Shown: positions 1 to 64,000 of the stretch, one piece after another
Numbering within the stretch: the first letter of the stretch is position 1
Layout of the letters: each line of letters begins with the position of its first letter
Assembly (NCBI GenBank): GCA_021323635.1
Contig: JAJPKQ010000036.1
Span: 1-64,000, forward strand
Length of the DNA: 64,000 nucleotides
Origin: a bacterium
GTDB taxonomy: Bacteria; Actinomycetota; Thermoleophilia; Solirubrobacterales; Solirubrobacteraceae
Reading direction: 5' to 3'
The notes under the pieces: model-generated
Seen by the model: the letters and a program-made list of their open reading frames with translations, nothing else
Databases searched by the model: none
What the model was told of the DNA's origin: nothing
Position numbers and translations under genes: made by a program

Positions 1-1
1 C

Positions 2-193
2 GCGCGCGAAGCAAAGGGCGACTCTCAGGAAGCGCTCGCCTTTCATGCTGGGATCACGACCGGCACCCTGCAGCGCCTTGAGCTCGGGCACTCCGACCCG
101 GCCTGGTCGACGGTCCGTGCGGTGGCCCGCGCCCTGGACCTCTCCCTGCGCGAGCTTGCGGCTGCCGTCGAAAGCGCCCGCGAGGGCAGCTGA
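2..193 (+). CDS. XRE-family HTH regulator, C-terminal part
   Basis: Open frame entering from the left edge and stopping at the TGA at 191-193. The 63 visible residues have the pattern of a Cro/C1 (XRE) helix-turn-helix: a KGDSQEALAFHAGI turn, TLQRLELGHSDP, then ALDLSLRELAAAVE. This matches the second half of the DNA-binding fold, so a small DNA-binding regulator is likely. The start and any other domain lie outside the window. The target cannot be told from the sequence. Confidence 0.7.
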   Translation, partial: AREAKGDSQEALAFHAGITTGTLQRLELGHSDPAWSTVRAVARALDLSLRELAAAVESAREGS

Positions 194-214
194 GCCAGGG
201 CCGCGCCGCACCGC

Positions 215-220
215 TACCTT
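215..220 (+). promoter_or_regulatory. -10 box of rnz (leaderless)
   Basis: TACCTT lies 6 nt before the GTG at 227 with no Shine-Dalgarno between. It fits the TANNNT boxes placed 6-10 nt before many start codons in this window. Confidence 0.4.
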
Positions 221-226
221 CTGCAC

Positions 227-1231
227 GTGGACCTCTCGATCTTCTTTGCCGGCACCGGCGGCTCAGCGCCCTCCGCGCGCCGCGGGATGCCCGCCATGCT
301 TCTGCGCCGGGGCGGCGAGCGCCTGCTCTTTGACTGTGGCGAGGGCACGCAGCGGCAGCTGGTGCGCTCGATCGGGCTGCTCGATCTCGACGCGATCTTC
401 ATCACCCACTTTCACGCCGACCACTGGCTGGGCCTACCCGGGCTGCTGAAGACCTATGCCCTGCGCGAGCGCTCCGCACCGCTCTCGATCTACGGTCCGC
501 CGGGCCTGCGCGAGGTGATGGCCGCTGTGCGCTTCATCTACGGCCGACTGCCCTATCCGCTGGGACTGCACGAGCTGCAGCCGCTGCAGCCCACAGAGCG
601 CAACGGCTACACGGTGACCGCGGTGCCGGTCACGCATCGCCGCCAGCGCGCCTTCGGCTACGCCGTCGTCGAGGAGGGGAGGCCGGGTGAATTCGACCCG
701 CAGGCGGCGGCTGCGCTCGGCATCAGGCCCGGGCCCGACTTCGGTCGCCTGCAGCGCGGCGAGGTTGTCGACGGGGTGCGCCCCGAGCAGGTGATGGGGC
801 CGCCACGGCAGGGGCGCAAGGTTGTGATCTCCGGCGACACCGCGCCCTGCCAGGCGCTCGCAGCAGCCGCTCACCAGGCCGACCTCCTGATCCATGAGGC
901 GACCTTCCTCGAGGAGGATGCAGAGCGCGCGCGCGAGACCGAGCACTCGACCGCACGCCAGGCGGCGCTGCTGGCCAGCGAGGCGCAGGCGCGGATGCTT
1001 GCGCTCGTGCACATCTCCGGACGCTACCCGCCGCGGCTGCTGCGCGAGGAGGCTCGCGCCTGCTTCCCGGGCGCGCTCACGCCGCGTGACTTCGACCTGA
1101 TCGAGATTCCCTTCCCGGAGCGCGGCGAGCCGCGGATGATCGCCTTTGAGAAAGCGCGCACCGCGCAGGTGCCCGATCAAGAGCCCGGTGCGAGGCCCGG
1201 CGCGGCGGGCGCTTGCGCCGCAGCGCAATAG
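227..1231 (+). CDS. rnz: Ribonuclease Z
   Basis: Metallo-beta-lactamase-fold endonuclease that cuts 3' trailers from tRNA precursors. The zinc motif THFHADH is at about residues 59-65. SGDT (about 204-207), a HEATF motif and the late LVHISGRY histidine supply further metal ligands, and the segment around residues 146-180 fits the family's flexible-arm region. The 334 residues match the usual 300-330, plus a low-complexity tail after about residue 310. GTG 227 is chosen because the protein begins directly with the first beta strand and a -10 box sits 6 nt upstream. It is followed by the pyr operon leader. Confidence 0.93.
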   Translation: MDLSIFFAGTGGSAPSARRGMPAMLLRRGGERLLFDCGEGTQRQLVRSIGLLDLDAIFITHFHADHWLGLPGLLKTYALRERSAPLSIYGPPGLREVMAAVRFIYGRLPYPLGLHELQPLQPTERNGYTVTAVPVTHRRQRAFGYAVVEEGRPGEFDPQAAAALGIRPGPDFGRLQRGEVVDGVRPEQVMGPPRQGRKVVISGDTAPCQALAAAAHQADLLIHEATFLEEDAERARETEHSTARQAALLASEAQARMLALVHISGRYPPRLLREEARACFPGALTPRDFDLIEIPFPERGEPRMIAFEKARTAQVPDQEPGARPGAAGACAAAQ

Positions 1232-1257
1232 GGCCGCGCGAGCGCCGGGCCAGCTGG

Positions 1258-1263
1258 TAGAGT
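1258..1263 (+). promoter_or_regulatory. -10 box of the pyr operon
   Basis: TAGAGT just downstream of rnz. A transcript from here would start near 1270, right at the 5' arm of the PyrR hairpin, which makes the placement convincing. No clear -35 is visible. Confidence 0.5.
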
Positions 1264-1273
1264 CTCCACGACG

Positions 1274-1306
1274 TCCTTTAACGCGGTCCAGCGAGGCCAG
1301 AAGGAG
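1274..1306 (+). promoter_or_regulatory. PyrR-binding RNA hairpin masking the pyrR RBS
   Basis: The loop GGTCCAGCGAGGCC at 1285-1298 closely follows the PyrR recognition consensus ARUCCNGNGAGGYU. Below it TCCTT (1274-1278) pairs perfectly with AAGGA (1301-1305), which is the Shine-Dalgarno AAGGAG of pyrR. There is no T-run, so this is not a transcription attenuator. PyrR bound with UMP/UTP would be expected to hold the ribosome-binding site closed, as described for mycobacterial pyr leaders. It probably controls the whole coupled operon downstream. Confidence 0.8.
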
Positions 1307-1311
1307 CAACT

Positions 1312-1869
1312 CTGAGCACCGATAAGAAAGTTGTGCTGCGCGAGCGCGAGATGAGCAGTGCTCTGGTCCGCATCGCACACGAGATCGCGGAGCGCAATAC
1401 CGAGGGACCTGCGCCCGCGCTTGTGGGCATCCATCGGCGGGGCGTCTTCCTGGCCCGCCGCCTGCGCGAGACGCTCAACGCGCTGCTGGAGGAGGCGGTC
1501 CCCTACGGCGAGCTCGACATCGGCCTCTATCGCGACGATCTGGCGGTGCGCGGCCTTGCGCCCGTCGTCTACGCATCAAGCATCGAGTTCGACCCGACCG
1601 GGCGCACGGTGGTGATCGTCGACGATGTCCTCTACACGGGTCGCACCGTCCGCGCTGCGATCGATGCGCTGTTTGACTTCGGGCGACCCGGGCGGGTGCA
1701 GCTTGCCGTCCTCGTCGACCGCGGGCACCGCGAGCTGCCGATCCGGCCCGACTATGTCGGAAAGAACATCCCGACAGCGCGTAGCGAGCACGTCGCGGTG
1801 GCCCTTGCCGAGCTCGATCGCGCCGACGAGGTGCTGATCAGACGCCGATCGCCGCTTTCGCATGCCTGA
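1312..1869 (+). CDS. pyrR: Bifunctional pyr operon regulator / uracil phosphoribosyltransferase PyrR
   Basis: RNA-binding regulator of pyrimidine genes with uracil phosphoribosyltransferase activity. The PRPP loop VVIVDDVLYTGRT is clear, as are RIAHEIAERN near the start and LVDRGHRELPIRPDYVGKNIPT at the end. GTG 1333 is the first canonical start, but the only good Shine-Dalgarno (AAGGAG, 1301-1306) is 26 nt from it. It is 5 nt from an in-frame CTG at 1312, which would give the extra residues STDKKVV usual in this family, so I favour CTG. It overlaps pyrB by 8 nt and is the first gene of the operon. Confidence 0.92.
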   Translation: MSTDKKVVLREREMSSALVRIAHEIAERNTEGPAPALVGIHRRGVFLARRLRETLNALLEEAVPYGELDIGLYRDDLAVRGLAPVVYASSIEFDPTGRTVVIVDDVLYTGRTVRAAIDALFDFGRPGRVQLAVLVDRGHRELPIRPDYVGKNIPTARSEHVAVALAELDRADEVLIRRRSPLSHA

Positions 1870-2818
1870 GCCTCCTCAGCTGACCATGCGCCATCTGCTC
1901 TCGATGGACGCCCTCGAGCGCGCGCAGATCGAGCGCCTGCTCGAGCGCGCCGAGAGCTTCGAGCAGCTTGCGCAGCGCCCTGTGAAGAAGGTTCCTGCGC
2001 TGCGCGGCAAGACCGTGCTCAACCTCTTCTTCGAGCCCTCGACGCGCACGCGCGCCTCCTTCGAGCTGGCCGCGAAGCGCCTCTCGGCTGATGTCATCAA
2101 CTTCAGCGCTGCCGGCTCGAGCCTCGAGAAGGGCGAGTCGCTGAAGGACACGATCCTGACCCTCAACGCCCAGCAGCCCGATGTGATCGTCGTTCGCTCG
2201 CCCCATGTCGGCGCAGCCGAGCTCGTGCGCTCGTGGACCAGCGCAGCGGTGGTCAATGCGGGCGATGGCACGCACGAGCATCCGACCCAGGCGCTGCTCG
2301 ACCTCTACACCCTCAGGCGCTGCTTCGGCCATGTGGAGGGCCTGTCGGTGTGGATCGTCGGCGACGTCGCCCACTCGCGCGTGGCCCGCTCGAACATCAT
2401 CGCCCTGCAGAAGCTCGGCGCAAGCGTCACCCTGTGCGGGCCGCCCACCCTGATCCCACCCGGCATCGAGGCGCTCGGTGCCACGGTGCGCTACAGCCTC
2501 GACGATCTCCATCAGGCCGATGTCATCTACGCCCTGCGCCTGCAGCGCGAGCGCATCGACCAGCTGCCGCTGCCATCGCTGCGCGAGTATGCGGCCTGCT
2601 TTCAGATCGACGAAAGGCGCCTGGGGTCACGTCAGGTTGTCCTGCACCCCGGCCCCGTCAATCGCGGCGTCGAGCTCTCCAGCGCTGTCATCGACTCCCC
2701 CCAATCGCGCATCGGCGCGCAGGTGCAGGCTGGCATCCTGGTGCGCATGGCGGTCCTCTACGAGCTGCTTGCGCCGGCGCCCGCGCCGCAGCAGGCAAAC
2801 GTGCGGGAGATCGCATGA
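1862..2818 (+). CDS. pyrB: Aspartate carbamoyltransferase catalytic chain
   Basis: Joins carbamoyl phosphate and aspartate, the first committed step to UMP. The carbamoyl-phosphate loop STRTR is at residues 60-64 inside FFEPSTRTRASFE; HPTQALLDLYTL and HPGPVNRGVELSS carry further substrate contacts. 318 residues is typical. ATG 1862 overlaps the end of pyrR; ATG 1886 (MRHLLSMD) matches the usual family start and is an alternative. No regulatory chain pyrI is present, as is normal outside enterobacteria and archaea. ATGA overlap with pyrC. Confidence 0.97.
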   Translation: MPEPPQLTMRHLLSMDALERAQIERLLERAESFEQLAQRPVKKVPALRGKTVLNLFFEPSTRTRASFELAAKRLSADVINFSAAGSSLEKGESLKDTILTLNAQQPDVIVVRSPHVGAAELVRSWTSAAVVNAGDGTHEHPTQALLDLYTLRRCFGHVEGLSVWIVGDVAHSRVARSNIIALQKLGASVTLCGPPTLIPPGIEALGATVRYSLDDLHQADVIYALRLQRERIDQLPLPSLREYAACFQIDERRLGSRQVVLHPGPVNRGVELSSAVIDSPQSRIGAQVQAGILVRMAVLYELLAPAPAPQQANVREIA

Positions 2819-4164
2819 GCGGCGCGCCGCAGCTGACCACTGCCGCCCGCGATCCCGCAAGCGTGCTCTTCAGCGACGTCCGTGCGCTGGACCCGCGCGC
2901 AGGGATACAGGCGCGCTGTGACCTGCTGGTGAGTCACGGCGAGATCGCCGCCATCGGCGAGCCCGGGACGATCTCCCCGGGCGAGGATGCCGAGCTGATC
3001 GATGGTCGCGGAGAGCTGCAGCTGTTCCCCGCCTTCTTCGACCCGCATGTTCATCTGCGCGTTCCCGGCCAGGAGCACAAGGAGGATCTTGAGACGGGCA
3101 CACGCGCTGCCGCCGCGGGCGGCTTCTGCGCTGTGATCGCGATGCCCAACACCGATCCGCCGATCGACAGCGCGCCGATCCTGCGCTCGCTGCACGAGCT
3201 TGCCGCACAGGAGGCGCGCGTCGCGGTGGGCTTCCTGCCGGCGATCTCCAAGGGACTGCGCGGCGCCGAGCTGACCGAGATGGTTGAGCTGAGAGCGGCC
3301 GGGGCGCTCGGCTTCAGCGATGACGGCAGGCCCGTCGCAGACGCTGGGCTGCTGCGCGACGCCATGCGTTATCAGCGCCTCGCGGGCGGGGTGCTCGCGC
3401 TGCACGAGGAGGAGCTCTCGCTGGCAGCCGGCGGCGTGATGCGCGAGGGGCCGACAGCCGCGCGCCTGGGCCTGCGTGGGATCCCCGCGCTTGCCGAGGC
3501 GACGATGGTCGCGCGCGACGCAGCGCTCGCGCTCGCGGAGGACGCACGCGTGCACTTCCAGCATCTCTCCTGTGAGGGCTCGCTTGCCGCGCTTGCAGCG
3601 CACAAGTCGATCGGCGCGCAGCTGAGCGCGGAGGTGACGCCGCACCATCTGCTGCTCTGCGACGAGGATCTGCTGGGGCTGGAGACCGCGCTGAAGGTGA
3701 ACCCGCCGCTGGCAAGCGCCGCCGATCGCAGCGCGCTGCGATCGGCGCTGCGCGAGGGCCTGATCGACTGCATCGCCACCGATCATGCTCCGCACGCGCG
3801 CGAGGAGAAGGAGGTTCCGATCGAGCAGGCGCCGTTTGGCAGCACCGGGCTGGAGACCGCCTTTGCGGCGCTCTACAGCGAGCTGGTCCTGCCCGGCGAG
3901 CTTGCGCTGAGCAGGCTGATCGAGGCGTTGACCGCGGGAGCCGAGCTCTTCGGCCTTCCCGTACCCACCATCGCCCGGGGGGCGCCCGCAAACCTCGCGC
4001 TGGTCGATCTGCAGGCGCACTGGGTGGCGGGCGAGCAGGGCTGGGAGAGTCGCGCGGCCAACTGCTGCCTGGCCGGTCGCCCCCTGCGGGGGCGCGTGCT
4101 GATGACGCTTGCCGGCGGCACCGTCGCCTACCGCGAGCGAAGCTTTGCGATGGTGGCGCTGTGA
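2815..4164 (+). CDS. pyrC: Dihydroorotase
   Basis: Amidohydrolase that cyclises carbamoyl aspartate to dihydroorotate. The zinc motif DPHVHLRVPG is at about residues 79-88, followed by GFSDDGRPVAD, further histidines in LALHEEE and TPHHLLL, and CIATDHAPH with the catalytic aspartate. Length (449) and motifs are those of class I dihydroorotase. The start ATG 2815 overlaps the pyrB stop; the frame stays open upstream, but that part is the shadow of pyrB. Confidence 0.96.
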   Translation: MSGAPQLTTAARDPASVLFSDVRALDPRAGIQARCDLLVSHGEIAAIGEPGTISPGEDAELIDGRGELQLFPAFFDPHVHLRVPGQEHKEDLETGTRAAAAGGFCAVIAMPNTDPPIDSAPILRSLHELAAQEARVAVGFLPAISKGLRGAELTEMVELRAAGALGFSDDGRPVADAGLLRDAMRYQRLAGGVLALHEEELSLAAGGVMREGPTAARLGLRGIPALAEATMVARDAALALAEDARVHFQHLSCEGSLAALAAHKSIGAQLSAEVTPHHLLLCDEDLLGLETALKVNPPLASAADRSALRSALREGLIDCIATDHAPHAREEKEVPIEQAPFGSTGLETAFAALYSELVLPGELALSRLIEALTAGAELFGLPVPTIARGAPANLALVDLQAHWVAGEQGWESRAANCCLAGRPLRGRVLMTLAGGTVAYRERSFAMVAL

Positions 4165-4733
4165 GCAGCGGGAGGGCAGGCGCACCGGCTGCTCGCAGCG
4201 ACGGTGCTCCGGCGCAGTTGGCGCGCGAGCGCGCGGCGCTGCTGGTGATCGACATCCAGGAGGCCTTCCGCGCCTACCGCTGCTTCAGTCGCGTCGCGCG
4301 CGGCGCAGGGCGCCTGCTTGCCGGGGCGCGCATCCTCTCCATCGCCCCGATCGTGACCGAGCAGTACCCGCGTGGGCTGGGGCCGACCGTGCCTGAGCTT
4401 CAGCTTGGCGCGCACAGCGCCCTCCAGAAGCTTGCCTTCTCGGCCGCACACGCCGAGGGCTTTGCGCTCGGCGGCGCCGACCAGGCGATCGTCTGCGGGC
4501 TGGAGACCCACGTCTGCGTGGCTCAGAGCGTGCTGGACCTGCTCGCAGGAGGCATCCAGGTCTTCCTCGTTGCCGATGCGTGCGGCTCGCGCAACGAGTC
4601 CGACCACGAGCTTGCCCTGCGCCGGCTGGAGCAGGCCGGGGCGATACCGACCAGCGTCGAGGCCGTCCTCTTCGAGCTGATCGGCGGCGCGCAGGCTCCG
4701 GAGTTCAAGGCGATCCAAGGTCTGATCAAGTGA
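4161..4733 (+). CDS. Isochorismatase-family cysteine hydrolase
   Basis: Compact 190-residue cysteine hydrolase. The catalytic aspartate is in LVIDIQEAF, a lysine is in ALQKLAFS, and the nucleophile cysteine is in GLETHVCVAQSV. TEQYPRGLGPTVPEL is typical of the ISOC2/YcaC branch rather than classical nicotinamidase. The substrate is unknown. It overlaps pyrC by GTGA and carA by GTGA, so it is co-translated inside the pyr operon although no pyrimidine-synthesis step needs it. A role in pyrimidine salvage or in removing a damaged metabolite is only a guess. Confidence 0.85.
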   Translation: MSSGRAGAPAARSDGAPAQLARERAALLVIDIQEAFRAYRCFSRVARGAGRLLAGARILSIAPIVTEQYPRGLGPTVPELQLGAHSALQKLAFSAAHAEGFALGGADQAIVCGLETHVCVAQSVLDLLAGGIQVFLVADACGSRNESDHELALRRLEQAGAIPTSVEAVLFELIGGAQAPEFKAIQGLIK

Positions 4734-6004
4734 GGGCGGCGAGGCCTCACGAGGACCAGCAGCCGAGCGAGCAGCACGGCTACGTATTGCTCGAGGACGG
4801 CGCCCGCTTTGACGGTATAGCCTGCGCGGCGCCCGCTGAGGCCGTCGGCGAAGTCGTCTTCACGACGACGATGTCCGGCTATCAGGAGTCCTTCAGCGAC
4901 CCCTCCTTCGCGGGCCAGCTGATCGCTTTCACCTATCCCCACATCGGCAACTACGGAACGGCCGCCGGCGCAATGGAGTCAACGCGCCCCTGGGCGCGCG
5001 GAGCGATCATGCGCGCGGCTCGCAACCTGCCCGCTGCGCAAGGTGGCGAGGGCTGGCTGGACTGGCTGCGATCGCGCGGCATCCCCGCGCTCACCGATGT
5101 CGATACGCGCGCTCTGGTGCGCCACATCCGCAGCGCAGGCGCGATGCGCGGAGGCATCTTCTCGGCGGCGACCAGCGAGCAGCGGGCGCAGGAGCTGATT
5201 GCCGCCGAGCCGCCGATGAGCGGACGCAACCTGGCCACGGAGGTGTGCGTGAGCGAGCCGCTGCCGATCGCAGACCTCGCTGCGCTTGAAGCCCACCTCT
5301 GCGCCGGTGGGGCAAGCCGCGAGCGCCGGGGCGAGGAGGTCTCCGATGAGCGGGTGCGAGCGCGTGCCAGGGGAGGCGGCGAGGGCCCACTGATCGCGGT
5401 CCTCGACACCGGCGTGAAAGCATCGATCCTGCGCACGCTGCTGGCCGCCGGCGCGAGCCTCATCCTCTATCCCTACAGCACCCCTGCGGAGGAGATCCTC
5501 GCCGACGGCGCGGAGGCCCTGCTGCTTGCCAACGGCCCGGGTGACCCCGGCGCTGTGCCCGAGGCGGTGGAGCGCATCCGAGCGCTGATCGGGCGGATCC
5601 CGCTCTTTGGCATCTGCCTGGGCCACCAGCTTCTCTGCCGCGCGATCGGCCTTGAGACCTTCAAGCTGCCATTCGGCCACCGCGGCGCAAACCACCCGGT
5701 GAAGGATCTGCGCAGCGGGCGCATAGCGATCACCTCCCAGAACCACGGCTTCGCGGTGCTCGCCTGCGCGGGCGCCGAGCGCCTGGAGCGCGATGAGCCG
5801 CTTGAGCTGCAGACCGAGCTCGGCGCCGCGCGGCTGACGCACGTCAACCTCTACGACCGCACGATCGAGGGCGTCGAGCTGCTCGATGCGCCCGCCGCCG
5901 CTGTCCAGTACCACCCGGAGGCAGGGCCCGGGCCGCACGACAGCCTCTACATCTTCGAGGAGATCCTCGCCCTTGCGGAGGGCTCCAGGAAGGACGCTCG
6001 CTAG
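4730..6004 (+). CDS. carA: Carbamoyl-phosphate synthase small chain (glutaminase)
   Basis: Releases ammonia from glutamine for CarB. The N-terminal CPSase domain begins at GYVLLEDGARFDG and includes TTTMSGYQES. A class I glutamine amidotransferase follows, with LFGICLGHQL (nucleophile cysteine near residue 296) and QYHPEAGPGPHDS (His/Glu). At 424 residues it is about 40 longer than usual: there are roughly 15 extra N-terminal residues and a charged linker (SRERRGEEVSDERVRARARG) between the domains. The start GTG 4730 overlaps the previous stop; carB begins one base after the carA stop. Confidence 0.96.
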   Translation: MRAARPHEDQQPSEQHGYVLLEDGARFDGIACAAPAEAVGEVVFTTTMSGYQESFSDPSFAGQLIAFTYPHIGNYGTAAGAMESTRPWARGAIMRAARNLPAAQGGEGWLDWLRSRGIPALTDVDTRALVRHIRSAGAMRGGIFSAATSEQRAQELIAAEPPMSGRNLATEVCVSEPLPIADLAALEAHLCAGGASRERRGEEVSDERVRARARGGGEGPLIAVLDTGVKASILRTLLAAGASLILYPYSTPAEEILADGAEALLLANGPGDPGAVPEAVERIRALIGRIPLFGICLGHQLLCRAIGLETFKLPFGHRGANHPVKDLRSGRIAITSQNHGFAVLACAGAERLERDEPLELQTELGAARLTHVNLYDRTIEGVELLDAPAAAVQYHPEAGPGPHDSLYIFEEILALAEGSRKDAR

Positions 6005-9000
6005 ATGCCAAGGCGCCGCGACCTGCGCAAGATCCTGATCCTCGGCTCGGGCCTGATCGTGATCGGGCAGGCGGCGGAGTTCGACTACTCCGGCGCCCAG
6101 GCCTGCCGGGTGCTGCGCTCCGAGGGCTATGAGGTGGTGCTCGTGAACTCCAATCCGGCGACGATCATGACCGACCCAGAGCTTGCTGACCGCACCTACA
6201 TCGAGCCCCTCACGGCCGACGCGGTGGCTGCGGTGATCGAGCGCGAGCGCCCGGATGCGCTGTTGCCCACGCTCGGCGGCCAGACCGCCCTCAACCTAGC
6301 CAAGGAGCTTGCCGAGTCGGGCCTGCTCGACCAGCGCTCCGTCGAGCTGATCGGCGCCCGGCTGGATGCGATCGCCACCGCTGAGGATCGCGAGCTTTTC
6401 CGGGAGGCGATGGCGCGCGCAGGGCTTGCGATGCCGCGCTCCGCGGTCGTCTCCACGCTGGCGCAGGCGCTTGCGGAGGCCGAGGGGCTGGGGCTGCCGC
6501 TGATCGTTCGCCCGGCCTTCACGCTGGGCGGCCGCGGCGGGGGGATCGCGCGCGACCGCGATGAGCTGGCGGAGATCGTCGCCCACGGGCTTGAGGTCTC
6601 GCCGATCTCTCAGGTGCTGCTCGACCAGTCGGTGCTCGGCTGGGGCGAGTTCGAGCTGGAGGTGATGCGGGACGCAAACGACAACGCGCTTGTCGTCTGC
6701 TCGATCGAGAACGTGGATCCGATGGGCGTCCACACCGGCGACTCCGTCACGGTCGCCCCGCAGCAGACGCTCTCAGACCGCCTCTATCAGCGGCTGCGCG
6801 ACCAAGCGCTGGCGGTGATTCGCGCCGTCGGGGTGGAGACCGGCGGCTCCAACGTGCAGTTTGCGGTCAACCCGGCCAGCGAGGAGATCCTCGTGATCGA
6901 GATGAACCCGCGCGTCTCGCGCTCCTCAGCGCTTGCCTCCAAGGCCACCGGCTTCCCGATTGCAAAGATCGCCGCGCGCCTGGCGGTCGGCTACACGCTC
7001 GAGGAGATCCCCAACGACATCACCGGCGTCACACCGGCAAGCTTCGAGCCCGCGCTCGACTACGTGGTCGTCAAGTTCCCGCGCTTTGCCTTCGAGAAGT
7101 TCCCCGGCGCAGACGAGCGGCTCTCCACGCACATGAAGTCCGTGGGCGAGGTGATGGCGATCGGCCGCACCTTCGCGCAGGCCTTCGCCAAGGCGCTGCG
7201 CTCGCGCGAGCTGGACCGCGTGGCAGATCTCTCCGAGCGCTCCACCGAGCAGCTGCTCGGCGCGATCGCGGTGCCGCACGCAGAGCGCTATGACGCGATT
7301 CTCGAGCTCTTCCGCCGCGGCGCCGACTGCGCGGAGGTCGCGCAGCGCACGGCGATCAACGAGTGGTTCCTGGGGGAGCTGCGGATGCTTGCCCGCGACC
7401 CGCGCCGGGCTCAGCGGGGCGCGCGCTGCTACCGCTCCGTGGACACCTGCGCGGCCGAGTTCCCGGCCCGCACGCCCTACTACTACTCCTGCTTTGAGCA
7501 GCGCGCCGAGGATGAGATCATCCCCGCAGAGCGCTCCACGGTCGTCGTGCTGGGGGCCGGGCCCAACCGCATCGGGCAGGGGATTGAGTTCGACTACTGC
7601 TGCGTGCATGCGGCGCTGACCGTACGCGAATGCGGGCGCGAGGCGGTGATGATCAACTGCAACCCGGAGACCGTCTCGACTGACTACGACACCTCCGACC
7701 GCCTTTACTTCGAGCCCCTCACGCTCGAGGACGTGCTTGCGGTGATCGAGCGCGAGCGACGCCTGGAGGGCGTGATCGTGCAGTTCGGCGGTCAGACGCC
7801 GCTGCGGCTCGCGGCCGGCCTCGACGCCGCCGGCGTGCCGCTGCTTGGCACGGGCGTCGAGGCGATCGATCTGGCCGAGGACCGCAGCCGCTTCTCGGCG
7901 CTGCTGGGGGAGCTCGGCTACAAGGCGCCTGCCTACGCCAGCGCCTCCTCGATCGAGGAGGCGCTCGAGCGCGCGCAGGCGGTCGGCTTTCCGCTGATCG
8001 TGCGCCCCTCATACGTCCTTGGCGGGCGGGCGATGGAGATCGTCTACACGCCTGAGCAGCTTGCCGGCTACCTGCGCCGAGAGGGCGCCGATCGCTCCGG
8101 CAGGATCTACCTGGATCGCTTCCTTGAGCGCGCGATCGAGGTCGACGTGGATGCGCTCTGCGACCGCGAGCAGACGTGGATCGGCGGCATCATGCAGCAT
8201 GTCGAGGAGGCGGGGGTGCACTCCGGGGACTCCGCCTGCGTGCTTCCGCCGCACTCCCTCGACGAGGGCATGATCGAGCAGATCCGCTCCGCCACCCGCG
8301 CGATCGCGCGCGGGCTTGGGGTGGTGGGCCTGCTGAACGTGCAATACGCGGTCCACGATGGCGAGCTGCACGTGATCGAGGCCAACCCGCGCGCCTCGCG
8401 GACAGTCCCGTTCGTATCGAAGGCGATCGGCATCCCGCTCGCAAAGGCCGCCTGTCGGGTGATGCTCGGCGAGCGCATCGCAGAGCTCGGCCTGCCCACC
8501 GAGCGCGAGGGGCTGGGGGGCGGCTCCCATGTCTTTGTCAAGGAGGCCGTGCTGCCCTTCGACCGCCTGCAGGGCTCAGACTCGCTGCTCGGCCCGGAGA
8601 TGCGCTCGACAGGAGAGGTGATGGGGATCGCCCGCGACTTTCCAAGCGCCTTTGCAAAGGCGCAGGCAGGCGCCGGCGTGCCGCTGCCCGGCCCCGGGGC
8701 GGCGGCCTTCATCTCGGTCACCGACGCCGACAAGGAGGCCGCTGGCGCACTGGCCCAGAGCCTGCACGATCTCGGCTTCAAGCTGCTTGCAACGCGCGGC
8801 ACCGCCGCCGCGATAGCGCGCATGGGCGTGCCCGTGACGCGCCTGCAGAAGATCGCCGAGGGCACCCCCAACGTGCTCGAGTGCGTCGAGCGGGGCGAGG
8901 TGTCGCTGATCATCAACACCCCCAGCGGCTCCGGTGCGCGCTCTGACGGCTGGGAGATCCGCCGCGCTGCTGTCGCCCATGGGATCCCCTGCCTGACGAC

Positions 9001-9190
9001 CCTTCCCGCGGCAGCCTCCGCGGTGCGGGCGATCGTCTCCGCATGCGTCAGCGGCAGGGAACGCGCGCCGGAGGTGGTCTCGCTCCAGGAGCTGCACGCG
9101 GATGAGGGCAGGTGCGCGCCAGGCAGCTCGCAGGCGCATGCACAGGAGCGCTCCGCGCTGCTTGGCTCCGGGAGCCCGCCAGCGCACTGA
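6005..9190 (+). CDS. carB: Carbamoyl-phosphate synthase large chain
   Basis: Makes carbamoyl phosphate from bicarbonate, ammonia and two ATP. The two homologous ATP-grasp halves are seen in the repeated starts [22 protein letters not shown] and [20 protein letters not shown], and in [18 protein letters not shown] and [20 protein letters not shown]-terminal MGS-like allosteric domain (about 900-1030) contains [17 protein letters not shown]. Length 1061 is standard. It is directly joined to carA, and its stop overlaps the pyrK start by one base. Confidence 0.98.
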
Positions 9191-10047
9191 TGGCAGGCTC
9201 AGTGCCATCCACGGGCAGCCGTCTCGGTCAAGGCGCCGGTCGGCGGGAGCTTGTCGTGCTCGCCAACCAGCCCTGTGGCCCCTACCGGTTGCTGCAGGTC
9301 GACGATCCGCACGGAGCGACGCCGCAGCCGGGGCAGTTTGCGATGCTGAGCGCGCTCGAGGGCTGGGGGGCGGGGGCTGACGGGCGCCCATACCTGCCGC
9401 GCGCGCTCTCCTATGCTCGCCATCGCGACGGGCAGGCGCACTTTCTGATCGCGGAGGTCGGCCCTGGCACCAAGCGCCTGTGCGCGCTTGCTCCCGGCGA
9501 GCGTGTCGGGATGCTTGGGCCGCTCGGGCGCCCCTTCCAGCGCGCCGCCGACGCGCAGGCGCATGTCCTGCTGGTTGGCGGCGGCATCGGCATCGCGCCC
9601 CTGCTCGCGCTCTGCGATCTGCTGCCCGGCAGGGCACACGCGCTCTTTGGCTTTCGCGATGCCTCCTGCGCCCAGGCGGCGGAGCTCTGCGAGCGGCCTG
9701 CTGCGCTGCAGATCGCGACAGACGACGGCTCCGTCGGGAGGCGCGGGAGCGCTGTCGAGCTGCTTGTGGCGGAGCTTGCGCGTGCGCGGCAGGCCGCGGC
9801 GTCAGCCGGTCGGCAGGTGGTGGTGGCAGGCTGCGGGCCGCCACCGATGCTCGAGGCGCTGCGTCGCTTCTGCCGGGAGCGCGATCTGGCATGCGAGCTA
9901 TCCGTCGAGGCGCCCATGGCGTGCGGATACGGCGCCTGCCACGGCTGCGTGCTCGAGCTGCGCGAGGGCTCCTACGCACGCGCCTGCATCGAGGGGCCCG
10001 TCTTTGCCGGCGAGCGCCTTGGCCCGATTCCGGACTACGAGGCGTGA
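9190..10047 (+). CDS. pyrK: Dihydroorotate dehydrogenase B electron-transfer subunit
   Basis: Passes electrons from the PyrD flavin to NAD+. It has a ferredoxin-reductase-like FAD domain (RPYLPRALSYAR), an NAD-binding glycine motif GGGIGIAPLLAL, and a C-terminal 2Fe-2S cluster in CGYGACHGC with a later cysteine in ARACIEGP. ATG 9190 (285 residues) is chosen because it overlaps the carB stop and the upstream open frame is carB shadow. It pairs with the class 1B PyrD that follows. Confidence 0.92.
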   Translation: MAGSVPSTGSRLGQGAGRRELVVLANQPCGPYRLLQVDDPHGATPQPGQFAMLSALEGWGAGADGRPYLPRALSYARHRDGQAHFLIAEVGPGTKRLCALAPGERVGMLGPLGRPFQRAADAQAHVLLVGGGIGIAPLLALCDLLPGRAHALFGFRDASCAQAAELCERPAALQIATDDGSVGRRGSAVELLVAELARARQAAASAGRQVVVAGCGPPPMLEALRRFCRERDLACELSVEAPMACGYGACHGCVLELREGSYARACIEGPVFAGERLGPIPDYEA

Positions 10048-10054
10048 GCGCCCG

Positions 10055-11065
10055 ATGCCAGCCGATCGCCAAGGCGCTCGCCCGCCGGTGAGGATCAGCA
10101 GCGCAGGGGCCTTGGAGCTCTGTGGAATCGCGCTTGCGCATCCGGTCATCAACGGGTCAGGGACCTATGACCTGCGCGCGGCGCTGTCGGTTTTCGGGCA
10201 GGCCTTGCTCGATGCGATGCCATTTGCCGCCTACGTCTCCAAGACCATCACGATCGCGCCGCGGCAAGGGAACCCGCCGCCGCGCCTCTGGGAGTCCTCT
10301 GCCGGCCTCCTCAACTCGATCGGCCTGCCCAACCCAGGGCTGCGGGCCTATTTGGAGGAGGAGCTGCCACTGCTGGAGCAGCTGTCGGTCCCGCTGATCA
10401 CGAACGTGATGGGCGCTGACGTGGATGAGATCCGCGAGCTCTTTGAGGCCTGCTCCGAGCAGCCGGCGATCGCTGCGGTCGAGCTGAACGTCTCCTGTCC
10501 GAACGTCAAGGACGGCCTCGACATCGGCTCGGACCCGCGCACCCTCCACGAAGTCCTCCGCAAAACGCGCGCGGCGCTCAGCAAGCCGTTGATCGTCAAG
10601 TTGACGCCAAACACCGCAGATGTTGCCGCGTGCGCGGCGGCGGCAGAGCAGGCCGGGGCCGATGCGCTCTCGCTGATCAACACCCTCCGCGCTGCTGCGA
10701 TGCGCTCTGACGGGCGTCCGTGGCTTGGCGCGCGCAGCGGTGGGCTCTCAGGGCCGGCGATCCGCCCGATTGCGCTGGCACAGGTTGCAGCCGTCGCCGA
10801 GCGTGTGCAGATCCCGGTGATCGGCATGGGCGGCATCCAGAGCGCGCGTCACGCGCGCGACTTCCTCGCAGCGGGCGCAAGCGTCGTGGCGGTCGGCACC
10901 GAGTCCTTCCGCGACCCCTTCCTCGCGGCGCGGATCGCCGCCGAGCTGAGCGGCGAGCGCGCACTCGCGAATTTCGCGCGCAGCGCTGCGATTGCGGCGC
11001 CTGCGCCGAACCGGCAGGGCGCTCGCAGGGCAGGTTGCGAGCCCGCGCGCGCTGAAACAGAGTGA
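10055..11065 (+). CDS. pyrD: Dihydroorotate dehydrogenase, class 1B catalytic subunit
   Basis: FMN enzyme oxidising dihydroorotate to orotate. The active-base cysteine lies in ELNVSCPNVKDG (about residue 148), which with the preceding pyrK marks the NAD-dependent type 1B. FMN contacts are in INTLRAAAMRSDGRPWLGARSGGLSGPAI and VIGMGGIQSARHARDFLAAGAS. ATG 10055 (336 residues) or GTG 10088 could be the start; the family usually begins near the latter. It is the last pyr gene: pyrF, often next in relatives, is not here. Confidence 0.95.
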   Translation: MPADRQGARPPVRISSAGALELCGIALAHPVINGSGTYDLRAALSVFGQALLDAMPFAAYVSKTITIAPRQGNPPPRLWESSAGLLNSIGLPNPGLRAYLEEELPLLEQLSVPLITNVMGADVDEIRELFEACSEQPAIAAVELNVSCPNVKDGLDIGSDPRTLHEVLRKTRAALSKPLIVKLTPNTADVAACAAAAEQAGADALSLINTLRAAAMRSDGRPWLGARSGGLSGPAIRPIALAQVAAVAERVQIPVIGMGGIQSARHARDFLAAGASVVAVGTESFRDPFLAARIAAELSGERALANFARSAAIAAPAPNRQGARRAGCEPARAETE

Positions 11066-11126
11066 GGCTCAAGTTGAGGCTTATATAAAGGTGTAGGGTG
11101 AGCTTGCGCAGCGGGCAGAGTGTGTG

Positions 11127-11132
11127 TAGACT
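11127..11132 (+). promoter_or_regulatory. -10 box of mihF (leaderless)
   Basis: TAGACT ends 8 nt before ATG 11141. There is no Shine-Dalgarno in the gap. Confidence 0.45.
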
Positions 11133-11140
11133 CGCCGGCC

Positions 11141-11593
11141 ATGGTCAGCGCAGCCGAACGAACCGACAACAGCGCCGGTGGCCGCGATGCCGCCGGGTTT
11201 CGAGCAGGAGGAGCGGCAGTGAAGGAGAGAGGTCATGGATCACCGGCATCGGCGCCGGCCTCAGCGGCTCAGGGTGCGGATGCTCCCACGCCGGAGCGCT
11301 CACTGGCGCAGCGCCTGGACGCGCTGGCGCGGGCCAACGAGGTGCGCACTGCGCGCGCACAGCTCAAGCGCGATCTGAAGGGCGGCCGGCGCAGCTTCGA
11401 CGAGCTGCTTGTGGATACGCCCGACTATCTGCAGACTGCCAAGGTCTTCGACATGCTGCTTGCGGTGCCCAAGTTTGGGCGCGTGAAGGTGAACAAGATC
11501 CTGATCACCTGTCGCATCTCGCCGAGCAAGACGATCGGCGGCCTCTCCGAGCGCCAGCGTACCGAGCTGGTAGAGCTGCTGCGTCGCCGCTGA
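11141..11593 (+). CDS. mihF: Integration host factor, actinobacterial type
   Basis: Small nucleoid-associated DNA-binding protein of the mycobacterial IHF family, unrelated to E. coli IHF. The conserved core runs from RSLAQRLDALARANEVRTAR through GRVKVNKILITCRISPSKTIGGLSERQR in pieces, including the helix-two-turn-helix KFGRVKVNKIL. Two starts compete. ATG 11141 has a -10 box 8 nt upstream (leaderless, 150 residues). GTG 11219 has AGGAGGAG 5 nt upstream and gives 124 residues, closer to the family length of about 105. The extra N-terminus is low complexity. gmk follows, as in other actinobacteria. Confidence 0.9.
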   Translation: MVSAAERTDNSAGGRDAAGFRAGGAAVKERGHGSPASAPASAAQGADAPTPERSLAQRLDALARANEVRTARAQLKRDLKGGRRSFDELLVDTPDYLQTAKVFDMLLAVPKFGRVKVNKILITCRISPSKTIGGLSERQRTELVELLRRR

Positions 11594-11660
11594 GGTGGCT
11601 GCGCCGGGTCCGCTCGCGGCCGTCCTTGAGGATCGCGAGGTCGTCAGCGGGGGGCGGACG

Positions 11661-11666
11661 TAGAGT
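11661..11666 (+). promoter_or_regulatory. -10 box of gmk (leaderless)
   Basis: TAGAGT lies 6 nt before ATG 11673. This favours ATG 11673 over the in-frame TTG 11667. Confidence 0.45.
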
Positions 11667-11672
11667 TTGGGC

Positions 11673-12254
11673 ATGGCGGCGGGAGAGCAGTGCATCTTTG
11701 TGATAACCGGGCCCTCGGGCGTCGGCAAGGGGACGCTGATCCGTGCTCTGCGGCAGCGCATCCCCAAGCTCGCGCTGTCGGTGTCTGCGACCACGCGTGC
11801 CCCGCGCGAGGGCGAGCGCGACGGCGTCGACTACCACTTCCTCAGCGAGGCGGAATTTGAGCGGCGTGTGCAGGAGGGGGAGTTCCTGGAGCACGTACAC
11901 TACGCAGGTGCAAGCTACGGCACGCTGCGCTCCGAGCTCCAGCAGAGCATCGCCAAAGGACGCCCGATCGTGCTCGAGATCGAGGTGCAGGGCGCGCGCC
12001 TGGTGCGCGCCGCGCTGCCCGAGGCGACCCTCATCTTCATTGCGCCTCCGTCGCTCGAGGAGCTGCGCCGACGGCTGCAGGCGCGGGGGACCGACTCGAG
12101 CGAGAAGGTCGCGCAGCGACTCACCCTCGCCGAGCAGGAGCTGCGTGCCCAGTCAGAGTTCGCCCATGTCGTTGAGAACGACACCCTCGAGCGCGCCCTC
12201 GCGGAGCTCGAGGCGATCGTGCGCGCCAGCTGCTCGCTGCTCCAGGGCGCCTGA
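11673..12254 (+). CDS. gmk: Guanylate kinase
   Basis: Phosphorylates GMP to GDP. The P-loop GPSGVGKGT is near the N-terminus, and TTRAPREGERDGVDYHF is the GMP-binding signature. EIEVQGARLVR, then a lid and adenine region, complete a normal 193-residue enzyme. It sits between mihF and rpoZ in the conserved actinobacterial order. Confidence 0.97.
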   Translation: MAAGEQCIFVITGPSGVGKGTLIRALRQRIPKLALSVSATTRAPREGERDGVDYHFLSEAEFERRVQEGEFLEHVHYAGASYGTLRSELQQSIAKGRPIVLEIEVQGARLVRAALPEATLIFIAPPSLEELRRRLQARGTDSSEKVAQRLTLAEQELRAQSEFAHVVENDTLERALAELEAIVRASCSLLQGA

Positions 12255-12279
12255 GCGCGCGCTCCGGTGGTGCTGCCGC

Positions 12280-12285
12280 TATGCT
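12280..12285 (+). promoter_or_regulatory. -10 box of rpoZ (leaderless)
   Basis: TATGCT lies 9 nt before ATG 12295 and no ribosome-binding site separates them. Confidence 0.5.
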
Positions 12286-12294
12286 TGAGGCAGG

Positions 12295-12522
12295 ATGATC
12301 GCACCCCGAATCGACAAGCTGCTGGAGCATGTTGACTCCAACTACGCCGCTGTGATCGTCGCGGCCAAGCGCTCGCGCCAGATCAACAACTACTACCGCA
12401 ACCGCGGCGAAGGGACATTTGACGAATTCCCGCCGCCGATGGTGCAGACTAAGTCCAAGAGCTACCTGACGATCGCGCTCGAAGAGGTGGCTGCGGGCAA
12501 GATCGCCTACCACTACCGCTAG
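12295..12522 (+). CDS. rpoZ: RNA polymerase omega subunit
   Basis: Small subunit that helps assemble and stabilise RNA polymerase by clamping the beta' subunit. The 75-residue protein shows the omega pattern: RIDKLLEHVDSNYAAVIVAAKRSRQIN, then YYRNRGEG and a C-terminal ALEEVAAGKIAYHYR. The short length and position between gmk and coaBC are as expected for actinobacteria. Confidence 0.95.
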   Translation: MIAPRIDKLLEHVDSNYAAVIVAAKRSRQINNYYRNRGEGTFDEFPPPMVQTKSKSYLTIALEEVAAGKIAYHYR

Positions 12523-12557
12523 GAACAGGCGCCCTCGCAGCGCCTCGGGCGGCACTC

Positions 12558-13841
12558 ATGGCACGCATCCTGCTTGGAGTGAGCGGCGGGATCGCCGCCT
12601 ACAAGGCGCTTGAGCTTGTGCGCCTGGCCACGGGCTCTGGCCATGCCGTGCGGGTGATTCAGACTCCCGCCAGCAGGCGCTTCGTCGGCCCAGACTCCTT
12701 CGTCGCGCTCAGCGGCGCTCCGGTCCTCTTCTTCGAGGACGAAGCGGACCCGCTGCGGGGCGCATATCCGGGCGAGGAGCCCGCAGGCGAGCTGCCGATC
12801 AGCCACCTTGCGCTCGCGGAGCGCGCCGATCTCTATCTGATCGCGCCGGCTACCGCCAACACCATCGCGAAGCTTGCCCACGGCTTCGCCGACAACCTGC
12901 TCACGGCGGCGGCCCTTGCCTGCCGGGCGCCGCTGCTGGTGGCCCCGGCGATGAACGAGCGCATGTATCTGCACCCTGCGACCCAGCAGGCGCTCTCGCA
13001 GCTAAAGGCACGGGGCGTGCAGGTGATCGCCCCCGGGCGTGGGCGCCTTGCCAGCCGCGGCGAGGAGGGATGGGGGCGCCTTGCGGAGCCGGGCGAGCTG
13101 CTGGCACGCTGCGAGCAGGCGCTGGCTGGGGGCGATGGGCATGAGCATGAGCGGAGCCTGGCCTGGCTGCGCGGGCGTCGCGTGCTGGTCAGCGCCGGTG
13201 GCACGCGCGAGCCGATCGACGCGGTGCGCTTCCTCGGCAACCGCTCCTCAGGGCGGATGGGCTACGCGCTTGCGGGCGCGGCGAGCAGGGCCGGGGCTGA
13301 GGTGATGCTGGTGTCCGCAAACGCGCAGCTTCCCGCCCCCGCCGGCGTGCGCGTGCTGGCGGTGCAGAGCGCGGCCGATCTGGAGCGTGAGATGATCGCT
13401 GCCTCCCCCTCCGCGGATCTGATCATGATGGCGGCAGCGGTCGCAGACTTTCGCCCCCGCGAGCCCGCCGATGGCAAGATCAAGCGTGCGGGGCGAAAGC
13501 GGCTGACGATCGAGCTCGAGCGCACCGGCGACATCCTCGCGCAGCTGGTGGGGGCCAGGCGCGCGGGACAGCTGATCGTCGGCTTTGCGGCTGAGCACGG
13601 CGAAGCCGGCATCCTCGAGGCGCGGCGCAAGCTGAAGGAGAAGGGCGTCGACGCGATCGTCTACAACGACATCGCCGATCCGACGCTTGGCTTCGACGCA
13701 GAGGAAAACGCTGTGACCGTGCTGGCGCACGAGGGAGAGCGCCGCCTGGCGCGCGCCCCAAAGCCCACGATTGCCGAGGGCATCCTGACCGCGCTGCACG
13801 AGCTTGGGGCAACGCGGCAGCTGGCTGATACATCCGCCTAG
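12558..13841 (+). CDS. coaBC: Phosphopantothenoylcysteine decarboxylase / phosphopantothenate-cysteine ligase
   Basis: Bifunctional coenzyme A enzyme. The N-terminal CoaC flavoprotein domain starts ILLGVSGGIAAYKALELVR and carries the substrate motif APAMNERMY near residue 132. The C-terminal CoaB ligase begins at RVLVSAGGTREPIDAVRFLGNRSSGRMG (about 215-242), followed by AAAVADFRP and the substrate lysine region KIKRAG. 427 residues is slightly longer than usual because of a loop before the CoaB domain. It ends the gmk-rpoZ-coaBC unit. Confidence 0.96.
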   Translation: MARILLGVSGGIAAYKALELVRLATGSGHAVRVIQTPASRRFVGPDSFVALSGAPVLFFEDEADPLRGAYPGEEPAGELPISHLALAERADLYLIAPATANTIAKLAHGFADNLLTAAALACRAPLLVAPAMNERMYLHPATQQALSQLKARGVQVIAPGRGRLASRGEEGWGRLAEPGELLARCEQALAGGDGHEHERSLAWLRGRRVLVSAGGTREPIDAVRFLGNRSSGRMGYALAGAASRAGAEVMLVSANAQLPAPAGVRVLAVQSAADLEREMIAASPSADLIMMAAAVADFRPREPADGKIKRAGRKRLTIELERTGDILAQLVGARRAGQLIVGFAAEHGEAGILEARRKLKEKGVDAIVYNDIADPTLGFDAEENAVTVLAHEGERRLARAPKPTIAEGILTALHELGATRQLADTSA

Positions 13842-13878
13842 CGACGCGAGTCCTCAGCGCGGAGAGGACATTCGGCCC

Positions 13879-13884
13879 TAGAGT
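13879..13884 (+). promoter_or_regulatory. -10 box of the TPR gene (leaderless)
   Basis: TAGAGT lies 7 nt before ATG 13892, supporting ATG 13892 rather than GTG 13883 as the start. Confidence 0.45.
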
Positions 13885-13891
13885 GGAGGGG

Positions 13892-14290
13892 ATGGGCAGC
13901 AATCACGATGAGATTCCCGAGCAGAGCGTCTATGAGCTGTACACGCGCGGCAGCGAGCTGCTGCGACAGGGCGACTATCACGCGGCGATAGTCCCGCTCA
14001 GCCGCGCTCGCGACCTCGAGCCCGACAAGACCTCGATCCGCGAGGCGCTCGGGCGCGCGCTCTTTCATGCCCAGCACTACGAGGGAGCGGCGGCCGAGTT
14101 TCGCGCGGTGACCGAGGCGGCGCCAACCAACGACTACGCGCTCTTCTGCCTGGGTCGCTCGATGCAGCTGCTCGGGCGCCACCGCGAGGCCTGCAACCCG
14201 CTCGCTCTCGCCTGCTCGCTCTCGCCCGAGCGCGAGGACTACCGCCGCTATCGCGATCGCGCGCGTCGCGACGCGCACCGCGGCGCCTGA
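13892..14290 (+). CDS. Tetratricopeptide-repeat protein
   Basis: 132-residue soluble protein made of about three TPR-like helical hairpins: YELYTRGSELLRQGDYHAAIVPLSRA, then IREALGRALFHAQHYEGAAAEFRAV, then YALFCLGRSMQLLGRHREACNPLALA (each motif given in part). TPR units bind partner proteins; no enzymatic domain is present and the partner is unknown. The start is supported by a -10 box. It is a monocistronic gene downstream of coaBC. Confidence 0.8.
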   Translation: MGSNHDEIPEQSVYELYTRGSELLRQGDYHAAIVPLSRARDLEPDKTSIREALGRALFHAQHYEGAAAEFRAVTEAAPTNDYALFCLGRSMQLLGRHREACNPLALACSLSPEREDYRRYRDRARRDAHRGA

Positions 14291-14380
14291 GAGACGGCGC
14301 GAGTGGGCGCGGTTTCTCCGTGGGCGCTCAGCGCCTGGCGGCCCGATCTCCCGTCAGCTTGCACCAGCCGACACGTAATC

Positions 14381-14423
14381 TGACGACGTGATACGTCACG
14401 AACCTCTCACACCGTGTGAGAGG
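14381..14423 (+). promoter_or_regulatory. Tandem palindromes, probable operator
   Basis: Two neighbouring inverted repeats. CGTGA-TACG-TCACG spans 14387-14400, nested in TGACG...CGTCA (14381-14399). CCTCTCACAC at 14403-14412 and GTGTGAGAGG at 14414-14423 form perfect 10-bp arms around a single C. There is no T-run, so these look like protein-binding sites, probably for the collagen-like gene downstream, rather than a terminator. Confidence 0.45.
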
Positions 14424-14516
14424 CGCAGACGCCCCTCGATGGGTGCGCGGGCGCGCTGGGAGAACACGAAGGAGCCGTCGGATAGGTGGCAAGATCGCCC
14501 AGGCGATTGCCCGGGC

Positions 14517-14666
14517 ATGCGGGGGAGGGACGGAACTGGCATCGGGGCACGCGCGCTCGGTGTTGTAGCGACACTCGTAATCGTCTCGGCGCTCTTCATA
14601 AACACAGAGCAGGGCGCTGCTTTAAGGGGCGATCGCGATTCGTGCTTCCGCTTTTTTCTTCTTTGA
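14517..14666 (+). other. Short ORF with signal-like segment, possible 5' part of the collagen-like gene
   Basis: From ATG 14517 this frame encodes MRGRDGTGIGARALGVV, a hydrophobic run (ATLVIVSALFI), then [10 protein letters not shown] and a TGA stop at 14664-14666. The same frame is open back to GTG 14388. A basic start plus hydrophobic core looks like a signal peptide or anchor, which the Gly-X-Y ORF in the +1 frame lacks. The last sense codon and stop are CTT TGA, the same slip site as in prfB, and a +1 shift there leads straight into [13 protein letters not shown]. Whether this is a frameshift, an indel or chance is open. Confidence 0.4.
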
Positions 14667-14793
14667 GAGCTGTAGTCCGGCTGGACCCACAGGCCCGACG
14701 GGTCCCATCGGCGCCACCGGCCCCACCGGCGAAAAGGCCGCCACAGGCGCAACCGGCGAACGCGGTGAAGCGGGAGCTACGGGCGCCGCGGGC

Positions 14794-15393
14794 GTGACCG
14801 GGGTGAGCGGTCCGACCGGCGCAACAGGCGCCTCCGGAACAGCGGGCTCCACCGGTCCAACTGGAGCGACCGGAGCGACCGGGATCGGCGCAACCGGCGC
14901 AAGCGGCGCCCCTGGGGCGTCGGGGGCGACCGGCCCGACCGGAGCGGGTTCGGTTGCCACCTTCGCCGCACTCGAAATTCCTGGCTCGGGAGGCAAAGCA
15001 AACCGTGAAGTCAAGGCCGGCGAATGTCTGTGCAGCACCGCCACCGGGTCACCCGGTCAGGTAAAATGCCCAGAAGCGGTCAGCGCCGGTGGCTTCACCG
15101 AAGACGCGGCGCTCCTTGGCCCGATGCCGGTGGGCGGTGCGACCGTTAGCGATCTCTACGCGGTCACGAACGGCAAGGCCGAACACGCCGAAGAAGCGAC
15201 GGTTGCAGTGATCGACAACTCCGTGGGCAAGACGCTGATGAGCTGCGCGGCGAAGAGCGGCTCGCCCAGCTCCTGCAGCGCCAGCCGCACGGGCAGCGCA
15301 TCTGAAGGTCATTACAACGAGGTCAAGATTGCTATCAAGTCCGAAAGCCCCGGCCTCGAACGCAAATCCTGGCGCGTGACCTTCCGCTACTGA
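14794..15393 (+). CDS. Collagen-like Gly-X-Y repeat surface protein
   Basis: From GTG 14794 the protein has about 16 Gly-X-Y triplets rich in GAT and GPT ([18 protein letters not shown] and on). These are followed by a non-repetitive domain of about 145 residues starting [20 protein letters not shown], with four cysteines and a beta-rich look. The repeats continue in frame upstream to about 14683 with no start codon, so the true 5' end is probably further up and in another frame. It uses GAA for glutamate more than its neighbours do. Likely secreted or on the cell surface; the C-terminal domain is not recognised. Confidence 0.65.
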
Positions 15394-15416
15394 GCGGGGA
15401 CAAGCCACTGGTATCG

Positions 15417-15444
15417 CTGCGGGCGGGCATTGACCCTCCCGCAG
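15417..15444 (+). terminator. Stem-loop after the collagen-like gene
   Basis: CTGCGGGCGGG (15417-15427) pairs with CCCTCCCGCAG (15434-15444) with one mismatch, around the loop CATTGA. It starts 24 nt after the stop codon. No U-run follows, so it may be a Rho-assisted terminator or a 3' stabiliser. Confidence 0.45.
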
Positions 15445-15569
15445 CATATGCCGGCCTGCTCGGATGCGCTCCCGGTCGCGCCGACGTTGCGGCGCCTGGC
15501 CTCGCTGCCGGCCCGCAGCCGCCCAGCTGCAAGCGCCGATGCGCCTAAGCGCACAATGATGGCCGGTGC

Positions 15570-15575
15570 TATCCT
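15570..15575 (+). promoter_or_regulatory. Possible -10 box of the rimP-nusA operon
   Basis: TATCCT about 85 nt before rimP would give a leader of about 78 nt that contains the hairpin at 15623-15647. No convincing -35 is visible. Confidence 0.3.
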
Positions 15576-15622
15576 CAGCGCACAGCTTTCGGGCTGGCGC
15601 AAGAGCGTCGGCAGCTTCTTCG

Positions 15623-15647
15623 AAGGTGGGCGCTCGCCCGCCTTTTT
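15623..15647 (+). terminator. Intrinsic terminator-like hairpin in the rimP leader (attenuator)
   Basis: AAGGTGGGC pairs with GCCCGCCTT (one G-U) around the loop GCTC and is followed by a T-run, 14 nt before the rimP ATG. A terminator directly before an essential operon implies regulated read-through, consistent with NusA-dependent feedback at nusA operons. It also separates the operon from the collagen-like gene. Confidence 0.6.
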
Positions 15648-15660
15648 ACTTTCATACACC

Positions 15661-16140
15661 ATGAGCATCACAGCCATCCAACAGCAAGTAGAAGACGAGC
15701 TCGCCGAGCACGAGCCCGAGGTCGAGGTGCTGCTCGCGGAGGTCATCGGCGGGCGCACGCTGCGCGTCTACATCGACCATCCCGCGGGCGTGACGCTCGG
15801 GCTCTGCGAGCGCGTCAGCGCCGTGCTCTCGCCGCTGCGCTCACGCTACGCGCTCGAGGTCTCCTCGCCCGGCACACGCCGCCCGCTGACCAAGCCCGCG
15901 CACTTCCGCCGCTATGTCGGCCGCCGCGCGCGCGTGCGCACGCGCGGCCCGATCAGCGCCCTCCCCGCGGCGGCGCCGGAGCGCCGCTCCGGGCGTCGCC
16001 GCCACGAGCGCCCGCGCGCTCTCTCAGTGACCGGCGAGCTGCTCGACGCCACCGACAACGAGATCACGCTTGCTGTCGGCGAGGGCGTGATCGCGATCCC
16101 CTACAGCGAGATCAGCCGCTCGAACCTGACGGAGCACTGA
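15661..16140 (+). CDS. rimP: Ribosome maturation factor RimP
   Basis: Needed for 30S subunit maturation. The 159-residue protein has the two-domain RimP pattern: EVEVLLAEVIGGRTLRVYIDHPAGVTLGLCERVS, then LEVSSPGTRRPLTKPAHFRRYVGRRARV (motifs in part), and an Sm-like C-terminal domain ending IPYSEISRSNL. An arginine-rich insertion (about residues 96-120) lies in the second domain. The start at ATG 15661 matches the family; the longer upstream frame is not coding. One base separates it from nusA. Confidence 0.93.
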   Translation: MSITAIQQQVEDELAEHEPEVEVLLAEVIGGRTLRVYIDHPAGVTLGLCERVSAVLSPLRSRYALEVSSPGTRRPLTKPAHFRRYVGRRARVRTRGPISALPAAAPERRSGRRRHERPRALSVTGELLDATDNEITLAVGEGVIAIPYSEISRSNLTEH

Positions 16141-16141
16141 G

Positions 16142-17599
<1,458 letters not shown>

Positions 17600-17613
17600 C
17601 CGCCGCAAAGCAA

Positions 17614-17952
17614 CTGCGAACCTGTGTCGGCTGTGGGCGCAAGGCCCCGAAGGCAGCTCTGATCCGGCTTGCGGCGCGCGCTCGCACCAGCGATGGTCGG
17701 CTGCGGGTGACAGTTGACAAGCGTCAGCGCCTGCCCGGGCGTGGCGCCTATCTCTGCCGCTCAGAGCTCGATCGCGGTAACGTGGCCCCGGGCTGCCTGC
17801 AGGCCGCGATGCGCCGCTCCGCTATCGCTCGCGCGCTGCGCGCGCCGCTCGCGGAGCTCGAGCTCGCCCGTCGGTGCCAGCCCAGCGCCGCAGCCGCCGG
17901 CGACCCGCCGCTGCTGGACAAAGGACGCCAAGCACATAGAATCGAGCACTAG
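17614..17952 (+). CDS. ylxR: YlxR-family (DUF448) RNA-binding protein
   Basis: The frame between nusA and infB encodes RTCVGCGRKAPKAALIRL, then GRLRVTVDKRQRLPGRGAYLC, the two signature blocks of YlxR. It ends HRIEH at the TAG overlapping the infB GTG. No ATG, GTG or TTG lies in frame before RTCVGC back to the stop at 17494, so a rare start is implied: CTG 17614 just before it, or ATA 17596. The first GTG (17707) would delete the conserved CVGCG motif. The protein is about 112 residues with an Ala/Arg-rich tail. Confidence 0.75.
   Translation: MRTCVGCGRKAPKAALIRLAARARTSDGRLRVTVDKRQRLPGRGAYLCRSELDRGNVAPGCLQAAMRRSAIARALRAPLAELELARRCQPSAAAAGDPPLLDKGRQAHRIEH
17937..17942 (+). promoter_or_regulatory. 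-10 box of infB (leaderless)
   Basis: TAGAAT inside the end of ylxR, 9 nt before GTG 17952. It could give infB its own leaderless transcript inside the operon. Confidence 0.4.
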
Positions 17953-20414
17953 TGGCAAAGCGACGTGTTCACGAGATAGCCAAGGACCAGGGGCTGACGA
18001 GCAAGGAGCTGCTTGGCGTGCTCGCTGCCGCGGGCGTGGCGGCAAAGACCGCGTCCTCGTCCGTCGAGGAGACGCTTGCGCTGGCTGTGCTCGCCAAGCG
18101 CAACGGCGCTGCGGAGGAGGGCGCCCCAGCTGCGAAGGAGCCAGCTTCTCCAGCCGCTCGCAAGGCTCCGGCGGCCCCTGCGACTGCCCGGCCTCCCGCC
18201 CCGCGCAGCAAGGCGAGCGCGCCCTCCTCGCCCTCGGCCCCGGCGCAGGAGCGCCGGCATGAGCGTCAGCCTGGGCGCGCCAGGAAGGTGGAGGGGCCTC
18301 CGGTAGGCGAGCGTCAGGCTCCGCCGGGCGAGAGCAGCGGTCGCAGCGCTGAGCGCACGCCGCGGGCCCCAGAGCGCCAGGGCAAGCCCAGGGATGACGC
18401 CGAGCGCCAGCGTGCCCGCCCGCCCGCGGGGGGACGCCCACGACGCGACATGCGCGCCGGCGAACGCGCGCCCGGCGGGCATGCGCCCGGCGGTCGGCGC
18501 CGAGTCGTGATCGACTCCCAGGCCTCGCGCCGGGCTCCCAGCCCAGGGCCGCAGAGCCAGCCTCAGCGCCGGCCCAGGCGCGGGCGCAGGCGCCGCGGCG
18601 CCTACACCGAGAGTGCGGCACCGCTCGAGCAGATCGTCGAGCCCGCGCGCCAGGATGGAGCCGTTCGCATCAGCTCCGGCGCGACCGTCAAAGATATCGC
18701 CGAGTATCTCGACATTCCCGTCCCGGAGGTGATCAAGCGCCTGATGGCGCTCGGCGAAATGGCCACCTTGACCAAGAGCCTCTCCGATGAGGCGATCGAG
18801 CTGCTTGCCGAAGAGCTTGGGCGCAGCATCGAGATCGTCCACGCCGCCGAGGAGGCAGCGGCTGAGCTCGAGCCCCAAGATCGGCCCGACCAGCTGGTCG
18901 AGCGGGCGCCGGTCGTGACGATCATGGGCCATGTCGACCACGGCAAGACCTCGCTGCTCGACGCGATTCGCGAAAGCGAAGTGGCCGACTCGGAGGCGGG
19001 CGGCATCACCCAGCACATCGGCGCCTATCAGGTGACGCACGCAGGCCGCCCGATCACCTTCCTTGACACGCCAGGCCACGAGGCATTCACGGCGATGCGC
19101 GCGCGCGGAGCGCGGGTCACCGATGTGGCGGTGATCGTAGTGGCCGCCGACGACGGCGTCAAGCCACAGACCGAGGAGGCGATCGATCACGCCAAGGCGG
19201 CCGGCGTGCCGATCGTCGTCGCGGTCAACAAGATCGATAAGGAGGGCGCTGCACCAGAGCGTGTGCGAGGCGAAATGGCGCAGCATGGGCTGCAGCCCGT
19301 CGCCTGGGGTGGCGACGTCGAGTTTGTAGACGTCTCAGCCAAGACCAAGCAGGGCCTGGACACGCTGCTGGACACCATCCAGGTGGTTGCCGAGCTCGCA
19401 GAGATACGCGCCAACCCCGACGCTCCCGCCTCCGGCACCGTGATCGAGTCAAAGCTCGACCCCGGACGCGGGCCGGTCGTCACGATCCTCGTCCAGCGCG
19501 GGACGCTCAATGTCGGCGACGCTCTTGTCGCAGGCATCCACCATGGGCGCGTGCGCGCGATGCACGACTGGGCCGGGGGCAGGGTCAAGCACGCCCGCCC
19601 GGGCGAGCCCGTGGAGGTGCTGGGCTTCAGCGGCGTGCCTGAGGCGGGCGAGAGCGTGCGCTGCGTCGAGAGCGAGCGGCGCGCGCGCCAGCTTGCCGCC
19701 GAGCGCGAGCTGCGACTCAAGTCCGAGGCGCTTGCGCGGCGCGCCACGCACCGGGTCTCCCTCGAGGATGTCTTCAAGCTTGCTCAGGAGGGAGCGGTCA
19801 AGGAGCTCAACCTCGTGCTGAAGGCGGATGTCGCAGGCTCGCTCGAGGCGATCGAGGACGAGATCGCGCGGCTGCCCCAGGCGGAGGTTGCGGTCCGGGT
19901 TCTTCATCGCGGCGTAGGCGGCATCAACGAGTCCGACGTGATGCTCGCGGCTGCCGCCAAGGGCCTGATCCTCGCCTTCAACGTGCGCCCGGTCGGCGAG
20001 GCGGCAAAGCTCGCTGAGCGCCAGGGGGTCGAGATCCGCACCTATTCGGTCATCTATCGCGCGATCGAAGAGCTGAAGGCGGCGATGCAGGGCATGCTTG
20101 AGCCCGAGGAGGTCGAGAGCGTGCTCGGTCGGGTTGAGGTGCGCCAGCTCTTCCGCGCATCGCGGATCGGCACGATCGCGGGCTCCTACATCGCCGAGGG
20201 GTCCGTGCGACGCGGCGCGCGCGTGCGCGTCGTGCGCGATGGCACGGTTGTGGCGGAGACCACAATTGCCAGCCTGAGGCGCTTCAACGAGGACGTCACC
20301 GAGGTCGCCGAGGGATTCGAGTGCGGGATCGTCCTGCAGTCCTATCAGGACCTGCGCGAGGGCGATGTCTTTGAAGTCTTCGAGACCCGCACCGTCGCCC
20401 GCGAGCTTGCCTGA
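17952..20414 (+). CDS. infB: Translation initiation factor IF-2
   Basis: GTPase that places initiator tRNA on the 30S subunit and promotes subunit joining. The N-terminus [20 protein letters not shown] is the IF2_N fold. A long Pro/Arg/Ala-rich linker (about 50-220) leads to a second IF2_N domain, then the GTPase with GHVDHGKT (about 326), DTPGHEAF and NKIDK, followed by domains II-IV. 820 residues is normal. GTG 17952 shares one base with the ylxR stop. Confidence 0.97.
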
Positions 20415-20494
20415 TAGCGATCGCCGCCGCAGCGCCTCTGCCACGCTCTGCGACCTTTCGCCAAGGGCGCACCGCGGTCCGCAGCCCGGGCGCA

Positions 20495-20500
20495 TATAGT
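20495..20500 (+). promoter_or_regulatory. -10 box of rbfA
   Basis: TATAGT here would start transcripts near 20506. That excludes GTG 20499 as a start and supports ATG 20526, which has GGAG 6 nt upstream. Confidence 0.45.
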
Positions 20501-20525
20501 GACTGGTAGATACCCGGAGCAAGCG

Positions 20526-20954
20526 ATGGCCAGCCCGCGAATGCGCCGCATAGACGAGGCGATCAGAGAGGTGCTTGCCGCTGCGCTCGCAGGCGGGTTG
20601 AAGGACCCGAGAGTTGGATTCGTGACCGTGACAGCCGTGAGAACAAGCCCCGACCTCAGCCATTCGCAGGTGTACGTCAGCGCGCTCGAGCCCTCCGGGG
20701 AGACGCCCGGCGAGCAGCAGCGCGCGCGCACGCTCGCGGGGCTGCAGAGCGCCCACGGCTACCTCCAGCGCCGGCTCGCCGGCGAGCTGCGCCTGAAGCG
20801 CACGCCTGTGCTGCAGTTCGTCTATGACGAGACCAGCGAGCGCGCGATGCGCCTGAGCATGCTCATGGCGCGGGCAGAGGGCAGCTCAGCAGCCGTCGCT
20901 GCGGGCGGCTCCGAGCAGGCGGCCGAGCCCCCTGCTGAGGGGCCGGGCACGTGA
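20526..20954 (+). CDS. rbfA: Ribosome-binding factor A
   Basis: Binds immature 30S subunits and helps 16S rRNA 5'-end processing. The protein has the RbfA KH-like pattern: RMRRIDEAIREVLAAALAGGLKDPRVGFVTVTAVRTSPDLSHSQVYVS in overview, then LQRRLAGELRLKRTPVLQFVYD. ATG 20526 gives 142 residues with an Ala-rich tail. GTGA overlap with the next gene. Confidence 0.93.
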   Translation: MASPRMRRIDEAIREVLAAALAGGLKDPRVGFVTVTAVRTSPDLSHSQVYVSALEPSGETPGEQQRARTLAGLQSAHGYLQRRLAGELRLKRTPVLQFVYDETSERAMRLSMLMARAEGSSAAVAAGGSEQAAEPPAEGPGT

Positions 20955-21946
20955 GCGGCGATGCCCGCAGCTCCGTGCTCGAGCAGATCCGCGACCGCGA
21001 GCGCTTCCTTGTTGCAACACATGAAAACCCCGATGGCGACGCGCTTGGCTCGCTGATCGCGATGCACCACATCCTGCGCGAGCTCGGCAAGGATGTGCTG
21101 ACGTTCATGTCGGAGGGGGACTTCCCGCTGCCGCCCGAGTACCGCTCGCTGCGCATCGACGATCTTGTCCACCAGGCGCCCGCCGACATCGGGCAGCGCA
21201 CAGCGATCGCTCTTGACTGCGGCAACATTGACCGCACGCCCGACGGCGTGCTCGAGGCCGCCGCGACGCTGCTCAACATCGATCACCATCACGACAACAC
21301 CGGCTTCGGCGACGTCAACCTCATCGAGCCCGAGGCCTCCTGCACCGCGGAGATCGTCTTCGAGCTGATGGGCAGGCTTGGCGTTGGCGCCAGTGGCGAG
21401 ATCGCGCAGGCGCTCTACATCGCGCTGGTCACGGACACGGGCCGATTCATGTACGAGAGCACAGGCCCGGCCGCCCACCGCATGGCGGCAGCGCTGATCG
21501 AAGCGGGCGTCGACGTCCAGGCCATCTACCGCCGCCTCTATGAGGATGTGCCCGAGGCGAAGATCAGGCTGCTCGGACGCGCGCTGCAGGGCATCTCACG
21601 CTACGACCAAGGCGTGCTCACGGTCGCCACGCTCGCGGCGCGCGACTTCGAGGAGCTGGGCGCCGAGCAGAGCTACTCGGAGGGCGTGGTCGACCACCTC
21701 CGCGCCATTCGCGGCACGAGGGTTGCGGCGCTCCTGCGCGGCCTGCCCGAGGGCGGCTACAAGATCTCGCTGCGCGCGACCGACGACAGCGTCGACGTCT
21801 CGGCGATCGCGCGCGCGCAGGGCGGAGGCGGCCATCGCCGCGCAGCGGGCTTCCAGAGCGAGTCGAGCGACGCCCAGGTGATCGCCTTCCTGCGCAGCCA
21901 GATTGCGGCGCAGCTGGATCCGCAGGATCTCGTCCCGACCGCCTAG
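20951..21946 (+). CDS. nrnA: DHH-family phosphoesterase (NrnA-type oligoribonuclease / pAp phosphatase)
   Basis: Degrades short RNA oligomers and/or 3',5'-bisphosphate nucleotides using two metal ions. Motifs: HENPDGDALGS (about 18-28), ALDCGN, the DHH motif IDHHHDNTGFG at about 109-119, and the C-terminal DHHA1 motif GGGGHRRAAGF. 331 residues is usual. Its place between rbfA and truB, overlapping rbfA, is conserved in many bacteria. Which of the two substrates dominates cannot be told. Confidence 0.9.
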   Translation: MSGDARSSVLEQIRDRERFLVATHENPDGDALGSLIAMHHILRELGKDVLTFMSEGDFPLPPEYRSLRIDDLVHQAPADIGQRTAIALDCGNIDRTPDGVLEAAATLLNIDHHHDNTGFGDVNLIEPEASCTAEIVFELMGRLGVGASGEIAQALYIALVTDTGRFMYESTGPAAHRMAAALIEAGVDVQAIYRRLYEDVPEAKIRLLGRALQGISRYDQGVLTVATLAARDFEELGAEQSYSEGVVDHLRAIRGTRVAALLRGLPEGGYKISLRATDDSVDVSAIARAQGGGGHRRAAGFQSESSDAQVIAFLRSQIAAQLDPQDLVPTA

Positions 21947-21954
21947 CGCCGAGC

Positions 21955-22659
21955 GTGGCTGAGCTGCCCGCCGAAGGCGCGATCGCTCTGATCGACAAGC
22001 CTGCGGGGATCACCTCGCACGATGTCGTGCTGCGCGCAAGGCGTGCGCTGCCGGCGGCAAAGATCGGCCACGCCGGCACGCTCGACCCCTTTGCGAGCGG
22101 TCTGCTGATCCTGCTGATCGGCCGGGCGACAAAGGCGCAGCAAGAGCTGATGTGTCTGCCCAAGCGCTATGAGGTGATCGCGCGCCTGGGCGCCCTCTCG
22201 AGCACGGGCGACCCCGAAGGTGAGCTGCGCCACACCGGTCGTATCCCCGCACGCGATAGGCCCCTGCCGCTGGGCGAGATCATGCAGCGCCCGCCGGCGT
22301 ACTCGGCGATCAAGGTGGGCGGGGAGCGCGCCTACCGCCGCGCGCGTCGCGGCGAGCGCTTCGAGCTGCCGCCGCGGCCGGTCACCATCCACAGCTTTGA
22401 GGAGCTCTGGCGAGATGAGGGTAGCTGCGCCCCCGACGGAGGCCCGCCGCGCGCAGCGTTTCGGATCGAATGCTCCTCGGGCACCTACGTGCGCGCGCTG
22501 ATCGCCGATCTTGGCGACGCCTACTGCGAGACCCTGCGGCGCACCGCGATCGGTCCCTTCACGCTCGATCAGGCGCAGTCGCCGCCCTCGCCCACTTTGC
22601 CAGGATCGCTGCGCCTGATGGCGCTCGGCGAGGCGCGAGCGCGCGTGCGGGCGCAATAG
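21955..22659 (+). CDS. truB: tRNA pseudouridine(55) synthase
   Basis: Makes pseudouridine-55 in the T arm of tRNAs. IDKPAGITSHDVV at the start, the catalytic aspartate in GHAGTLDPFASGLL (near residue 43), RPPAYSAIKVGGERAYRRAR, and CSSGTYVRALIADLG are all diagnostic. At 234 residues it lacks much of the C-terminal PUA domain, which is common in short TruB forms. GTG 21955 follows nrnA by 8 nt. Confidence 0.94.
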   Translation: MAELPAEGAIALIDKPAGITSHDVVLRARRALPAAKIGHAGTLDPFASGLLILLIGRATKAQQELMCLPKRYEVIARLGALSSTGDPEGELRHTGRIPARDRPLPLGEIMQRPPAYSAIKVGGERAYRRARRGERFELPPRPVTIHSFEELWRDEGSCAPDGGPPRAAFRIECSSGTYVRALIADLGDAYCETLRRTAIGPFTLDQAQSPPSPTLPGSLRLMALGEARARVRAQ

Positions 22660-22662
22660 GCT
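22657..22662 (+). promoter_or_regulatory. -10 box of ribF (leaderless)
   Basis: TAGGCT overlaps the truB stop codon and ends 9 nt before ATG 22672. Confidence 0.45.
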
Positions 22663-22671
22663 CTCTGTGCG

Positions 22672-23586
22672 ATGCAGATCACTGAGCTCAGCGAGGTGGA
22701 GCCTCGGCCCCGGCGGGTCGCGATCGGGACCTTCGACGGCGTTCACCTCGGGCACCGCCGCGTGATCGCCGGCGCCGACACGGTCCTGACCTTCGATCCC
22801 CATCCGGTGTCGGTGATCGCGCCCGAGCACACGCCCAAGCTGCTGACCCCACTTGAGGACAAGGCGGCGCTGATCGCGGAGCTGGGGGTGCGCGAGCTTG
22901 TTGTCATCCGCTTCGACAGGGAGTTTGCAGCGCGATCGGCCGAGCAGTTCGTCGAGGAGGTGCTCGTCGGGCGGCTGTGCGCGCAGCGGGTGAGCGTGGG
23001 GGAGAACTTTCGCTTCGGCAACAGGGCGCGGGGCACCCCTGAGCTGCTTGCGCAAGACGATCGCTTCGAGACGGTCGTGGCGCCGTTGCTCGAGGTCGAC
23101 GGCGAGATCGTCTCCTCCAGCCATATCCGTAGCCTGATCGCAGCCGGCGAGGTCGCTCAGGCGACGCACTTCCTCGGGCGTCCATTCGAGATCTCCGGCA
23201 GAGTCGTGGCGGGCGATCAGCGCGGACGGGAGCTGGGCTTCCCGACCGCCAACATCATCCCTGACGAGCGCTTCGCCTGCCCTGGCCACGGCGTCTATGT
23301 CGCACGCGCCCTGCTGCGCTGCGCTCATGAGCGCCCAGGCCACGCTCCCCGGTCCTATGCGAGCGCCGTATCAATCGGCGTGCGGCCGACCTTTGCGACC
23401 GGGCGCGGCGAGCTGATCGAGGCTTACCTGCTCGACTTCGCAGGCGAGATCTATGGGGAGGAGCTGCGCTTGCGCTTCCTCCAGCGGCTGCGCGGCGAGC
23501 GGCGCTTCGCCACCGCGGCTGCCCTGATCGAGCAGATGCACGAGGATGTGGCGCTTGCGCGGGAGCTTGCGGCGGGGATACCTTAG
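22672..23586 (+). CDS. ribF: Bifunctional riboflavin kinase / FAD synthetase
   Basis: Makes FMN and then FAD. The N-terminal nucleotidyltransferase domain has the GTFDGVHLGHRRV motif (about 24-36) and SSSHIRSLIAAGEV. The C-terminal kinase domain begins at GRVVAGDQRGRELGFPTANI and continues with YASAVSIGVRPTF and EAYLLDFAGEIYGEELRL. 304 residues is standard. It lies in the usual truB-ribF-rpsO order. Confidence 0.96.
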   Translation: MQITELSEVEPRPRRVAIGTFDGVHLGHRRVIAGADTVLTFDPHPVSVIAPEHTPKLLTPLEDKAALIAELGVRELVVIRFDREFAARSAEQFVEEVLVGRLCAQRVSVGENFRFGNRARGTPELLAQDDRFETVVAPLLEVDGEIVSSSHIRSLIAAGEVAQATHFLGRPFEISGRVVAGDQRGRELGFPTANIIPDERFACPGHGVYVARALLRCAHERPGHAPRSYASAVSIGVRPTFATGRGELIEAYLLDFAGEIYGEELRLRFLQRLRGERRFATAAALIEQMHEDVALARELAAGIP

Positions 23587-23621
23587 GCCTGCTGCGCGGC
23601 CGCTTTCAGGGCTCCGTCTGC

Positions 23622-23627
23622 TAGCCT
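23622..23627 (+). promoter_or_regulatory. -10 box of rpsO (leaderless)
   Basis: TAGCCT lies 10 nt before ATG 23638; no Shine-Dalgarno is present. Confidence 0.45.
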
Positions 23628-23637
23628 GCGCTGACCG

Positions 23638-23916
23638 ATGAGCACGAGCACGATCACTGCTGAGCGCAAGCGCGAGCTTGCCTCCAGCTTCGGCGCCGCC
23701 GAGTCCGACACCGGCAACACGAAGGTCCAGGTCGCGCTGCTCACCGAGCGCATCAACCACCTCACCGAGCACCTGCGCGAGCATCGCCACGACCATCACT
23801 CGCGCCGTGGCCTGCTGCGGCTGGTGGGGCGCAGACGCCGCCTGCTGCGCTACCTGCAGCGCCGCGACCTCGACGCCTACCGCGCGCTGATCAAGGACCT
23901 CGGCCTGCGCCGCTGA
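23638..23916 (+). CDS. rpsO: 30S ribosomal protein S15
   Basis: Primary 16S rRNA-binding protein of the 30S platform. 92 residues with the S15 signatures: [23 protein letters not shown], and [24 protein letters not shown] (in part), ending [12 protein letters not shown]. It is directly upstream of pnp, as in most bacteria. Confidence 0.96.
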
Positions 23917-24074
23917 GCGCTGGCGGACGTGGGCGTGCCGCACGCGCCCAAGGGAGGGTGCGCGGCGCCTTCCGCTAAGCTGCATGCGTTCCATAGAAGA
24001 GAACGAGTGAGAAGAAATTGCGCCCAGCGCGGCTCGCACGCAGAGACGGGCGCCGAGGAAAGGCAAAAGCGAAT

Positions 24075-26393
24075 ATGAGCAGTGAGCAGGTGACGCGCGT
24101 CTCCGCGCAGATCGCAGGAAGCGAGATCTCCTTCGAGACGGGCAGAATGGCCAAGCAGGCCTCAGGCGCGGTGCTGGTTCGGGCCGGGGACACGATGGTG
24201 CTGGCGACTGCGACAGCCGGCAGCGAGCGGGAGGTGGACTTCCTTCCCCTGACAGTCGATGTCGAGGAGCGGATGTATGCGGCAGGTAAGATTCCCGGCT
24301 CCTTCTTCAAGCGCGAGGGGCGCTCCGGCGAAAAAGCGACGCTCACCGCGCGCATGATCGACCGGCCCCTGCGGCCGCTCTTTCCCAAGGGCTGGCACCG
24401 CGACACGCAGCTGATCGCGATGCCGATCTCCGTCGACCACATCAATCCCTACGACATCCTCGCGATGAACGGAGCCTCGGCGGCGCTGATGATCTCGGAG
24501 ATCCCATTTGACGTGCCCGTCGGGGCTGTGCGGATCGGCAAGATCGACGGCAACTTCGTGGTCAACCCCAGCGAGGCCGACCTGACCGGCGAGGGTGGCG
24601 ACGGCGTCGCGCCCGGGACCGCCCGCCCGCGCTCAGAGCTCGATCTGATCGTCGCCGGCAGCGAGGAGGCGATCCTGATGGTCGAGGCCGGCGCAATGGA
24701 GATCTCCGAGGCCGAGATCCTTGACGCCCTTGACATCGCCCACGGCGAGATCAAGAAGCTCTGCGCGCTGCAGCGCGAGCTCGCCGCCCGCGTGGGCAAG
24801 GAGAAGCTCGTGGTGCAGCCGCCGCTCGTAGATGAGGAGCTGCTCGCGCAGATCACCGCCAGCCACGGCGCCGATCTCGACGCGGCAACGCAGGTCATCG
24901 ACAAGCTCGAGCGCCAGGCGGCGACGGACGCCGTGCAGGAGGCGGTGCTTGCGCAGTACGCGCCGCCGGCCCCGGAAGGAGCGGGCGAAGAGCAGGCGCA
25001 GGCGGCCAAGGAGCGTGAGGCCGCAACGAAGCTGGCGTTTGACCACCTTGAGAAGAAGCTGATCCGTGAGCGCATCGCGGTCGCCAAGAAGCGTCCCGAC
25101 GGGCGCTCTGCCGAGGAGATCCGTCCGATCTCCATCGAAATCGATGTCGCTCCGCGCACGCACGGCTCGGCGCTGTTCACCCGCGGTCAGACGCAGGCGC
25201 TCTCGGTCGCGGCGCTGGGCACGCTGCGTGAGGAGATGCGGATCGACACGCTCGGCCTACAGACCAAGAAGTTCTACTTCCACCACTACAACTTCCCGCC
25301 CTACTCCGTCGCGGAGACCGGGCGTCTTGGCCCCAAGCGTCGCGACGTCGGCCATGGCGCGCTCGCTGAGCGCGCGCTCGTGCCGGTCGTGCCGACCGTT
25401 GACGAGTTCCCCTACACGATTCGCGTGGTCTCGGACATCCTCGAGTCCAACGGCTCCTCCTCGATGGCCTCCGTCTGCGGATCTTCGCTGTCGCTGATGG
25501 CGGCAGGCGTGCCGATCGCCCGCCCGGTCGCCGGGATCGCGATGGGGCTGATCAAGGAGGGGGAGGACCACATCATCCTCACCGACATCGCCGGCGTCGA
25601 GGACCACCTGGGCGACATGGACTTCAAGGTCGCAGGAACTGAGCGCGGCATCACGGCGCTGCAGATGGACATCAAGATCTCCGGCGTCACCTTTGAGATC
25701 CTGCGCGACGCGCTGGCGCAGGCTCACGCCGCCCGGACGCAGATCCTGGCGCAGATGGCAGCGGTGATCGAGGGGCCGCGCAGTGAGCTCTCGCCGCACG
25801 CCCCGCGCATCCAGACGATTCAGATCGACCCCAGCCAGATCGGCATGCTGATCGGCAAGGGAGGCGAAACGATTCGCGCCCTCTCAGAGGAGTACGAGTC
25901 CCAGATCGACGTCACCGACGATGGCACCGTGCTGATCTACTCCGCCAACGGCGAACTTGGCGACGCGCTGGTGGAGCGCATCAGGACGATGCTCAAGGAG
26001 GTTGAGGTCGGCGACGAATACACCGGCAAGGTCGTCAAGACGACCACCTTTGGCGCCTTCATCGAGCTCACAAAGGGCACTGATGGCCTGCTGCACATAT
26101 CCAACGTCTCCCCGGGCGAGCGCGTGGAGTCCGTCGAGGATGTTCTGCAGCGCGGCGATGAGGTGCAGGTGCGCGTGGTCGAGGTTGACCGCGAGCGCGG
26201 GCGCATCGGCCTGCGGTTGACCTCCGACCCGGAGATCGCAGGAAAGAGCGTCGAGCAGCTGGCCGCGGTCGGCAGCGGCTCTGGCGGTGGGCGCGGGGGC
26301 GATGGGGGCGATCTCAACGGTCGCCGCGATCGCTCCTCCCGACGCGGTTCGGGACGTCCGCGTCGGGGCTCGCCGCGCGGCGATCGCTCCTAG
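24075..26393 (+). CDS. pnp: Polyribonucleotide nucleotidyltransferase (PNPase)
   Basis: 3'-5' phosphorolytic exoribonuclease of the RNA decay machinery. Two RNase PH-like domains flank a helical domain: the first with [22 protein letters not shown] and [14 protein letters not shown], the second with [13 protein letters not shown] and the active-site [11 protein letters not shown] region. A KH domain ([18 protein letters not shown]) and an S1 domain ([17 protein letters not shown]) follow. An Arg/Gly/Ser-rich tail ends the protein. ATG 24075 gives 772 residues; the in-frame TTG 24018 would add 19 less conserved ones. Confidence 0.97.
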
Positions 26394-26395
26394 CG

Positions 26396-27799
26396 GTGGC
26401 GATCGCTCCCGAGCACGCCTGCAGCACGCTTCCTAACGGCGTGCGGGTGATCAGCGAGCGCATGGATGCGCTGCGGTCGATCGCGCTCGGCTTCTTCATC
26501 GGCGCGGGCTCGGTCAGCGAGCGCCCGGCGGAGGCGGGCGTCTCGCACCTGCTCGAGCACATGCTCTTCCGCGGCACCGCAAGCTACTCCTCCAGCCAGA
26601 TCGACGCGCTCTTCGACGAGCTTGGCGCAGGCATCAACGCGGAAACCGACAAGGAGTCGACGGTGCTCTCGGCACGCTTCCTTGACAGCCACCTCGAGCG
26701 CGCGCTGCCGGTCATGGCGGAGATGGTCTTCGCGCCGCTGCTCAGCGATGTGGCAGCCGAGCGCGATGTCGTCCTGCAGGAGATCTCAGCCTATGAAGAT
26801 GACCCCACCGAGCAGGTCTTCGAGCGCTTCTCAGAGGCGCTCTTCGGCGCCCATCCGCTCGGTCGTCCTGTGATCGGCACGCGCGAGAGCGTCAGCGCTC
26901 TCGATGAGCAGCGCCTGCGCTCCCATCACGCACGCTCCTACGGGCCGGCGCAGATCGTCGTCGCCGCCGCGGGATCGCTCCAGCACGAGCAGCTTCTCGC
27001 CGCCCTCGAGCGGGCGCTGGCGGGGGTCGCTGCGGCGCGCGCCGAGGATCACGTTTCGGCAGAGGGCGCGCCCGAGCCCATCGGCGCGCGCGTGCTGCTG
27101 CAGCGCAAGGAGACCGAGCAGTACCACCTCTGCATCGGCGCACGCGGCCTGGCGCGCTCGGACGAGCGCCGCTACGCGCTGCGCGTGCTCGAGGTGATAC
27201 TCGGATCTACGCCCTCATCGCGCCTCTTCCAGGAGGTCCGCGAGCGACGCGGGCTCGCCTACGCCGTCTACACCTTCTCCAGCCTCTACGGGGCAAGCGG
27301 CGAGCTTGGCGTCTACCTGGGAACGCGCCCTGAGAACCTCGCTGAGGCGCTTGCGGTGACCCTCTCGGAGCTGCAGCGCATCGCCGGCGAGGAGCCCAGC
27401 GCAGAGGAGCTGCGCCGCGCTCGTGAGTGCGCAAAGAGCGCTGCCGTGCTGGCGCTGGAGTCAAGCGGGGCGCGGATGGGTCGCCTCGGCGCAAGCACGC
27501 TCTTCTCGCTGCCGCTGCTCACCATAGACGAGCTGATCGCCCGCATCGACGCGGTGAGCAGCGAGGACTGCCGGGCGCTCGCGGCGGAGCTGCTTGCGCC
27601 CGAGCGCCTCTGCGTCGCTGCGATCGGGCCCGACGAGGAGACGCTCGCTGAGGCGCTTGTCCCGCTGCACGAGCAGGGCGCCGGCGCGCCCTCGATCGAG
27701 CTCTGGGGCGCATCCTCGGGCAGCGCAGCGGGCAGCGTCGCGACCAGCCCGGCGCGCCTGCCCGCGATCGGGCGCAGGGATGCGCGGCGGCGCAGATGA
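26396..27799 (+). CDS. M16-family zinc peptidase
   Basis: Processing-peptidase-like metalloprotease. The inverted zinc motif HLLEHMLF (HxxEH, about residues 51-58) and the third ligand region NAETDKESTV are present in the N-terminal half. The C-terminal inactive half includes YHLCIGARGLARSDERRYALRVLEVILG. GTG 26396 is 2 nt after pnp, and a gene of this family often follows pnp. Substrates are not known. It overlaps dapB by 4 nt. Confidence 0.9.
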   Translation: MAIAPEHACSTLPNGVRVISERMDALRSIALGFFIGAGSVSERPAEAGVSHLLEHMLFRGTASYSSSQIDALFDELGAGINAETDKESTVLSARFLDSHLERALPVMAEMVFAPLLSDVAAERDVVLQEISAYEDDPTEQVFERFSEALFGAHPLGRPVIGTRESVSALDEQRLRSHHARSYGPAQIVVAAAGSLQHEQLLAALERALAGVAAARAEDHVSAEGAPEPIGARVLLQRKETEQYHLCIGARGLARSDERRYALRVLEVILGSTPSSRLFQEVRERRGLAYAVYTFSSLYGASGELGVYLGTRPENLAEALAVTLSELQRIAGEEPSAEELRRARECAKSAAVLALESSGARMGRLGASTLFSLPLLTIDELIARIDAVSSEDCRALAAELLAPERLCVAAIGPDEETLAEALVPLHEQGAGAPSIELWGASSGSAAGSVATSPARLPAIGRRDARRRR

Positions 27800-28485
27800 G
27801 CGAGCGCCCGACAGCGGTGGCGCTTGCCGGTGCGGCCGGGCGCATGGGGCAGGCGACCGCAGCGGCCGTCAAAGGGGCGCCCGACATGGAGCTGGTGGCC
27901 CAGATCGACCCGCTGCTCGGCGCTCAGGGCATCGCCGAGTCGCTTGCAGGCGCCGACGTGCTGGTCGACTTCACGGCCCCTGATGCCGTGCTGGCGAATG
28001 TCAAGGCGGCGCTTGCCGCAGGAGTCCATGTCGTGATCGGCACCACCGGCTTTGACCCCCAGGAGCTCGAGCGCCTTGCCACCGATCAGCCGGCCAATGT
28101 CTTCGCCGCTCCGAACTTCGCGATCGGAGCGGTGCTGATGATGCGCTTCGCGGCCGAGGCTGCGCGCCACATGGCGGGAGCAGAGATCATCGAGCTGCAC
28201 CACGAGCAAAAGCTCGATGCGCCCAGCGGGACCGCCAAGCGCACGGCGGCGCTGATGCGGCAGGCCGCAGGGGGAGAGGTGCCGATCCACTCCGTGCGCC
28301 TGCCCGGATTGGTGGCCGATCAGGAGGTCCTCCTCGGCGATCTGGGCCAGACGCTCTCGATCCGGCATGTGACGACCAGCCGCGAGGCGTTCATGCCGGG
28401 CGTGCTGCTTGCGATCCGCTCCGTTGCGGGGCTTCCGAGCTCGCCGCTGATCGGGCTCGAGCATCTGCTCTGGCCGCAGGGGTGA
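27796..28485 (+). CDS. dapB: 4-hydroxy-tetrahydrodipicolinate reductase
   Basis: Second step of the lysine/diaminopimelate branch. The NAD(P) motif GAAGRMGQATAAAV is at the N-terminus. VIGTTGFDPQEL, APNFAIGAVLMM and the substrate/catalytic segment ELHHEQKLDAPSGTAKRTA follow. 229 residues, slightly short. It starts inside the end of the M16 gene, so it is co-translated with it. dapA is 8 kb away. Confidence 0.96.
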   Translation: MSERPTAVALAGAAGRMGQATAAAVKGAPDMELVAQIDPLLGAQGIAESLAGADVLVDFTAPDAVLANVKAALAAGVHVVIGTTGFDPQELERLATDQPANVFAAPNFAIGAVLMMRFAAEAARHMAGAEIIELHHEQKLDAPSGTAKRTAALMRQAAGGEVPIHSVRLPGLVADQEVLLGDLGQTLSIRHVTTSREAFMPGVLLAIRSVAGLPSSPLIGLEHLLWPQG

Positions 28486-28516
28486 AGCGGGCGTGCAGGG
28501 AGAGCGCGGCGTTCGC

Positions 28517-30406
28517 CTACTGCGCCGCGGGCGCGCGCGCAAGCACCGCGTCACTTGTGCTCGCGCGCTGCTCGGTGTCGGCTGACGCGCAGAGGGCTGC
28601 GGTTGCTCGTTCGAGCGCCGGCAGCAGCGGGCCGGTTGCGGCGTCGTCAAAGTGGAGTTCGCCATCGTCGTCGCCCTGGTAGGAGATGTAGCGGGCGCCG
28701 CCGCGATCCTGGCGGTTGTAGAAGAAGAAGACCACTCGACCCTCGCTCGGGTCCGCCGGGTGAAGGCGCACGAGCGGCGGCAGCGCGAGCGCCAGATCGG
28801 CGCCCTCCTCGATCAGGTGAAGACGCTTGTCCGGCAGTGGCTTGCGCACGCGCAGCTGGCAGAGTGGGAAGGTCGGGTTGGGGCCGATCAGCGTCAGCGC
28901 CTTTCGATGCACCCAGGTGTCAGGCTCCTCGCCCAGCTCGTCGTACTCCGGCGCGCGCGGCAGCACGAGCAACCAGGAGTCAAAGACGCCGCCAAGCGCG
29001 TGCAGAGCCTCCTCGCGAATCTCGTGCAGCTCGCCCAGCCGCTGCTGCCAGACGCCGGAGGCCGGAATGCCGCCGTGGCCCTGCCAGTTGTTGCGAAGGT
29101 CCCTGGCATGCAGAAGCAGCTTGGTGAGCTCCTCCGACATCAGGCGCTGCAGACGATCAAGGCCTTTCATGCAGAACCTCTCCCGCAGCGCCCTTGGATC
29201 CTCTACCGCCTCCCGCAGGTACCGCTGCCAGCCGGAGGCCAGGCGCTCACCAAGCTCCACCCAGACGCCGAAGGATCCCTCGCCGCGTCCCTCCGAGCGC
29301 GCGTTGGCCGGATGCGCCCAGCGCTCCTGCCCACTCTCCGGCGGCCCCTTACGGTTCAGCAGCGGAGCGGCAAGTATCGTCACGCGCAGGATCGCAAGCG
29401 CTTCAAAGAAGCCCAGCAGCAGCAGCTTTGACTTGCGCTCGGGGTCCGTCTCCGCTCGTTCGCGCCAGAGCGCGAGCGCGAGCGGGAAGGGAAGCTCGTC
29501 GATGCGGGCGTCTTTGACCGGGCGCAGCACCTTTTCGATGAGATCCCCCATCTCACGCGGGCGCCGCTCGGGATCCGGGTCGAGCAGATCGCAGATCGTC
29601 GCGCGCAGGCTCAGCCGCAGGTCCGGTCGAGCCTCGGCGAGCGCACTGCGCGCGGAGCGCCCACCATCCAGTGGCGGCGCCTGGCCGGTTGCTGCAAAGT
29701 AGAGCACCGCGCCCAGCGAGTAGAGGTCCGCGGTGGGCGTCGCTGTGGCAGCGGATCGCAGCTCTGGTGCGGTGAACGCCTCCGTGCGCACCGGGTGCGC
29801 CAGCGGCGGCGCTGCCCCGCCCATGCGCGCGGTCGACTCGAGGTCGCCGAGGTGGGCCTCGCCACGTTCGTCGAGCCAGATATTGGCGGGGTTGATGTCG
29901 CAGTGGACCAGCTGGCGATCGTGCAGGTGAGAGAGGGCGCGGGCGATCTGGCGACCAAGGCGCGTAAGCTCGACTTCGTTCAGCGGCTTGCGGCGCTCTG
30001 CGCGCTTGCGGACGGCGTCCTCGAGCGTGCCGCGGGCGAAGAGGGCGCAGACCAGGAAGTAGAAGCCCTCCTCCTCGCCGATGTCGTAGATCGGGAGAAT
30101 GTTGTCATGGTCACCGATTGCGCCGATCGCCTCCGGCTTGCCGGGTGCCGCCGGCGCTTGCGAGCCGGCATCCTTGCGGATGATCGAGACGGCGACCAGA
30201 CGGTGCAGCCGCTCGTCGCGCCCGCGCCAGATCTGCCGCTGCGCATCCTCACGGATGGGCTCGATCAGCTTGTAGCGACCAGCTATGAGTCTCTCAGCTC
30301 GAGGATGTTCCCGATCGGTCAACTGCTCACCGCCATTCCTGCCGCTGCATACGAGGGCCGCCTCGGCCGCTCGCCGCGCTGAAAACGTAGCACCGCGTGC
30401 GCTCAA
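28517..30406 (-). CDS. Kinase-like protein with C-terminal HEPN-like region
   Basis: 629 residues from TTG 30406 (TTG 30322 is an alternative start). Residues 44-295 follow a Ser/Thr kinase fold: catalytic loop HCDINPAN (168-175), GDLES in the DFG place (D188), TAPEL (212-216) and ADLYSLGAV. However, the glycine loop is absent (IREDAQRQIW) and the beta-3 lysine place is serine (VAVS, S74), so catalysis is doubtful. After about 325 a helical region follows (KLLLLGFFEALAILRVTILA), then RNNWQGH at 438-444, which fits the HEPN pattern R-polar-X(4)-H. The last 170 residues are unrecognised. Downstream of recD2 on the same strand. The function is unknown; defence or RNA cleavage is a guess. Confidence 0.6.
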   Translation of the reverse strand: MSARGATFSARRAAEAALVCSGRNGGEQLTDREHPRAERLIAGRYKLIEPIREDAQRQIWRGRDERLHRLVAVSIIRKDAGSQAPAAPGKPEAIGAIGDHDNILPIYDIGEEEGFYFLVCALFARGTLEDAVRKRAERRKPLNEVELTRLGRQIARALSHLHDRQLVHCDINPANIWLDERGEAHLGDLESTARMGGAAPPLAHPVRTEAFTAPELRSAATATPTADLYSLGAVLYFAATGQAPPLDGGRSARSALAEARPDLRLSLRATICDLLDPDPERRPREMGDLIEKVLRPVKDARIDELPFPLALALWRERAETDPERKSKLLLLGFFEALAILRVTILAAPLLNRKGPPESGQERWAHPANARSEGRGEGSFGVWVELGERLASGWQRYLREAVEDPRALRERFCMKGLDRLQRLMSEELTKLLLHARDLRNNWQGHGGIPASGVWQQRLGELHEIREEALHALGGVFDSWLLVLPRAPEYDELGEEPDTWVHRKALTLIGPNPTFPLCQLRVRKPLPDKRLHLIEEGADLALALPPLVRLHPADPSEGRVVFFFYNRQDRGGARYISYQGDDDGELHFDDAATGPLLPALERATAALCASADTEQRASTSDAVLARAPAAQ

Positions 30407-30455
30407 GTGCGTTGTGGCTCAAGTACAGCCGTCGGGCGGCGCTCGCGGTGGCTCA

Positions 30456-32654
30456 TCAAGCGCTGCCCGCGATGGTCTCCGCCAGAGCGGTGTAGCGGCG
30501 GCGCGCATCGCGGCGGGAGAGCGCAAGCTCCAGCGCGCCGCCCTGGGCGAGCAGCACGCAGAGGCGCTCGGCGCGTGTGACGGCGGTGTAGAGGAGGTTG
30601 CGCGTCAGCATCAGCCGCTGCGAGCGGGCGAGCACGACGACGACCGCCGGCGCCTGGGAGCCCTGCGCCTTGTGGATCGAGATCGCGTAGGCGGGCTCGA
30701 TCGTCGCCAAAGCGGCGAAGGGGAGGGTGAGCGTGCGGCCGTCCTCAAGCTGCAGATGCGCACGCGAGTGCTCACGGTCGTAGGCGGCGAGGATCGCGAT
30801 TTCACCGTTCATCAGCTCGTGCTCGTGGTCGTTGCGCGTCTGGATCACGCGATCGCCGACCCGCAGCTCGCTCCCCGCGATCGCCTCCCCCGCAGGGTTC
30901 AGCCGCTCGCGAAGCTCTGCGTTCAGCGCCTCGATACCGACCGCTCCGCGGCGCATCGGCGCGAGCACGAGCACGTCGCGCAGGGGGTCAAGGTCGTAGC
31001 GCGCCGGCAGCCGCCGGCAGGCGAGCTCGATCGCCTCTGTGGCGAGCTCCTGCTCGCGCGCGCGGGTCAGGAAGAAGAAGTCGCGGCGGACTTCTTCGTC
31101 CGTGCTCTCAGGAACGCGCTCGGGCGCTCTGCCCTCCCTGATCGCGTGCGCAGCACGCACGATCAGCGAGCGGCGCGCCTGGCGGAAGATCTTCTGCAGC
31201 CGCGTCACCGGGATGCGTCCGGACTCGATCATGTCCTCGAGCACGCGCCCGGGCCCGATCGCAGGCAGCTGGTCGGAGTCGCCGATCAGGAGCACGTGCG
31301 TCCCTTCCCCGACGGCGGCAAAGAGCGCCTCAGCCAGACGGACGCTCAGCATCGAGGCCTCATCGACGATCAGCACGCCCACATCCTCGAGTGGCTGCTC
31401 ACGGTTGCGCGCAAAGCCGGCTCCGGGCTGCCACTCCAGCAGACGGTGGATCGTGGTCGCGCGCTCACCGCTCGCCGCAGCCAGGCGACGCGCGGCCTTG
31501 CCGGTGGGGGCGCACAGCCGCACCGGCGCATCGAGCTCGCCCGCGATCGCGACCAGCGCGCGCATGCTCGCGGTCTTGCCCGTGCCCGGGCCGCCGGTCA
31601 AGATCGAGAGGCGGTTGCAGAGCGCCCGCTCGATCGCCCGCCACTGCTGCTCGCTCAGCTGCGGTCCCGCCGCGACGCTCTCGGCCCCTCGCCGATCGAC
31701 GCAGAGCGCGGGCGGCGCAGCGGCGAGCGCGCGCACGCAGGCTGCGAGCCGCTGCTCGATCTCGTACATCTCGCGTGCGTAGATCGCGCCCTCCCCGGCC
31801 GCCGTGGGCGCAACCAGTCGTCCGGAGGCAATCAGCGCGCTGACGCGCTCGCTGATATCGGCCGCCGCGGATTCCCACAGCGCCGGCGCCCCCGCCTCCT
31901 GCTCGGCGCCAAATGTCAGCAGCGCCAGCGCGTCGCGCTCGAGCGCCTGCCGGGGCAGATAGCAGTGGCCGGAGAGCTCCGCGCGCGAGAGCGCGTGTAG
32001 GAGGGCGGCGTCGATGCGGCCTGGCGCATCCGCGGGCAGGCCCAGCGCCAGCGCCAGCGCGTCCGCGGTCGCAAAGCCGATCCCCGGCAGGTCCACGAGC
32101 GCATAGGGATCCGCCTGCAGCTGGGCGATCGAGCGCTCGCCCCAGGCGCGCTGGATGCGCGCTGCAACCGCCGCAGAGAGCCCGTGCTCGGCCAGGAACA
32201 TCCGCAGCGCGCGCTGGGCGCGCAGCTCGCTCCAGGAGGCCACCGCCTCGGCAAGGCGCTTGCGCCCGATCCCTGGCAGCTCGCGCAGACGGGAGGCAGG
32301 GTCCGCGTCGATCTCCGTGATCGTGCGCTCGCCGTAGCGGCGATAGAGGCGCTCGGCGCCGCGTGGGCCGATGTGGCGCACGGCCGCAAGCGCTGCCAGG
32401 ACCGCGCGCTCGGAGGTCGGCTCAGGGTGGGCGACATAGCGGACCTCGAAGCGCTCGCCATAGCGGGGGTGCTCGCGCAGGCGCCCGCGCACGATCAGCT
32501 CCTCGCCCTCATGGACATATGCGAGCGGCCCGGTCAGAACCAGGTCTCCGACCTCCTCGCTGTGTGCGAGCAGGACCGCAAAGGAGCTCTGCTCGGATCG
32601 AAACCGGATCGCGAGCACCTCCACGGAGAGCTCGCTCTCTGTCTGGGTTGCCAC
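30456..32654 (-). CDS. recD2: RecD2-type 5'-3' DNA helicase
   Basis: Superfamily 1B helicase of the RecD2 type, acting without RecBC. N-terminal OB and helix-hairpin-helix region (ELPGIGRKRLAEAV and DLPGIGFATADALA), then Walker A GGPGTGKTASMRAL, Walker B VLIVDEASML, GDSDQLPAIGPG, and a C-terminal motif VI segment YAISIHKAQGSQAPAVVVVL. The longer upstream frame is rejected: GTG 32654 begins VATQTESELSVEVLAIRFRS, the natural domain start, with a TATCTT box 6 nt upstream, giving 732 residues. Confidence 0.92.
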   Translation of the reverse strand: MATQTESELSVEVLAIRFRSEQSSFAVLLAHSEEVGDLVLTGPLAYVHEGEELIVRGRLREHPRYGERFEVRYVAHPEPTSERAVLAALAAVRHIGPRGAERLYRRYGERTITEIDADPASRLRELPGIGRKRLAEAVASWSELRAQRALRMFLAEHGLSAAVAARIQRAWGERSIAQLQADPYALVDLPGIGFATADALALALGLPADAPGRIDAALLHALSRAELSGHCYLPRQALERDALALLTFGAEQEAGAPALWESAAADISERVSALIASGRLVAPTAAGEGAIYAREMYEIEQRLAACVRALAAAPPALCVDRRGAESVAAGPQLSEQQWRAIERALCNRLSILTGGPGTGKTASMRALVAIAGELDAPVRLCAPTGKAARRLAAASGERATTIHRLLEWQPGAGFARNREQPLEDVGVLIVDEASMLSVRLAEALFAAVGEGTHVLLIGDSDQLPAIGPGRVLEDMIESGRIPVTRLQKIFRQARRSLIVRAAHAIREGRAPERVPESTDEEVRRDFFFLTRAREQELATEAIELACRRLPARYDLDPLRDVLVLAPMRRGAVGIEALNAELRERLNPAGEAIAGSELRVGDRVIQTRNDHEHELMNGEIAILAAYDREHSRAHLQLEDGRTLTLPFAALATIEPAYAISIHKAQGSQAPAVVVVLARSQRLMLTRNLLYTAVTRAERLCVLLAQGGALELALSRRDARRRYTALAETIAGSA

Positions 32655-32660
32655 GGAGGG

Positions 32661-32666
32661 AAGATA
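32661..32666 (-). promoter_or_regulatory. -10 box of recD2 (leaderless)
   Basis: TATCTT on the minus strand lies 6 nt before the GTG at 32654. Confidence 0.35.
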
Positions 32667-32715
32667 CCGGCCGCTGCGGCCCGCTCTCGTGCGCTGCTCT
32701 GCGGGCGGACTGCGC

Positions 32716-34989
32716 TCAGGCCGCGCTCCCGAGCAGATGCGCGTGCTCGGCCGGCGCGTCGCCCGCGGGCAGCGCTGCGGCCACGCAGACGCGATTGCGC
32801 CCGCTGCTCTTGGCCTCATAGAGCGAGCGGTCGGCGCGCGCAAACAGCAGCTCGTAGTCGAAGCGCTCGCTCGCGCTCGCCGCCGCGACCCCGCAGGAGA
32901 CCGTCACCTGCAGATCGCCGAGCGGGCGAGCAGCGACCGCGCTGCGCAGGCGCTCGGCCACCTCGCAGGCCTCGCGCTCGGAGGCGTGGTCGAGCAGCAC
33001 CACGAACTCCTCGCCGCCGATGCGGTAGATGGCATCGAAGGCGCGCAGCGCCTGGCGCATGCGGTCGGCGGCTTCGCGCAGCACCACATCGCCGCGCTCG
33101 TGCCCGTGCTGATCGTTGATCGTCTTGAAGTGATCGATGTCGGCGACGATGATCGCCAGCGCGCCGTGGGCGTAGGCGGCCTCGTTGGCAAGCACCGCGA
33201 GGCGGACGTCAAGCGCCTGGCGATTGAGCATGCCTGTGAGGGGATCGACGACCGACGCGCCGCGATGGTCGACGGAGGAGCGACCGAGCGAGGAGCCAAG
33301 CAGCGCGACCGCCACGAGCATCACCAGCGGAACCCCAAGCGTGAAGGGATCATCAAAGGCGTGCACGCCGCCGATGTAATAGGCCGCCGCCGTGATCAGG
33401 ATCGCCTCGAGCGCGGCGGCGGCGGCCACCGCGCGCGCCGGGAACATCGGGCTCCAGGCGAAGATCAGCGCCACCAGCAGCGGCAGCGCAAAGTAGGGAT
33501 GATGCGCTGTCAGCAGGAAGCCCGCGACGTTGCCAAGCTGGGAGAGCACCACCGCTAGAGCGATCATCAGCTCCGGCTTGGCGTGGCGCTTGGCAAGCTC
33601 GATCGTCGCGCCCATGAGCGCCGCGGAGAGCAGCGGCGGCAGGAAGGGAAGCCAGCCGTAGTGGTAGGGGCCCGCAAGCAGCAGCGCAACCAGGATCACG
33701 CCGTAGGCGATCAGGCGCACGGACTTGATGCGCTCGATCAGGTCGAGCATGTGCGCGCGCTCTGCCTCATCACGCGCAAGCCAGCTGCCGATCGCGGCAC
33801 GTTCGCGATCGATGCGCTGAGCGATCACCTGCGTGCCTGCGCCCGGCTGCTCGCCTGCCACAGCGCCGAGGCGGCTAGCGGCCGAGGCATCGAGCGCCGC
33901 TCGCTCCTGGCCGTTCGTGGGCTCCGGGCGCTCGCCCCACGCCGCTGCGCTCGCGCCCAGCGCCCGGTTGCGACCGCTGCGCTTTGCCGCATAGAGGGCA
34001 TCGTCTGCGTCACCAAAGAGCGCCTCGAAGTCGAAGGGCTTTTCGCGCTCGCTTGCGGCCACGCCGATCGAGGCGGTGATCCTCTCGCCCTCGATCGGCT
34101 GCTCTGCGAGGGCGCATCGCAGCCGCTCGGCGACGCCCAGGGCCTGGGAGCGGCCGGCGCCCGGGAGCAGCGCCAGGAACTCCTCGCCACCGAAGCGGTA
34201 GAGGGTGCCCTGCTTGCCCAGCGCCTCACGCAGCCTCTGGGCGACGGCACGCAGCGTCGCATCGCCGTGGGCGTGGCCGTGCGTGTCGTTGATCACCTTG
34301 AAGTGGTCGATGTCGATCAGCATCAGCGCCGCCGACTCGCCGGCCAGCTCGCTCTGGTGGGCGAGCTCGGCTGCGCGCGGAAAGAGCGCCGCGCGGTTGA
34401 GCAGGCCCGTCAGGCGGTCGACCGAGGCGGCGGCCCGTGAGGCGACATCCGCGCCCCGCGCGGCGGAGGCCATCAGCACGCACGCGATCAGCAGCGCGGT
34501 CGGGTCGACGAGGTGAGGGGGGCTGGCAATGACGGTATGTGCGCCAACCGCAAAGGCCACGCCCACCATCAGCGCGACCGACCACAGCGTTGCCAGCACG
34601 ATGCCGCGCACCGGCCAGACGCAGGCGGCGATCAGCGTCGGGCCGATTAGCAGCGGCAGCAGCAGTATGCGCGCCCCCTGCGCGCCGATGATCCCGCCCG
34701 CCAGCGCAATCCCGCCGACCAGCACCGCCCAAGCCATCCGGTACTCCGGCTGCCCACGGCGCTCGACAGCGTGGAGCAGCGCTGCGAAGGCGCCCGCGCC
34801 GAGCAGCGAGGAGAGCAGCAGCGACGGGCCTGCAGCGGGTGCGACCGCACCGGCAAAGGCGATCATGGCGAAGATCATCAGCCGCTCGGCGCCGCGCATG
34901 CGTGCGCTCATGTCAAGCATCCGCCCGCGCTCCTCCTCGCCGGGGCAAAGCAAAGTCGCGCCTGCGCGCGGTGCTCGCACATCCTCCAT
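32716..34989 (-). CDS. Membrane protein with two GGDEF (diguanylate cyclase) modules
   Basis: 757 residues from ATG 34989. It consists of two repeats of the same unit: a short RMLDM-type leader helix, a block of membrane helices and a GGDEF domain. The active sites are GGEEF near 266 and near 658. The second copy keeps the inhibitory RxxD site (RAFD, 5 residues before GGEEF); the first has GKQG there, so it lacks product inhibition. Both should make cyclic di-GMP. It is divergent from a third, single-module copy at 35247. The signal sensed by the membrane parts is unknown. Confidence 0.85.
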   Translation of the reverse strand: MEDVRAPRAGATLLCPGEEERGRMLDMSARMRGAERLMIFAMIAFAGAVAPAAGPSLLLSSLLGAGAFAALLHAVERRGQPEYRMAWAVLVGGIALAGGIIGAQGARILLLPLLIGPTLIAACVWPVRGIVLATLWSVALMVGVAFAVGAHTVIASPPHLVDPTALLIACVLMASAARGADVASRAAASVDRLTGLLNRAALFPRAAELAHQSELAGESAALMLIDIDHFKVINDTHGHAHGDATLRAVAQRLREALGKQGTLYRFGGEEFLALLPGAGRSQALGVAERLRCALAEQPIEGERITASIGVAASEREKPFDFEALFGDADDALYAAKRSGRNRALGASAAAWGERPEPTNGQERAALDASAASRLGAVAGEQPGAGTQVIAQRIDRERAAIGSWLARDEAERAHMLDLIERIKSVRLIAYGVILVALLLAGPYHYGWLPFLPPLLSAALMGATIELAKRHAKPELMIALAVVLSQLGNVAGFLLTAHHPYFALPLLVALIFAWSPMFPARAVAAAAALEAILITAAAYYIGGVHAFDDPFTLGVPLVMLVAVALLGSSLGRSSVDHRGASVVDPLTGMLNRQALDVRLAVLANEAAYAHGALAIIVADIDHFKTINDQHGHERGDVVLREAADRMRQALRAFDAIYRIGGEEFVVLLDHASEREACEVAERLRSAVAARPLGDLQVTVSCGVAAASASERFDYELLFARADRSLYEAKSSGRNRVCVAAALPAGDAPAEHAHLLGSAA

Positions 34990-35246
34990 GGCTCTCGCAT
35001 CGACGTGGGGCCGGTGCGGCTTGGGCGGAAGCGACCCCACTCAGCGTCTGTACGATCACCCGCGCGGAGGGATCCGCATGCACCTCAACAGTTGTTGGAG
35101 TGCGGCGGATGCGGCGCGCTGTCAGATCTGAACGGCGAAGCCCCCGCAGTTCGAGGAATTTTGCGCTCGCGGGGCGCCGCTTTCATGTATTAGCCACCTG
35201 ATTGGCGCTGTAGGCGCGAGCGCGCACGGCCGATCTACTGAGCGCA

Positions 35247-36269
35247 ATGGAAGTGGCCAGATTGCTGATCGAGAACCGCCTTGAGCGCGAGCGCATGCTC
35301 GACATGGAGGAGCGCCTGCGCACGGTCAGGCCGCGCGCGGGAGCTGTGATGATCGCCGGCCTGCTTGCGCTCGGGCCCTGGTATGGATGGTGGCTGCCGC
35401 TGCCCGTGCTGCTTGCGCTCGGCCTGCAGCGGCTGGTCGACGTCCGCCTGCCCGCGATGCGCCATCCCGAGCTTGCGGTCTTTGGCTGCTGGCTGGCCGT
35501 GGTGGCGATGATCGCGCTTGCGATCGCGCTCGCCGGGGCGCCGCCGCCGCTGCTGGTCTGGTTTGCCTTTCCCGTGATCCCGCTCGTCGCGCGCTTTCCG
35601 CGACGGCTGATCGCGGTGGGGATCGCTGCGATCCTCGCAGCGCTTGCGCTCACCGTGCTGATCGGCCACCCCGCAGCGGCGCTGGCACGCCCGCCGCTGC
35701 TGATCGCCCCCGCCGGCGCGCTCGTGGCGATCGGCCTCTACGCCCTCACCCTGATGGAGTCTGAAGCGCAGCATCGCAACGATGCGCTGATCGACTCCCT
35801 GACCGGGATGCTCAATCGCAAGGCGCTTGCGCGCCATGTCGAGGAGCTTGAGCAGCAGGCGCGATTCGGCCCGCTGCGCATCGGCGCGCTGGTTGCCGAC
35901 ATCGATCACTTCAAGGCGATCAACGACCGCTTCGGCCACGCGCACGGCGATGCGGTGCTACGTGCCGTGGCGCAGGTGATCCGCGCGCAGCTGCGCACCT
36001 TCGACCACGCATTTCGCCTCGGCGGCGAGGAGTTCCTGGTGCTGCTGCCCGGCGCTGACGCCGAAGGCGCGGCGCAGCTTGCCGAGCGCATCCGCGCCGC
36101 CGTGCGCGCGTGCCCGCAGGCGCTTGCGGCGCCCGTGACGCTCAGCTGCGGGATAGCGGCGTTGCAGGGCCACGGGCACTTTGACTTCCACGCCCTCTTT
36201 GCCAGCGCCGACGAGGCCCTCTACGCGGCCAAGCGCGGCGGGCGCAACCGGATCGCCACCGCCGCCTGA
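35247..36269 (+). CDS. Membrane-bound diguanylate cyclase (GGDEF)
   Basis: 340 residues. The leader ERMLDMEERLRTVRP resembles the leaders of both modules of the divergent neighbour. About six hydrophobic segments follow (residues 32-170), then a GGDEF domain with VADIDHFKAINDRFGHAHGDAVL and GGEEF near 258, with the RxxD inhibitory site (RTFD) 5 residues before. It is therefore a likely active, product-inhibited cyclic di-GMP synthase. The 257-nt divergent gap (34990-35246) probably holds both promoters; TCTACT 7 nt before the ATG is a weak candidate. Confidence 0.87.
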   Translation: MEVARLLIENRLERERMLDMEERLRTVRPRAGAVMIAGLLALGPWYGWWLPLPVLLALGLQRLVDVRLPAMRHPELAVFGCWLAVVAMIALAIALAGAPPPLLVWFAFPVIPLVARFPRRLIAVGIAAILAALALTVLIGHPAAALARPPLLIAPAGALVAIGLYALTLMESEAQHRNDALIDSLTGMLNRKALARHVEELEQQARFGPLRIGALVADIDHFKAINDRFGHAHGDAVLRAVAQVIRAQLRTFDHAFRLGGEEFLVLLPGADAEGAAQLAERIRAAVRACPQALAAPVTLSCGIAALQGHGHFDFHALFASADEALYAAKRGGRNRIATAA

Positions 36270-36298
36270 GCGGCTTCGCGCGCAGTGGCGCCGCATGA

Positions 36299-36304
36299 GA
36301 TACT
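36299..36304 (+). promoter_or_regulatory. -10 box of dapA (leaderless)
   Basis: GATACT lies 9 nt before ATG 36314, the usual spacing in this window, with an imperfect first base. Confidence 0.35.
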
Positions 36305-36313
36305 GAGACCACG

Positions 36314-37177
36314 ATGGCCAGCCTCGGCTGCACCCTGACCGCGATCGTCACGCCCTTCGATGAGCACCTCAACGTGTCTGAGGAGCGCTTTGTCGCGCTC
36401 ATGCATCACCTTGCCGAGCACGGCTCGGACGGCTTCGTGGTGGCAGGGACGACGGGCGAGGCGCCGACGTTGAGCGACGAGGAGCACCTGGCGCTGGTCG
36501 AGCTGGCACTGCGCGAGCGTCCGCCCGGCAAGAGCATCATCGCAGGCACCGGCTCCAACGACACACGCCATGCCTGCCACCTGACCGAGCGCGCGACGGA
36601 GCTGGGCGTCGACGCGACGCTGGTTGTCACCCCTTACTACAACCGCCCCTCCGAGCGCGGGATCATCCGCCACTACGAAGAGGTCGCCAGGGCCACTGAG
36701 AAGCCGATAGTCCTCTACAACATCCCCGCGCGCACAGGGACCAACATGGGCCCGGAGCTGCTGCGGGCGCTCGCGCAGATCGAGCACGTCGAGGCGCTCA
36801 AGGAGGCCAACTCGGCGCAGCTTCAGATGATCGAGGGCCTCGACCTCTACGCGGGCAACGACGATGTCTTCGCGCGCGTCCTGGACATGGGCGGTGCGGG
36901 CGGAATCCTTGTCGCCAGCCACATCGTCGGCGACCAGATGCGTCAGATGGCCGAGCAGCCCGCTCGCCGCGGCGAGATCGACGCCTCGCTGCGCGATGTC
37001 TACGAGACGCTCTTTCTGACCTCGAACCCGACCTGCACGAAGGCGGCGCTGAACCTGCTGGGCTTTGCCGTGGGTGGCCTGCGGCTGCCGCTGATCGAGG
37101 CCGACGAGCGCGAGCGCGCAGCGGTGGCGGCGATGCTCGAGCGCCACGGCCTGCTCGAGGGCGCCGGCAGGCGATGA
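36314..37177 (+). CDS. dapA: 4-hydroxy-tetrahydrodipicolinate synthase
   Basis: Condenses pyruvate with aspartate semialdehyde, first step of the diaminopimelate/lysine branch. Motifs: VVAGTTGEAPTLSDEEH, the tyrosine in VVTPYYNRPSERGI, VLYNIPARTGTNM, and the Schiff-base lysine in VEALKEANS. 287 residues is normal. ATGA overlap with rnj, an arrangement common in actinobacteria. Confidence 0.96.
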   Translation: MASLGCTLTAIVTPFDEHLNVSEERFVALMHHLAEHGSDGFVVAGTTGEAPTLSDEEHLALVELALRERPPGKSIIAGTGSNDTRHACHLTERATELGVDATLVVTPYYNRPSERGIIRHYEEVARATEKPIVLYNIPARTGTNMGPELLRALAQIEHVEALKEANSAQLQMIEGLDLYAGNDDVFARVLDMGGAGGILVASHIVGDQMRQMAEQPARRGEIDASLRDVYETLFLTSNPTCTKAALNLLGFAVGGLRLPLIEADERERAAVAAMLERHGLLEGAGRR

Positions 37178-38832
37178 GCGCGCTGCGCATCCTCCCGCTC
37201 GGAGGGCTTGGCGAGATCGCGAAGAACATGACGCTTGCCGAGTACGACGGCCGCATCATCGTCGTCGACTGCGGGCTGCGCTTCCCGACGCCCGAGATGG
37301 TCGGGATCGACCTCGTGCTGCCCGACTTCACCTACCTGCGCGAGCGCGCGGCGGACATCGAGGCGATCGTGATCACGCACGGCCACGAGGATCACCTGGG
37401 GGCGCTGCCCTGGGTTCTGCGCGAGCTCGAGCACCGCCCGCCGGTCTTCGGGGCGCCGCTGACGATCGAGATGGCGCGCTCGAAGCTCGACGAGCATCGC
37501 CTTCGTGACATTGCGCTGAACAAGCTCTCCGCTGGGGAGGTGGTCGAGCTCGGCCCCTTCTCGCTGGAGCTGATCCACATGACCCATTCGATTCCCGACT
37601 CCTGCGCGGCTGCGCTTGAATGCGAGCTTGGCACGGTCCTCTTCACGGGCGACTACAAGTTCGACCAGACGCCGGTCGACGGTCCGCCGGCCGATCTGGC
37701 GCGGCTGGTCGAGCTCGGCCGCGAAGGCGTGCTGCTGCTCTGCGGCGACTCCACGAACGTCGATCGACCCGGCTTCTCGCCCTCGGAGTCGATCGTCGGC
37801 CCGCAGCTGGCCGAGCTCTTTGCGCGCTGCTCCGGCCGCATTCTCGTGACCAGCTTCGCCTCCAACATCCACCGCATCCAGCAGGCCTGCGACGCGGCCG
37901 CCGCGGTCGGGCGCAAGGTCGCGCTGGTCGGTCGCTCGATGCGCAAGAACTTCGCGATCGCGCGCAATCTCGGCCACATCGAGGTTCCGGAGGGGATGAT
38001 CCTGAGCGCGCGCGAGATCTCCGACCATGCCGATGAGCGGCTTGTCATCATCTCGACGGGCTCGCAGGGCGAGCCGCTCTCGGCGCTGCGCCGGATGGCC
38101 TACGACGACCACCCGCAGGTCAAGCTGCACGCGGGCGACACGGTGGTCTTTGCCGCCACGCCGGTGCCAGGCAACGAGCGCACGGTCAACGAAACGGTCG
38201 ACCGCCTCTACCACATCGGCTGCGACGTGATCACAGCACGTGAGGCACCGGTGCACGCCTCCGGCCACGGGCACGCCGAGGAGCTGAAGCTGATGATCAA
38301 CCTGACCTCTCCTCGCTACGTGATGCCGATGCACGGCGACTTCAAGCGCCTGCGGCTGCACGCGGAGCTGGCCTGCGCGGTCGGGATCGACCCCGATGCG
38401 ATCTTCCAGTCCGAGAACGGCCTGCCGCTGGAGATCGATGAGCGCGGCGCGCGCTTGGGCGCCCGCGAGCGCTCAGGCGTCGTCTATGTCGATGGCCTGG
38501 AGATCGGCGACATGACCGATGTCGCCCTGCGCGACCGACGCATGCTCTCAGCCGACGGGATCTTCATCGTGGTGGTTACCATCAGCGAGCAGGACGGGCG
38601 CTCGGTCGCCGAGCCGGAGGTCACCTTCCGCGGCGTTCCCTTCCTTGACGACGCTGGCGAGCTGACCGCGGAGATCCGCCTCACTGTCGCCGAGTCGCTC
38701 GAGCGCGCCGCAGCCGAGGAGATCCGCGAGACAGACCTGCTGCAGCGCATCCTTCACGACGATCTAGCCCGCCTCGTCTACGACCGCCTGCGACGCCGCC
38801 CGATGGTCCTGCCGGTCGTGGTCGAGGTCTGA
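37174..38832 (+). CDS. rnj: Ribonuclease J
   Basis: Metallo-beta-lactamase/beta-CASP ribonuclease for mRNA decay and rRNA maturation. LPLGGLGEIAKNM opens the protein, the zinc motif THGHEDHLGALP is at about 68-79, further histidines lie in MTHSIPDSC and GDYKFD, and GDSTNVDRPGFSPSE begins the beta-CASP part. HASGHGHAEEL and MPMHGDFKRL follow. 552 residues with a degenerate C-terminal domain. It is co-translated with dapA. Its last 69 nt overlap the end of the opposing histidine kinase gene. Confidence 0.95.
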   Translation: MSALRILPLGGLGEIAKNMTLAEYDGRIIVVDCGLRFPTPEMVGIDLVLPDFTYLRERAADIEAIVITHGHEDHLGALPWVLRELEHRPPVFGAPLTIEMARSKLDEHRLRDIALNKLSAGEVVELGPFSLELIHMTHSIPDSCAAALECELGTVLFTGDYKFDQTPVDGPPADLARLVELGREGVLLLCGDSTNVDRPGFSPSESIVGPQLAELFARCSGRILVTSFASNIHRIQQACDAAAAVGRKVALVGRSMRKNFAIARNLGHIEVPEGMILSAREISDHADERLVIISTGSQGEPLSALRRMAYDDHPQVKLHAGDTVVFAATPVPGNERTVNETVDRLYHIGCDVITAREAPVHASGHGHAEELKLMINLTSPRYVMPMHGDFKRLRLHAELACAVGIDPDAIFQSENGLPLEIDERGARLGARERSGVVYVDGLEIGDMTDVALRDRRMLSADGIFIVVVTISEQDGRSVAEPEVTFRGVPFLDDAGELTAEIRLTVAESLERAAAEEIRETDLLQRILHDDLARLVYDRLRRRPMVLPVVVEV

Positions 38833-40290
38833 GCGCCCCCGCGCGCCCCCGTCCGCGGCCCTATCGCCGATCGCGCTCGCCAGCAGCGGCAGCCGCACGA
38901 TGAAGCGGGCGCCGCCGCGACCGCCGTTGGCGGCGCTCGGGCGCCCGGTCGCCCGCTCGACCGCGACCGAGCCGCCGTGCGCGCTCACGACCGCGCGCAC
39001 GATCGCAAGGCCCAGCCCGAAGGAGCCTCCGCCATCGCCGCCGCCGCGCACGAAGCGTTCAAAGAGGCTGCTGGCCAGCTGCTCCTCGACGCCCGGCCCG
39101 TTGTCTTCGACGATCAGCGTCGCCTCGCTCCCGGACGCTGTGGTGCGAACCCAGATCTGCGATCCGGGCGGGGTGTAGCGCAGGGCGTTCTCGATCAGGT
39201 TGATCGCCACGCGCTCCAGTTCGTCGCGCGAGCCCGTGACCATCGCCGGGGCGGCTTCAAGGATGACCTCGTGCTCCTCGCTGATCGGGCCAAGCTCGGC
39301 GGCAGCGTCGACGGCGACCTCTGCCAGGTCGACCGCCTGCTCGGGCAGCGCGCGCGGAACGTCATTGCGCGCCAGCAGCAGCAGATCGGCGACCAGCCGG
39401 CGCATCCGTCGTGAGGAGCGAAGCGCCGAGCGTGCCGCTTCGCCGAGGTCCTCGTCCAGCGCGCCCGCGTCCGCGCGTTCGGCCAGCAGCTCGAGGTTCG
39501 CCAGCACGCTCGTCAGCGGCGTGCGCAGCTCGTGGGAGGCGTCAGCGACGAAGCGCCGCTGGCGTCTCAGCATCGCCTCCGTGTCCGCGTGCGCCGCGTC
39601 AAGCTCGCGGAGCATCCCCGAGAGCGTGCGCGCAAGCTCGCCGACCTCGTCGCTTGCGGGCACCTCGGGCATCTCAAGCGAGCGGTCGCGCGTGCGGGCG
39701 ATCGTTGCCGCCGTCGAGGTCAGAGCGGCGATCGGCGCCATCGCGCGCCTGGCGATCAGCGTGCCCGCAAGCAGCGCGAGAGCGGTTCCCGCGAGCACTC
39801 CGAAGAACAGAAACAGCTCGACGCGCGCGATCGCGGAGTTGACCTCCGAGAGCGGACGGGCGTATTGGATATACATGTGGCCGTAGCCGACGTCGGTTGC
39901 CGGGTTGCGCACAAATGCTGCAATCGTCACGATCTGGTAACCTTCGGCGGTGCTCGAGACCTGCAGCCCCGGGCGCAGGCCGAGCGGGACCGGAGACAGC
40001 TTGGGCGCCTTTGTCGGGTACTGCGCGAAGGGCTGGCCCGCCTCCGAGTAGAGCCGGATCACGGCGTCGGAGGGGCCGGCAAGTTCCTGCAGCGAGGGCT
40101 GGATCGATTCGTATTCGCCGGTGTTGGGGCTCACGAAGACATGGATCTCGGTCTCCACCTGCTGGGCGTCCTGGGAGACCTGGCGGGCGAAGTCCGAGCG
40201 CAGCCGGCTTGCGGTCAGAAAGCCGACCACGAGCGCGAAGGCGCAGAGGATCGCAAAGGTCAGCAGCGCCGATACCGCCGCCAGGCGCAT
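38764..40290 (-). CDS. Sensor histidine kinase
   Basis: Two-component sensor. A first membrane helix (AVSALLTFAILCAFALVVGFL), an extracytoplasmic domain of about 130 residues, a second helix (LFLFFGVLAGTALALLAGTLI), HAMP, the phospho-acceptor histidine in FVADASHELRTPL, then N box NLIENALRYTPPG and G boxes DNGPGVEE and GLGLAIV. ATG 40290 is the first canonical start but sits right at the first helix. The frame is open further up, and a CTG near 40347 just after the regulator's stop may be the true start. The 3' end overlaps rnj antisense. Confidence 0.9.
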   Translation of the reverse strand: MRLAAVSALLTFAILCAFALVVGFLTASRLRSDFARQVSQDAQQVETEIHVFVSPNTGEYESIQPSLQELAGPSDAVIRLYSEAGQPFAQYPTKAPKLSPVPLGLRPGLQVSSTAEGYQIVTIAAFVRNPATDVGYGHMYIQYARPLSEVNSAIARVELFLFFGVLAGTALALLAGTLIARRAMAPIAALTSTAATIARTRDRSLEMPEVPASDEVGELARTLSGMLRELDAAHADTEAMLRRQRRFVADASHELRTPLTSVLANLELLAERADAGALDEDLGEAARSALRSSRRMRRLVADLLLLARNDVPRALPEQAVDLAEVAVDAAAELGPISEEHEVILEAAPAMVTGSRDELERVAINLIENALRYTPPGSQIWVRTTASGSEATLIVEDNGPGVEEQLASSLFERFVRGGGDGGGSFGLGLAIVRAVVSAHGGSVAVERATGRPSAANGGRGGARFIVRLPLLASAIGDRAADGGARGRSDLDHDRQDHRAASQAVVDEAG

Positions 40291-40357
40291 GCGGATCGGC
40301 AGGGCGTCGAAGGTGGCTGAGAGACGCTGCAGCAGAGCGCGCGGCAGCGCGCCGACT

Positions 40358-41047
40358 CTACGCGCGAAGGACGTAGCCGGCTCCCCGGATCGTGTGCAGC
40401 AGGCGCGGCTCGCCCTCGGCCTCGAGCTTGCGCCGGAGGTTGGAGATGAAGACCTCGATCGTGTTCGTGATCGAGAACGGCTCATATCCCCAGACCTCGT
40501 CGAGCAGGCGCTGGCGGGAGATGACGATGCGCTCGTTGCGCATCAGGTATTCGAGCAGCTCGAACTCACGCTGGGTCAGGTCGATTGCACGATCGCCGCG
40601 GCGAACCTCGTGCGTGTCGGGGTTGAGGACCAGGTCGCCGACGCGCAGCGCAGCGGTGCCGCGCGGCGGGCGTCGCCGCAGCAGCGCGCGCATCCGCGCC
40701 AGCAGCTCCTGGCGCTCGAAGGGCTTGACAAGGTAGTCGTCAGCGCCGCTGTCAAGCCCCTCCACGCGCGACTCCAGCGCGTCGCGGGCGGTCAGGATCA
40801 GGATCGGCGTGTCGGTCTGCGAGCGCATCTTGCGCGCCACCTCGATCCCGTCGACCGCCCCGGGCAGGCCGAGGTCGAGGATCACCAGGTCGGGAGCGAA
40901 GGTCCTGCCGTCGGTGAGGGCGCTCTCGCCGTCGCGCGCGCAGCGAACCTCATAGCCCTCGATCCGCAGCGAGCGCTGGAGGACTTCGGATATCTCGCGG
41001 TCGTCCTCGACGACGAGGACGCGGGGTGATCTGGTGACGGTGCTCAT
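40358..41047 (-). CDS. OmpR-family response regulator
   Basis: 229 residues. The receiver domain has acidic residues D15/D16, the phosphorylation aspartate D58 in LVILDLGLPG, and a lysine in LVKPFERQ. The winged-helix output domain shows LTQREFELLEYLMRNERIVISR and TIEVFISNLRRKLE, ending TIRGAGYVLRA. ATG 41047 starts at the domain edge; the much longer frame upstream is noise running antisense to ftsK. The kinase gene follows directly, so the two form a pair. Divergent from ftsK. Confidence 0.94.
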   Translation of the reverse strand: MSTVTRSPRVLVVEDDREISEVLQRSLRIEGYEVRCARDGESALTDGRTFAPDLVILDLGLPGAVDGIEVARKMRSQTDTPILILTARDALESRVEGLDSGADDYLVKPFERQELLARMRALLRRRPPRGTAALRVGDLVLNPDTHEVRRGDRAIDLTQREFELLEYLMRNERIVISRQRLLDEVWGYEPFSITNTIEVFISNLRRKLEAEGEPRLLHTIRGAGYVLRA

Positions 41048-41149
41048 GAAGCCTGGATAGCGTCGGCCGCTAAAGCAATCGTAAGGGAGGGCAGCGGATT
41101 TATAAAGGGCCCTCGGCAGGTAAGCGCCGCTGCGCGTCGAAGCGCGCAG

Positions 41150-43858
41150 ATGACGATGGCAGCCACCCGCAGCCGCGCCGGCAGGCGCAAGAGCACACGC
41201 ACGCGCCCGGCACGGGGGCACCGAGCGCGCCCTGCGCGCAGGCGCCGAGCTCGGCGCGCTCGCTCGCAAGGAGCGCTGCGAGGCGTCCTCGCAGCGCTCG
41301 TCCATCTTGCGCGCGAGAGCCTCTTCGGCGGGCCGCTGCTGAGCGCTGTCGGCCGCGAGATCATCGGCTGGGCGCTGTGCGCGCTCGCCGTCTTCTCCGG
41401 GCTTGTGATCTACGGCTCCTTTGACGGCGGCGGCGTCGGGCACGCTCTGGGCGCGCTGCTTGCGCTGCTTGCCGGTGGTGCGCGCTACCTGGCGCCGCTT
41501 GCCTTTCTTGCAGGAGGCGCTCTGTTCCTGCTGCGTCCGGCGCCGGGAGCGCTCGAGCCAGGCGCGCGAGGCGATCGCGATGCGCCGGCAAGGGCAGAGG
41601 ATGGCGAGGGAACCAGACCGCTGCGCGGCGGCGTGATCTGCCTCTATGCGGCGGTTACGCTTGCGCTTGCGGACGGCGTGCTCGGCGTGAGCTCCGGGCA
41701 GAGCGATGGAAGGGTGCCGATCGCCTCCGGCGGGCGCTGGTCGCTCTCCTTCCTGCGCGAACGTGGCGGTGCCCCCGGCGAGGCGCTGTGGGTGATCGCG
41801 CACGCGCTCGCGCAGGAAATCGGGGTCGCAGTGCTTTGCGCCTTCCTCTTCCTGGCGGCCATCACCCTGCTCTCGGGCGCCTCAGTCGGCGTGCTCGCGC
41901 GGCTCGGCCGTCTGGCGCTGCGCGCTGGGCGCGCGCTGGCGCTCGGGCTGGCGCCGCCGCGGCGCCATCCGCGCCTGGCGCACGAGCGATCGCCGGAGGG
42001 CGCGGAGCTCTGGTCGCTGCCCGCAGGCGCAGGGCAGGAGGCGTCGTTTGAGCCCGGCGCCGCGGTGGACATCGAGCCTGGCGAGCAGGTGCAGGGGGGC
42101 GAGGCGCCCCAGCACGCCGAGCTGAAAGCGCCCGAGCTCCAGCCATATGGCGAGGAGGAGCCTCAGGGCGCCGAGGCGCTGCTTGCCGAGCAGGAGCCCG
42201 ACACGCTCCCAGTGCTCGACGCCGAGGAGGATCCAGGCGATGCGGAGCCGCCTGGCTCGGAGCGCTCGGCGCATCGGCAGCGCCGCGCGGAGGCTCTCGG
42301 GGTCGACCCGCGAGCGCTGACCCCGCAGGGGCGCCTGCGCGAGCTGGCGACAGATGACCCCTCCTTCGAGTGGCGCCCACCCGATCCAGCCGGCGTCCTC
42401 ACGCGCTCGCGCGCCGAGTCATCCGCAAGCGCCGATCGTGCAGCCGCCGAGCAGCAGGCAAAGACCGGCGGGGCGCTGGTCGAGGCGCTTGGTCACTTTG
42501 GGGTGCAGGCAAAGGTGATCGGAACCGTCTGCGGCCCCCACATAACGCGCTACGAGCTGCGCCTGGCGCCGGGCACCAAGGTTGCGAAGGTCGCGCAGCT
42601 CAAGGACGACCTCGCCTATGCGCTTGCCGCCACCGACATCCGCATACTCGCTCCGATCCCCGGCAAGCAGGCCGTCGGCGTCGAGGTGCCCAACCCGCGC
42701 CGGCGGATCGTGCACCTGGGCGACGTCTTCGGTGCCCCGCCGCGCTCCTTCTCGCCGCTCACGGTCTGGCTGGGCAAGGATGTCGCGGGCAAGGCGGTCG
42801 CGGCCGATCTGGCGAAGATGCCCCACCTGCTTGTTGCCGGCGCGACCGGCTCGGGCAAGTCTGGCGCGGTCAACGCGATGCTTGCCTCCGTGCTGCTCAG
42901 AGCCACCCCGCGCGAGGTGCGCCTGGTGCTGGTCGACCCCAAGCAGGTCGAGCTCAACCATTACGAGTCGATCCCGCATCTGCTGACGCCGGTGATCGTC
43001 AACCCGCGGATGGCCGCCAACGCGCTCGCGAACCTGGTGCGCGAGATGGAGTCCCGCTACAGCGTGATGTCGCTCGCGCGCACGCGCTCGCTCGTGGAGC
43101 TCAACCAGCTGCGCACGCGCCGGGGCGAAGCGCCGCTGCCATACGTGCTCTGCGTGATCGACGAGCTTGCCGACCTGATGATGGTCGCGCCGGCCGATGT
43201 CGAGGACTCGATCATCCGCCTCGCCCAGAAGGCGCGCGCGGTCGGGATCCACCTCGTGCTGGCCACCCAGAGCCCGCGCGTGGATGTGATCACCGGCATG
43301 ATCAAGGCGAACGTCCCGTCGCGGATCGCCTTTGCTGTCTCCTCGCAGACCGACTCGCGCGTGATCCTCGACCAGAACGGCGCCGAGTCGCTGCTTGGCC
43401 AGGGGGACATGCTCTACAGCCCGATGGGCTCTGCGAAGCTGCAGCGCATCCAGGGCGCCTACATCGACGAGGGCCAGATCGCGCGCCTCACCGAGCACTG
43501 GCGCAGACAGGGCGAGCCCGAGCTCCACGAGGAGCTGCTGGAGGAGCGCGAGGAGGCACCCGGCGATGGCGAGGAAGATCCGGGCGACCCTGACTCCGAC
43601 CCGCTGCTGCGTGAGGCAATCACGCTGGTCGTCGAGATGCAGACGGCCTCCACCTCGATGATGCAGCGACGACTGCGCGTCGGCTACACCCGCGCCGGGC
43701 GTCTGATCGACATGCTCGAGCGCCGCGGGATCATCTCCGGCTATGAAGGCTCCAAGCCGCGAGCGGTGCTGATCTCCGCCGCCGATCTGCCGCGCGTGCT
43801 CGCCGCCTACGAGGAGAGCGCCGTGGGCGCCTCCCCGAGCGCCCCCGAAGAGGCGTAG
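41150..43858 (+). CDS. ftsK: DNA translocase FtsK/SpoIIIE
   Basis: Septal DNA pump that clears the chromosome terminus at division. Arg-rich start, four membrane helices (about residues 60-265), and an acidic linker (300-410) including EGAELWSLPAG. The motor follows: the alpha domain (KVIGTVCGPHITRYELRLAPGTKV in part), Walker A GATGSGKSG (about 564-572), Walker B VLCVIDELADLMM, and ATQSPRVDVITGMIKANVP. A C-terminal winged-helix gamma domain (MMQRRLRVGYTRAGRLIDML) reads DNA orientation sites. 902 residues is usual. Confidence 0.96.
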   Translation: MTMAATRSRAGRRKSTRTRPARGHRARPARRRRARRARSQGALRGVLAALVHLARESLFGGPLLSAVGREIIGWALCALAVFSGLVIYGSFDGGGVGHALGALLALLAGGARYLAPLAFLAGGALFLLRPAPGALEPGARGDRDAPARAEDGEGTRPLRGGVICLYAAVTLALADGVLGVSSGQSDGRVPIASGGRWSLSFLRERGGAPGEALWVIAHALAQEIGVAVLCAFLFLAAITLLSGASVGVLARLGRLALRAGRALALGLAPPRRHPRLAHERSPEGAELWSLPAGAGQEASFEPGAAVDIEPGEQVQGGEAPQHAELKAPELQPYGEEEPQGAEALLAEQEPDTLPVLDAEEDPGDAEPPGSERSAHRQRRAEALGVDPRALTPQGRLRELATDDPSFEWRPPDPAGVLTRSRAESSASADRAAAEQQAKTGGALVEALGHFGVQAKVIGTVCGPHITRYELRLAPGTKVAKVAQLKDDLAYALAATDIRILAPIPGKQAVGVEVPNPRRRIVHLGDVFGAPPRSFSPLTVWLGKDVAGKAVAADLAKMPHLLVAGATGSGKSGAVNAMLASVLLRATPREVRLVLVDPKQVELNHYESIPHLLTPVIVNPRMAANALANLVREMESRYSVMSLARTRSLVELNQLRTRRGEAPLPYVLCVIDELADLMMVAPADVEDSIIRLAQKARAVGIHLVLATQSPRVDVITGMIKANVPSRIAFAVSSQTDSRVILDQNGAESLLGQGDMLYSPMGSAKLQRIQGAYIDEGQIARLTEHWRRQGEPELHEELLEEREEAPGDGEEDPGDPDSDPLLREAITLVVEMQTASTSMMQRRLRVGYTRAGRLIDMLERRGIISGYEGSKPRAVLISAADLPRVLAAYEESAVGASPSAPEEA

Positions 43859-43865
43859 CTGCGAC

Positions 43866-43871
43866 CATAAT
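43866..43871 (+). promoter_or_regulatory. -10 box of the RodZ-like gene (leaderless)
   Basis: CATAAT lies 9 nt before ATG 43881 and starts 8 nt after the ftsK stop codon. Confidence 0.4.
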
Positions 43872-43880
43872 GCGGCCGAG

Positions 43881-44702
43881 ATGTCAGAGATCGGCCCAAC
43901 GCTCCGTGAAGCGCGCATGCGCGCGCGGATCGATGTCTCGGAGATCGAGGCAAAGACCAAGATCCGCGCCAAGTATCTGCGCGCGCTTGAGAACGAGGAG
44001 TGGAGCCTGCTGCCCGGGCCAACCTACATCAAGAGCTTCCTGCGCACCTACGCCCAGGCGCTCGGCCTCGATGGGCGGGCAATCGTGGAGGAGTACCGAG
44101 CCCGCTACGAGGGACCAGAGCATGAGCGGCGCGAGCTGCGCCACCCGCCCGGCCGACGCGCCGGGCGCGGCGCGAGCGAGCGGGCGCCGCTGCCACGCGG
44201 CTACGTCATCGGCGGCGTGCTGCTCGCGCTGATCCTGCTGCTGGTGCTTATCGGCTCGCTGAACGGCTCCTCCGAACAGCAGCGCCCCTCAGGCGCGCGG
44301 GCGGCGGCGCGAGGGGGCCACTCAGCGGCAGGAGGCCGCCGTGCGGCGCGCTCCGCCAGTGCCCTCGCGACCACGAGGACAAGCACGCAGAGCGCTGCGA
44401 CGCCATTTGTCACGCTTGCGCTGCGTCCGAGCGCGCGCGTCTGGGTGTGCCTGCTCGGCGACGGGAAGCGGCTGATCCCGGGGGCGATCCTCACGCCTGA
44501 AGAAGGCGCCGAAGGCAACGGCGCTGAAGGGCGCCGCTATCGCGCTCGGCACTTCAAGATCGACCTCGGCGACAGCCACGTGGTGCTCCTGATCGACGGC
44601 AAGCCTCATCCTGTGCCCGCCTCCGCCGAACCGATCGGGTATGCGATCAGCGCCGGCGAAGTCAAGCGGCTTGCCCCCTCCCAACGACCGACCTGCGGCT
44701 GA
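43881..44702 (+). CDS. RodZ-like membrane protein with cytoplasmic HTH and DUF4115-type domain
   Basis: N-terminal helix-turn-helix (IGPTLREARMRARIDVSEIEAKTKI, then YLRALENEEW and PGPTYIKSFLRTYAQALGLD), a basic linker and one membrane helix (YVIGGVLLALILLLVLIGSL, about 112-131). A Ser/Ala-rich spacer and a C-terminal extracytoplasmic beta domain starting VTLALRPSARVWVCLLGDG complete it. This is the RodZ layout; RodZ links cell shape machinery to the membrane, while actinobacterial forms are little studied. Between ftsK and cinA, as in relatives. Confidence 0.82.
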   Translation: MSEIGPTLREARMRARIDVSEIEAKTKIRAKYLRALENEEWSLLPGPTYIKSFLRTYAQALGLDGRAIVEEYRARYEGPEHERRELRHPPGRRAGRGASERAPLPRGYVIGGVLLALILLLVLIGSLNGSSEQQRPSGARAAARGGHSAAGGRRAARSASALATTRTSTQSAATPFVTLALRPSARVWVCLLGDGKRLIPGAILTPEEGAEGNGAEGRRYRARHFKIDLGDSHVVLLIDGKPHPVPASAEPIGYAISAGEVKRLAPSQRPTCG

Positions 44703-44708
44703 GGCGGC

Positions 44709-46040
44709 GTGCGCTCAGGGATCGTCGTCACTGGGACGGAGCTGATCAGCGGCCTGCGCCAGGACCGCAACGGGCCATGGCTGGCACGGCGCCTGCGCGC
44801 GCTGGGCGCCGAGCCTGCGCAGATCATCCAGGTCGCAGACGACCCTGAGGAGATCGGGCGCGCCTTGGGCTTCCTCGAGGACGCGGGCGCGGAGCTGATC
44901 GTCACAAGCGGCGGCCTCGGCCCGACAGCGGACGACCTCACCGTGGCGGTGGTCGCTGAGCGCCAGGGGCGCTCGCTGAGGCTCGATGAGCCCCTTGCCG
45001 AGCAGATCGCAGCGATCGTGGAGCCGCTCCGGCGCCGCTACCCGGGCTTGGACGCCGCTGCGCTGGCGGCGGGCACGCGCAAGCAGGCGACCGTCCCGGA
45101 GGGGGCGACGGTGCTTGCGCCCGTGGGCACCGCGCCCGGGCTGATCGTGCCTTCCACGCGCAAGCGGGCGCCGCTCGTGCTTGTCCTGCCCGGCCCGCCG
45201 CGAGAGCTGCAGCCGATGTTCGAGAGCGCGCTTGCAAGCGAGCCGCTGCGCTCGCTGCTTGCCGGCGCCAGCCCGCGCAGGGAAGGGACGCTCCTGCTCT
45301 TCGGCATCCCCGAGTCGGAGATCGCGCAGACGCTGCGCCTGGCCTCCGACCAGGGCCTTGACCTCTCCGCGCTTGAGATCACAACCTGCCTGCATCGCGG
45401 CGAGATCGAGGTCACCTGCGCCTACGCGCCCGCAGCCGAGGATGACTACAGGCGCCTAGTCGCATTCATCGCCGAGCGCCACCCGCGCGAGCTCTTCTCC
45501 TCCGACGGGCGCTCGATCGAGGCGATCGTCGCCGAGCTGCTGCTCGCCCGCGGAGATGCGATCGCGATTGCGGAGTCATGCACGGGCGGGCTGCTGGGGG
45601 CGCGGCTGACAGAGCTGCCTGGATCCTCGCGCTACTTCCGTGGTGGTCTGATCGTCTATTCCAACGCCGCCAAGGAGGCGCTTGCGGGGGTCCCCGCCGA
45701 GCTGATCGCCCGCCACGGCGCGGTCTCGCAGGAGGTTGCCCGCGCGCTCGCCGCCGGCGCCGCCCGTGCGCTCGGCGCGCAGGTCGGCGTTGGCATCACC
45801 GGGATCGCAGGGCCGGATGGAGGCAGCGTGGAGAAGCCCGTCGGCTTGGTCTGGATCTCAGTTCACCTCAGCAGCGGCCTGCAGGGCGGGCTGACTCGCT
45901 CGGTCAACCTCCCCGGCTCACGCACGGACGTGCGCGAGCGCGCGACGACGGTGGCGCTGCACATGGTGCGCAGCGCGCTTCTGCGCGCGCTGAGCGATGG
46001 CAACAACGACGGCGCCCCCGCCGCGCGCAGCGCAGGCTGA
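44709..46040 (+). CDS. cinA: CinA-family protein (MoCF-like domain plus nicotinamide-nucleotide amidase)
   Basis: N-terminal molybdopterin-binding-like domain with IVVTGTELISGLRQDRNGPWLARRL and VTSGGLGPTADDLT. A C-terminal amidase domain shows AIAESCTGGLLGARLTELPGSSRYF, GGLIVYSNAAKEALAGV and GVGITGIAGPDGGS. The C-terminal part deamidates NMN and the N-terminal part can act as ADP-ribose pyrophosphatase in homologs. 443 residues is full length. GTG 44709 follows the RodZ-like stop by 6 nt. Confidence 0.94.
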   Translation: MRSGIVVTGTELISGLRQDRNGPWLARRLRALGAEPAQIIQVADDPEEIGRALGFLEDAGAELIVTSGGLGPTADDLTVAVVAERQGRSLRLDEPLAEQIAAIVEPLRRRYPGLDAAALAAGTRKQATVPEGATVLAPVGTAPGLIVPSTRKRAPLVLVLPGPPRELQPMFESALASEPLRSLLAGASPRREGTLLLFGIPESEIAQTLRLASDQGLDLSALEITTCLHRGEIEVTCAYAPAAEDDYRRLVAFIAERHPRELFSSDGRSIEAIVAELLLARGDAIAIAESCTGGLLGARLTELPGSSRYFRGGLIVYSNAAKEALAGVPAELIARHGAVSQEVARALAAGAARALGAQVGVGITGIAGPDGGSVEKPVGLVWISVHLSSGLQGGLTRSVNLPGSRTDVRERATTVALHMVRSALLRALSDGNNDGAPAARSAG

Positions 46041-46056
46041 CCGCTCACGCCCCGGC

Positions 46057-46062
46057 TAGCAT
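46057..46062 (+). promoter_or_regulatory. -10 box of thpR (leaderless)
   Basis: TAGCAT lies 9 nt before ATG 46072. Confidence 0.45.
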
Positions 46063-46071
46063 CAGCGTGGG

Positions 46072-46716
46072 ATGTCAGATGCAGGGACAGCCCGCCTGTT
46101 CATCGCGCTTGAGCTGCCCGAGCGCGTGCGCGAGGCGCTTGCAGGCTGGGCTCACCGCGCCGCGCGCAGCGAGGGCTTGCTGCGCTCAGACGCCGGCCGC
46201 GCGCCCACAGGCAGGCGCTCAGGGCAGGCGCGAGGTGCGCTGCGGCTTGCGGACCCGGAGACAATGCACATAACGCTTGCCTTCCTCGGCCAGCAGCCGC
46301 TCGAGCTGCTGGGAGCGCTCGCTGCGCTGATCGAGGACAGCGGCGCGGCCGGCCTGAAGGCGCTGGCGCTCGGTGCCCCGCTCTGGCTGCCGGTGCGGCG
46401 TCCGCGCGCGCTTGCGGTTGAGGTCCGCGAGCAGGGGGAGAGCCTGCGCAGCCTGCGGCGGCTGGTGCTGCGCGGGCTGGAGGAGCTCTCGATCGCCCCG
46501 GCGCAGCCACGCGGGTCGGGCGCGCTCAGAGCTTTCCATCCCCACATCACAGTTGCGCGACTGCGCTCGGGCACGCGCGTGCCCGAGCGCATGCTGCCGC
46601 CGACGCCGAGCCTCTCGTTCCTCCCCGATCGCCTCGTCCTCTACCGCTCCTACCTCTCCGCGCAGGGCGCCCGCCACGTTCCGCTTGCCGCCGGCGCGAC
46701 GCACGCCCTCTCCTGA
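46072..46716 (+). CDS. thpR: RNA 2',3'-cyclic phosphodiesterase (2H family)
   Basis: 2H phosphoesterase that opens cyclic phosphate ends of RNA. Both HxTx motifs are present: MHITLAFLG (H near 66) and HPHITVARL (H near 158). 214 residues, with an extra basic segment before the first motif. [16 protein letters not shown] at the start is typical. Its gene precedes recA directly; the LexA-type box begins 4 nt after its stop. Confidence 0.92.
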
Positions 46717-46720
46717 GATA

Positions 46721-46734
46721 CGAACACACGTTCC
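46721..46734 (+). promoter_or_regulatory. LexA (SOS) box upstream of recA
   Basis: CGAACACACGTTCC contains the perfect GAAC-N4-GTTC palindrome (46722-46733) known as the LexA site of Gram-positive and actinobacterial SOS genes. It lies 57 nt before the recA ATG. Confidence 0.8.
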
Positions 46735-46790
46735 GTCCGCAGCGCTCGCTAGCCTCCGCTGGCGAACCTCGAACAAGGAGCTTTTTGAAG

Positions 46791-47987
<1,197 letters not shown>

Positions 47988-48063
47988 AGCCGGCCCATCG
48001 GGGCGCCGATCTGCGATCACTCGGGGCCGCGGGGTCAGGCGGCCGATCGTCGCTGTGCGCAGC

Positions 48064-48069
48064 TACGCT
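48064..48069 (+). promoter_or_regulatory. -10 box of miaB (leaderless)
   Basis: TACGCT lies 9 nt before ATG 48079, supporting that ATG over GTG 48073. Confidence 0.45.
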
Positions 48070-48078
48070 TGAGTGTCG

Positions 48079-49416
48079 ATGAAGCGCTATCACGTCACCA
48101 CCTTCGGCTGTCAGATGAACGAGCATGACTCCGAGCGCATCAAGGGCATGCTCGAGACGCTCGGCTACCGCGAGGCCGACAGTCGTGAGGCGGCCGATCT
48201 GATCCTCTTCAACACCTGCTCGATACGCGAGCGCGCGGACTCGCGCTTCCTCGCCCACCTGGGAGCGGCCAAGCGGGTCAAGCAGGAGCGTCCTGAGACG
48301 GTGATCGGCGTCGGCGGCTGCTGGGCGCAATCGGTGAAGGAGGAGGTCTTCAGGCGCTTTCCGTTTGTCGATGTCGCCTTCGGCCCAGGGCAGGTGCACA
48401 AGCTCGCGGAGTTTCTGACCAGCGACTCGCTCTCCGCCCAGGGCTACTTCGAGTTCGAGGGCTTCGCCGGGCACCTGCCCGCACGGCGCGAGCGCCCTCA
48501 TCAGGGCTGGCTGCAGATCTCGGTCGGCTGCAACTGCCGCTGCGCCTACTGCATCGTTCCCTCCACGCGCGGGCGCGAGGTCAGCAGACCGCTCGAGGAG
48601 CTGGTGGCAGAGGCCCAAAGGATGGCGGCAGAGGGCGTCAAGGAGGTGACCCTGCTCGGCCAGAACGTCAACTCTTATGGCCGCGATCTGCGCGACTCAT
48701 CAGGATCGCCCCGCCGCTTCTCCGAGCTGCTGCGCGCGCTCGACGCGGTCGAGGGGATCGAGCGCATCCGCTACACCAGCCCGCATCCCAAGGACATGCG
48801 CGAGGATGTGATCCGCGCCCACGCCGAGTGCCGCCATCTGTGCGAGCACATACACCTGCCGCTGCAGTCGGGGTCAAGCCGGATCCTGAAGGCGATGCGC
48901 CGCACCTACGACCGCGAGCGCTATCTCGACCGCGTCGCGCTGATCCGCGAGCACGTTGCAGACATAGCTCTGACGACGGACATCATCGTCGGCTTTCCGG
49001 GCGAGAGCGAGCGCGACTTCGAGGAGACGCTTGAAGTCGTCGACGCGGTCGGCTTTGACGGCGCCTTCACTTTCATCTTCTCGCCACGACGGGGCACGGA
49101 GGCGGCGCAGATGAACGACAGCTTCGTTGCGCACGAGGTCAAGGTGCAGCGCATGGAGCGGCTGGTCGCGCTCGTGCAGCGCCGCGCCCAAGAGCGCGCG
49201 CAGCGCTTTGTCGGTCGTGAGCTCGAGGTCCTCGTCGAAGGGCCTTCGCGAACGGATCCCACGCGCCTGCGCGGACGCACGCGTCACAACAAGGTCGTGA
49301 ACTTCAGCGGCCTGGCAAGCGCGGGCGAGCTGACGCGCGTGCGCATCCATTCAGCCACCAGTCAGACGCTCTCCGGCGAGGAGCTGCTGCTCGCGCGCGC
49401 AAATCCCGCCGGCTGA
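48079..49416 (+). CDS. miaB: tRNA-2-methylthio-N6-dimethylallyladenosine synthase
   Basis: Radical-SAM methylthiotransferase acting on i6A37 of tRNA, the product of MiaA encoded at 59966. N-terminal cluster cysteines in TTFGCQMNEHDSERI, NTCSIRERA and GGCWAQ; radical-SAM motif in GCNCRCAYCIVPSTRGRE (about 151-158); C-terminal TRAM domain with LVEGPSRTDPTRLRGRTRHNKVV. 445 residues from ATG 48079. In relatives miaA and dapF are close by; here about 10 kb separates them. Confidence 0.96.
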   Translation: MKRYHVTTFGCQMNEHDSERIKGMLETLGYREADSREAADLILFNTCSIRERADSRFLAHLGAAKRVKQERPETVIGVGGCWAQSVKEEVFRRFPFVDVAFGPGQVHKLAEFLTSDSLSAQGYFEFEGFAGHLPARRERPHQGWLQISVGCNCRCAYCIVPSTRGREVSRPLEELVAEAQRMAAEGVKEVTLLGQNVNSYGRDLRDSSGSPRRFSELLRALDAVEGIERIRYTSPHPKDMREDVIRAHAECRHLCEHIHLPLQSGSSRILKAMRRTYDRERYLDRVALIREHVADIALTTDIIVGFPGESERDFEETLEVVDAVGFDGAFTFIFSPRRGTEAAQMNDSFVAHEVKVQRMERLVALVQRRAQERAQRFVGRELEVLVEGPSRTDPTRLRGRTRHNKVVNFSGLASAGELTRVRIHSATSQTLSGEELLLARANPAG

Positions 49417-49484
49417 GCGGCGGCAAGCGCCCCACGGCGACCGGTCGAGCACTGCGAGCGCCCTGACCTGAGAGAATCGGGGCA

Positions 49485-51140
49485 ATGCGCGCTTTCGGGA
49501 GGACAGCGCAACCTGATCTCGGCACAGCGAGGCGCCGTGACTGGGAGCGGGTGCGCGAGCGCTGGGCGGCGCTCTGGCCATGGCTGCCGCTCGTGCTCGC
49601 CGGCTTATATGCGATCGTCGTGCTCGCCAACCTCCCCGCGGTCATCAGCTCGATCAACACCGACAGCGACGTTGCGATCGCGTTTGTGATCGGCAAGGCA
49701 CTCGGCAGCGCCCCACCGGGAAGCCACGTCGTGCTTGGTGACCACCCGTGGTATGAGGAGCTCTGGCTGCTGCGGGCCACCGCAGGCCTCCCTGGCTACA
49801 GGCAGCTGTGGGACATCGCGCCGGCGGCCTGGGATGTCCTTGGCATCGGCATCCTCTCGTGGTCTGCGTGGCGCGCGCTCGGGCGCCAGGCCGCGGTCCT
49901 CTGCGCCAGTGCGCTGCTGTGCCTGAGCGTGGGCGGGCGCTTCATGCTCTGGAGCATCGACTACCACAGCCTGAGCGCGCTGCATACGGTTCTGATCGGG
50001 GCGACGCTCGTCTGGCTTGCCGGGCACCTGCGGCGGCTCGCCGGCTGGCAGCTGCTCGAGGTGGCGCTTTTGATGGGCGCGATCAGCGCGGCCCCGGCAA
50101 GCGGCGATGAGCTCTTTCTCTACTGGGCGATCCTGCCGATGCTCCTCGCTGCCGCGCTGCTGCTGTGGAGGACGCGCGCCAAGGAGCACTGGCTGCTGTT
50201 GGCGGCCTCCGGCGCGATCGCCGCGATCGCGCTGCTCGGCGGCGCGCTGCTGCACCACGACATGGTGCAGAGCGGCATCACCGCGGCGCCGTTCGGCGTC
50301 AGCATCGTCGCGCCCGGCTCGCTGCTCAACAACGTGGTCGTGCTCGTGCGCTCCTTCAGCTACCTGGCCGGGGGCAATTTCTTCGGGACGGCGCTCAACC
50401 TGCCCGACGCCACGATGCTGATCGGCGCGCTGCTGTTCTTCGCCGTGCTTCTCTCTCTGCCCTTTGAGCTGCGCCGGCTCGCCGCGCGCGCACCGCCCGC
50501 GCCGGTCTCGCTCGATCCGGCCGCGGCCAGGCGCTTTGCCTACATCGCCTATTGGTCAAGCTCGCTGGTGATCACCTGCGCCGTCTTCCTGCTCAGCAGC
50601 GCTCCCGCCGATCAGTACAGCGCTCGCTACATCCTGGCCGGCTACCTCGCCGTGGCCGCGCTGATGCCGCTGCTTGCGCTGCGCAATCGCAGCTGGCAGG
50701 TGAGCGTGACCGCCGGCGTGTGCCTGTTCGCGCTGATCGCCTCCTATCAGGTGCTCCGTCAGCCCTTCCAGCGACGACTTGAAAGCTCGCCGGAGCCCTG
50801 GCAGGCGAGCGCGCTGGCGCACTTTGCCAGGGCACAGCACGTCGTCTACGGCTACACCAGCTACTGGAGCGCCGCGGATCTGACGTGGATGAGCGGCTTT
50901 CAGATCAAGGTCTTCCCGGTCAGCGAGTGCATCTCAGGAAGCTTGGTTCTCTGCCCCTACTACATCGGCATCTCAAGCTGGTACACGCCGCGTCCGCAGA
51001 CGCGATCGATGCTGATCCTCAACGGCGAACTGAGCCTGCCCGACCCCGCGCTCGGCGCGCCGATCGCCACCACGAAGATCGGCACGCTGACGGCGCTGGT
51101 CTTCCCCTACGACATCGCCTCGCGCTTTCACCCGCTCTGA
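49485..51140 (+). CDS. Polytopic membrane protein of unknown function
   Basis: 551 residues with about ten or eleven hydrophobic helices, from WLPLVLAGLYAIVVLANLPAVI near residue 35 to YILAGYLAVAALMPLLAL near 390. A C-terminal soluble part of about 130 residues follows. The overall look is that of glycosyltransferase-like or O-antigen-type membrane proteins, with an extracytoplasmic loop NTDSDVAIAFVIGKALGS after the first helix. No catalytic motif can be named with confidence. Start ATG 49485, with GAGAAT 7 nt upstream. First gene of the accessory stretch after miaB. Confidence 0.75.
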   Translation: MRAFGRTAQPDLGTARRRDWERVRERWAALWPWLPLVLAGLYAIVVLANLPAVISSINTDSDVAIAFVIGKALGSAPPGSHVVLGDHPWYEELWLLRATAGLPGYRQLWDIAPAAWDVLGIGILSWSAWRALGRQAAVLCASALLCLSVGGRFMLWSIDYHSLSALHTVLIGATLVWLAGHLRRLAGWQLLEVALLMGAISAAPASGDELFLYWAILPMLLAAALLLWRTRAKEHWLLLAASGAIAAIALLGGALLHHDMVQSGITAAPFGVSIVAPGSLLNNVVVLVRSFSYLAGGNFFGTALNLPDATMLIGALLFFAVLLSLPFELRRLAARAPPAPVSLDPAAARRFAYIAYWSSSLVITCAVFLLSSAPADQYSARYILAGYLAVAALMPLLALRNRSWQVSVTAGVCLFALIASYQVLRQPFQRRLESSPEPWQASALAHFARAQHVVYGYTSYWSAADLTWMSGFQIKVFPVSECISGSLVLCPYYIGISSWYTPRPQTRSMLILNGELSLPDPALGAPIATTKIGTLTALVFPYDIASRFHPL

Positions 51141-51236
51141 GCCGCTCGATCCCGCCGCGGCACGGCGCCGCCCCCGGCGCCCGCACGCGGCGATGGTCCG
51201 CTGCCACCGGCGATGGCGCGATCCTGCAGACGACCA

Positions 51237-51264
51237 CAGGCGCCGGAGGAAGCTTCGGCGCCTG
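51237..51264 (+). terminator. Hairpin between convergent genes
   Basis: CAGGCGCCG (51237-51245) and CGGCGCCTG (51256-51264) are perfect arms around a 10-nt loop. The stem extends outward after one mismatch. It is placed between the membrane protein and the opposing small gene, so it can serve both directions. Confidence 0.5.
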
Positions 51265-51292
51265 CGGTCGCTCTAATCGGCGGTGCGAAGCG

Positions 51293-51583
51293 CTACTGGA
51301 GGGAGGCCGGCCCGGCAGCGCCGCTGCCTTCATAGACGGAGCCGGTCGCGCCGGTCGAGCCCGTCGCGCCGCCTGAGCCCATGTGCGGGCAGGGGCCATG
51401 GGCGCCGTAGGGTGCCGACTGGCCCCTGCGCTGCGTCGATTCGCTGCTCGTCTGCGTGGTGATCGTGGTGGCGCTGCTCGAGCTGGACGGCGCTGCCGCC
51501 GCTCCGGCAATGCCCGCAATCGCACCGCCCGCAGCAAGCGTGCCTGAGACAAACGCTGCCTTGATGATGCGCGAGTGCTTCAT
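51293..51583 (-). CDS. Small secreted protein with Gly/Thr-rich tail
   Basis: 96 residues. KHSRIIKAAFVSGTLAAGGAIAGIAGAAAAP (in part) is a good signal peptide with a cleavage site after AAA. The mature part is Ser/Thr-rich, then GPCPHMGSGG and a short collagen-like stretch ATGSTGATGS. A strong Shine-Dalgarno AAGGAGG (minus strand, 51597-51591) precedes the ATG, which makes it a real gene despite low complexity. Its function is unknown. Divergent from hsp20. Confidence 0.65.
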   Translation of the reverse strand: MKHSRIIKAAFVSGTLAAGGAIAGIAGAAAAPSSSSSATTITTQTSSESTQRRGQSAPYGAHGPCPHMGSGGATGSTGATGSVYEGSGAAGPASLQ

Positions 51584-51875
51584 TGGAGAACCTCCTTGGG
51601 TCGTTGTCGGTGGATGCTGCTCACTGCAGCTCCAATCCTTGAGCGCCCTCCTTGGCGCTCGGCAAGCGGCACCTAATAGTTTCTCTAAGCGGCGCTGAGC
51701 GCTCCTAAGCTGCTTGAGCCTGCGCGCGCCGACTTCGGCTTACTACGGAAGGCAGGTGGGACGGGCTGCTGATGAGAGCTTGCGCGCAGCGTCCTATGGT
51801 CAAAGCATCCTGATCCTCGCGAGGCTTGCGCGAGCGCAGGCGCTCGCCAGATGTCTCTTCAGAAAGGAGCATGCG
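51584..51875. other. Divergent intergenic region, small secreted gene / hsp20
   Basis: 292 nt holding the Shine-Dalgarno sites of both genes (AAGGAGG minus strand; AAAGGAG at 51863-51869). I see no HrcA/CIRCE or HspR/HAIR repeat and no GGGACT...AGTCCC DosR-type palindrome, so the control of hsp20 is not readable here. Confidence 0.5.
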
Positions 51876-52331
51876 ATGCCTGGAACACTCACCCGCTGGG
51901 AGCCATTCGCCGAGCTGGGCGAGCTGCGCGGCCGCCTTGACCGCCTGTTCGACGAGCTCTGGGATGGCGGCCTTGCGCCCGCCTCCGGCGAGCGCACCTA
52001 CGCGCCCGCAATCGACGTCAGCCATGAGAACGGCAGCCTTGTGCTGCGCGCCGACGTGCCGGGCATCAAGCCCGACGAGGTCAAGATCGAGCTTGAGGAT
52101 GGCGTCCTCACGGTCTCCGGCGAGCATAAGGAGGAGCACGAGGAGAAGGGCAAGCACTACCTGCGCCGCGAGCGTCGCTATGGCTCCTTCTGCCGCTCGA
52201 TCGCGCTGCCCGAGGGAGTACGGGCGGAGGACATCAAGGCGACCACCCAGGACGGCGTCCTGGAGGTGACGGTCGGGCTGCCGCAGGCGGCGAAGAAGGA
52301 GAAGGTCACGATCACACCGAGTGCCGCCTGA
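51876..52331 (+). CDS. Hsp20 / alpha-crystallin small heat-shock protein
   Basis: ATP-independent holdase chaperone, 151 residues. The alpha-crystallin domain runs from about 44 to 140: YAPAIDVSHENGSLVLRADVPGI, VSGEHKEEHEEKGKHYLRRER, YGSFCRSIALPEGV, and DGVLEVTVGLP. A C-terminal KVTITPSA tail follows. N-terminal RWEPFAELGELRGRLDRLFDE is the usual Hsp20 start. ATG 51876 is chosen for the AAAGGAG 6-7 nt upstream; the longer frame is not needed. It belongs to the same family as the mycobacterial dormancy protein HspX. Confidence 0.95.
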   Translation: MPGTLTRWEPFAELGELRGRLDRLFDELWDGGLAPASGERTYAPAIDVSHENGSLVLRADVPGIKPDEVKIELEDGVLTVSGEHKEEHEEKGKHYLRRERRYGSFCRSIALPEGVRAEDIKATTQDGVLEVTVGLPQAAKKEKVTITPSAA

Positions 52332-52338
52332 AGGCGGC
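52323..52338 (+). terminator. Hairpin over the hsp20 stop, between convergent genes
   Basis: GCCGCC and GGCGGC form a perfect 6-bp stem with the tetraloop TGAA, which contains the hsp20 stop codon. The opposing rtcB gene ends 17 nt further on. Confidence 0.35.
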
Positions 52339-52354
52339 CGTCAAGCGGCGGCGC

Positions 52355-53797
52355 TCAGCCCTTCACGACACCCAGGGGCAGGAGCGCCGCCACGCGGCGG
52401 GCCAGGCCCGCCTGCTCGACCACCGAGACCACGTGCTCGACGTCCTTGTAGGCGAGCGGAGCCTCCTCCGCAAGCCCACGCTCGGATGGGCAGCGCACCA
52501 CGATCCCGCGGCTCTCAAGTTGCTGGCGCAGCGCGCGGCCGGAGATCTCTCGCCGCGCAGAGGCTCGACTCAGCCGCCGGCCCGCGCCATGGCAGGCGCT
52601 GCCGAAGGAGAGCATCATCGCGCGCGGGCAACCAACCAGCACGAAGCTTGCGGTGCCCATGCTGCCGGGGATGAAGACCGGCTGCCCAACGCTGCGGTAG
52701 GCGGCAGGAATCTCGGGATGGCCACGTGGGAAGGCGCGCGTGGCGCCCTTGCGGTGCACGCACAGCAGTCGCCCTGAGTGTCGCTCGAGCTTGGCGACAT
52801 TGTGGGCGACATCGTATACCTGACGGGTTCCAGCCGCGACCTCTGCGCCGAGCACCGCCGCAATCGCCTCGCGCACACGATGCGCGAGCGTCGCGCGGTT
52901 TGCCCAGGCGAAGTTCGCCGCCGCGGCCATCGCGCCGAGGTAGCGCCGGCCCTCGGGAGAGGCGAGCGGCGCGCAGGCCAGCTGGCGGTCGGGAAGCGCG
53001 ATCTCATAGCGTGAGACCACCCCGTCCATGGTGCGGACGTAGTCGGTGCAGACCTGGTGACCGAGGCCGCGCGAGCCCGAGTGGATCAGGACGGTCAGCT
53101 GCCCCTCGTGCAGCATGAGCGCTGCGGCCGCCTCGGAGTCGATTATCGCCCCGACGCGCTCCAGCTCGAGAAAGTGGTTGCCGGCGCCGAGCGTCCCGAG
53201 CTGGTCTGCCCCACGTTCACGCGCACGCCGCGACACGAAGGATGGGTCGGCGCCCGCCAGGCTGCCACGCGACTCGGTGTGCTCGATGTCGAGCTCCGTT
53301 CCGATGCCATGCTCCCTGAGCAGCGTCTTCGGCCCCTCGGCAAGCACGCCATCGAGCGCCCGCTCGGAGAGGCGAAGCGACCCGCCGTGGCCGGCGCCGA
53401 CCGGCACTCGCCGCGAGATCTCGTGCACGAGCGCCTGCGCGCGCCCGGACAGCTCGGCGGCGTCGATCGGCAGCGCGAGCAGACGCACGCCGCAGTTGAT
53501 GTCATAGCCCACGCCCCCAGGAGAGACGACGCCATCCGGCGGAGCAGTTGCGGCCACGCCGCCCACAGGAAAGCCGTAGCCCTGGTGGATGTCCGGCATC
53601 GCCATTGCCGCATCGACGATCCCCGGCAGCGTGGCGACGTTTTGAAGCTGCTCGAGCGAGCGGTCGCGCATGATCTCCTCGAGCAGCTCGCGGTCTGCGA
53701 AGACCCGCGCGGGCACGCGCATGCCCGCTCGCGCGCTCGCGGGGATCTCCCACATTGCCCTGCCGGACTCGACCACCGCGGTGGCAGGCTCGCTCAC
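52355..53797 (-). CDS. rtcB: RNA-splicing ligase RtcB
   Basis: GTP/Mn-dependent ligase joining 2',3'-cyclic phosphate and 5'-OH RNA ends. The metal-binding cysteine is in GGVGYDINCGVRLL (C102). GAGNHFLELE, LIHSGSRGLGHQV, PGSMGTASFVLVG and the guanylylated histidine in GSACHGAGRR (H403) are all intact. 480 residues is normal. The ATG overlaps the end of the PRTase-hydrolase gene, so they share an operon (DUF2267, PRTase-hydrolase, rtcB). Archease is not next to it. The mycobacterial RtcB gene (Rv2631) belongs to the DosR regulon. Confidence 0.95.
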   Translation of the reverse strand: MSEPATAVVESGRAMWEIPASARAGMRVPARVFADRELLEEIMRDRSLEQLQNVATLPGIVDAAMAMPDIHQGYGFPVGGVAATAPPDGVVSPGGVGYDINCGVRLLALPIDAAELSGRAQALVHEISRRVPVGAGHGGSLRLSERALDGVLAEGPKTLLREHGIGTELDIEHTESRGSLAGADPSFVSRRARERGADQLGTLGAGNHFLELERVGAIIDSEAAAALMLHEGQLTVLIHSGSRGLGHQVCTDYVRTMDGVVSRYEIALPDRQLACAPLASPEGRRYLGAMAAAANFAWANRATLAHRVREAIAAVLGAEVAAGTRQVYDVAHNVAKLERHSGRLLCVHRKGATRAFPRGHPEIPAAYRSVGQPVFIPGSMGTASFVLVGCPRAMMLSFGSACHGAGRRLSRASARREISGRALRQQLESRGIVVRCPSERGLAEEAPLAYKDVEHVVSVVEQAGLARRVAALLPLGVVKG

Positions 53798-55194
53798 TGC
53801 GCGCCGCGAGCGGGCGCGATCCCGCCCGCACGCCTTCTCGCCACCAGATAGCGCCGGAACCAGTCGATCGCCAGCCGCGAGACCTGCTCTAGCGCCCCCG
53901 GCTCTTCGAAGAGGTGCGAGGCGTGGGGAATCACGGCCAGCCGGCTTTCGCAGCGCAGCTGCTCGCGGGCTTCCCGGTTGAGCTCCAGTACGAGATGGTC
54001 ATCTCCGCCGACGATCAGCAGAGTCGGGGCGCTCACCCGCGCAAGCGCGGTGCTTGCAAGGTCGGGGCGCCCGCCGCGCGAGACGATCGCGCAGACCCTG
54101 GCGCCGGCTGCAGCGGCGGCGATCAGCGCGGCGGCGGCGCCCGTGCTGGCGCCGAAGTAGCCGAGCGCCAGAGCGCCTGTCTCCGGCTGGCGCTCCAGCC
54201 AGCGCGTGGCCACCAGCAGCCGCCGCGCCAGCAGCGGAATGTCGAAGACGTTTGCACGCTCGGTCTCCTCGCTGCCCGTCAGGAGATCGAAGAGCAGGGT
54301 CGCGATCCCTGCGTCGTTGAGAGCGGCCGCCACCGCACGGTTGCGCGGGCTGAGGCGGCTTGAGCCAGACCCGTGCGCAAAGGCGACGATGCCCTGCGCT
54401 GAGAGCGGCACGACGAGGTCGCCGGTCACCGTCACGCCGCGCTGCATCTCGATCTCGACCTCTCTGGCGATCGGCTGCCCGACGTGCCCATGCGCGGCAA
54501 GCAGCCTCGACACCTCCTCGTCTGAGGTGGGGCTGAAGTCCTCATACCAGAGCCCAATCGCCCACATGTCTGCGGGCGCCTGCAAGGCCACGACCTCCTC
54601 CACGCTCGCGCGCAGCTCCTGGGCGGAGCTGGGCGCGGCGACCGGGACCGCGAGCACGACACGCGCCGCGCCGCGCCTGTACAGCGACTCTGCGGCAGCG
54701 CGCGCGCTGCGCCCGGTCGCGAGGCCATCGTCGATCAGCAGCACCGTACGGCCCGCGAGGGCCAGCGGCGGGCGATTGCGGCGATAGCGCGCGATCCGCT
54801 CTGCCAGCTCCTGGCGGGCGCGATCGAGCATCGTCTTCAGCTCACGGGGGCTGATGTTGAGCTCAGCGATCGTCTGGTCATCGACATAGCCCGCATCGCC
54901 CTCCGCAAGCGCGCCGATCGCGTACTCCGCGTTACCGGGCGCGCCGATCTTGCGCACGACGACGATGTCAAGCGGAGCGGAGAGAGCGCGGGCAATCTCC
55001 GCCGCCACAGGCACGCCGCCGCGCGGAATGCCGATGACGATGGGATGCTGGTCGCGAAAGCGCTCGAGCAGCACTGCCAGGCGCCGGCCGGCGTCATGGC
55101 GATCGGCGAAGCGGCGCCCATCGTCTGGCCTGCCAAATGGCAGCTCCTCGAGCGAGTTGACCGCGCCCCTGCGGTCGCCGGAGATGGCGCTCAT
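53794..55194 (-). CDS. Phosphoribosyltransferase / dienelactone-hydrolase-like fusion
   Basis: 466 residues. Residues 1-215 are a type I phosphoribosyltransferase: GIPRGGVPVA (55-64), VVVRKIGAPGN, and the PRPP loop LLIDDGLATG (152-161). After about 245 comes an alpha/beta hydrolase with GSGSSR, the nucleophile elbow GYFGASTGA (S350), LIVGGDDHLV and the histidine in PHASHLFEE. This fusion is known in actinobacteria, for example Rv0571c of the DosR regulon, but its substrate is unknown. It ends overlapping rtcB; DUF2267 lies 5 nt upstream. Confidence 0.9.
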   Translation of the reverse strand: MSAISGDRRGAVNSLEELPFGRPDDGRRFADRHDAGRRLAVLLERFRDQHPIVIGIPRGGVPVAAEIARALSAPLDIVVVRKIGAPGNAEYAIGALAEGDAGYVDDQTIAELNISPRELKTMLDRARQELAERIARYRRNRPPLALAGRTVLLIDDGLATGRSARAAAESLYRRGAARVVLAVPVAAPSSAQELRASVEEVVALQAPADMWAIGLWYEDFSPTSDEEVSRLLAAHGHVGQPIAREVEIEMQRGVTVTGDLVVPLSAQGIVAFAHGSGSSRLSPRNRAVAAALNDAGIATLLFDLLTGSEETERANVFDIPLLARRLLVATRWLERQPETGALALGYFGASTGAAAALIAAAAAGARVCAIVSRGGRPDLASTALARVSAPTLLIVGGDDHLVLELNREAREQLRCESRLAVIPHASHLFEEPGALEQVSRLAIDWFRRYLVARRRAGGIAPARGAQ

Positions 55195-55199
55195 CTCGA

Positions 55200-55643
55200 T
55201 CAGCGCGCCGGCTGGCCTTCGGCGAGCAGCTCGCGAATGTGCGCGGGCAGCGCTTGCAGGACATCCTCGCCCTCACCGGGTGAGATATGTCGCAGCAGCA
55301 CGCTGCTTGCCGCCGAAGCGGCAAAGGAGGCCTCGGTCTCGCCGGCGAGCTCCGCTTCCTTGGCGATGCGCGTCAGGAAGCGCTCGAGGCCGCGGGCATG
55401 CTCTGGCGTGCGGCTGGGGTCGTAGCCCTCGTAGTAGATGCCGCGAATCAGGATCGGCAGCTGCGCAGAGAGCTGCGCAGCCTCATCGACGGAGAGATGG
55501 TCGCGCAGCGCGTGCAGGAAGGCGCGCAGGACGCGGTAGGCGTAGCGGCGATCGCCGCTGTCAAGCTCACAGGCCAGCTCGTTCAGCCAGACATGCGCCT
55601 TCTCGACGGCACGATCAATGATGTCCAGGTGCTCTTTGCTCAT
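55200..55643 (-). CDS. DUF2267 family protein
   Basis: 147 residues, all-helical and soluble: HLDIIDRAVEKAHVWLNELA, then YAYRVLRAFLHALRDHLSVDEAAQLSAQLP (in part), LIRGIYYEGYDPS, and VLQALPAHIRELLAEG. This matches DUF2267, a family often next to stress proteins; its role is unknown. It is the first gene of the minus-strand operon leading to rtcB and is divergent from the hibernation factor. Confidence 0.88.
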   Translation of the reverse strand: MSKEHLDIIDRAVEKAHVWLNELACELDSGDRRYAYRVLRAFLHALRDHLSVDEAAQLSAQLPILIRGIYYEGYDPSRTPEHARGLERFLTRIAKEAELAGETEASFAASAASSVLLRHISPGEGEDVLQALPAHIRELLAEGQPAR

Positions 55644-56099
55644 GGGCTTATCTCCAGGTCAACATCGACTTCCAAGGGCGTGCAGGCCCTCGGCCACATG
55701 CAGCAATGTTGGGCCAATCGGGGGCAGCACCCATCGTGTGAAACGCGCACGCCCGGAGCGGCTAAGTACTGAGGAGGCCGCTGCTCGCGCGCGCCCTCGC
55801 AGGGCCGCTCCGCAAGGCGGTCAGGCGCACCGGCGCGCTGGCCCCGCGCTGGGCGGCAGTGCCCGTAATTGCCCGCGTGACCCCGGCGGCGGACCCCCGA
55901 TGACTTCCCGCTGTGCGCCGACTAGCGTGTGCCACGCAGTATCGAGCCCTCGGCTGCGGCCGCTCCAAAGCGGGAGCTCCCCGATGAACGAGCCTTTCCC
56001 GAACATCCATCCTGGCGCTCTGCCGACCGGCTTGCCCAGGGCGCCGCGGTCGGCTGTCAGTGCGCGCCGGTCGGGCGAGAAGCGCTGCGGGGCGTGGCC
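55644..56099. other. Divergent regulatory region between DUF2267 operon and hibernation factor
   Basis: 456 nt without a firm gene. It contains an inverted repeat AGGGC-N6-GCCCT (start of the region), the 10-mer GCTAAGTACT (55761-55770) that recurs as GCTAAGTAGT at 58770, and a small ORF (55984-56103) coupled to the hibernation-factor start. The frame of the latter is open back to GTG 55929, but that part looks non-coding. Confidence 0.5.
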
Positions 56100-56103
56100 G
56101 TGA
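55984..56103 (+). CDS. Possible 39-residue leader ORF
   Basis: ATG 55984 with GGGAG 7 nt upstream encodes MNEPFPNIHPGALPTGLP and 21 more residues, ending in a TGA that overlaps the GTG start of the hibernation factor (GTGA). The arrangement suggests translational coupling. The peptide has no recognisable domain and may be a leader only. Confidence 0.35.
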   Translation: MNEPFPNIHPGALPTGLPRAPRSAVSARRSGEKRCGAWP

Positions 56104-56876
56104 TCGCCGTCGACGTGACGGCCAGGGGGCAGGTGTCCGACGAGCAGAAGGATCACGCGCGCCGACGGCTTGCGTCGCTCGATCGCCATCTCCGCGAGCC
56201 GGTGCTGAGCGCGCGCGTAGTGCTCAGGGCGGAGCGCAACCGCCGGATCGCGCTGCCCGCGCGTGCTGAGGCCGAGCTTGACGTCAACGGCCGCCTCATC
56301 CGCGGGCAGGTCGCAGCGGAGACGATCTCGCAGGCGATCGATCAGCTCTCCACCCACCTCGAGCGCCAGCTGCGCAGCTTCATCGATCGCCGTGCCCAGC
56401 TGGCGCGCCGAGCGCCCGCGCCGCCCCCGGGAGAGTGGTTCCACGGCGCATGGTCGCCACCACGCCCGCACTACTCTCCCAAGCGCCTCGAGGAGCGCTC
56501 GATCGTGCGCCGCAAGTCTTACGCCCTGACCGCGCTTGACCCACTCGAGGCCCTCGCGCAGATGCTTGATCTAGACCACGACTTCTTTCTGTTCCACGAT
56601 GCAGTCGCAGACGTCGATGCGGTCGTCTACCGTCGCGAGGATGGCGGGGCCGGCCTGATCGAGGCTGCGAGCCCCGACGCGAGCCAGGGGCGCAGCGACT
56701 CGCTGGTGCCGGAGCGCAGCCGCTTCAGCGGGCCGATCCAGATCGCGCAGGCCGTCTCGGAGATGAATGCGCTCAGCCACCGCTTCCTCTTCTTCATCAA
56801 CGCGGAGAGCGGTCGCGGCAACGTGATCTACATGCGCTACGACGGCGACTACGGGCTGATCGAGCCCGCCGACTGA
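56100..56876 (+). CDS. Long ribosome hibernation factor (HPF/RaiA family) with duplicated C-terminal domain
   Basis: 258 residues from GTG 56100. The N-terminal S30AE domain (VTARGQVSDEQKDHARRRL to about residue 105) binds the 30S decoding region in homologs. A Pro-rich linker is followed by two copies of the dimerisation domain: YALTALDPLEALAQMLDLDHDFFLFHDA (in part, about 142-190) and GPIQIAQAVSEMNALSHRFLFFINA (in part, about 210-256). Usual long HPF has one. From memory, the same doubled layout and length are found in mycobacterial RafH, a DosR-induced dormancy factor. GTG 56100 is coupled to a small upstream ORF. Confidence 0.85.
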   Translation: MIAVDVTARGQVSDEQKDHARRRLASLDRHLREPVLSARVVLRAERNRRIALPARAEAELDVNGRLIRGQVAAETISQAIDQLSTHLERQLRSFIDRRAQLARRAPAPPPGEWFHGAWSPPRPHYSPKRLEERSIVRRKSYALTALDPLEALAQMLDLDHDFFLFHDAVADVDAVVYRREDGGAGLIEAASPDASQGRSDSLVPERSRFSGPIQIAQAVSEMNALSHRFLFFINAESGRGNVIYMRYDGDYGLIEPAD

Positions 56877-56914
56877 CGCACCGCAACTGCGCTTGAGCGC
56901 ATCAGGCCGCTCGC

Positions 56915-56958
56915 GACGGGCCCGTCATGCCGCCGGCGCCCAGGGCGCCGGCGGCATG
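56915..56958 (+). terminator. Perfect palindromes between convergent genes
   Basis: GACGGGCCCGTC is a 12-bp palindrome at 56915-56926. Directly after it, CATGCCGCCGGCGCCC (56926-56941) and its exact complement (56943-56958) flank a single A: 16-bp perfect arms. Situated midway between the hibernation factor and the opposing membrane protein gene, this is a probable bidirectional terminator, though no T-run follows. Confidence 0.6.
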
Positions 56959-56996
56959 TCATCAGGCCCGGCCGTCCGCGAATTCTGGCAGCGCGC

Positions 56997-57971
56997 TCAG
57001 GCGGCGGGTGTCCCTGGCTGCGCGGGCTGCCCGGTCGCCTGCAGCGCCCGCGCTGGCGCGGCGACCTCCAGCTCGTGGCGGACGCGCTCGCTCGTCAGCT
57101 CATGCGCGATCTGAGCCAGCAGCGAGATCGCCGCAAGGCCGAGCGCCAGGCCAAATGCGATCCAGCGCAGCGTCGCGGTGCTGTAGACCGCCATCGTCAC
57201 GATCATGGCCACCGCGACAGCGAAGCTGGCGCTCATAGTCAGAATCGCCGAGGCACGTCCGGCGTCCTTGCGAGACTGCGCGCGCGAAGGCTCGGCCACG
57301 AGCAGCCGCTGCATCAAGGCCCCCAGCGCAATCACGCCGGCGCCGATGCCGCCTACGCCGAAGGACAGCCAGCGCAGGGTGTCGTAGCTGGTGCCGGGAA
57401 CATGCAGCGCGAAGGTCATCAGCGTGACGAACACTCCCGCTACCGCGATGGCGGTCAGTGCGAGCCAGTAAGTCCACGAGCGCATCGGCGCGCTGACCTC
57501 GAGCCGCCGCGCGAGCGATCCCGCGCCGCTGCCCGATGAGGCCCGCGCGTGCGGCTCGCTGAGAGCAAGCAGCTCATCTTCGACGCTCGCCAGTGGGATC
57601 CGGTGCTCGAGCGCGTATGTGACGCGCTCGACCGTCGTCTCGTGAAGCGCGAGCGCGCGCAGCGAGATCACAAGCAGCGCGACACCGGACGCGAGGGCGA
57701 GCCAGAGTGAGGTGGGGGCGTTGAAGGAGCGCATCGCGACTATCGTGAAGCCGCCAACAAGCGCGCTCAGCGCGCTCAATCCCGAGAAGGAGCGGTTTTC
57801 GCGCAGCAACGCCACGCCGAATGCGACCAGCGAGAGCGCAGTTGCCGCAATCGCTACTGCAAACGTGATCCATATCGAGGCCGATGCCGAGAAGGCAAAG
57901 CGCTCGACTGCGATGAAGGCTCCGGCGACCGCGGTCGCCAAGCTCATCGCCCAATAGCGTGTATGTGTCAT
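56997..57971 (-). CDS. Eight-helix membrane protein with internal repeat
   Basis: 324 residues from ATG 57971, which has AGGAGG upstream. Two blocks of four hydrophobic helices (about 5-120 and 175-300) are joined by a soluble linker LEHRIPLASVEDELLALSEPHARASS (in part). The blocks look related (YWAMSLATAVAGAFIAVERFAFSAS against YWLALTAIAVAGVFVTLMTFAL), suggesting a duplication. No known transporter or enzyme motif is visible. It lies within the stress-gene block. Confidence 0.7.
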   Translation of the reverse strand: MTHTRYWAMSLATAVAGAFIAVERFAFSASASIWITFAVAIAATALSLVAFGVALLRENRSFSGLSALSALVGGFTIVAMRSFNAPTSLWLALASGVALLVISLRALALHETTVERVTYALEHRIPLASVEDELLALSEPHARASSGSGAGSLARRLEVSAPMRSWTYWLALTAIAVAGVFVTLMTFALHVPGTSYDTLRWLSFGVGGIGAGVIALGALMQRLLVAEPSRAQSRKDAGRASAILTMSASFAVAVAMIVTMAVYSTATLRWIAFGLALGLAAISLLAQIAHELTSERVRHELEVAAPARALQATGQPAQPGTPAA

Positions 57972-58093
57972 TTTTGAACCTCCTGGATGGTTGCCTGCAC
58001 TCCCACTCGGCAGAGTCTCAACGCCTCGCATGCCGCAATCATCGGGTTAGGCTGCGGTTTGCTCTCAGTAGAAGCGAGCAGCAGGCCGCGAGC

Positions 58094-58597
58094 TCAGTCC
58101 ATGGAGATGGCGGCCGAGCGGGCAGCTGTGATGCGCATGATCTCGTGCGGGCTCACGAGCACAGAATGACGGTGGTCGCCCGCCGGGCAGAGCACCACTG
58201 GATGGTCCAGCAGCTCGCTGTCGAGCACCTCCGCGGCGGGCAGCATCGGCCCGAACGGCGGCAGCGCGCCGACTTCAACCCTTGGGAAGTCACGCGCGAT
58301 CTCGGCCTCGCTTGCCAGCCGCAGCCTGCGCGTTGCGCCAAGCAGCGCGCGAAGCTTGCGCAGGTCCAGGCGCATTGAGGCCGGAACGGCGGCGATCACG
58401 TAGGCATTGCCGTCGTGAAGCACGATCGTCTTTGCCACCTCCGCAGCTGATACATGGGCTGCGCCCGCCTCCGCAGCGGCGCTCATGACAGGCTCATGCT
58501 CCAGCAGCTCATAGGCGACGCGCTCGCCTCGCAGATAGTCGGTGATCGCATCGACGCCGGTTGTCTCGAGCGCACCCGATGTCTGCCTCTCTGTCAT
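58094..58597 (-). CDS. YbaK/ProX-type aminoacyl-tRNA deacylase
   Basis: 167 residues of the YbaK/EbsC fold, which hydrolyses mischarged tRNAs. VAYELLEHEPVMSAAAEA, the catalytic lysine in AAEVAKTIVLHDGNAYVIAAVPA, LGATRRLRLASEAEI and ALPPFGPML are characteristic. Substrate tRNA not assignable. AGGAGG precedes the ATG on the minus strand. Confidence 0.9.
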   Translation of the reverse strand: MTERQTSGALETTGVDAITDYLRGERVAYELLEHEPVMSAAAEAGAAHVSAAEVAKTIVLHDGNAYVIAAVPASMRLDLRKLRALLGATRRLRLASEAEIARDFPRVEVGALPPFGPMLPAAEVLDSELLDHPVVLCPAGDHRHSVLVSPHEIMRITAARSAAISMD

Positions 58598-58891
58598 TGT
58601 CGGCCTCCTGCTCAGACTGGTCTCTCAGCGCCCGCGCTGCCCGCGGGGCGCAGCTGGTGGTCAATGGGGCCTCAACGCTATTGATCCACGCGGCACCCGC
58701 CATCGGCCCAAGCCCGCCGCCTGCCTCCGTAGTCCTCACGGGTCGAGCGCGATCGCGGCGACGACGGTCGCTAAGTAGTCATCCGAAGCAAAGTCGCCGC
58801 AATCTACCGAGGGAGAGGACTGCTGCGGCAGCGATCATCTGCAGCGGCCCGGCCGCCCAGACCGGATGCAGCTCAGCGATCAGGGGACGCG

Positions 58892-59137
58892 ATGACGATG
58901 GCAATCTGCGAAGTCTGCGGCAACGACTACGACAAGCCACTTGAGATCACCCTCTCCGGCAGCGGCGAGAAGCGCATCTTTGACAGCTTCGAGTGCGCAA
59001 TACATGCGCTCGCTCCCGCCTGCGCTCGCTGCGGGGTGCGCATCCTCGGCCACGGCGTGGAGGCAGCTGGCGCCTTCTACTGCTCTGCAAGCTGCGCGCA
59101 CGCGGCCGGCATCCTGAGCGTGAGCGACCGCGCCTGA
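58892..59137 (+). CDS. Small zinc-binding protein
   Basis: 81 residues with cysteine/histidine pairs: CEVCGNDY, FECAIHALAPACARCG, GHG, and YCSASCAHAAG. The seven cysteines and several histidines suggest two treble-clef or zinc-ribbon sites. AGGGGA is 4 nt before ATG 58892; ATG 58898 is also possible. Its function is unknown. Its stop lies inside a 36-nt palindrome shared with the convergent SDR gene. Confidence 0.75.
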   Translation: MTMAICEVCGNDYDKPLEITLSGSGEKRIFDSFECAIHALAPACARCGVRILGHGVEAAGAFYCSASCAHAAGILSVSDRA

Positions 59138-59156
59138 GCTCAGGCGCGGTCGCTCA
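59121..59156 (+). terminator. 36-nt perfect palindrome spanning two stop codons
   Basis: TGAGCGACCGCGCCTGAG (59121-59138) is followed immediately by its exact reverse complement (59139-59156). It covers the TGA of the zinc-protein gene and the TGA of the opposing SDR gene. It probably acts as a terminator or 3' end stabiliser for both transcripts. Confidence 0.6.
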
Positions 59157-59945
59157 GCGCATCGTGCGCTGACCCTCAGCGAGGCTGCGTGCTATCCGCT
59201 CGCCGCCGGAGAGGCGTGTCACCCTTGCTGCGGTCTCTGGCGCGATGCCAGCAAAGGCGCTTGCCAGGCGCAGGCCCAGGGGCGCCACGTCGACCTCGCC
59301 AAGATCGCGCTCGACCGCACGCACCGCCGCCTGCGCGACATCCTCAGGCGAGCGCGTGCCGATCCCGGGCGGCAGCTTGGCGCCGGACTTGGCGAACATT
59401 CCCGCCTCGCGGATGAAGCCCGGCGTGAGCACGCTCACGCCGATGCCGCTGCCCTGCAGCTCAGCGCGCATCGCAAGCGCAAAGCCGCGCAGGCCGAACT
59501 TGGTTGCGTTGTAAGGGGCCGAGTGGGCGGTTGCGGCCTTGCCTGCGAGCGAGGAGACAAACAGCAGATGGCCGCGGCCGCGCTCGCGCATGGCGGGAAG
59601 CAGCTGCCGCGTGAGAACGACCGGCGCGCGCAGGTTCACCAGCAGCGTGCGGTCAAGCTCCTCGACGCTGAAGCTCTCGAGCATGCCGGTCCCCGGCAGC
59701 CCCGCATTGGCGATCAGGATGTCCACCTCCCCGGCCTGCTCGGCGAGCCGCTCCGGCGCGCCCACCTGCGCCAGGTCCGCGGCGGCGACCTGCGCCTTCA
59801 GCTCGGCTGCCAGCGCGTCCAAGGCCTCTCCGCCGCGTCCTGAGAGCACCAGGCTTGCGCCGCGAACATGGAAGGCCCGCGCGATCGCCTGGCCGATGCC
59901 GCCGCTGGCGCCTGTGATCAACACTCGTGCTCCAGAGATCTGCAT
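59154..59945 (-). CDS. Short-chain dehydrogenase/reductase
   Basis: 263-residue SDR oxidoreductase. Cofactor motif TGASGGIGQA (11-20), NAG near 80, the catalytic serine in FVSSLAGK (131-132) and YNATK (Y145, K149). SGRGG after the second strand favours NADP over NAD. The substrate is not predictable. TAGGCT 8 nt upstream on the minus strand serves as -10. Only 20 bp separate its start from the divergent miaA start. Confidence 0.92.
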   Translation of the reverse strand: MQISGARVLITGASGGIGQAIARAFHVRGASLVLSGRGGEALDALAAELKAQVAAADLAQVGAPERLAEQAGEVDILIANAGLPGTGMLESFSVEELDRTLLVNLRAPVVLTRQLLPAMRERGRGHLLFVSSLAGKAATAHSAPYNATKFGLRGFALAMRAELQGSGIGVSVLTPGFIREAGMFAKSGAKLPPGIGTRSPEDVAQAAVRAVERDLGEVDVAPLGLRLASAFAGIAPETAARVTRLSGGERIARSLAEGQRTMR

Positions 59946-59953
59946 GACCTGAA

Positions 59954-59959
59954 AGCCTA
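59954..59959 (-). promoter_or_regulatory. -10 box of the SDR gene (leaderless)
   Basis: TAGGCT on the minus strand, 8 nt before the ATG at 59945, inside the 20-bp divergent gap with miaA and the first bases of that region. Confidence 0.4.
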
Positions 59960-59965
59960 CGACAA

Positions 59966-60895
59966 ATGCGCTCCCGCGCGCAGGTCATCGCGATATTCGG
60001 CCCGACCGCGATCGGCAAGACAGCCGTCGCGATCGCGTTTGCGGAGCTGCTGCGCTCCCGCGGGCAACGCCCGCTTGCAATCTCCGCCGACGCGCTGCAG
60101 CTGTATCGCGGCATCGAGATCCTGAGCGGCGCGCCCAGCGCGCAGGAGCGTGCACGTCTCGAGCACCGCTTGGTCTCCATCGCGCCGCTCGGCGAGCGCT
60201 TCTCGGCGGGTCGCTACAGCGCCCTCGCACACGCGAGCGTCGATGAGGCGCTTGCGGCCGGAATGGTGCCGATCGTGGTGGGCGGAACGGGCCTGTACCT
60301 TCGCGCTGCGCTTGCCGACCTGGACCTGCGCCCGCCGACGGACCCGCAGCTGCGCGCGCGCCTGCAGGCGCAGCTTGACGCCTGCGGCCCCGAGGCGCTG
60401 CACGGGCGGCTGGCGCGCCTTGCGCCCGATGCGGCCGCGCGCATCGACCGCCGCGACCGGCAGCGGATCGTCCGTGCGCTCGAGCTGATCGAAGCCGGGC
60501 GCAGACCTCCTGAGCCTGCCGCTCGCGAGGCCCCCGGCGCTCTATGGAGCGCGCAGATGCGCAGGCCGACGCTGCTGATCGGCCTGGTGACGCCCCTGCC
60601 CGAGCTCTACGCGCGGGTCCACGAGCGCGTCCGCACGATGCTCGCGCAGGGCGCGCGTGAGGAGGTGCTGCGCGCCGAGCAGGCAGGGGCCTCTGCGGCC
60701 GTGCGCAAGGCGATCGGCTACCGCGAGCTGCTTGCCGGCGACGAGCAGGCGATGGAGCTTGCCACTCGCCGCTATGCCCGTCGCCAGCTCACCTGGATGC
60801 GCAAGCTGGCCGGGGCGCGCCTGATCGATGTCACGGGTCGCCAGCCGGAGGTCGTTGCGCAGGAGATCGCAGCGATCTGGGAGCGCGGCGGCTGA
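59966..60895 (+). CDS. miaA: tRNA dimethylallyltransferase
   Basis: Adds the isopentenyl group to A37 of tRNA, the substrate of MiaB. P-loop IFGPTAIGKTAVA (about 8-20), AISADALQLYRG, VVGGTGLYLRAAL, and the tRNA-binding C-terminal part with VRKAIGYRELLAGD and ATRRYARRQLTWMRKL. 309 residues, normal. The usual DSxQ(V/I)Y is ISADALQLY here, so the first serine of that motif is shifted. Followed by dapF. Confidence 0.94.
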   Translation: MRSRAQVIAIFGPTAIGKTAVAIAFAELLRSRGQRPLAISADALQLYRGIEILSGAPSAQERARLEHRLVSIAPLGERFSAGRYSALAHASVDEALAAGMVPIVVGGTGLYLRAALADLDLRPPTDPQLRARLQAQLDACGPEALHGRLARLAPDAAARIDRRDRQRIVRALELIEAGRRPPEPAAREAPGALWSAQMRRPTLLIGLVTPLPELYARVHERVRTMLAQGAREEVLRAEQAGASAAVRKAIGYRELLAGDEQAMELATRRYARRQLTWMRKLAGARLIDVTGRQPEVVAQEIAAIWERGG

Positions 60896-60919
60896 GCACC
60901 TGAAGCCGCGCCACCCCCA

Positions 60920-60925
60920 TAGACT
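60920..60925 (+). promoter_or_regulatory. -10 box of dapF (leaderless)
   Basis: TAGACT lies 9 nt before ATG 60935. Confidence 0.45.
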
Positions 60926-60934
60926 GCTTGCGCT

Positions 60935-61795
60935 ATGGACCTTGAGAAGTGGCAGGCGCTCGGCAACGACTACCTGATCATCGAGCGCTCCAAGCTTCCC
61001 TTCGAGCTCAGCCGTGCGCGCATCACCCGCCTCTGCGCGCCGCATTTCGGCCTCGGCGCCGACGGCATCCTGCTCGTGGAGCGACTGCAAGGGCAGGAGC
61101 CGCTTGCGGGCGCGCTGCGGATCTTCAACCCCGATGGCTCCGAGGCTGAGCTCTCGGGCAATGGCGCGCGCGAGGCCGCGCTGTACATGCACAAGCATGG
61201 CTGGGCGCCTGCGGAGCGCTTCGGGATCCAGACCGCGGCGGGCATCGTCTGCCCGGAGATCCTGCCCGAGGGCTTCTGCCGCATGGACATGGGCCAGGCC
61301 GCCGTCCGCTCGGCCGACTATCCGGACGCGCCCGCGGATGGGCGCGGGGAGGTCACGGTCGCCGGCAGGGCACTTGCCTTCCAGCATGTCTCGATCGGCA
61401 ACCCCCAGTGCGCGATCGCGCTCGAGAGCGAGGAGCTCCTGCAGGCGCTCGACCTTGCCGCGATCGGCCCGGCGATCGAAGCCGACCCGCGCTTCCCCAA
61501 CCGCACCAACGTCTCCTTCTACGTCGCGCGCTCGCCGCAGCAGATCAGGGCACGGATCTTCGAGCGGGGGGTGGGGGAGACGCTCTCCTCCGGAACCGGC
61601 GCCGCCGGTGCGGCCGTCGCGCACGCGCTCGCCAGCGGCGGCGGCGAGCGCACGGTGAAGGTGCTGCTCGATGGGGGAGAGCTGCTCGTGGAGGTCGCCG
61701 CCGACCTTCACGTCCACCAGCGCGGGTGGGCGTTGCCGGTGTATAAAGCGACACTTGCGCAGGAGCTCATCGACGAGCTTGCCGCGCTTGAGTGA
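60935..61795 (+). CDS. dapF: Diaminopimelate epimerase-like protein lacking both catalytic cysteines
   Basis: 286 residues with the two-domain DapF fold: WQALGNDYLIIE, FGLGADGILLVE, FNPDGSEAEL, GNPQCAI, ERGVGETL. Normal DapF uses two cysteines, in CGNGARC and in ACGTGA. Here the first reads LSGNGAREA (S74) and the second LSSGTGAAG (S219), so both acid/base cysteines are serine. It may be an epimerase of low or altered activity, or have another role. It is directly upstream of dapL, which supports a diaminopimelate context. Confidence 0.85.
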   Translation: MDLEKWQALGNDYLIIERSKLPFELSRARITRLCAPHFGLGADGILLVERLQGQEPLAGALRIFNPDGSEAELSGNGAREAALYMHKHGWAPAERFGIQTAAGIVCPEILPEGFCRMDMGQAAVRSADYPDAPADGRGEVTVAGRALAFQHVSIGNPQCAIALESEELLQALDLAAIGPAIEADPRFPNRTNVSFYVARSPQQIRARIFERGVGETLSSGTGAAGAAVAHALASGGGERTVKVLLDGGELLVEVAADLHVHQRGWALPVYKATLAQELIDELAALE

Positions 61796-61809
61796 GAACA
61801 AGGAGAGCC

Positions 61810-62973
61810 ATGACCCCAAGCAAGCGTCTGCAGCGGATCCCCCCCTATCTGTTCGCTGAGCTGGAGCGCAAGATCGCAGCCAAGCGCGCGGCGGGCGTCG
61901 ACGTGATCAGCCTCGGCATCGGCGATCCGGATCGCCCGACGCCCGCCCTGATCGTCGAGGCCGGCCAGGAAGCGCTCGCTGACCCGAGCACCCATCGCTA
62001 TCCCACCAATCGCGGGCGCCAAGAGCTCAGGGTGGCGGTTGCCGACTACTACATGCGACGCTTCGACGTGACGCTTGATCCCGATACCGAGGTGATCCCG
62101 GCGATCGGGGCAAAGGAGGCGATCTTCAATCTCAACCTTGCCTTCCTGGACCCCAGCGACGTCGCGCTGGCCGCAGACCCCGGCTATCCGGTCTACACCG
62201 CCGGCCCGCTGCTGGTCGGGGCCGAGGCGATCGTGATGCCGCTGGTGCCCGAGCTCGGCTTTGTGCCGGATCTCGACGCGATCGGCGCAGAGCTGGCCGG
62301 CAAGGCGAAGCTGATGTACCTCAACTACCCGAACAACCCCACGGCGGCGACCGCGCCGGAGGGCTTCTTCGAGCGCGTGGTCGCCTTTGCGCACGAGCAC
62401 CAGATCCTGGTGGTGCACGACAACTCCTACTCCGAGATCACCTTCGACGGCTACCGCGCTCCGTCGTTCCTCGCGACCCCCGGCGCCAAGGACGTCGGCA
62501 TCGAGGTCTACTCGCTCTCCAAGGGCTACAACATGACCGGCTGGCGCTGCGCGGCTCTCGTCGGAAACGCCCAAGCGCTCGAGGCCTACTGGCGATTGAA
62601 GACCAACATCGACTCCGGGCTCTTCGAGGCGATCCAGCTGGCCGGGGTGGCTGCGCTCTCGGCCGACGCAGATGCCGAGGTCGAGTCGATGCGCCTCCTC
62701 TACGAGCGCCGGCGCGATCTGGTCTGCGATGCGCTGCGCAAGATCGGCGTCGCCGTCACCAAGCCGCGTGCGACGATCTACGTGTGGGCGCCGGTGCCCA
62801 AGGGCTTTGCAAGCTCGATCGACTTCTGCGAGCACGTGCTCGAGCGCGCGGCGGTAGTGGTCTCTCCCGGCGGCGCCTACGGGCCCTCCGGCGAGGGCTG
62901 GTTCCGCATCTCGCTGACCACCCCCGAGGAGCGGCTCGAGGAGGCGATCGAGCGGCTGGGGGCGCTTGCCTAG
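61810..62973 (+). CDS. dapL: LL-diaminopimelate aminotransferase
   Basis: PLP class I aminotransferase converting tetrahydrodipicolinate directly to LL-DAP. RIPPYLFAELERKIAAKRA at the start, IPAIGAKEAIFNL, YLNYPNNPTAATAP, and the PLP lysine in SLSKGYNMTGWR (about K238) match the DapL group closely. 387 residues. AAGGAG (61800-61805) before ATG 61810 fixes the start. With dapA, dapB and dapF in this window it completes the short aminotransferase route; dapD/dapC/dapE are not seen. Confidence 0.92.
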   Translation: MTPSKRLQRIPPYLFAELERKIAAKRAAGVDVISLGIGDPDRPTPALIVEAGQEALADPSTHRYPTNRGRQELRVAVADYYMRRFDVTLDPDTEVIPAIGAKEAIFNLNLAFLDPSDVALAADPGYPVYTAGPLLVGAEAIVMPLVPELGFVPDLDAIGAELAGKAKLMYLNYPNNPTAATAPEGFFERVVAFAHEHQILVVHDNSYSEITFDGYRAPSFLATPGAKDVGIEVYSLSKGYNMTGWRCAALVGNAQALEAYWRLKTNIDSGLFEAIQLAGVAALSADADAEVESMRLLYERRRDLVCDALRKIGVAVTKPRATIYVWAPVPKGFASSIDFCEHVLERAAVVVSPGGAYGPSGEGWFRISLTTPEERLEEAIERLGALA

Positions 62974-62990
62974 CGCCCGCCCGTGCGCGC

Positions 62991-63571
62991 TCAGGCCACC
63001 AGCAGCGCCGCGCCAACCGGGATGTGGCGATAGAGCCGGGAGACGGCGGCGGGCAGCATCCTGACGCAGCCGTGTAAGGGGTTGCCGGTATCGCCTGCGG
63101 CGCGAAGTAAGGGCCGTGAATGCCGACGACGCCGCCTCCCGGCCATTCTGAGAGCGTCGAGTAGTCGGCGGTGCCCAAGGCATCCGGCCAGTAGCCGGAG
63201 GAGGGATCGGCGATCGGGAGCTTCTCGCGGATCCAGAAGCGACCGGCCGGCGTGGGCGTCTGGGGGGCGCCGACCCCGACCGGCGCCCGAAAGCGCAGGT
63301 GCCCGTAGCGGTATGCCGAGAGGGTGCGCGCCGCGCGATTGACCGCCAGCTGCCAGTGCGTCACCTGCAAGCGCCCGAGCGCTGCACGCGGAACCCACCC
63401 CGTGCGCCCATCCGGGCGCCCCGGTACGCGGATGCGCATCCACCTGCGCCCGCCGCGCCAGATGCGCTCGGCAAGCCGCATGTAGACCTCCGGGAAGCCG
63501 TCTTCTGTGAAGAGATGAAGCGTCGTCAGCCGCCGGCCGTCCGGGGTGGGGGAGGAGCGTACGAAAGCCAC
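62991..63571 (-). pseudogene. L,D-transpeptidase (YkuD), frameshifted and truncated
   Basis: Peptidoglycan cross-linking enzyme family. From GTG 63571 the frame gives an SH3-like part (FVRSSPTPDGRRLTTL to TGWVPRAALG) and a YkuD domain up to GGGVVGIHGPYFAPQAIP. It then changes to nonsense. The catalytic motif HGCVRMLPAAVSRLYRHIPVG, ending ALLVA and TGA at 62991, continues in another frame. One missing base near 63086-63089 (minus strand ACCGGCAAC) would restore it. The upstream frame is open to 63652 (GGYRTLVLSNERTLTVWAHP) without a start codon or signal peptide. Confidence 0.7.
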
Positions 63572-63632
63572 CTGCGCCGGGTGTGCCCAGACGGTGAGCG
63601 TGCGTTCGTTGGAGAGGACGAGCGTGCGGTAG

Positions 63633-64000
63633 CCGCCCGCGCTTGCCCCCGGTCAACTCACAGCCAGCGGCAACAGCGACCTCGTGGTGGCGCTTGCCGG
63701 CGGCTCAGGGGCCAAGGGTGCGCAGTGCCAGACGGGCGAAGGCTGCACAGCGATCCTCTATGGCAGTGGCAGCGGCGCCTTCTCAGCACCCGTATACCTG
63801 CCGCGCTCGGGCACCGAAGGCTCGACTCGAATCGCGCTGGAAGGGGAGCCACAGGCCTTAGCGATCGGCAACTTCACCGACAGCGGGCGCGCCGACATCG
63901 CCGTTGCGGCAACCGAGTACACCGCCGAGGAGCCCTCGACGCACATCTACGTCTACGAACACGAAGGCGAAGGCCCGGAAGGGCAAGCGTCCTTCAAGCT
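63633..64000 (+). CDS. FG-GAP/VCBS repeat protein, both ends missing
   Basis: The frame runs from a stop at 63630 off the right edge. It reads GQLTASGNSDLVVALAGGSG, two cysteines (AQCQTGEGC), ILYGSGSGAFSAPVYLP, then ALAIGNFTDSGRADIAVAA, a clear FG-GAP beta-propeller repeat, and STHIYVYEHEGEGPEG. No plausible start codon or signal peptide precedes it, and it begins in the middle of a repeat. GAA, GTA and TTA codons are more frequent than in the neighbours. Extracellular adhesin-like function is usual for the family. Confidence 0.6.

What the first reader, a model, noticed from the sequence alone, without database searches (positions are those of the whole stretch)
61154..61591. DapF homolog with both catalytic cysteines replaced by serine
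The two acid/base cysteines of diaminopimelate epimerase (in CGNGARC and ACGTGA motifs) read S74 in LSGNGAREA and S219 in LSSGTGAAG. The rest of the fold is intact and the gene sits before dapL. Cys-to-Ser variants of DapF are generally very poor catalysts. Either the enzyme uses another mechanism, works on another substrate, or this organism incorporates LL-DAP.
Basis: partly seen in the sequence, partly recalled or inferred. Interest (0 to 1): 0.6.

Follow-up and report, generated by a model that had tools for sequence, protein, structure and literature searches.

The report
Cysteine-free DAP epimerase, serine replaces cysteine
A bacterial order that builds its cell wall and lysine from meso-diaminopimelate carries only one gene of the epimerase family that makes this compound, and that protein has serines where the textbook mechanism needs two cysteines; the swap arose several times in related bacteria, so the supposedly essential thiol pair may be dispensable.

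Summary
The ORF at 60935-61795 is a full-length DapF homolog (TIGR00652, 180.8 bits, cut-off 114.65) with Ser74 and Ser219 at the two catalytic cysteine positions. A third catalytic residue, the His of GNPH, is Gln158. It is not an error or a decaying copy: all 111 distinct Solirubrobacterales sequences checked are Ser/Ser/Gln. Ser/Ser also appears in two other actinobacterial lineages, and Ser/Cys or Cys/Ser forms in several more. It is the only DapF-family gene found in the window's genome and in each relative searched. No meso-DAP dehydrogenase was found (0 of 91 genomes), while lysA was found in 41 of 41. MurE carries the DAP-type DNPR motif, and cultured Solirubrobacterales are reported to contain meso-DAP. 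The eight DAP-binding residues, the fold and the miaA-dapF-dapL order are kept. Most likely it is the working DAP epimerase, with serines at the helix N-termini in place of the thiols. This is inferred, not assayed, and engineered Cys-to-Ser mutants of relatives are nearly dead. LL-DAP use or a different substrate is disfavoured. No published description of a natural Ser/Ser DapF was found in the library searched. New variant of a known enzyme kind.

The parts
60935..61795 (+). dapF homolog, 286 aa, Ser/Ser/Gln type
   Evidence: TIGR00652 DapF 180.8 bits (cut-off 114.65), PF01678 132.7 bits; AlphaFold2 model pLDDT 96.8, best PDB match E. coli DapF 4ijz Z 34.9
61154..61156 (+). codon of Ser74 (TCG) at the first catalytic Cys position (CGNG motif), one residue before the model helix 75-87
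61406..61408 (+). codon of Gln158 (CAG) at the catalytic His position (GNPH reads GNPQ)
   Evidence: catalytic role of His159 in H. influenzae DapF from PMC3581254
61562..61564 (+). codon of Glu210, kept catalytic / amine-binding Glu (Glu208 in H. influenzae, Glu212 in C. glutamicum)
61589..61591 (+). codon of Ser219 (TCC) at the second catalytic Cys position (CGTG motif), one residue before the model helix 220-233
61810..62973 (+). dapL, LL-diaminopimelate aminotransferase (makes LL-DAP, the expected DapF substrate)
   Evidence: NF006756 545.6 bits, over its cut-off 507; adjacent to dapF in most relatives
59966..60895 (+). miaA, conserved upstream neighbour of dapF
   Evidence: TIGR00174 167.2 bits; same order in Cys/Cys and Ser/Ser lineages

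Best explanation
The protein is the organism's working diaminopimelate epimerase, turning LL-DAP from DapL into meso-DAP for peptidoglycan and for lysine. Serines stand where the catalytic thiols normally are. [quoted passage not shown] Shown: the sequence, its conservation, retention of the DAP-binding set, the fold, the gene context, and the lack of any other known meso-DAP source among the families tested. Inferred: that it is an epimerase. More weakly inferred: that the serines themselves are the acid/base groups rather than positioning a water.
For: (1) Sole DapF: one PF01678 protein in the own genome, 97.5% complete, one in each of 61 genomes of the order (the extra rows are fragments of split genes), and one in Conexibacter arvalis, two other Conexibacter isolates and Svornostia abyssi. 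(2) meso-DAP is needed: lysA in 41/41 genomes; MurE with DNPR in the own genome and 15 relatives; meso-DAP reported for the order (PMC3035278) and for Solirubrobacter deserti (PMC10722151). (3) No bypass: DAP dehydrogenase in 0/61 order genomes and 0/30 other Ser-type genomes, with controls ringing; at most one alanine racemase gene per genome. (4) The residues N15, N74, N85, N159, N194, E212, R213, T223 of C. glutamicum DapF, whose Ala mutants are dead, correspond to N11, N65, N76, N156, N192, E210, R211, T221 here, all present and over 97% conserved in the order. (5) Same miaA-dapF-dapL order in Cys/Cys and Ser/Ser lineages. (6) Ser is maintained across codon families: at 219, 99 TCN and 12 AGY codons in the order. 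(7) Ser/Ser needs three separate changes on the tree, and Ser/Cys and Cys/Ser lineages exist. (8) Precedent in the same fold: hydroxyproline 2-epimerase B9JQV3 works with Ser93/Cys236 (PMC4113996).
Against: No activity has been measured for any Ser/Ser DapF. Cys-to-Ser point mutants of Cys/Cys enzymes keep under 0.1% activity (PddB, and M. tuberculosis DapF as cited there; PMC8225329) or greatly reduced turnover (HisR; PMC11602996), and serine is a poor base because of its pKa. No single compensating residue is shared by all three Ser/Ser lineages. The window's genus seems uncultured, so its DAP isomer is inferred from cultured members of the order. A non-homologous epimerase of an unknown family cannot be excluded by sequence.
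Confidence: 0.62

Rival explanations
1. The protein is the DAP epimerase, but the serines are not the bases: they place water or hydroxide, or another residue does the proton transfer, and the serine hydroxyls only help to hold the substrate and the water.
For: Serine is a poor base. The catalytic His is also replaced in this order (Gln158). Glu194 of the TNVEF motif is Ser in this order and Gln in family f7, so the site has been remodelled. Ordered waters occur in some closed DapF structures (PMC12039745).
Against: Ser is invariant at both sites in the order (111/111), and Ser is the only replacement for Cys in every lineage sampled, rather than Ala, Gly or Thr. No new Asp, Glu, His, Lys or Tyr common to all Ser/Ser lineages was seen.
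Confidence: 0.15
2. meso-DAP is made by an unidentified, non-homologous racemase or epimerase, and the Ser/Ser DapF is retained for another purpose, for example a binding or regulatory role.
For: Engineered Cys-to-Ser mutants are nearly inactive. E. coli DapF also has a non-enzymatic role in stimulating RppH (PMC4227774, title and abstract).
Against: It would require the replacement at least three times, each time keeping the DAP-binding residues, fold and gene position. No DAP dehydrogenase, no second DapF and at most one Alr gene were seen. Not all racemase families were searched.
Confidence: 0.13
3. The organism puts LL-DAP into its wall and the DapF is dead or vestigial.
For: DapL makes LL-DAP directly. 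Some Actinomycetota have LL-DAP walls (own knowledge).
Against: All Solirubrobacterales are reported to have meso-DAP at position 3 (PMC3035278). LysA, which needs meso-DAP (own knowledge), is in every genome tested. The gene is strongly conserved, not decaying.
Confidence: 0.04
4. The protein has changed substrate or reaction, like the Ser/Thr-type dehydratases of the proline racemase superfamily.
For: In that superfamily, Cys replacement goes with trans-3-hydroxyproline dehydratase activity in several clusters (PMC4113996).
Against: The DAP-contact residues are conserved, the gene stays next to dapL, and no other DapF is present to supply meso-DAP.
Confidence: 0.06

Closest known systems
Canonical DapF, EC 5.1.1.7 (H. 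influenzae 1gqz/1bwz, E. coli 4ijz, C. glutamicum 5h2g/5m47)
   Same: Family model (TIGR00652 over cut-off), fold (Z 29-35), DAP-binding residues, catalytic Glu, gene context with dapL
   Different: Both catalytic cysteines are serine and the catalytic His is Gln: three of the four listed catalytic residues changed
Crystallised C73S and C217S mutants of H. influenzae DapF (2q9h, 2q9j)
   Same: Ser at one of the same two positions, same fold (Z about 33)
   Different: Laboratory single mutants; here both positions are Ser in nature and fixed over a whole order
Ser/Cys hydroxyproline 2-epimerase B9JQV3 and Ser/Thr dehydratase B9K4G4 of the proline racemase superfamily (PMC4113996)
   Same: Same DapF-like fold (dehydratase structure 4k7g Z 20.7); natural Ser in place of a catalytic Cys, with epimerase activity retained in B9JQV3
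   Different: Only one Cys replaced in the epimerase; different substrate; about 12% identity for 4k7g
Asp/Glu racemase EcL-DER with a natural Cys/Thr pair (PMC8142540)
   Same: A natural hydroxyl residue in place of one thiol, racemisation retained in one direction
   Different: Different family; one Cys remains

Membership tests
DapF family (TIGR00652 / PF01678) | Full-length match above the curated cut-off | tested here: met
   180.8 bits against 114.65 over residues 4-275; PF01678 132.7 bits against 34.7
DapF family (TIGR00652 / PF01678) | DapF-like fold, two alpha/beta domains with the catalytic residues at the N-termini of two helices | tested here: met
   Model pLDDT 96.8; helices 75-87 and 220-233 begin one residue after S74 and S219; best PDB matches are DapFs at Z 29-35
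DapF family (TIGR00652 / PF01678) | DAP-binding residues (CgDapF N15, N74, N85, N159, N194, E212, R213, T223) | tested here: met
   All present in the window protein and over 97% conserved in the order
Canonical thiol/thiolate (Cys/Cys) DapF | Two catalytic cysteines, CGNG and CGTG motifs | tested here: not met
   Ser74 and Ser219; Ser at both sites in 111 of 111 order sequences
Canonical thiol/thiolate (Cys/Cys) DapF | Catalytic His of the GNPH motif | tested here: not met
   Gln158, 111 of 111 in the order; His in all 143 others
DapF by function (EC 5.1.1.7) | LL-DAP to meso-DAP epimerase activity | not testable with these tools
   Needs an assay; indirect support
Proline racemase superfamily Ser-type enzymes (PF05544) | Sequence match to the proline racemase family | tested here: not met
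   Only PF01678 is matched in the Pfam scan at E up to 0.001; the likeness is of fold
Bifunctional DapF/glutamate racemase (NF038284) | Score above the curated cut-off | tested here: not met
   40.7 bits against 350

The most novel reading that the evidence does not exclude
A natural amino-acid epimerase that inverts a carbon of pKa about 29 with no thiol at all, using a Ser/Ser pair, evolved at least three times within Actinomycetota, probably through Ser/Cys or Cys/Ser intermediates; the thiol/thiolate pair held essential for cofactor-independent racemases is then one solution among others.
Probability: 0.42. Interest if true: 0.82.

Novelty: new variant of a known kind. Interest (0 to 1): 0.66.

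Why it matters
DapF is the textbook example of the two-cysteine 1,1-proton transfer, and single Cys-to-Ser mutants are used as nearly dead enzymes for crystallography. An order of bacteria that lives with meso-DAP while its only DapF has neither cysteine turns a chemical rule into a testable question. The graded natural series (Cys/Cys, Ser/Cys, Cys/Ser, Ser/Ser) is a ready comparison set for mechanism. It also bears on inhibitor design, since thiol-directed DapF inhibitors such as aziridino-DAP should spare these enzymes, and on annotation, since the family model names these proteins DapF without noting the missing residues.

Tried and rejected
Sequencing error or pseudogene: rejected by conservation in 111 distinct order sequences. 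Second canonical DapF: none in the own genome, the order, or four named isolates. meso-DAP dehydrogenase bypass: none in 61 + 30 genomes, with the controls ringing. Alanine racemase expansion: at most one gene per genome. Asp/Glu racemase family: zero or one clear match in most genomes, no expansion. Bifunctional DapF/Glu racemase: far below cut-off. Compensating residue: columns were compared between Ser and Cys groups and on independent pairs of the tree; only Met at positions 61, 73 and 154 giving way to other residues follows the trait to some degree, with too few independent pairs to test. Literature searches for a published natural Ser variant of DapF found none in the library; subscription papers are mostly missing there.

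Full report
What is there. The window holds miaA (59966-60895), a dapF homolog (60935-61795, 286 aa) and dapL (61810-62973) on the + strand. The middle protein scores 180.8 bits with TIGR00652 (DapF equivalog, cut-off 114.65) and matches PF01678 in both domains. phmmer against the PDB finds only DapF structures, plus the related O-ureidoserine racemase. The motif that should read CGNG reads SGNG with Ser74 (codon 61154-61156), and the motif that should read CGTG reads SGTG with Ser219 (codon 61589-61591).

H. influenzae DapF is listed with four catalytic residues, Cys73, His159, Glu208 and Cys217 (PMC3581254). In the window protein these are Ser74, Gln158, Glu210 and Ser219, so three of four are replaced. 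Gln at this position is found in 111 of 111 order sequences, while all 143 other sequences in the alignment keep His. The second cysteine of CGNGxRC, not one of the two acid/base cysteines, is Glu80 here.

Not an error, not decay. One DapF gene was found in each of 61 genomes of the same order (additional rows are pieces of split genes). The 30 loci taken from these, together with 80 named genome-contig loci, have Ser at both sites in every sequence, including Conexibacter arvalis DSM 23288 (L040) and Svornostia abyssi (L046). At Ser219 both serine codon families are used in the order (99 TCN, 12 AGY; at Ser74 110 and 1). Moving between the families needs two base changes, so serine itself is being kept.

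How far it extends. Other families of the same class were read: f5, f6, f8, f10 and most of f9 are Cys/Cys; genus g46 of f9 is Ser/Cys (5 sequences); f7 is Ser/Ser with the His kept (20). A sample of the phylum gives 47 Cys/Cys, 14 Ser/Cys, 12 Cys/Ser and 5 Ser/Ser (families f44 and f47). These sequences were chosen partly from the top and partly from the bottom of the score list, so the numbers are not frequencies. On a tree of 176 sequences built without the trait columns, Ser/Ser needs three separate changes, three also when only well-supported branches count; site 74 needs 5 changes and site 219 needs 6 (a quick tree with some long branches).

Is meso-DAP needed, and could it come from elsewhere? 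The C. woesei genome paper states that meso-DAP is the diagnostic diamino acid of peptidoglycan in all members of Solirubrobacterales (PMC3035278), and Solirubrobacter deserti was found to contain it (PMC10722151). LysA, which decarboxylates meso-DAP (own knowledge), was found in 41 of 41 genomes. MurE of the own genome and 15 relatives carries the DNPR motif of DAP-adding enzymes (the meaning of the motif is own knowledge). Meso-DAP dehydrogenase was found in none of 61 order genomes nor 30 further Ser-type genomes, while the controls rang in two reference genomes. No second DapF was found in the own genome, in the order or in four named isolates. Alanine racemase is at most single-copy.

Does it look like a DAP enzyme? 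In C. glutamicum DapF, alanine mutants of N15, N74, N85, N159, N194, E212, R213 and T223 lose almost all activity (PMC5296763). Their counterparts N11, N65, N76, N156, N192, E210, R211 and T221 are all present in the window protein and over 97% conserved in the order. The AlphaFold2 model (56 sequences, pLDDT 96.8) puts Ser74 and Ser219 one residue before helices 75-87 and 220-233, as the catalytic residues sit in this fold (PMC11602996). The best structural matches are E. coli, P. aeruginosa and A. baumannii DapF (Z 34-35), and the C73S and C217S mutants of H. influenzae DapF also match at Z 33. Gene order miaA-dapF-dapL is the same in most members of the order (59 of 80 loci show all three adjacent; some contigs are short) and in Cys/Cys or Ser/Cys families of the class (33 of 40), so these are positional orthologs.

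Most likely working. The simplest reading is that the Ser/Ser protein is the DAP epimerase: an epimerase is needed, this is the only candidate found, and everything but the acid/base set is intact. How it moves the proton is not shown. The proposal is that the two hydroxyls take the place of the thiols, helped by the helix dipoles and by exclusion of water on closure. The same fold offers a natural case with one Ser: hydroxyproline 2-epimerase B9JQV3 epimerises with Ser93 and Cys236 (PMC4113996). In another family, EcL-DER works with a Cys/Thr pair (PMC8142540). A Ser/Ser epimerase would go one step further. The opposing evidence is serious: Cys-to-Ser point mutants of Cys/Cys enzymes keep less than 0.1% of activity (PMC8225329) or show greatly reduced turnover (PMC11602996). 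These are changes made in enzymes tuned for thiols, so they do not settle what a lineage adapted to serine can do.

Adaptation around the site. No single new residue is common to the three Ser/Ser lineages. What they share is a low methionine content: 0.72-1.00% against 2.35-2.93% in Cys/Cys proteins, including other residues at positions 61, 73 and 154 where Cys/Cys enzymes often have Met. The neighbouring MiaA does not show this clearly and DapL only partly. GC content differs between groups, but Cys/Ser sequences of similar GC keep 2.7% Met. C. glutamicum DapF is switched off by a disulfide between its two catalytic cysteines (PMC5296763), so a sulfur-poor active site could be a way to escape oxidation. 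That is speculation: Cys34 and Cys159 remain conserved in the order.

Verdict. It is filed as an ortholog in the DapF sequence family that fails the defining test of the Cys/Cys mechanism. I found no description of it in the searchable literature. The claim rests on comparative evidence alone; an assay of the purified protein would decide it.

Noticed in passing
DapF sequences, positions 61, 73, 154 (window numbering): All three Ser/Ser DapF lineages are methionine-poor (0.72-1.00%) compared with Cys/Cys DapFs (2.35-2.93%); neighbouring MiaA does not show it clearly and DapL only partly. May reflect a sulfur-poor, oxidation-proof active site.
   Followed up: partly
window 62990-63571 (-): A YkuD-like L,D-transpeptidase gene next to dapL appears frameshifted just before its catalytic motif: one frame reads GIHGPYFAPQA, another continues GNPLHGCVRMLPAAVSRLYRHIPVG to a stop. 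Named from sequence likeness only; could be an assembly error or a broken gene.
   Followed up: partly
order genomes G002, G011, G037, G040, G045: Several near-complete genomes of the order show no match to the Asp/Glu racemase family at E 0.001, so their D-glutamate source is unclear; the window's own genome has one match (G000:C31:17354-17932).
   Followed up: no
phylum family f24 genomes (G178, G205, G237, G276, G306, G325, G335): These genomes carry two TIGR00652 DapF matches each, unlike almost all others; the role of the second copy was not examined.
   Followed up: no
L136, L181, L183, L184, L185 (class family f9, genus g46): A genus with Ser/Cys DapF nested within Cys/Cys relatives, a recent natural single replacement suitable for before-and-after biochemistry.
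   Followed up: partly
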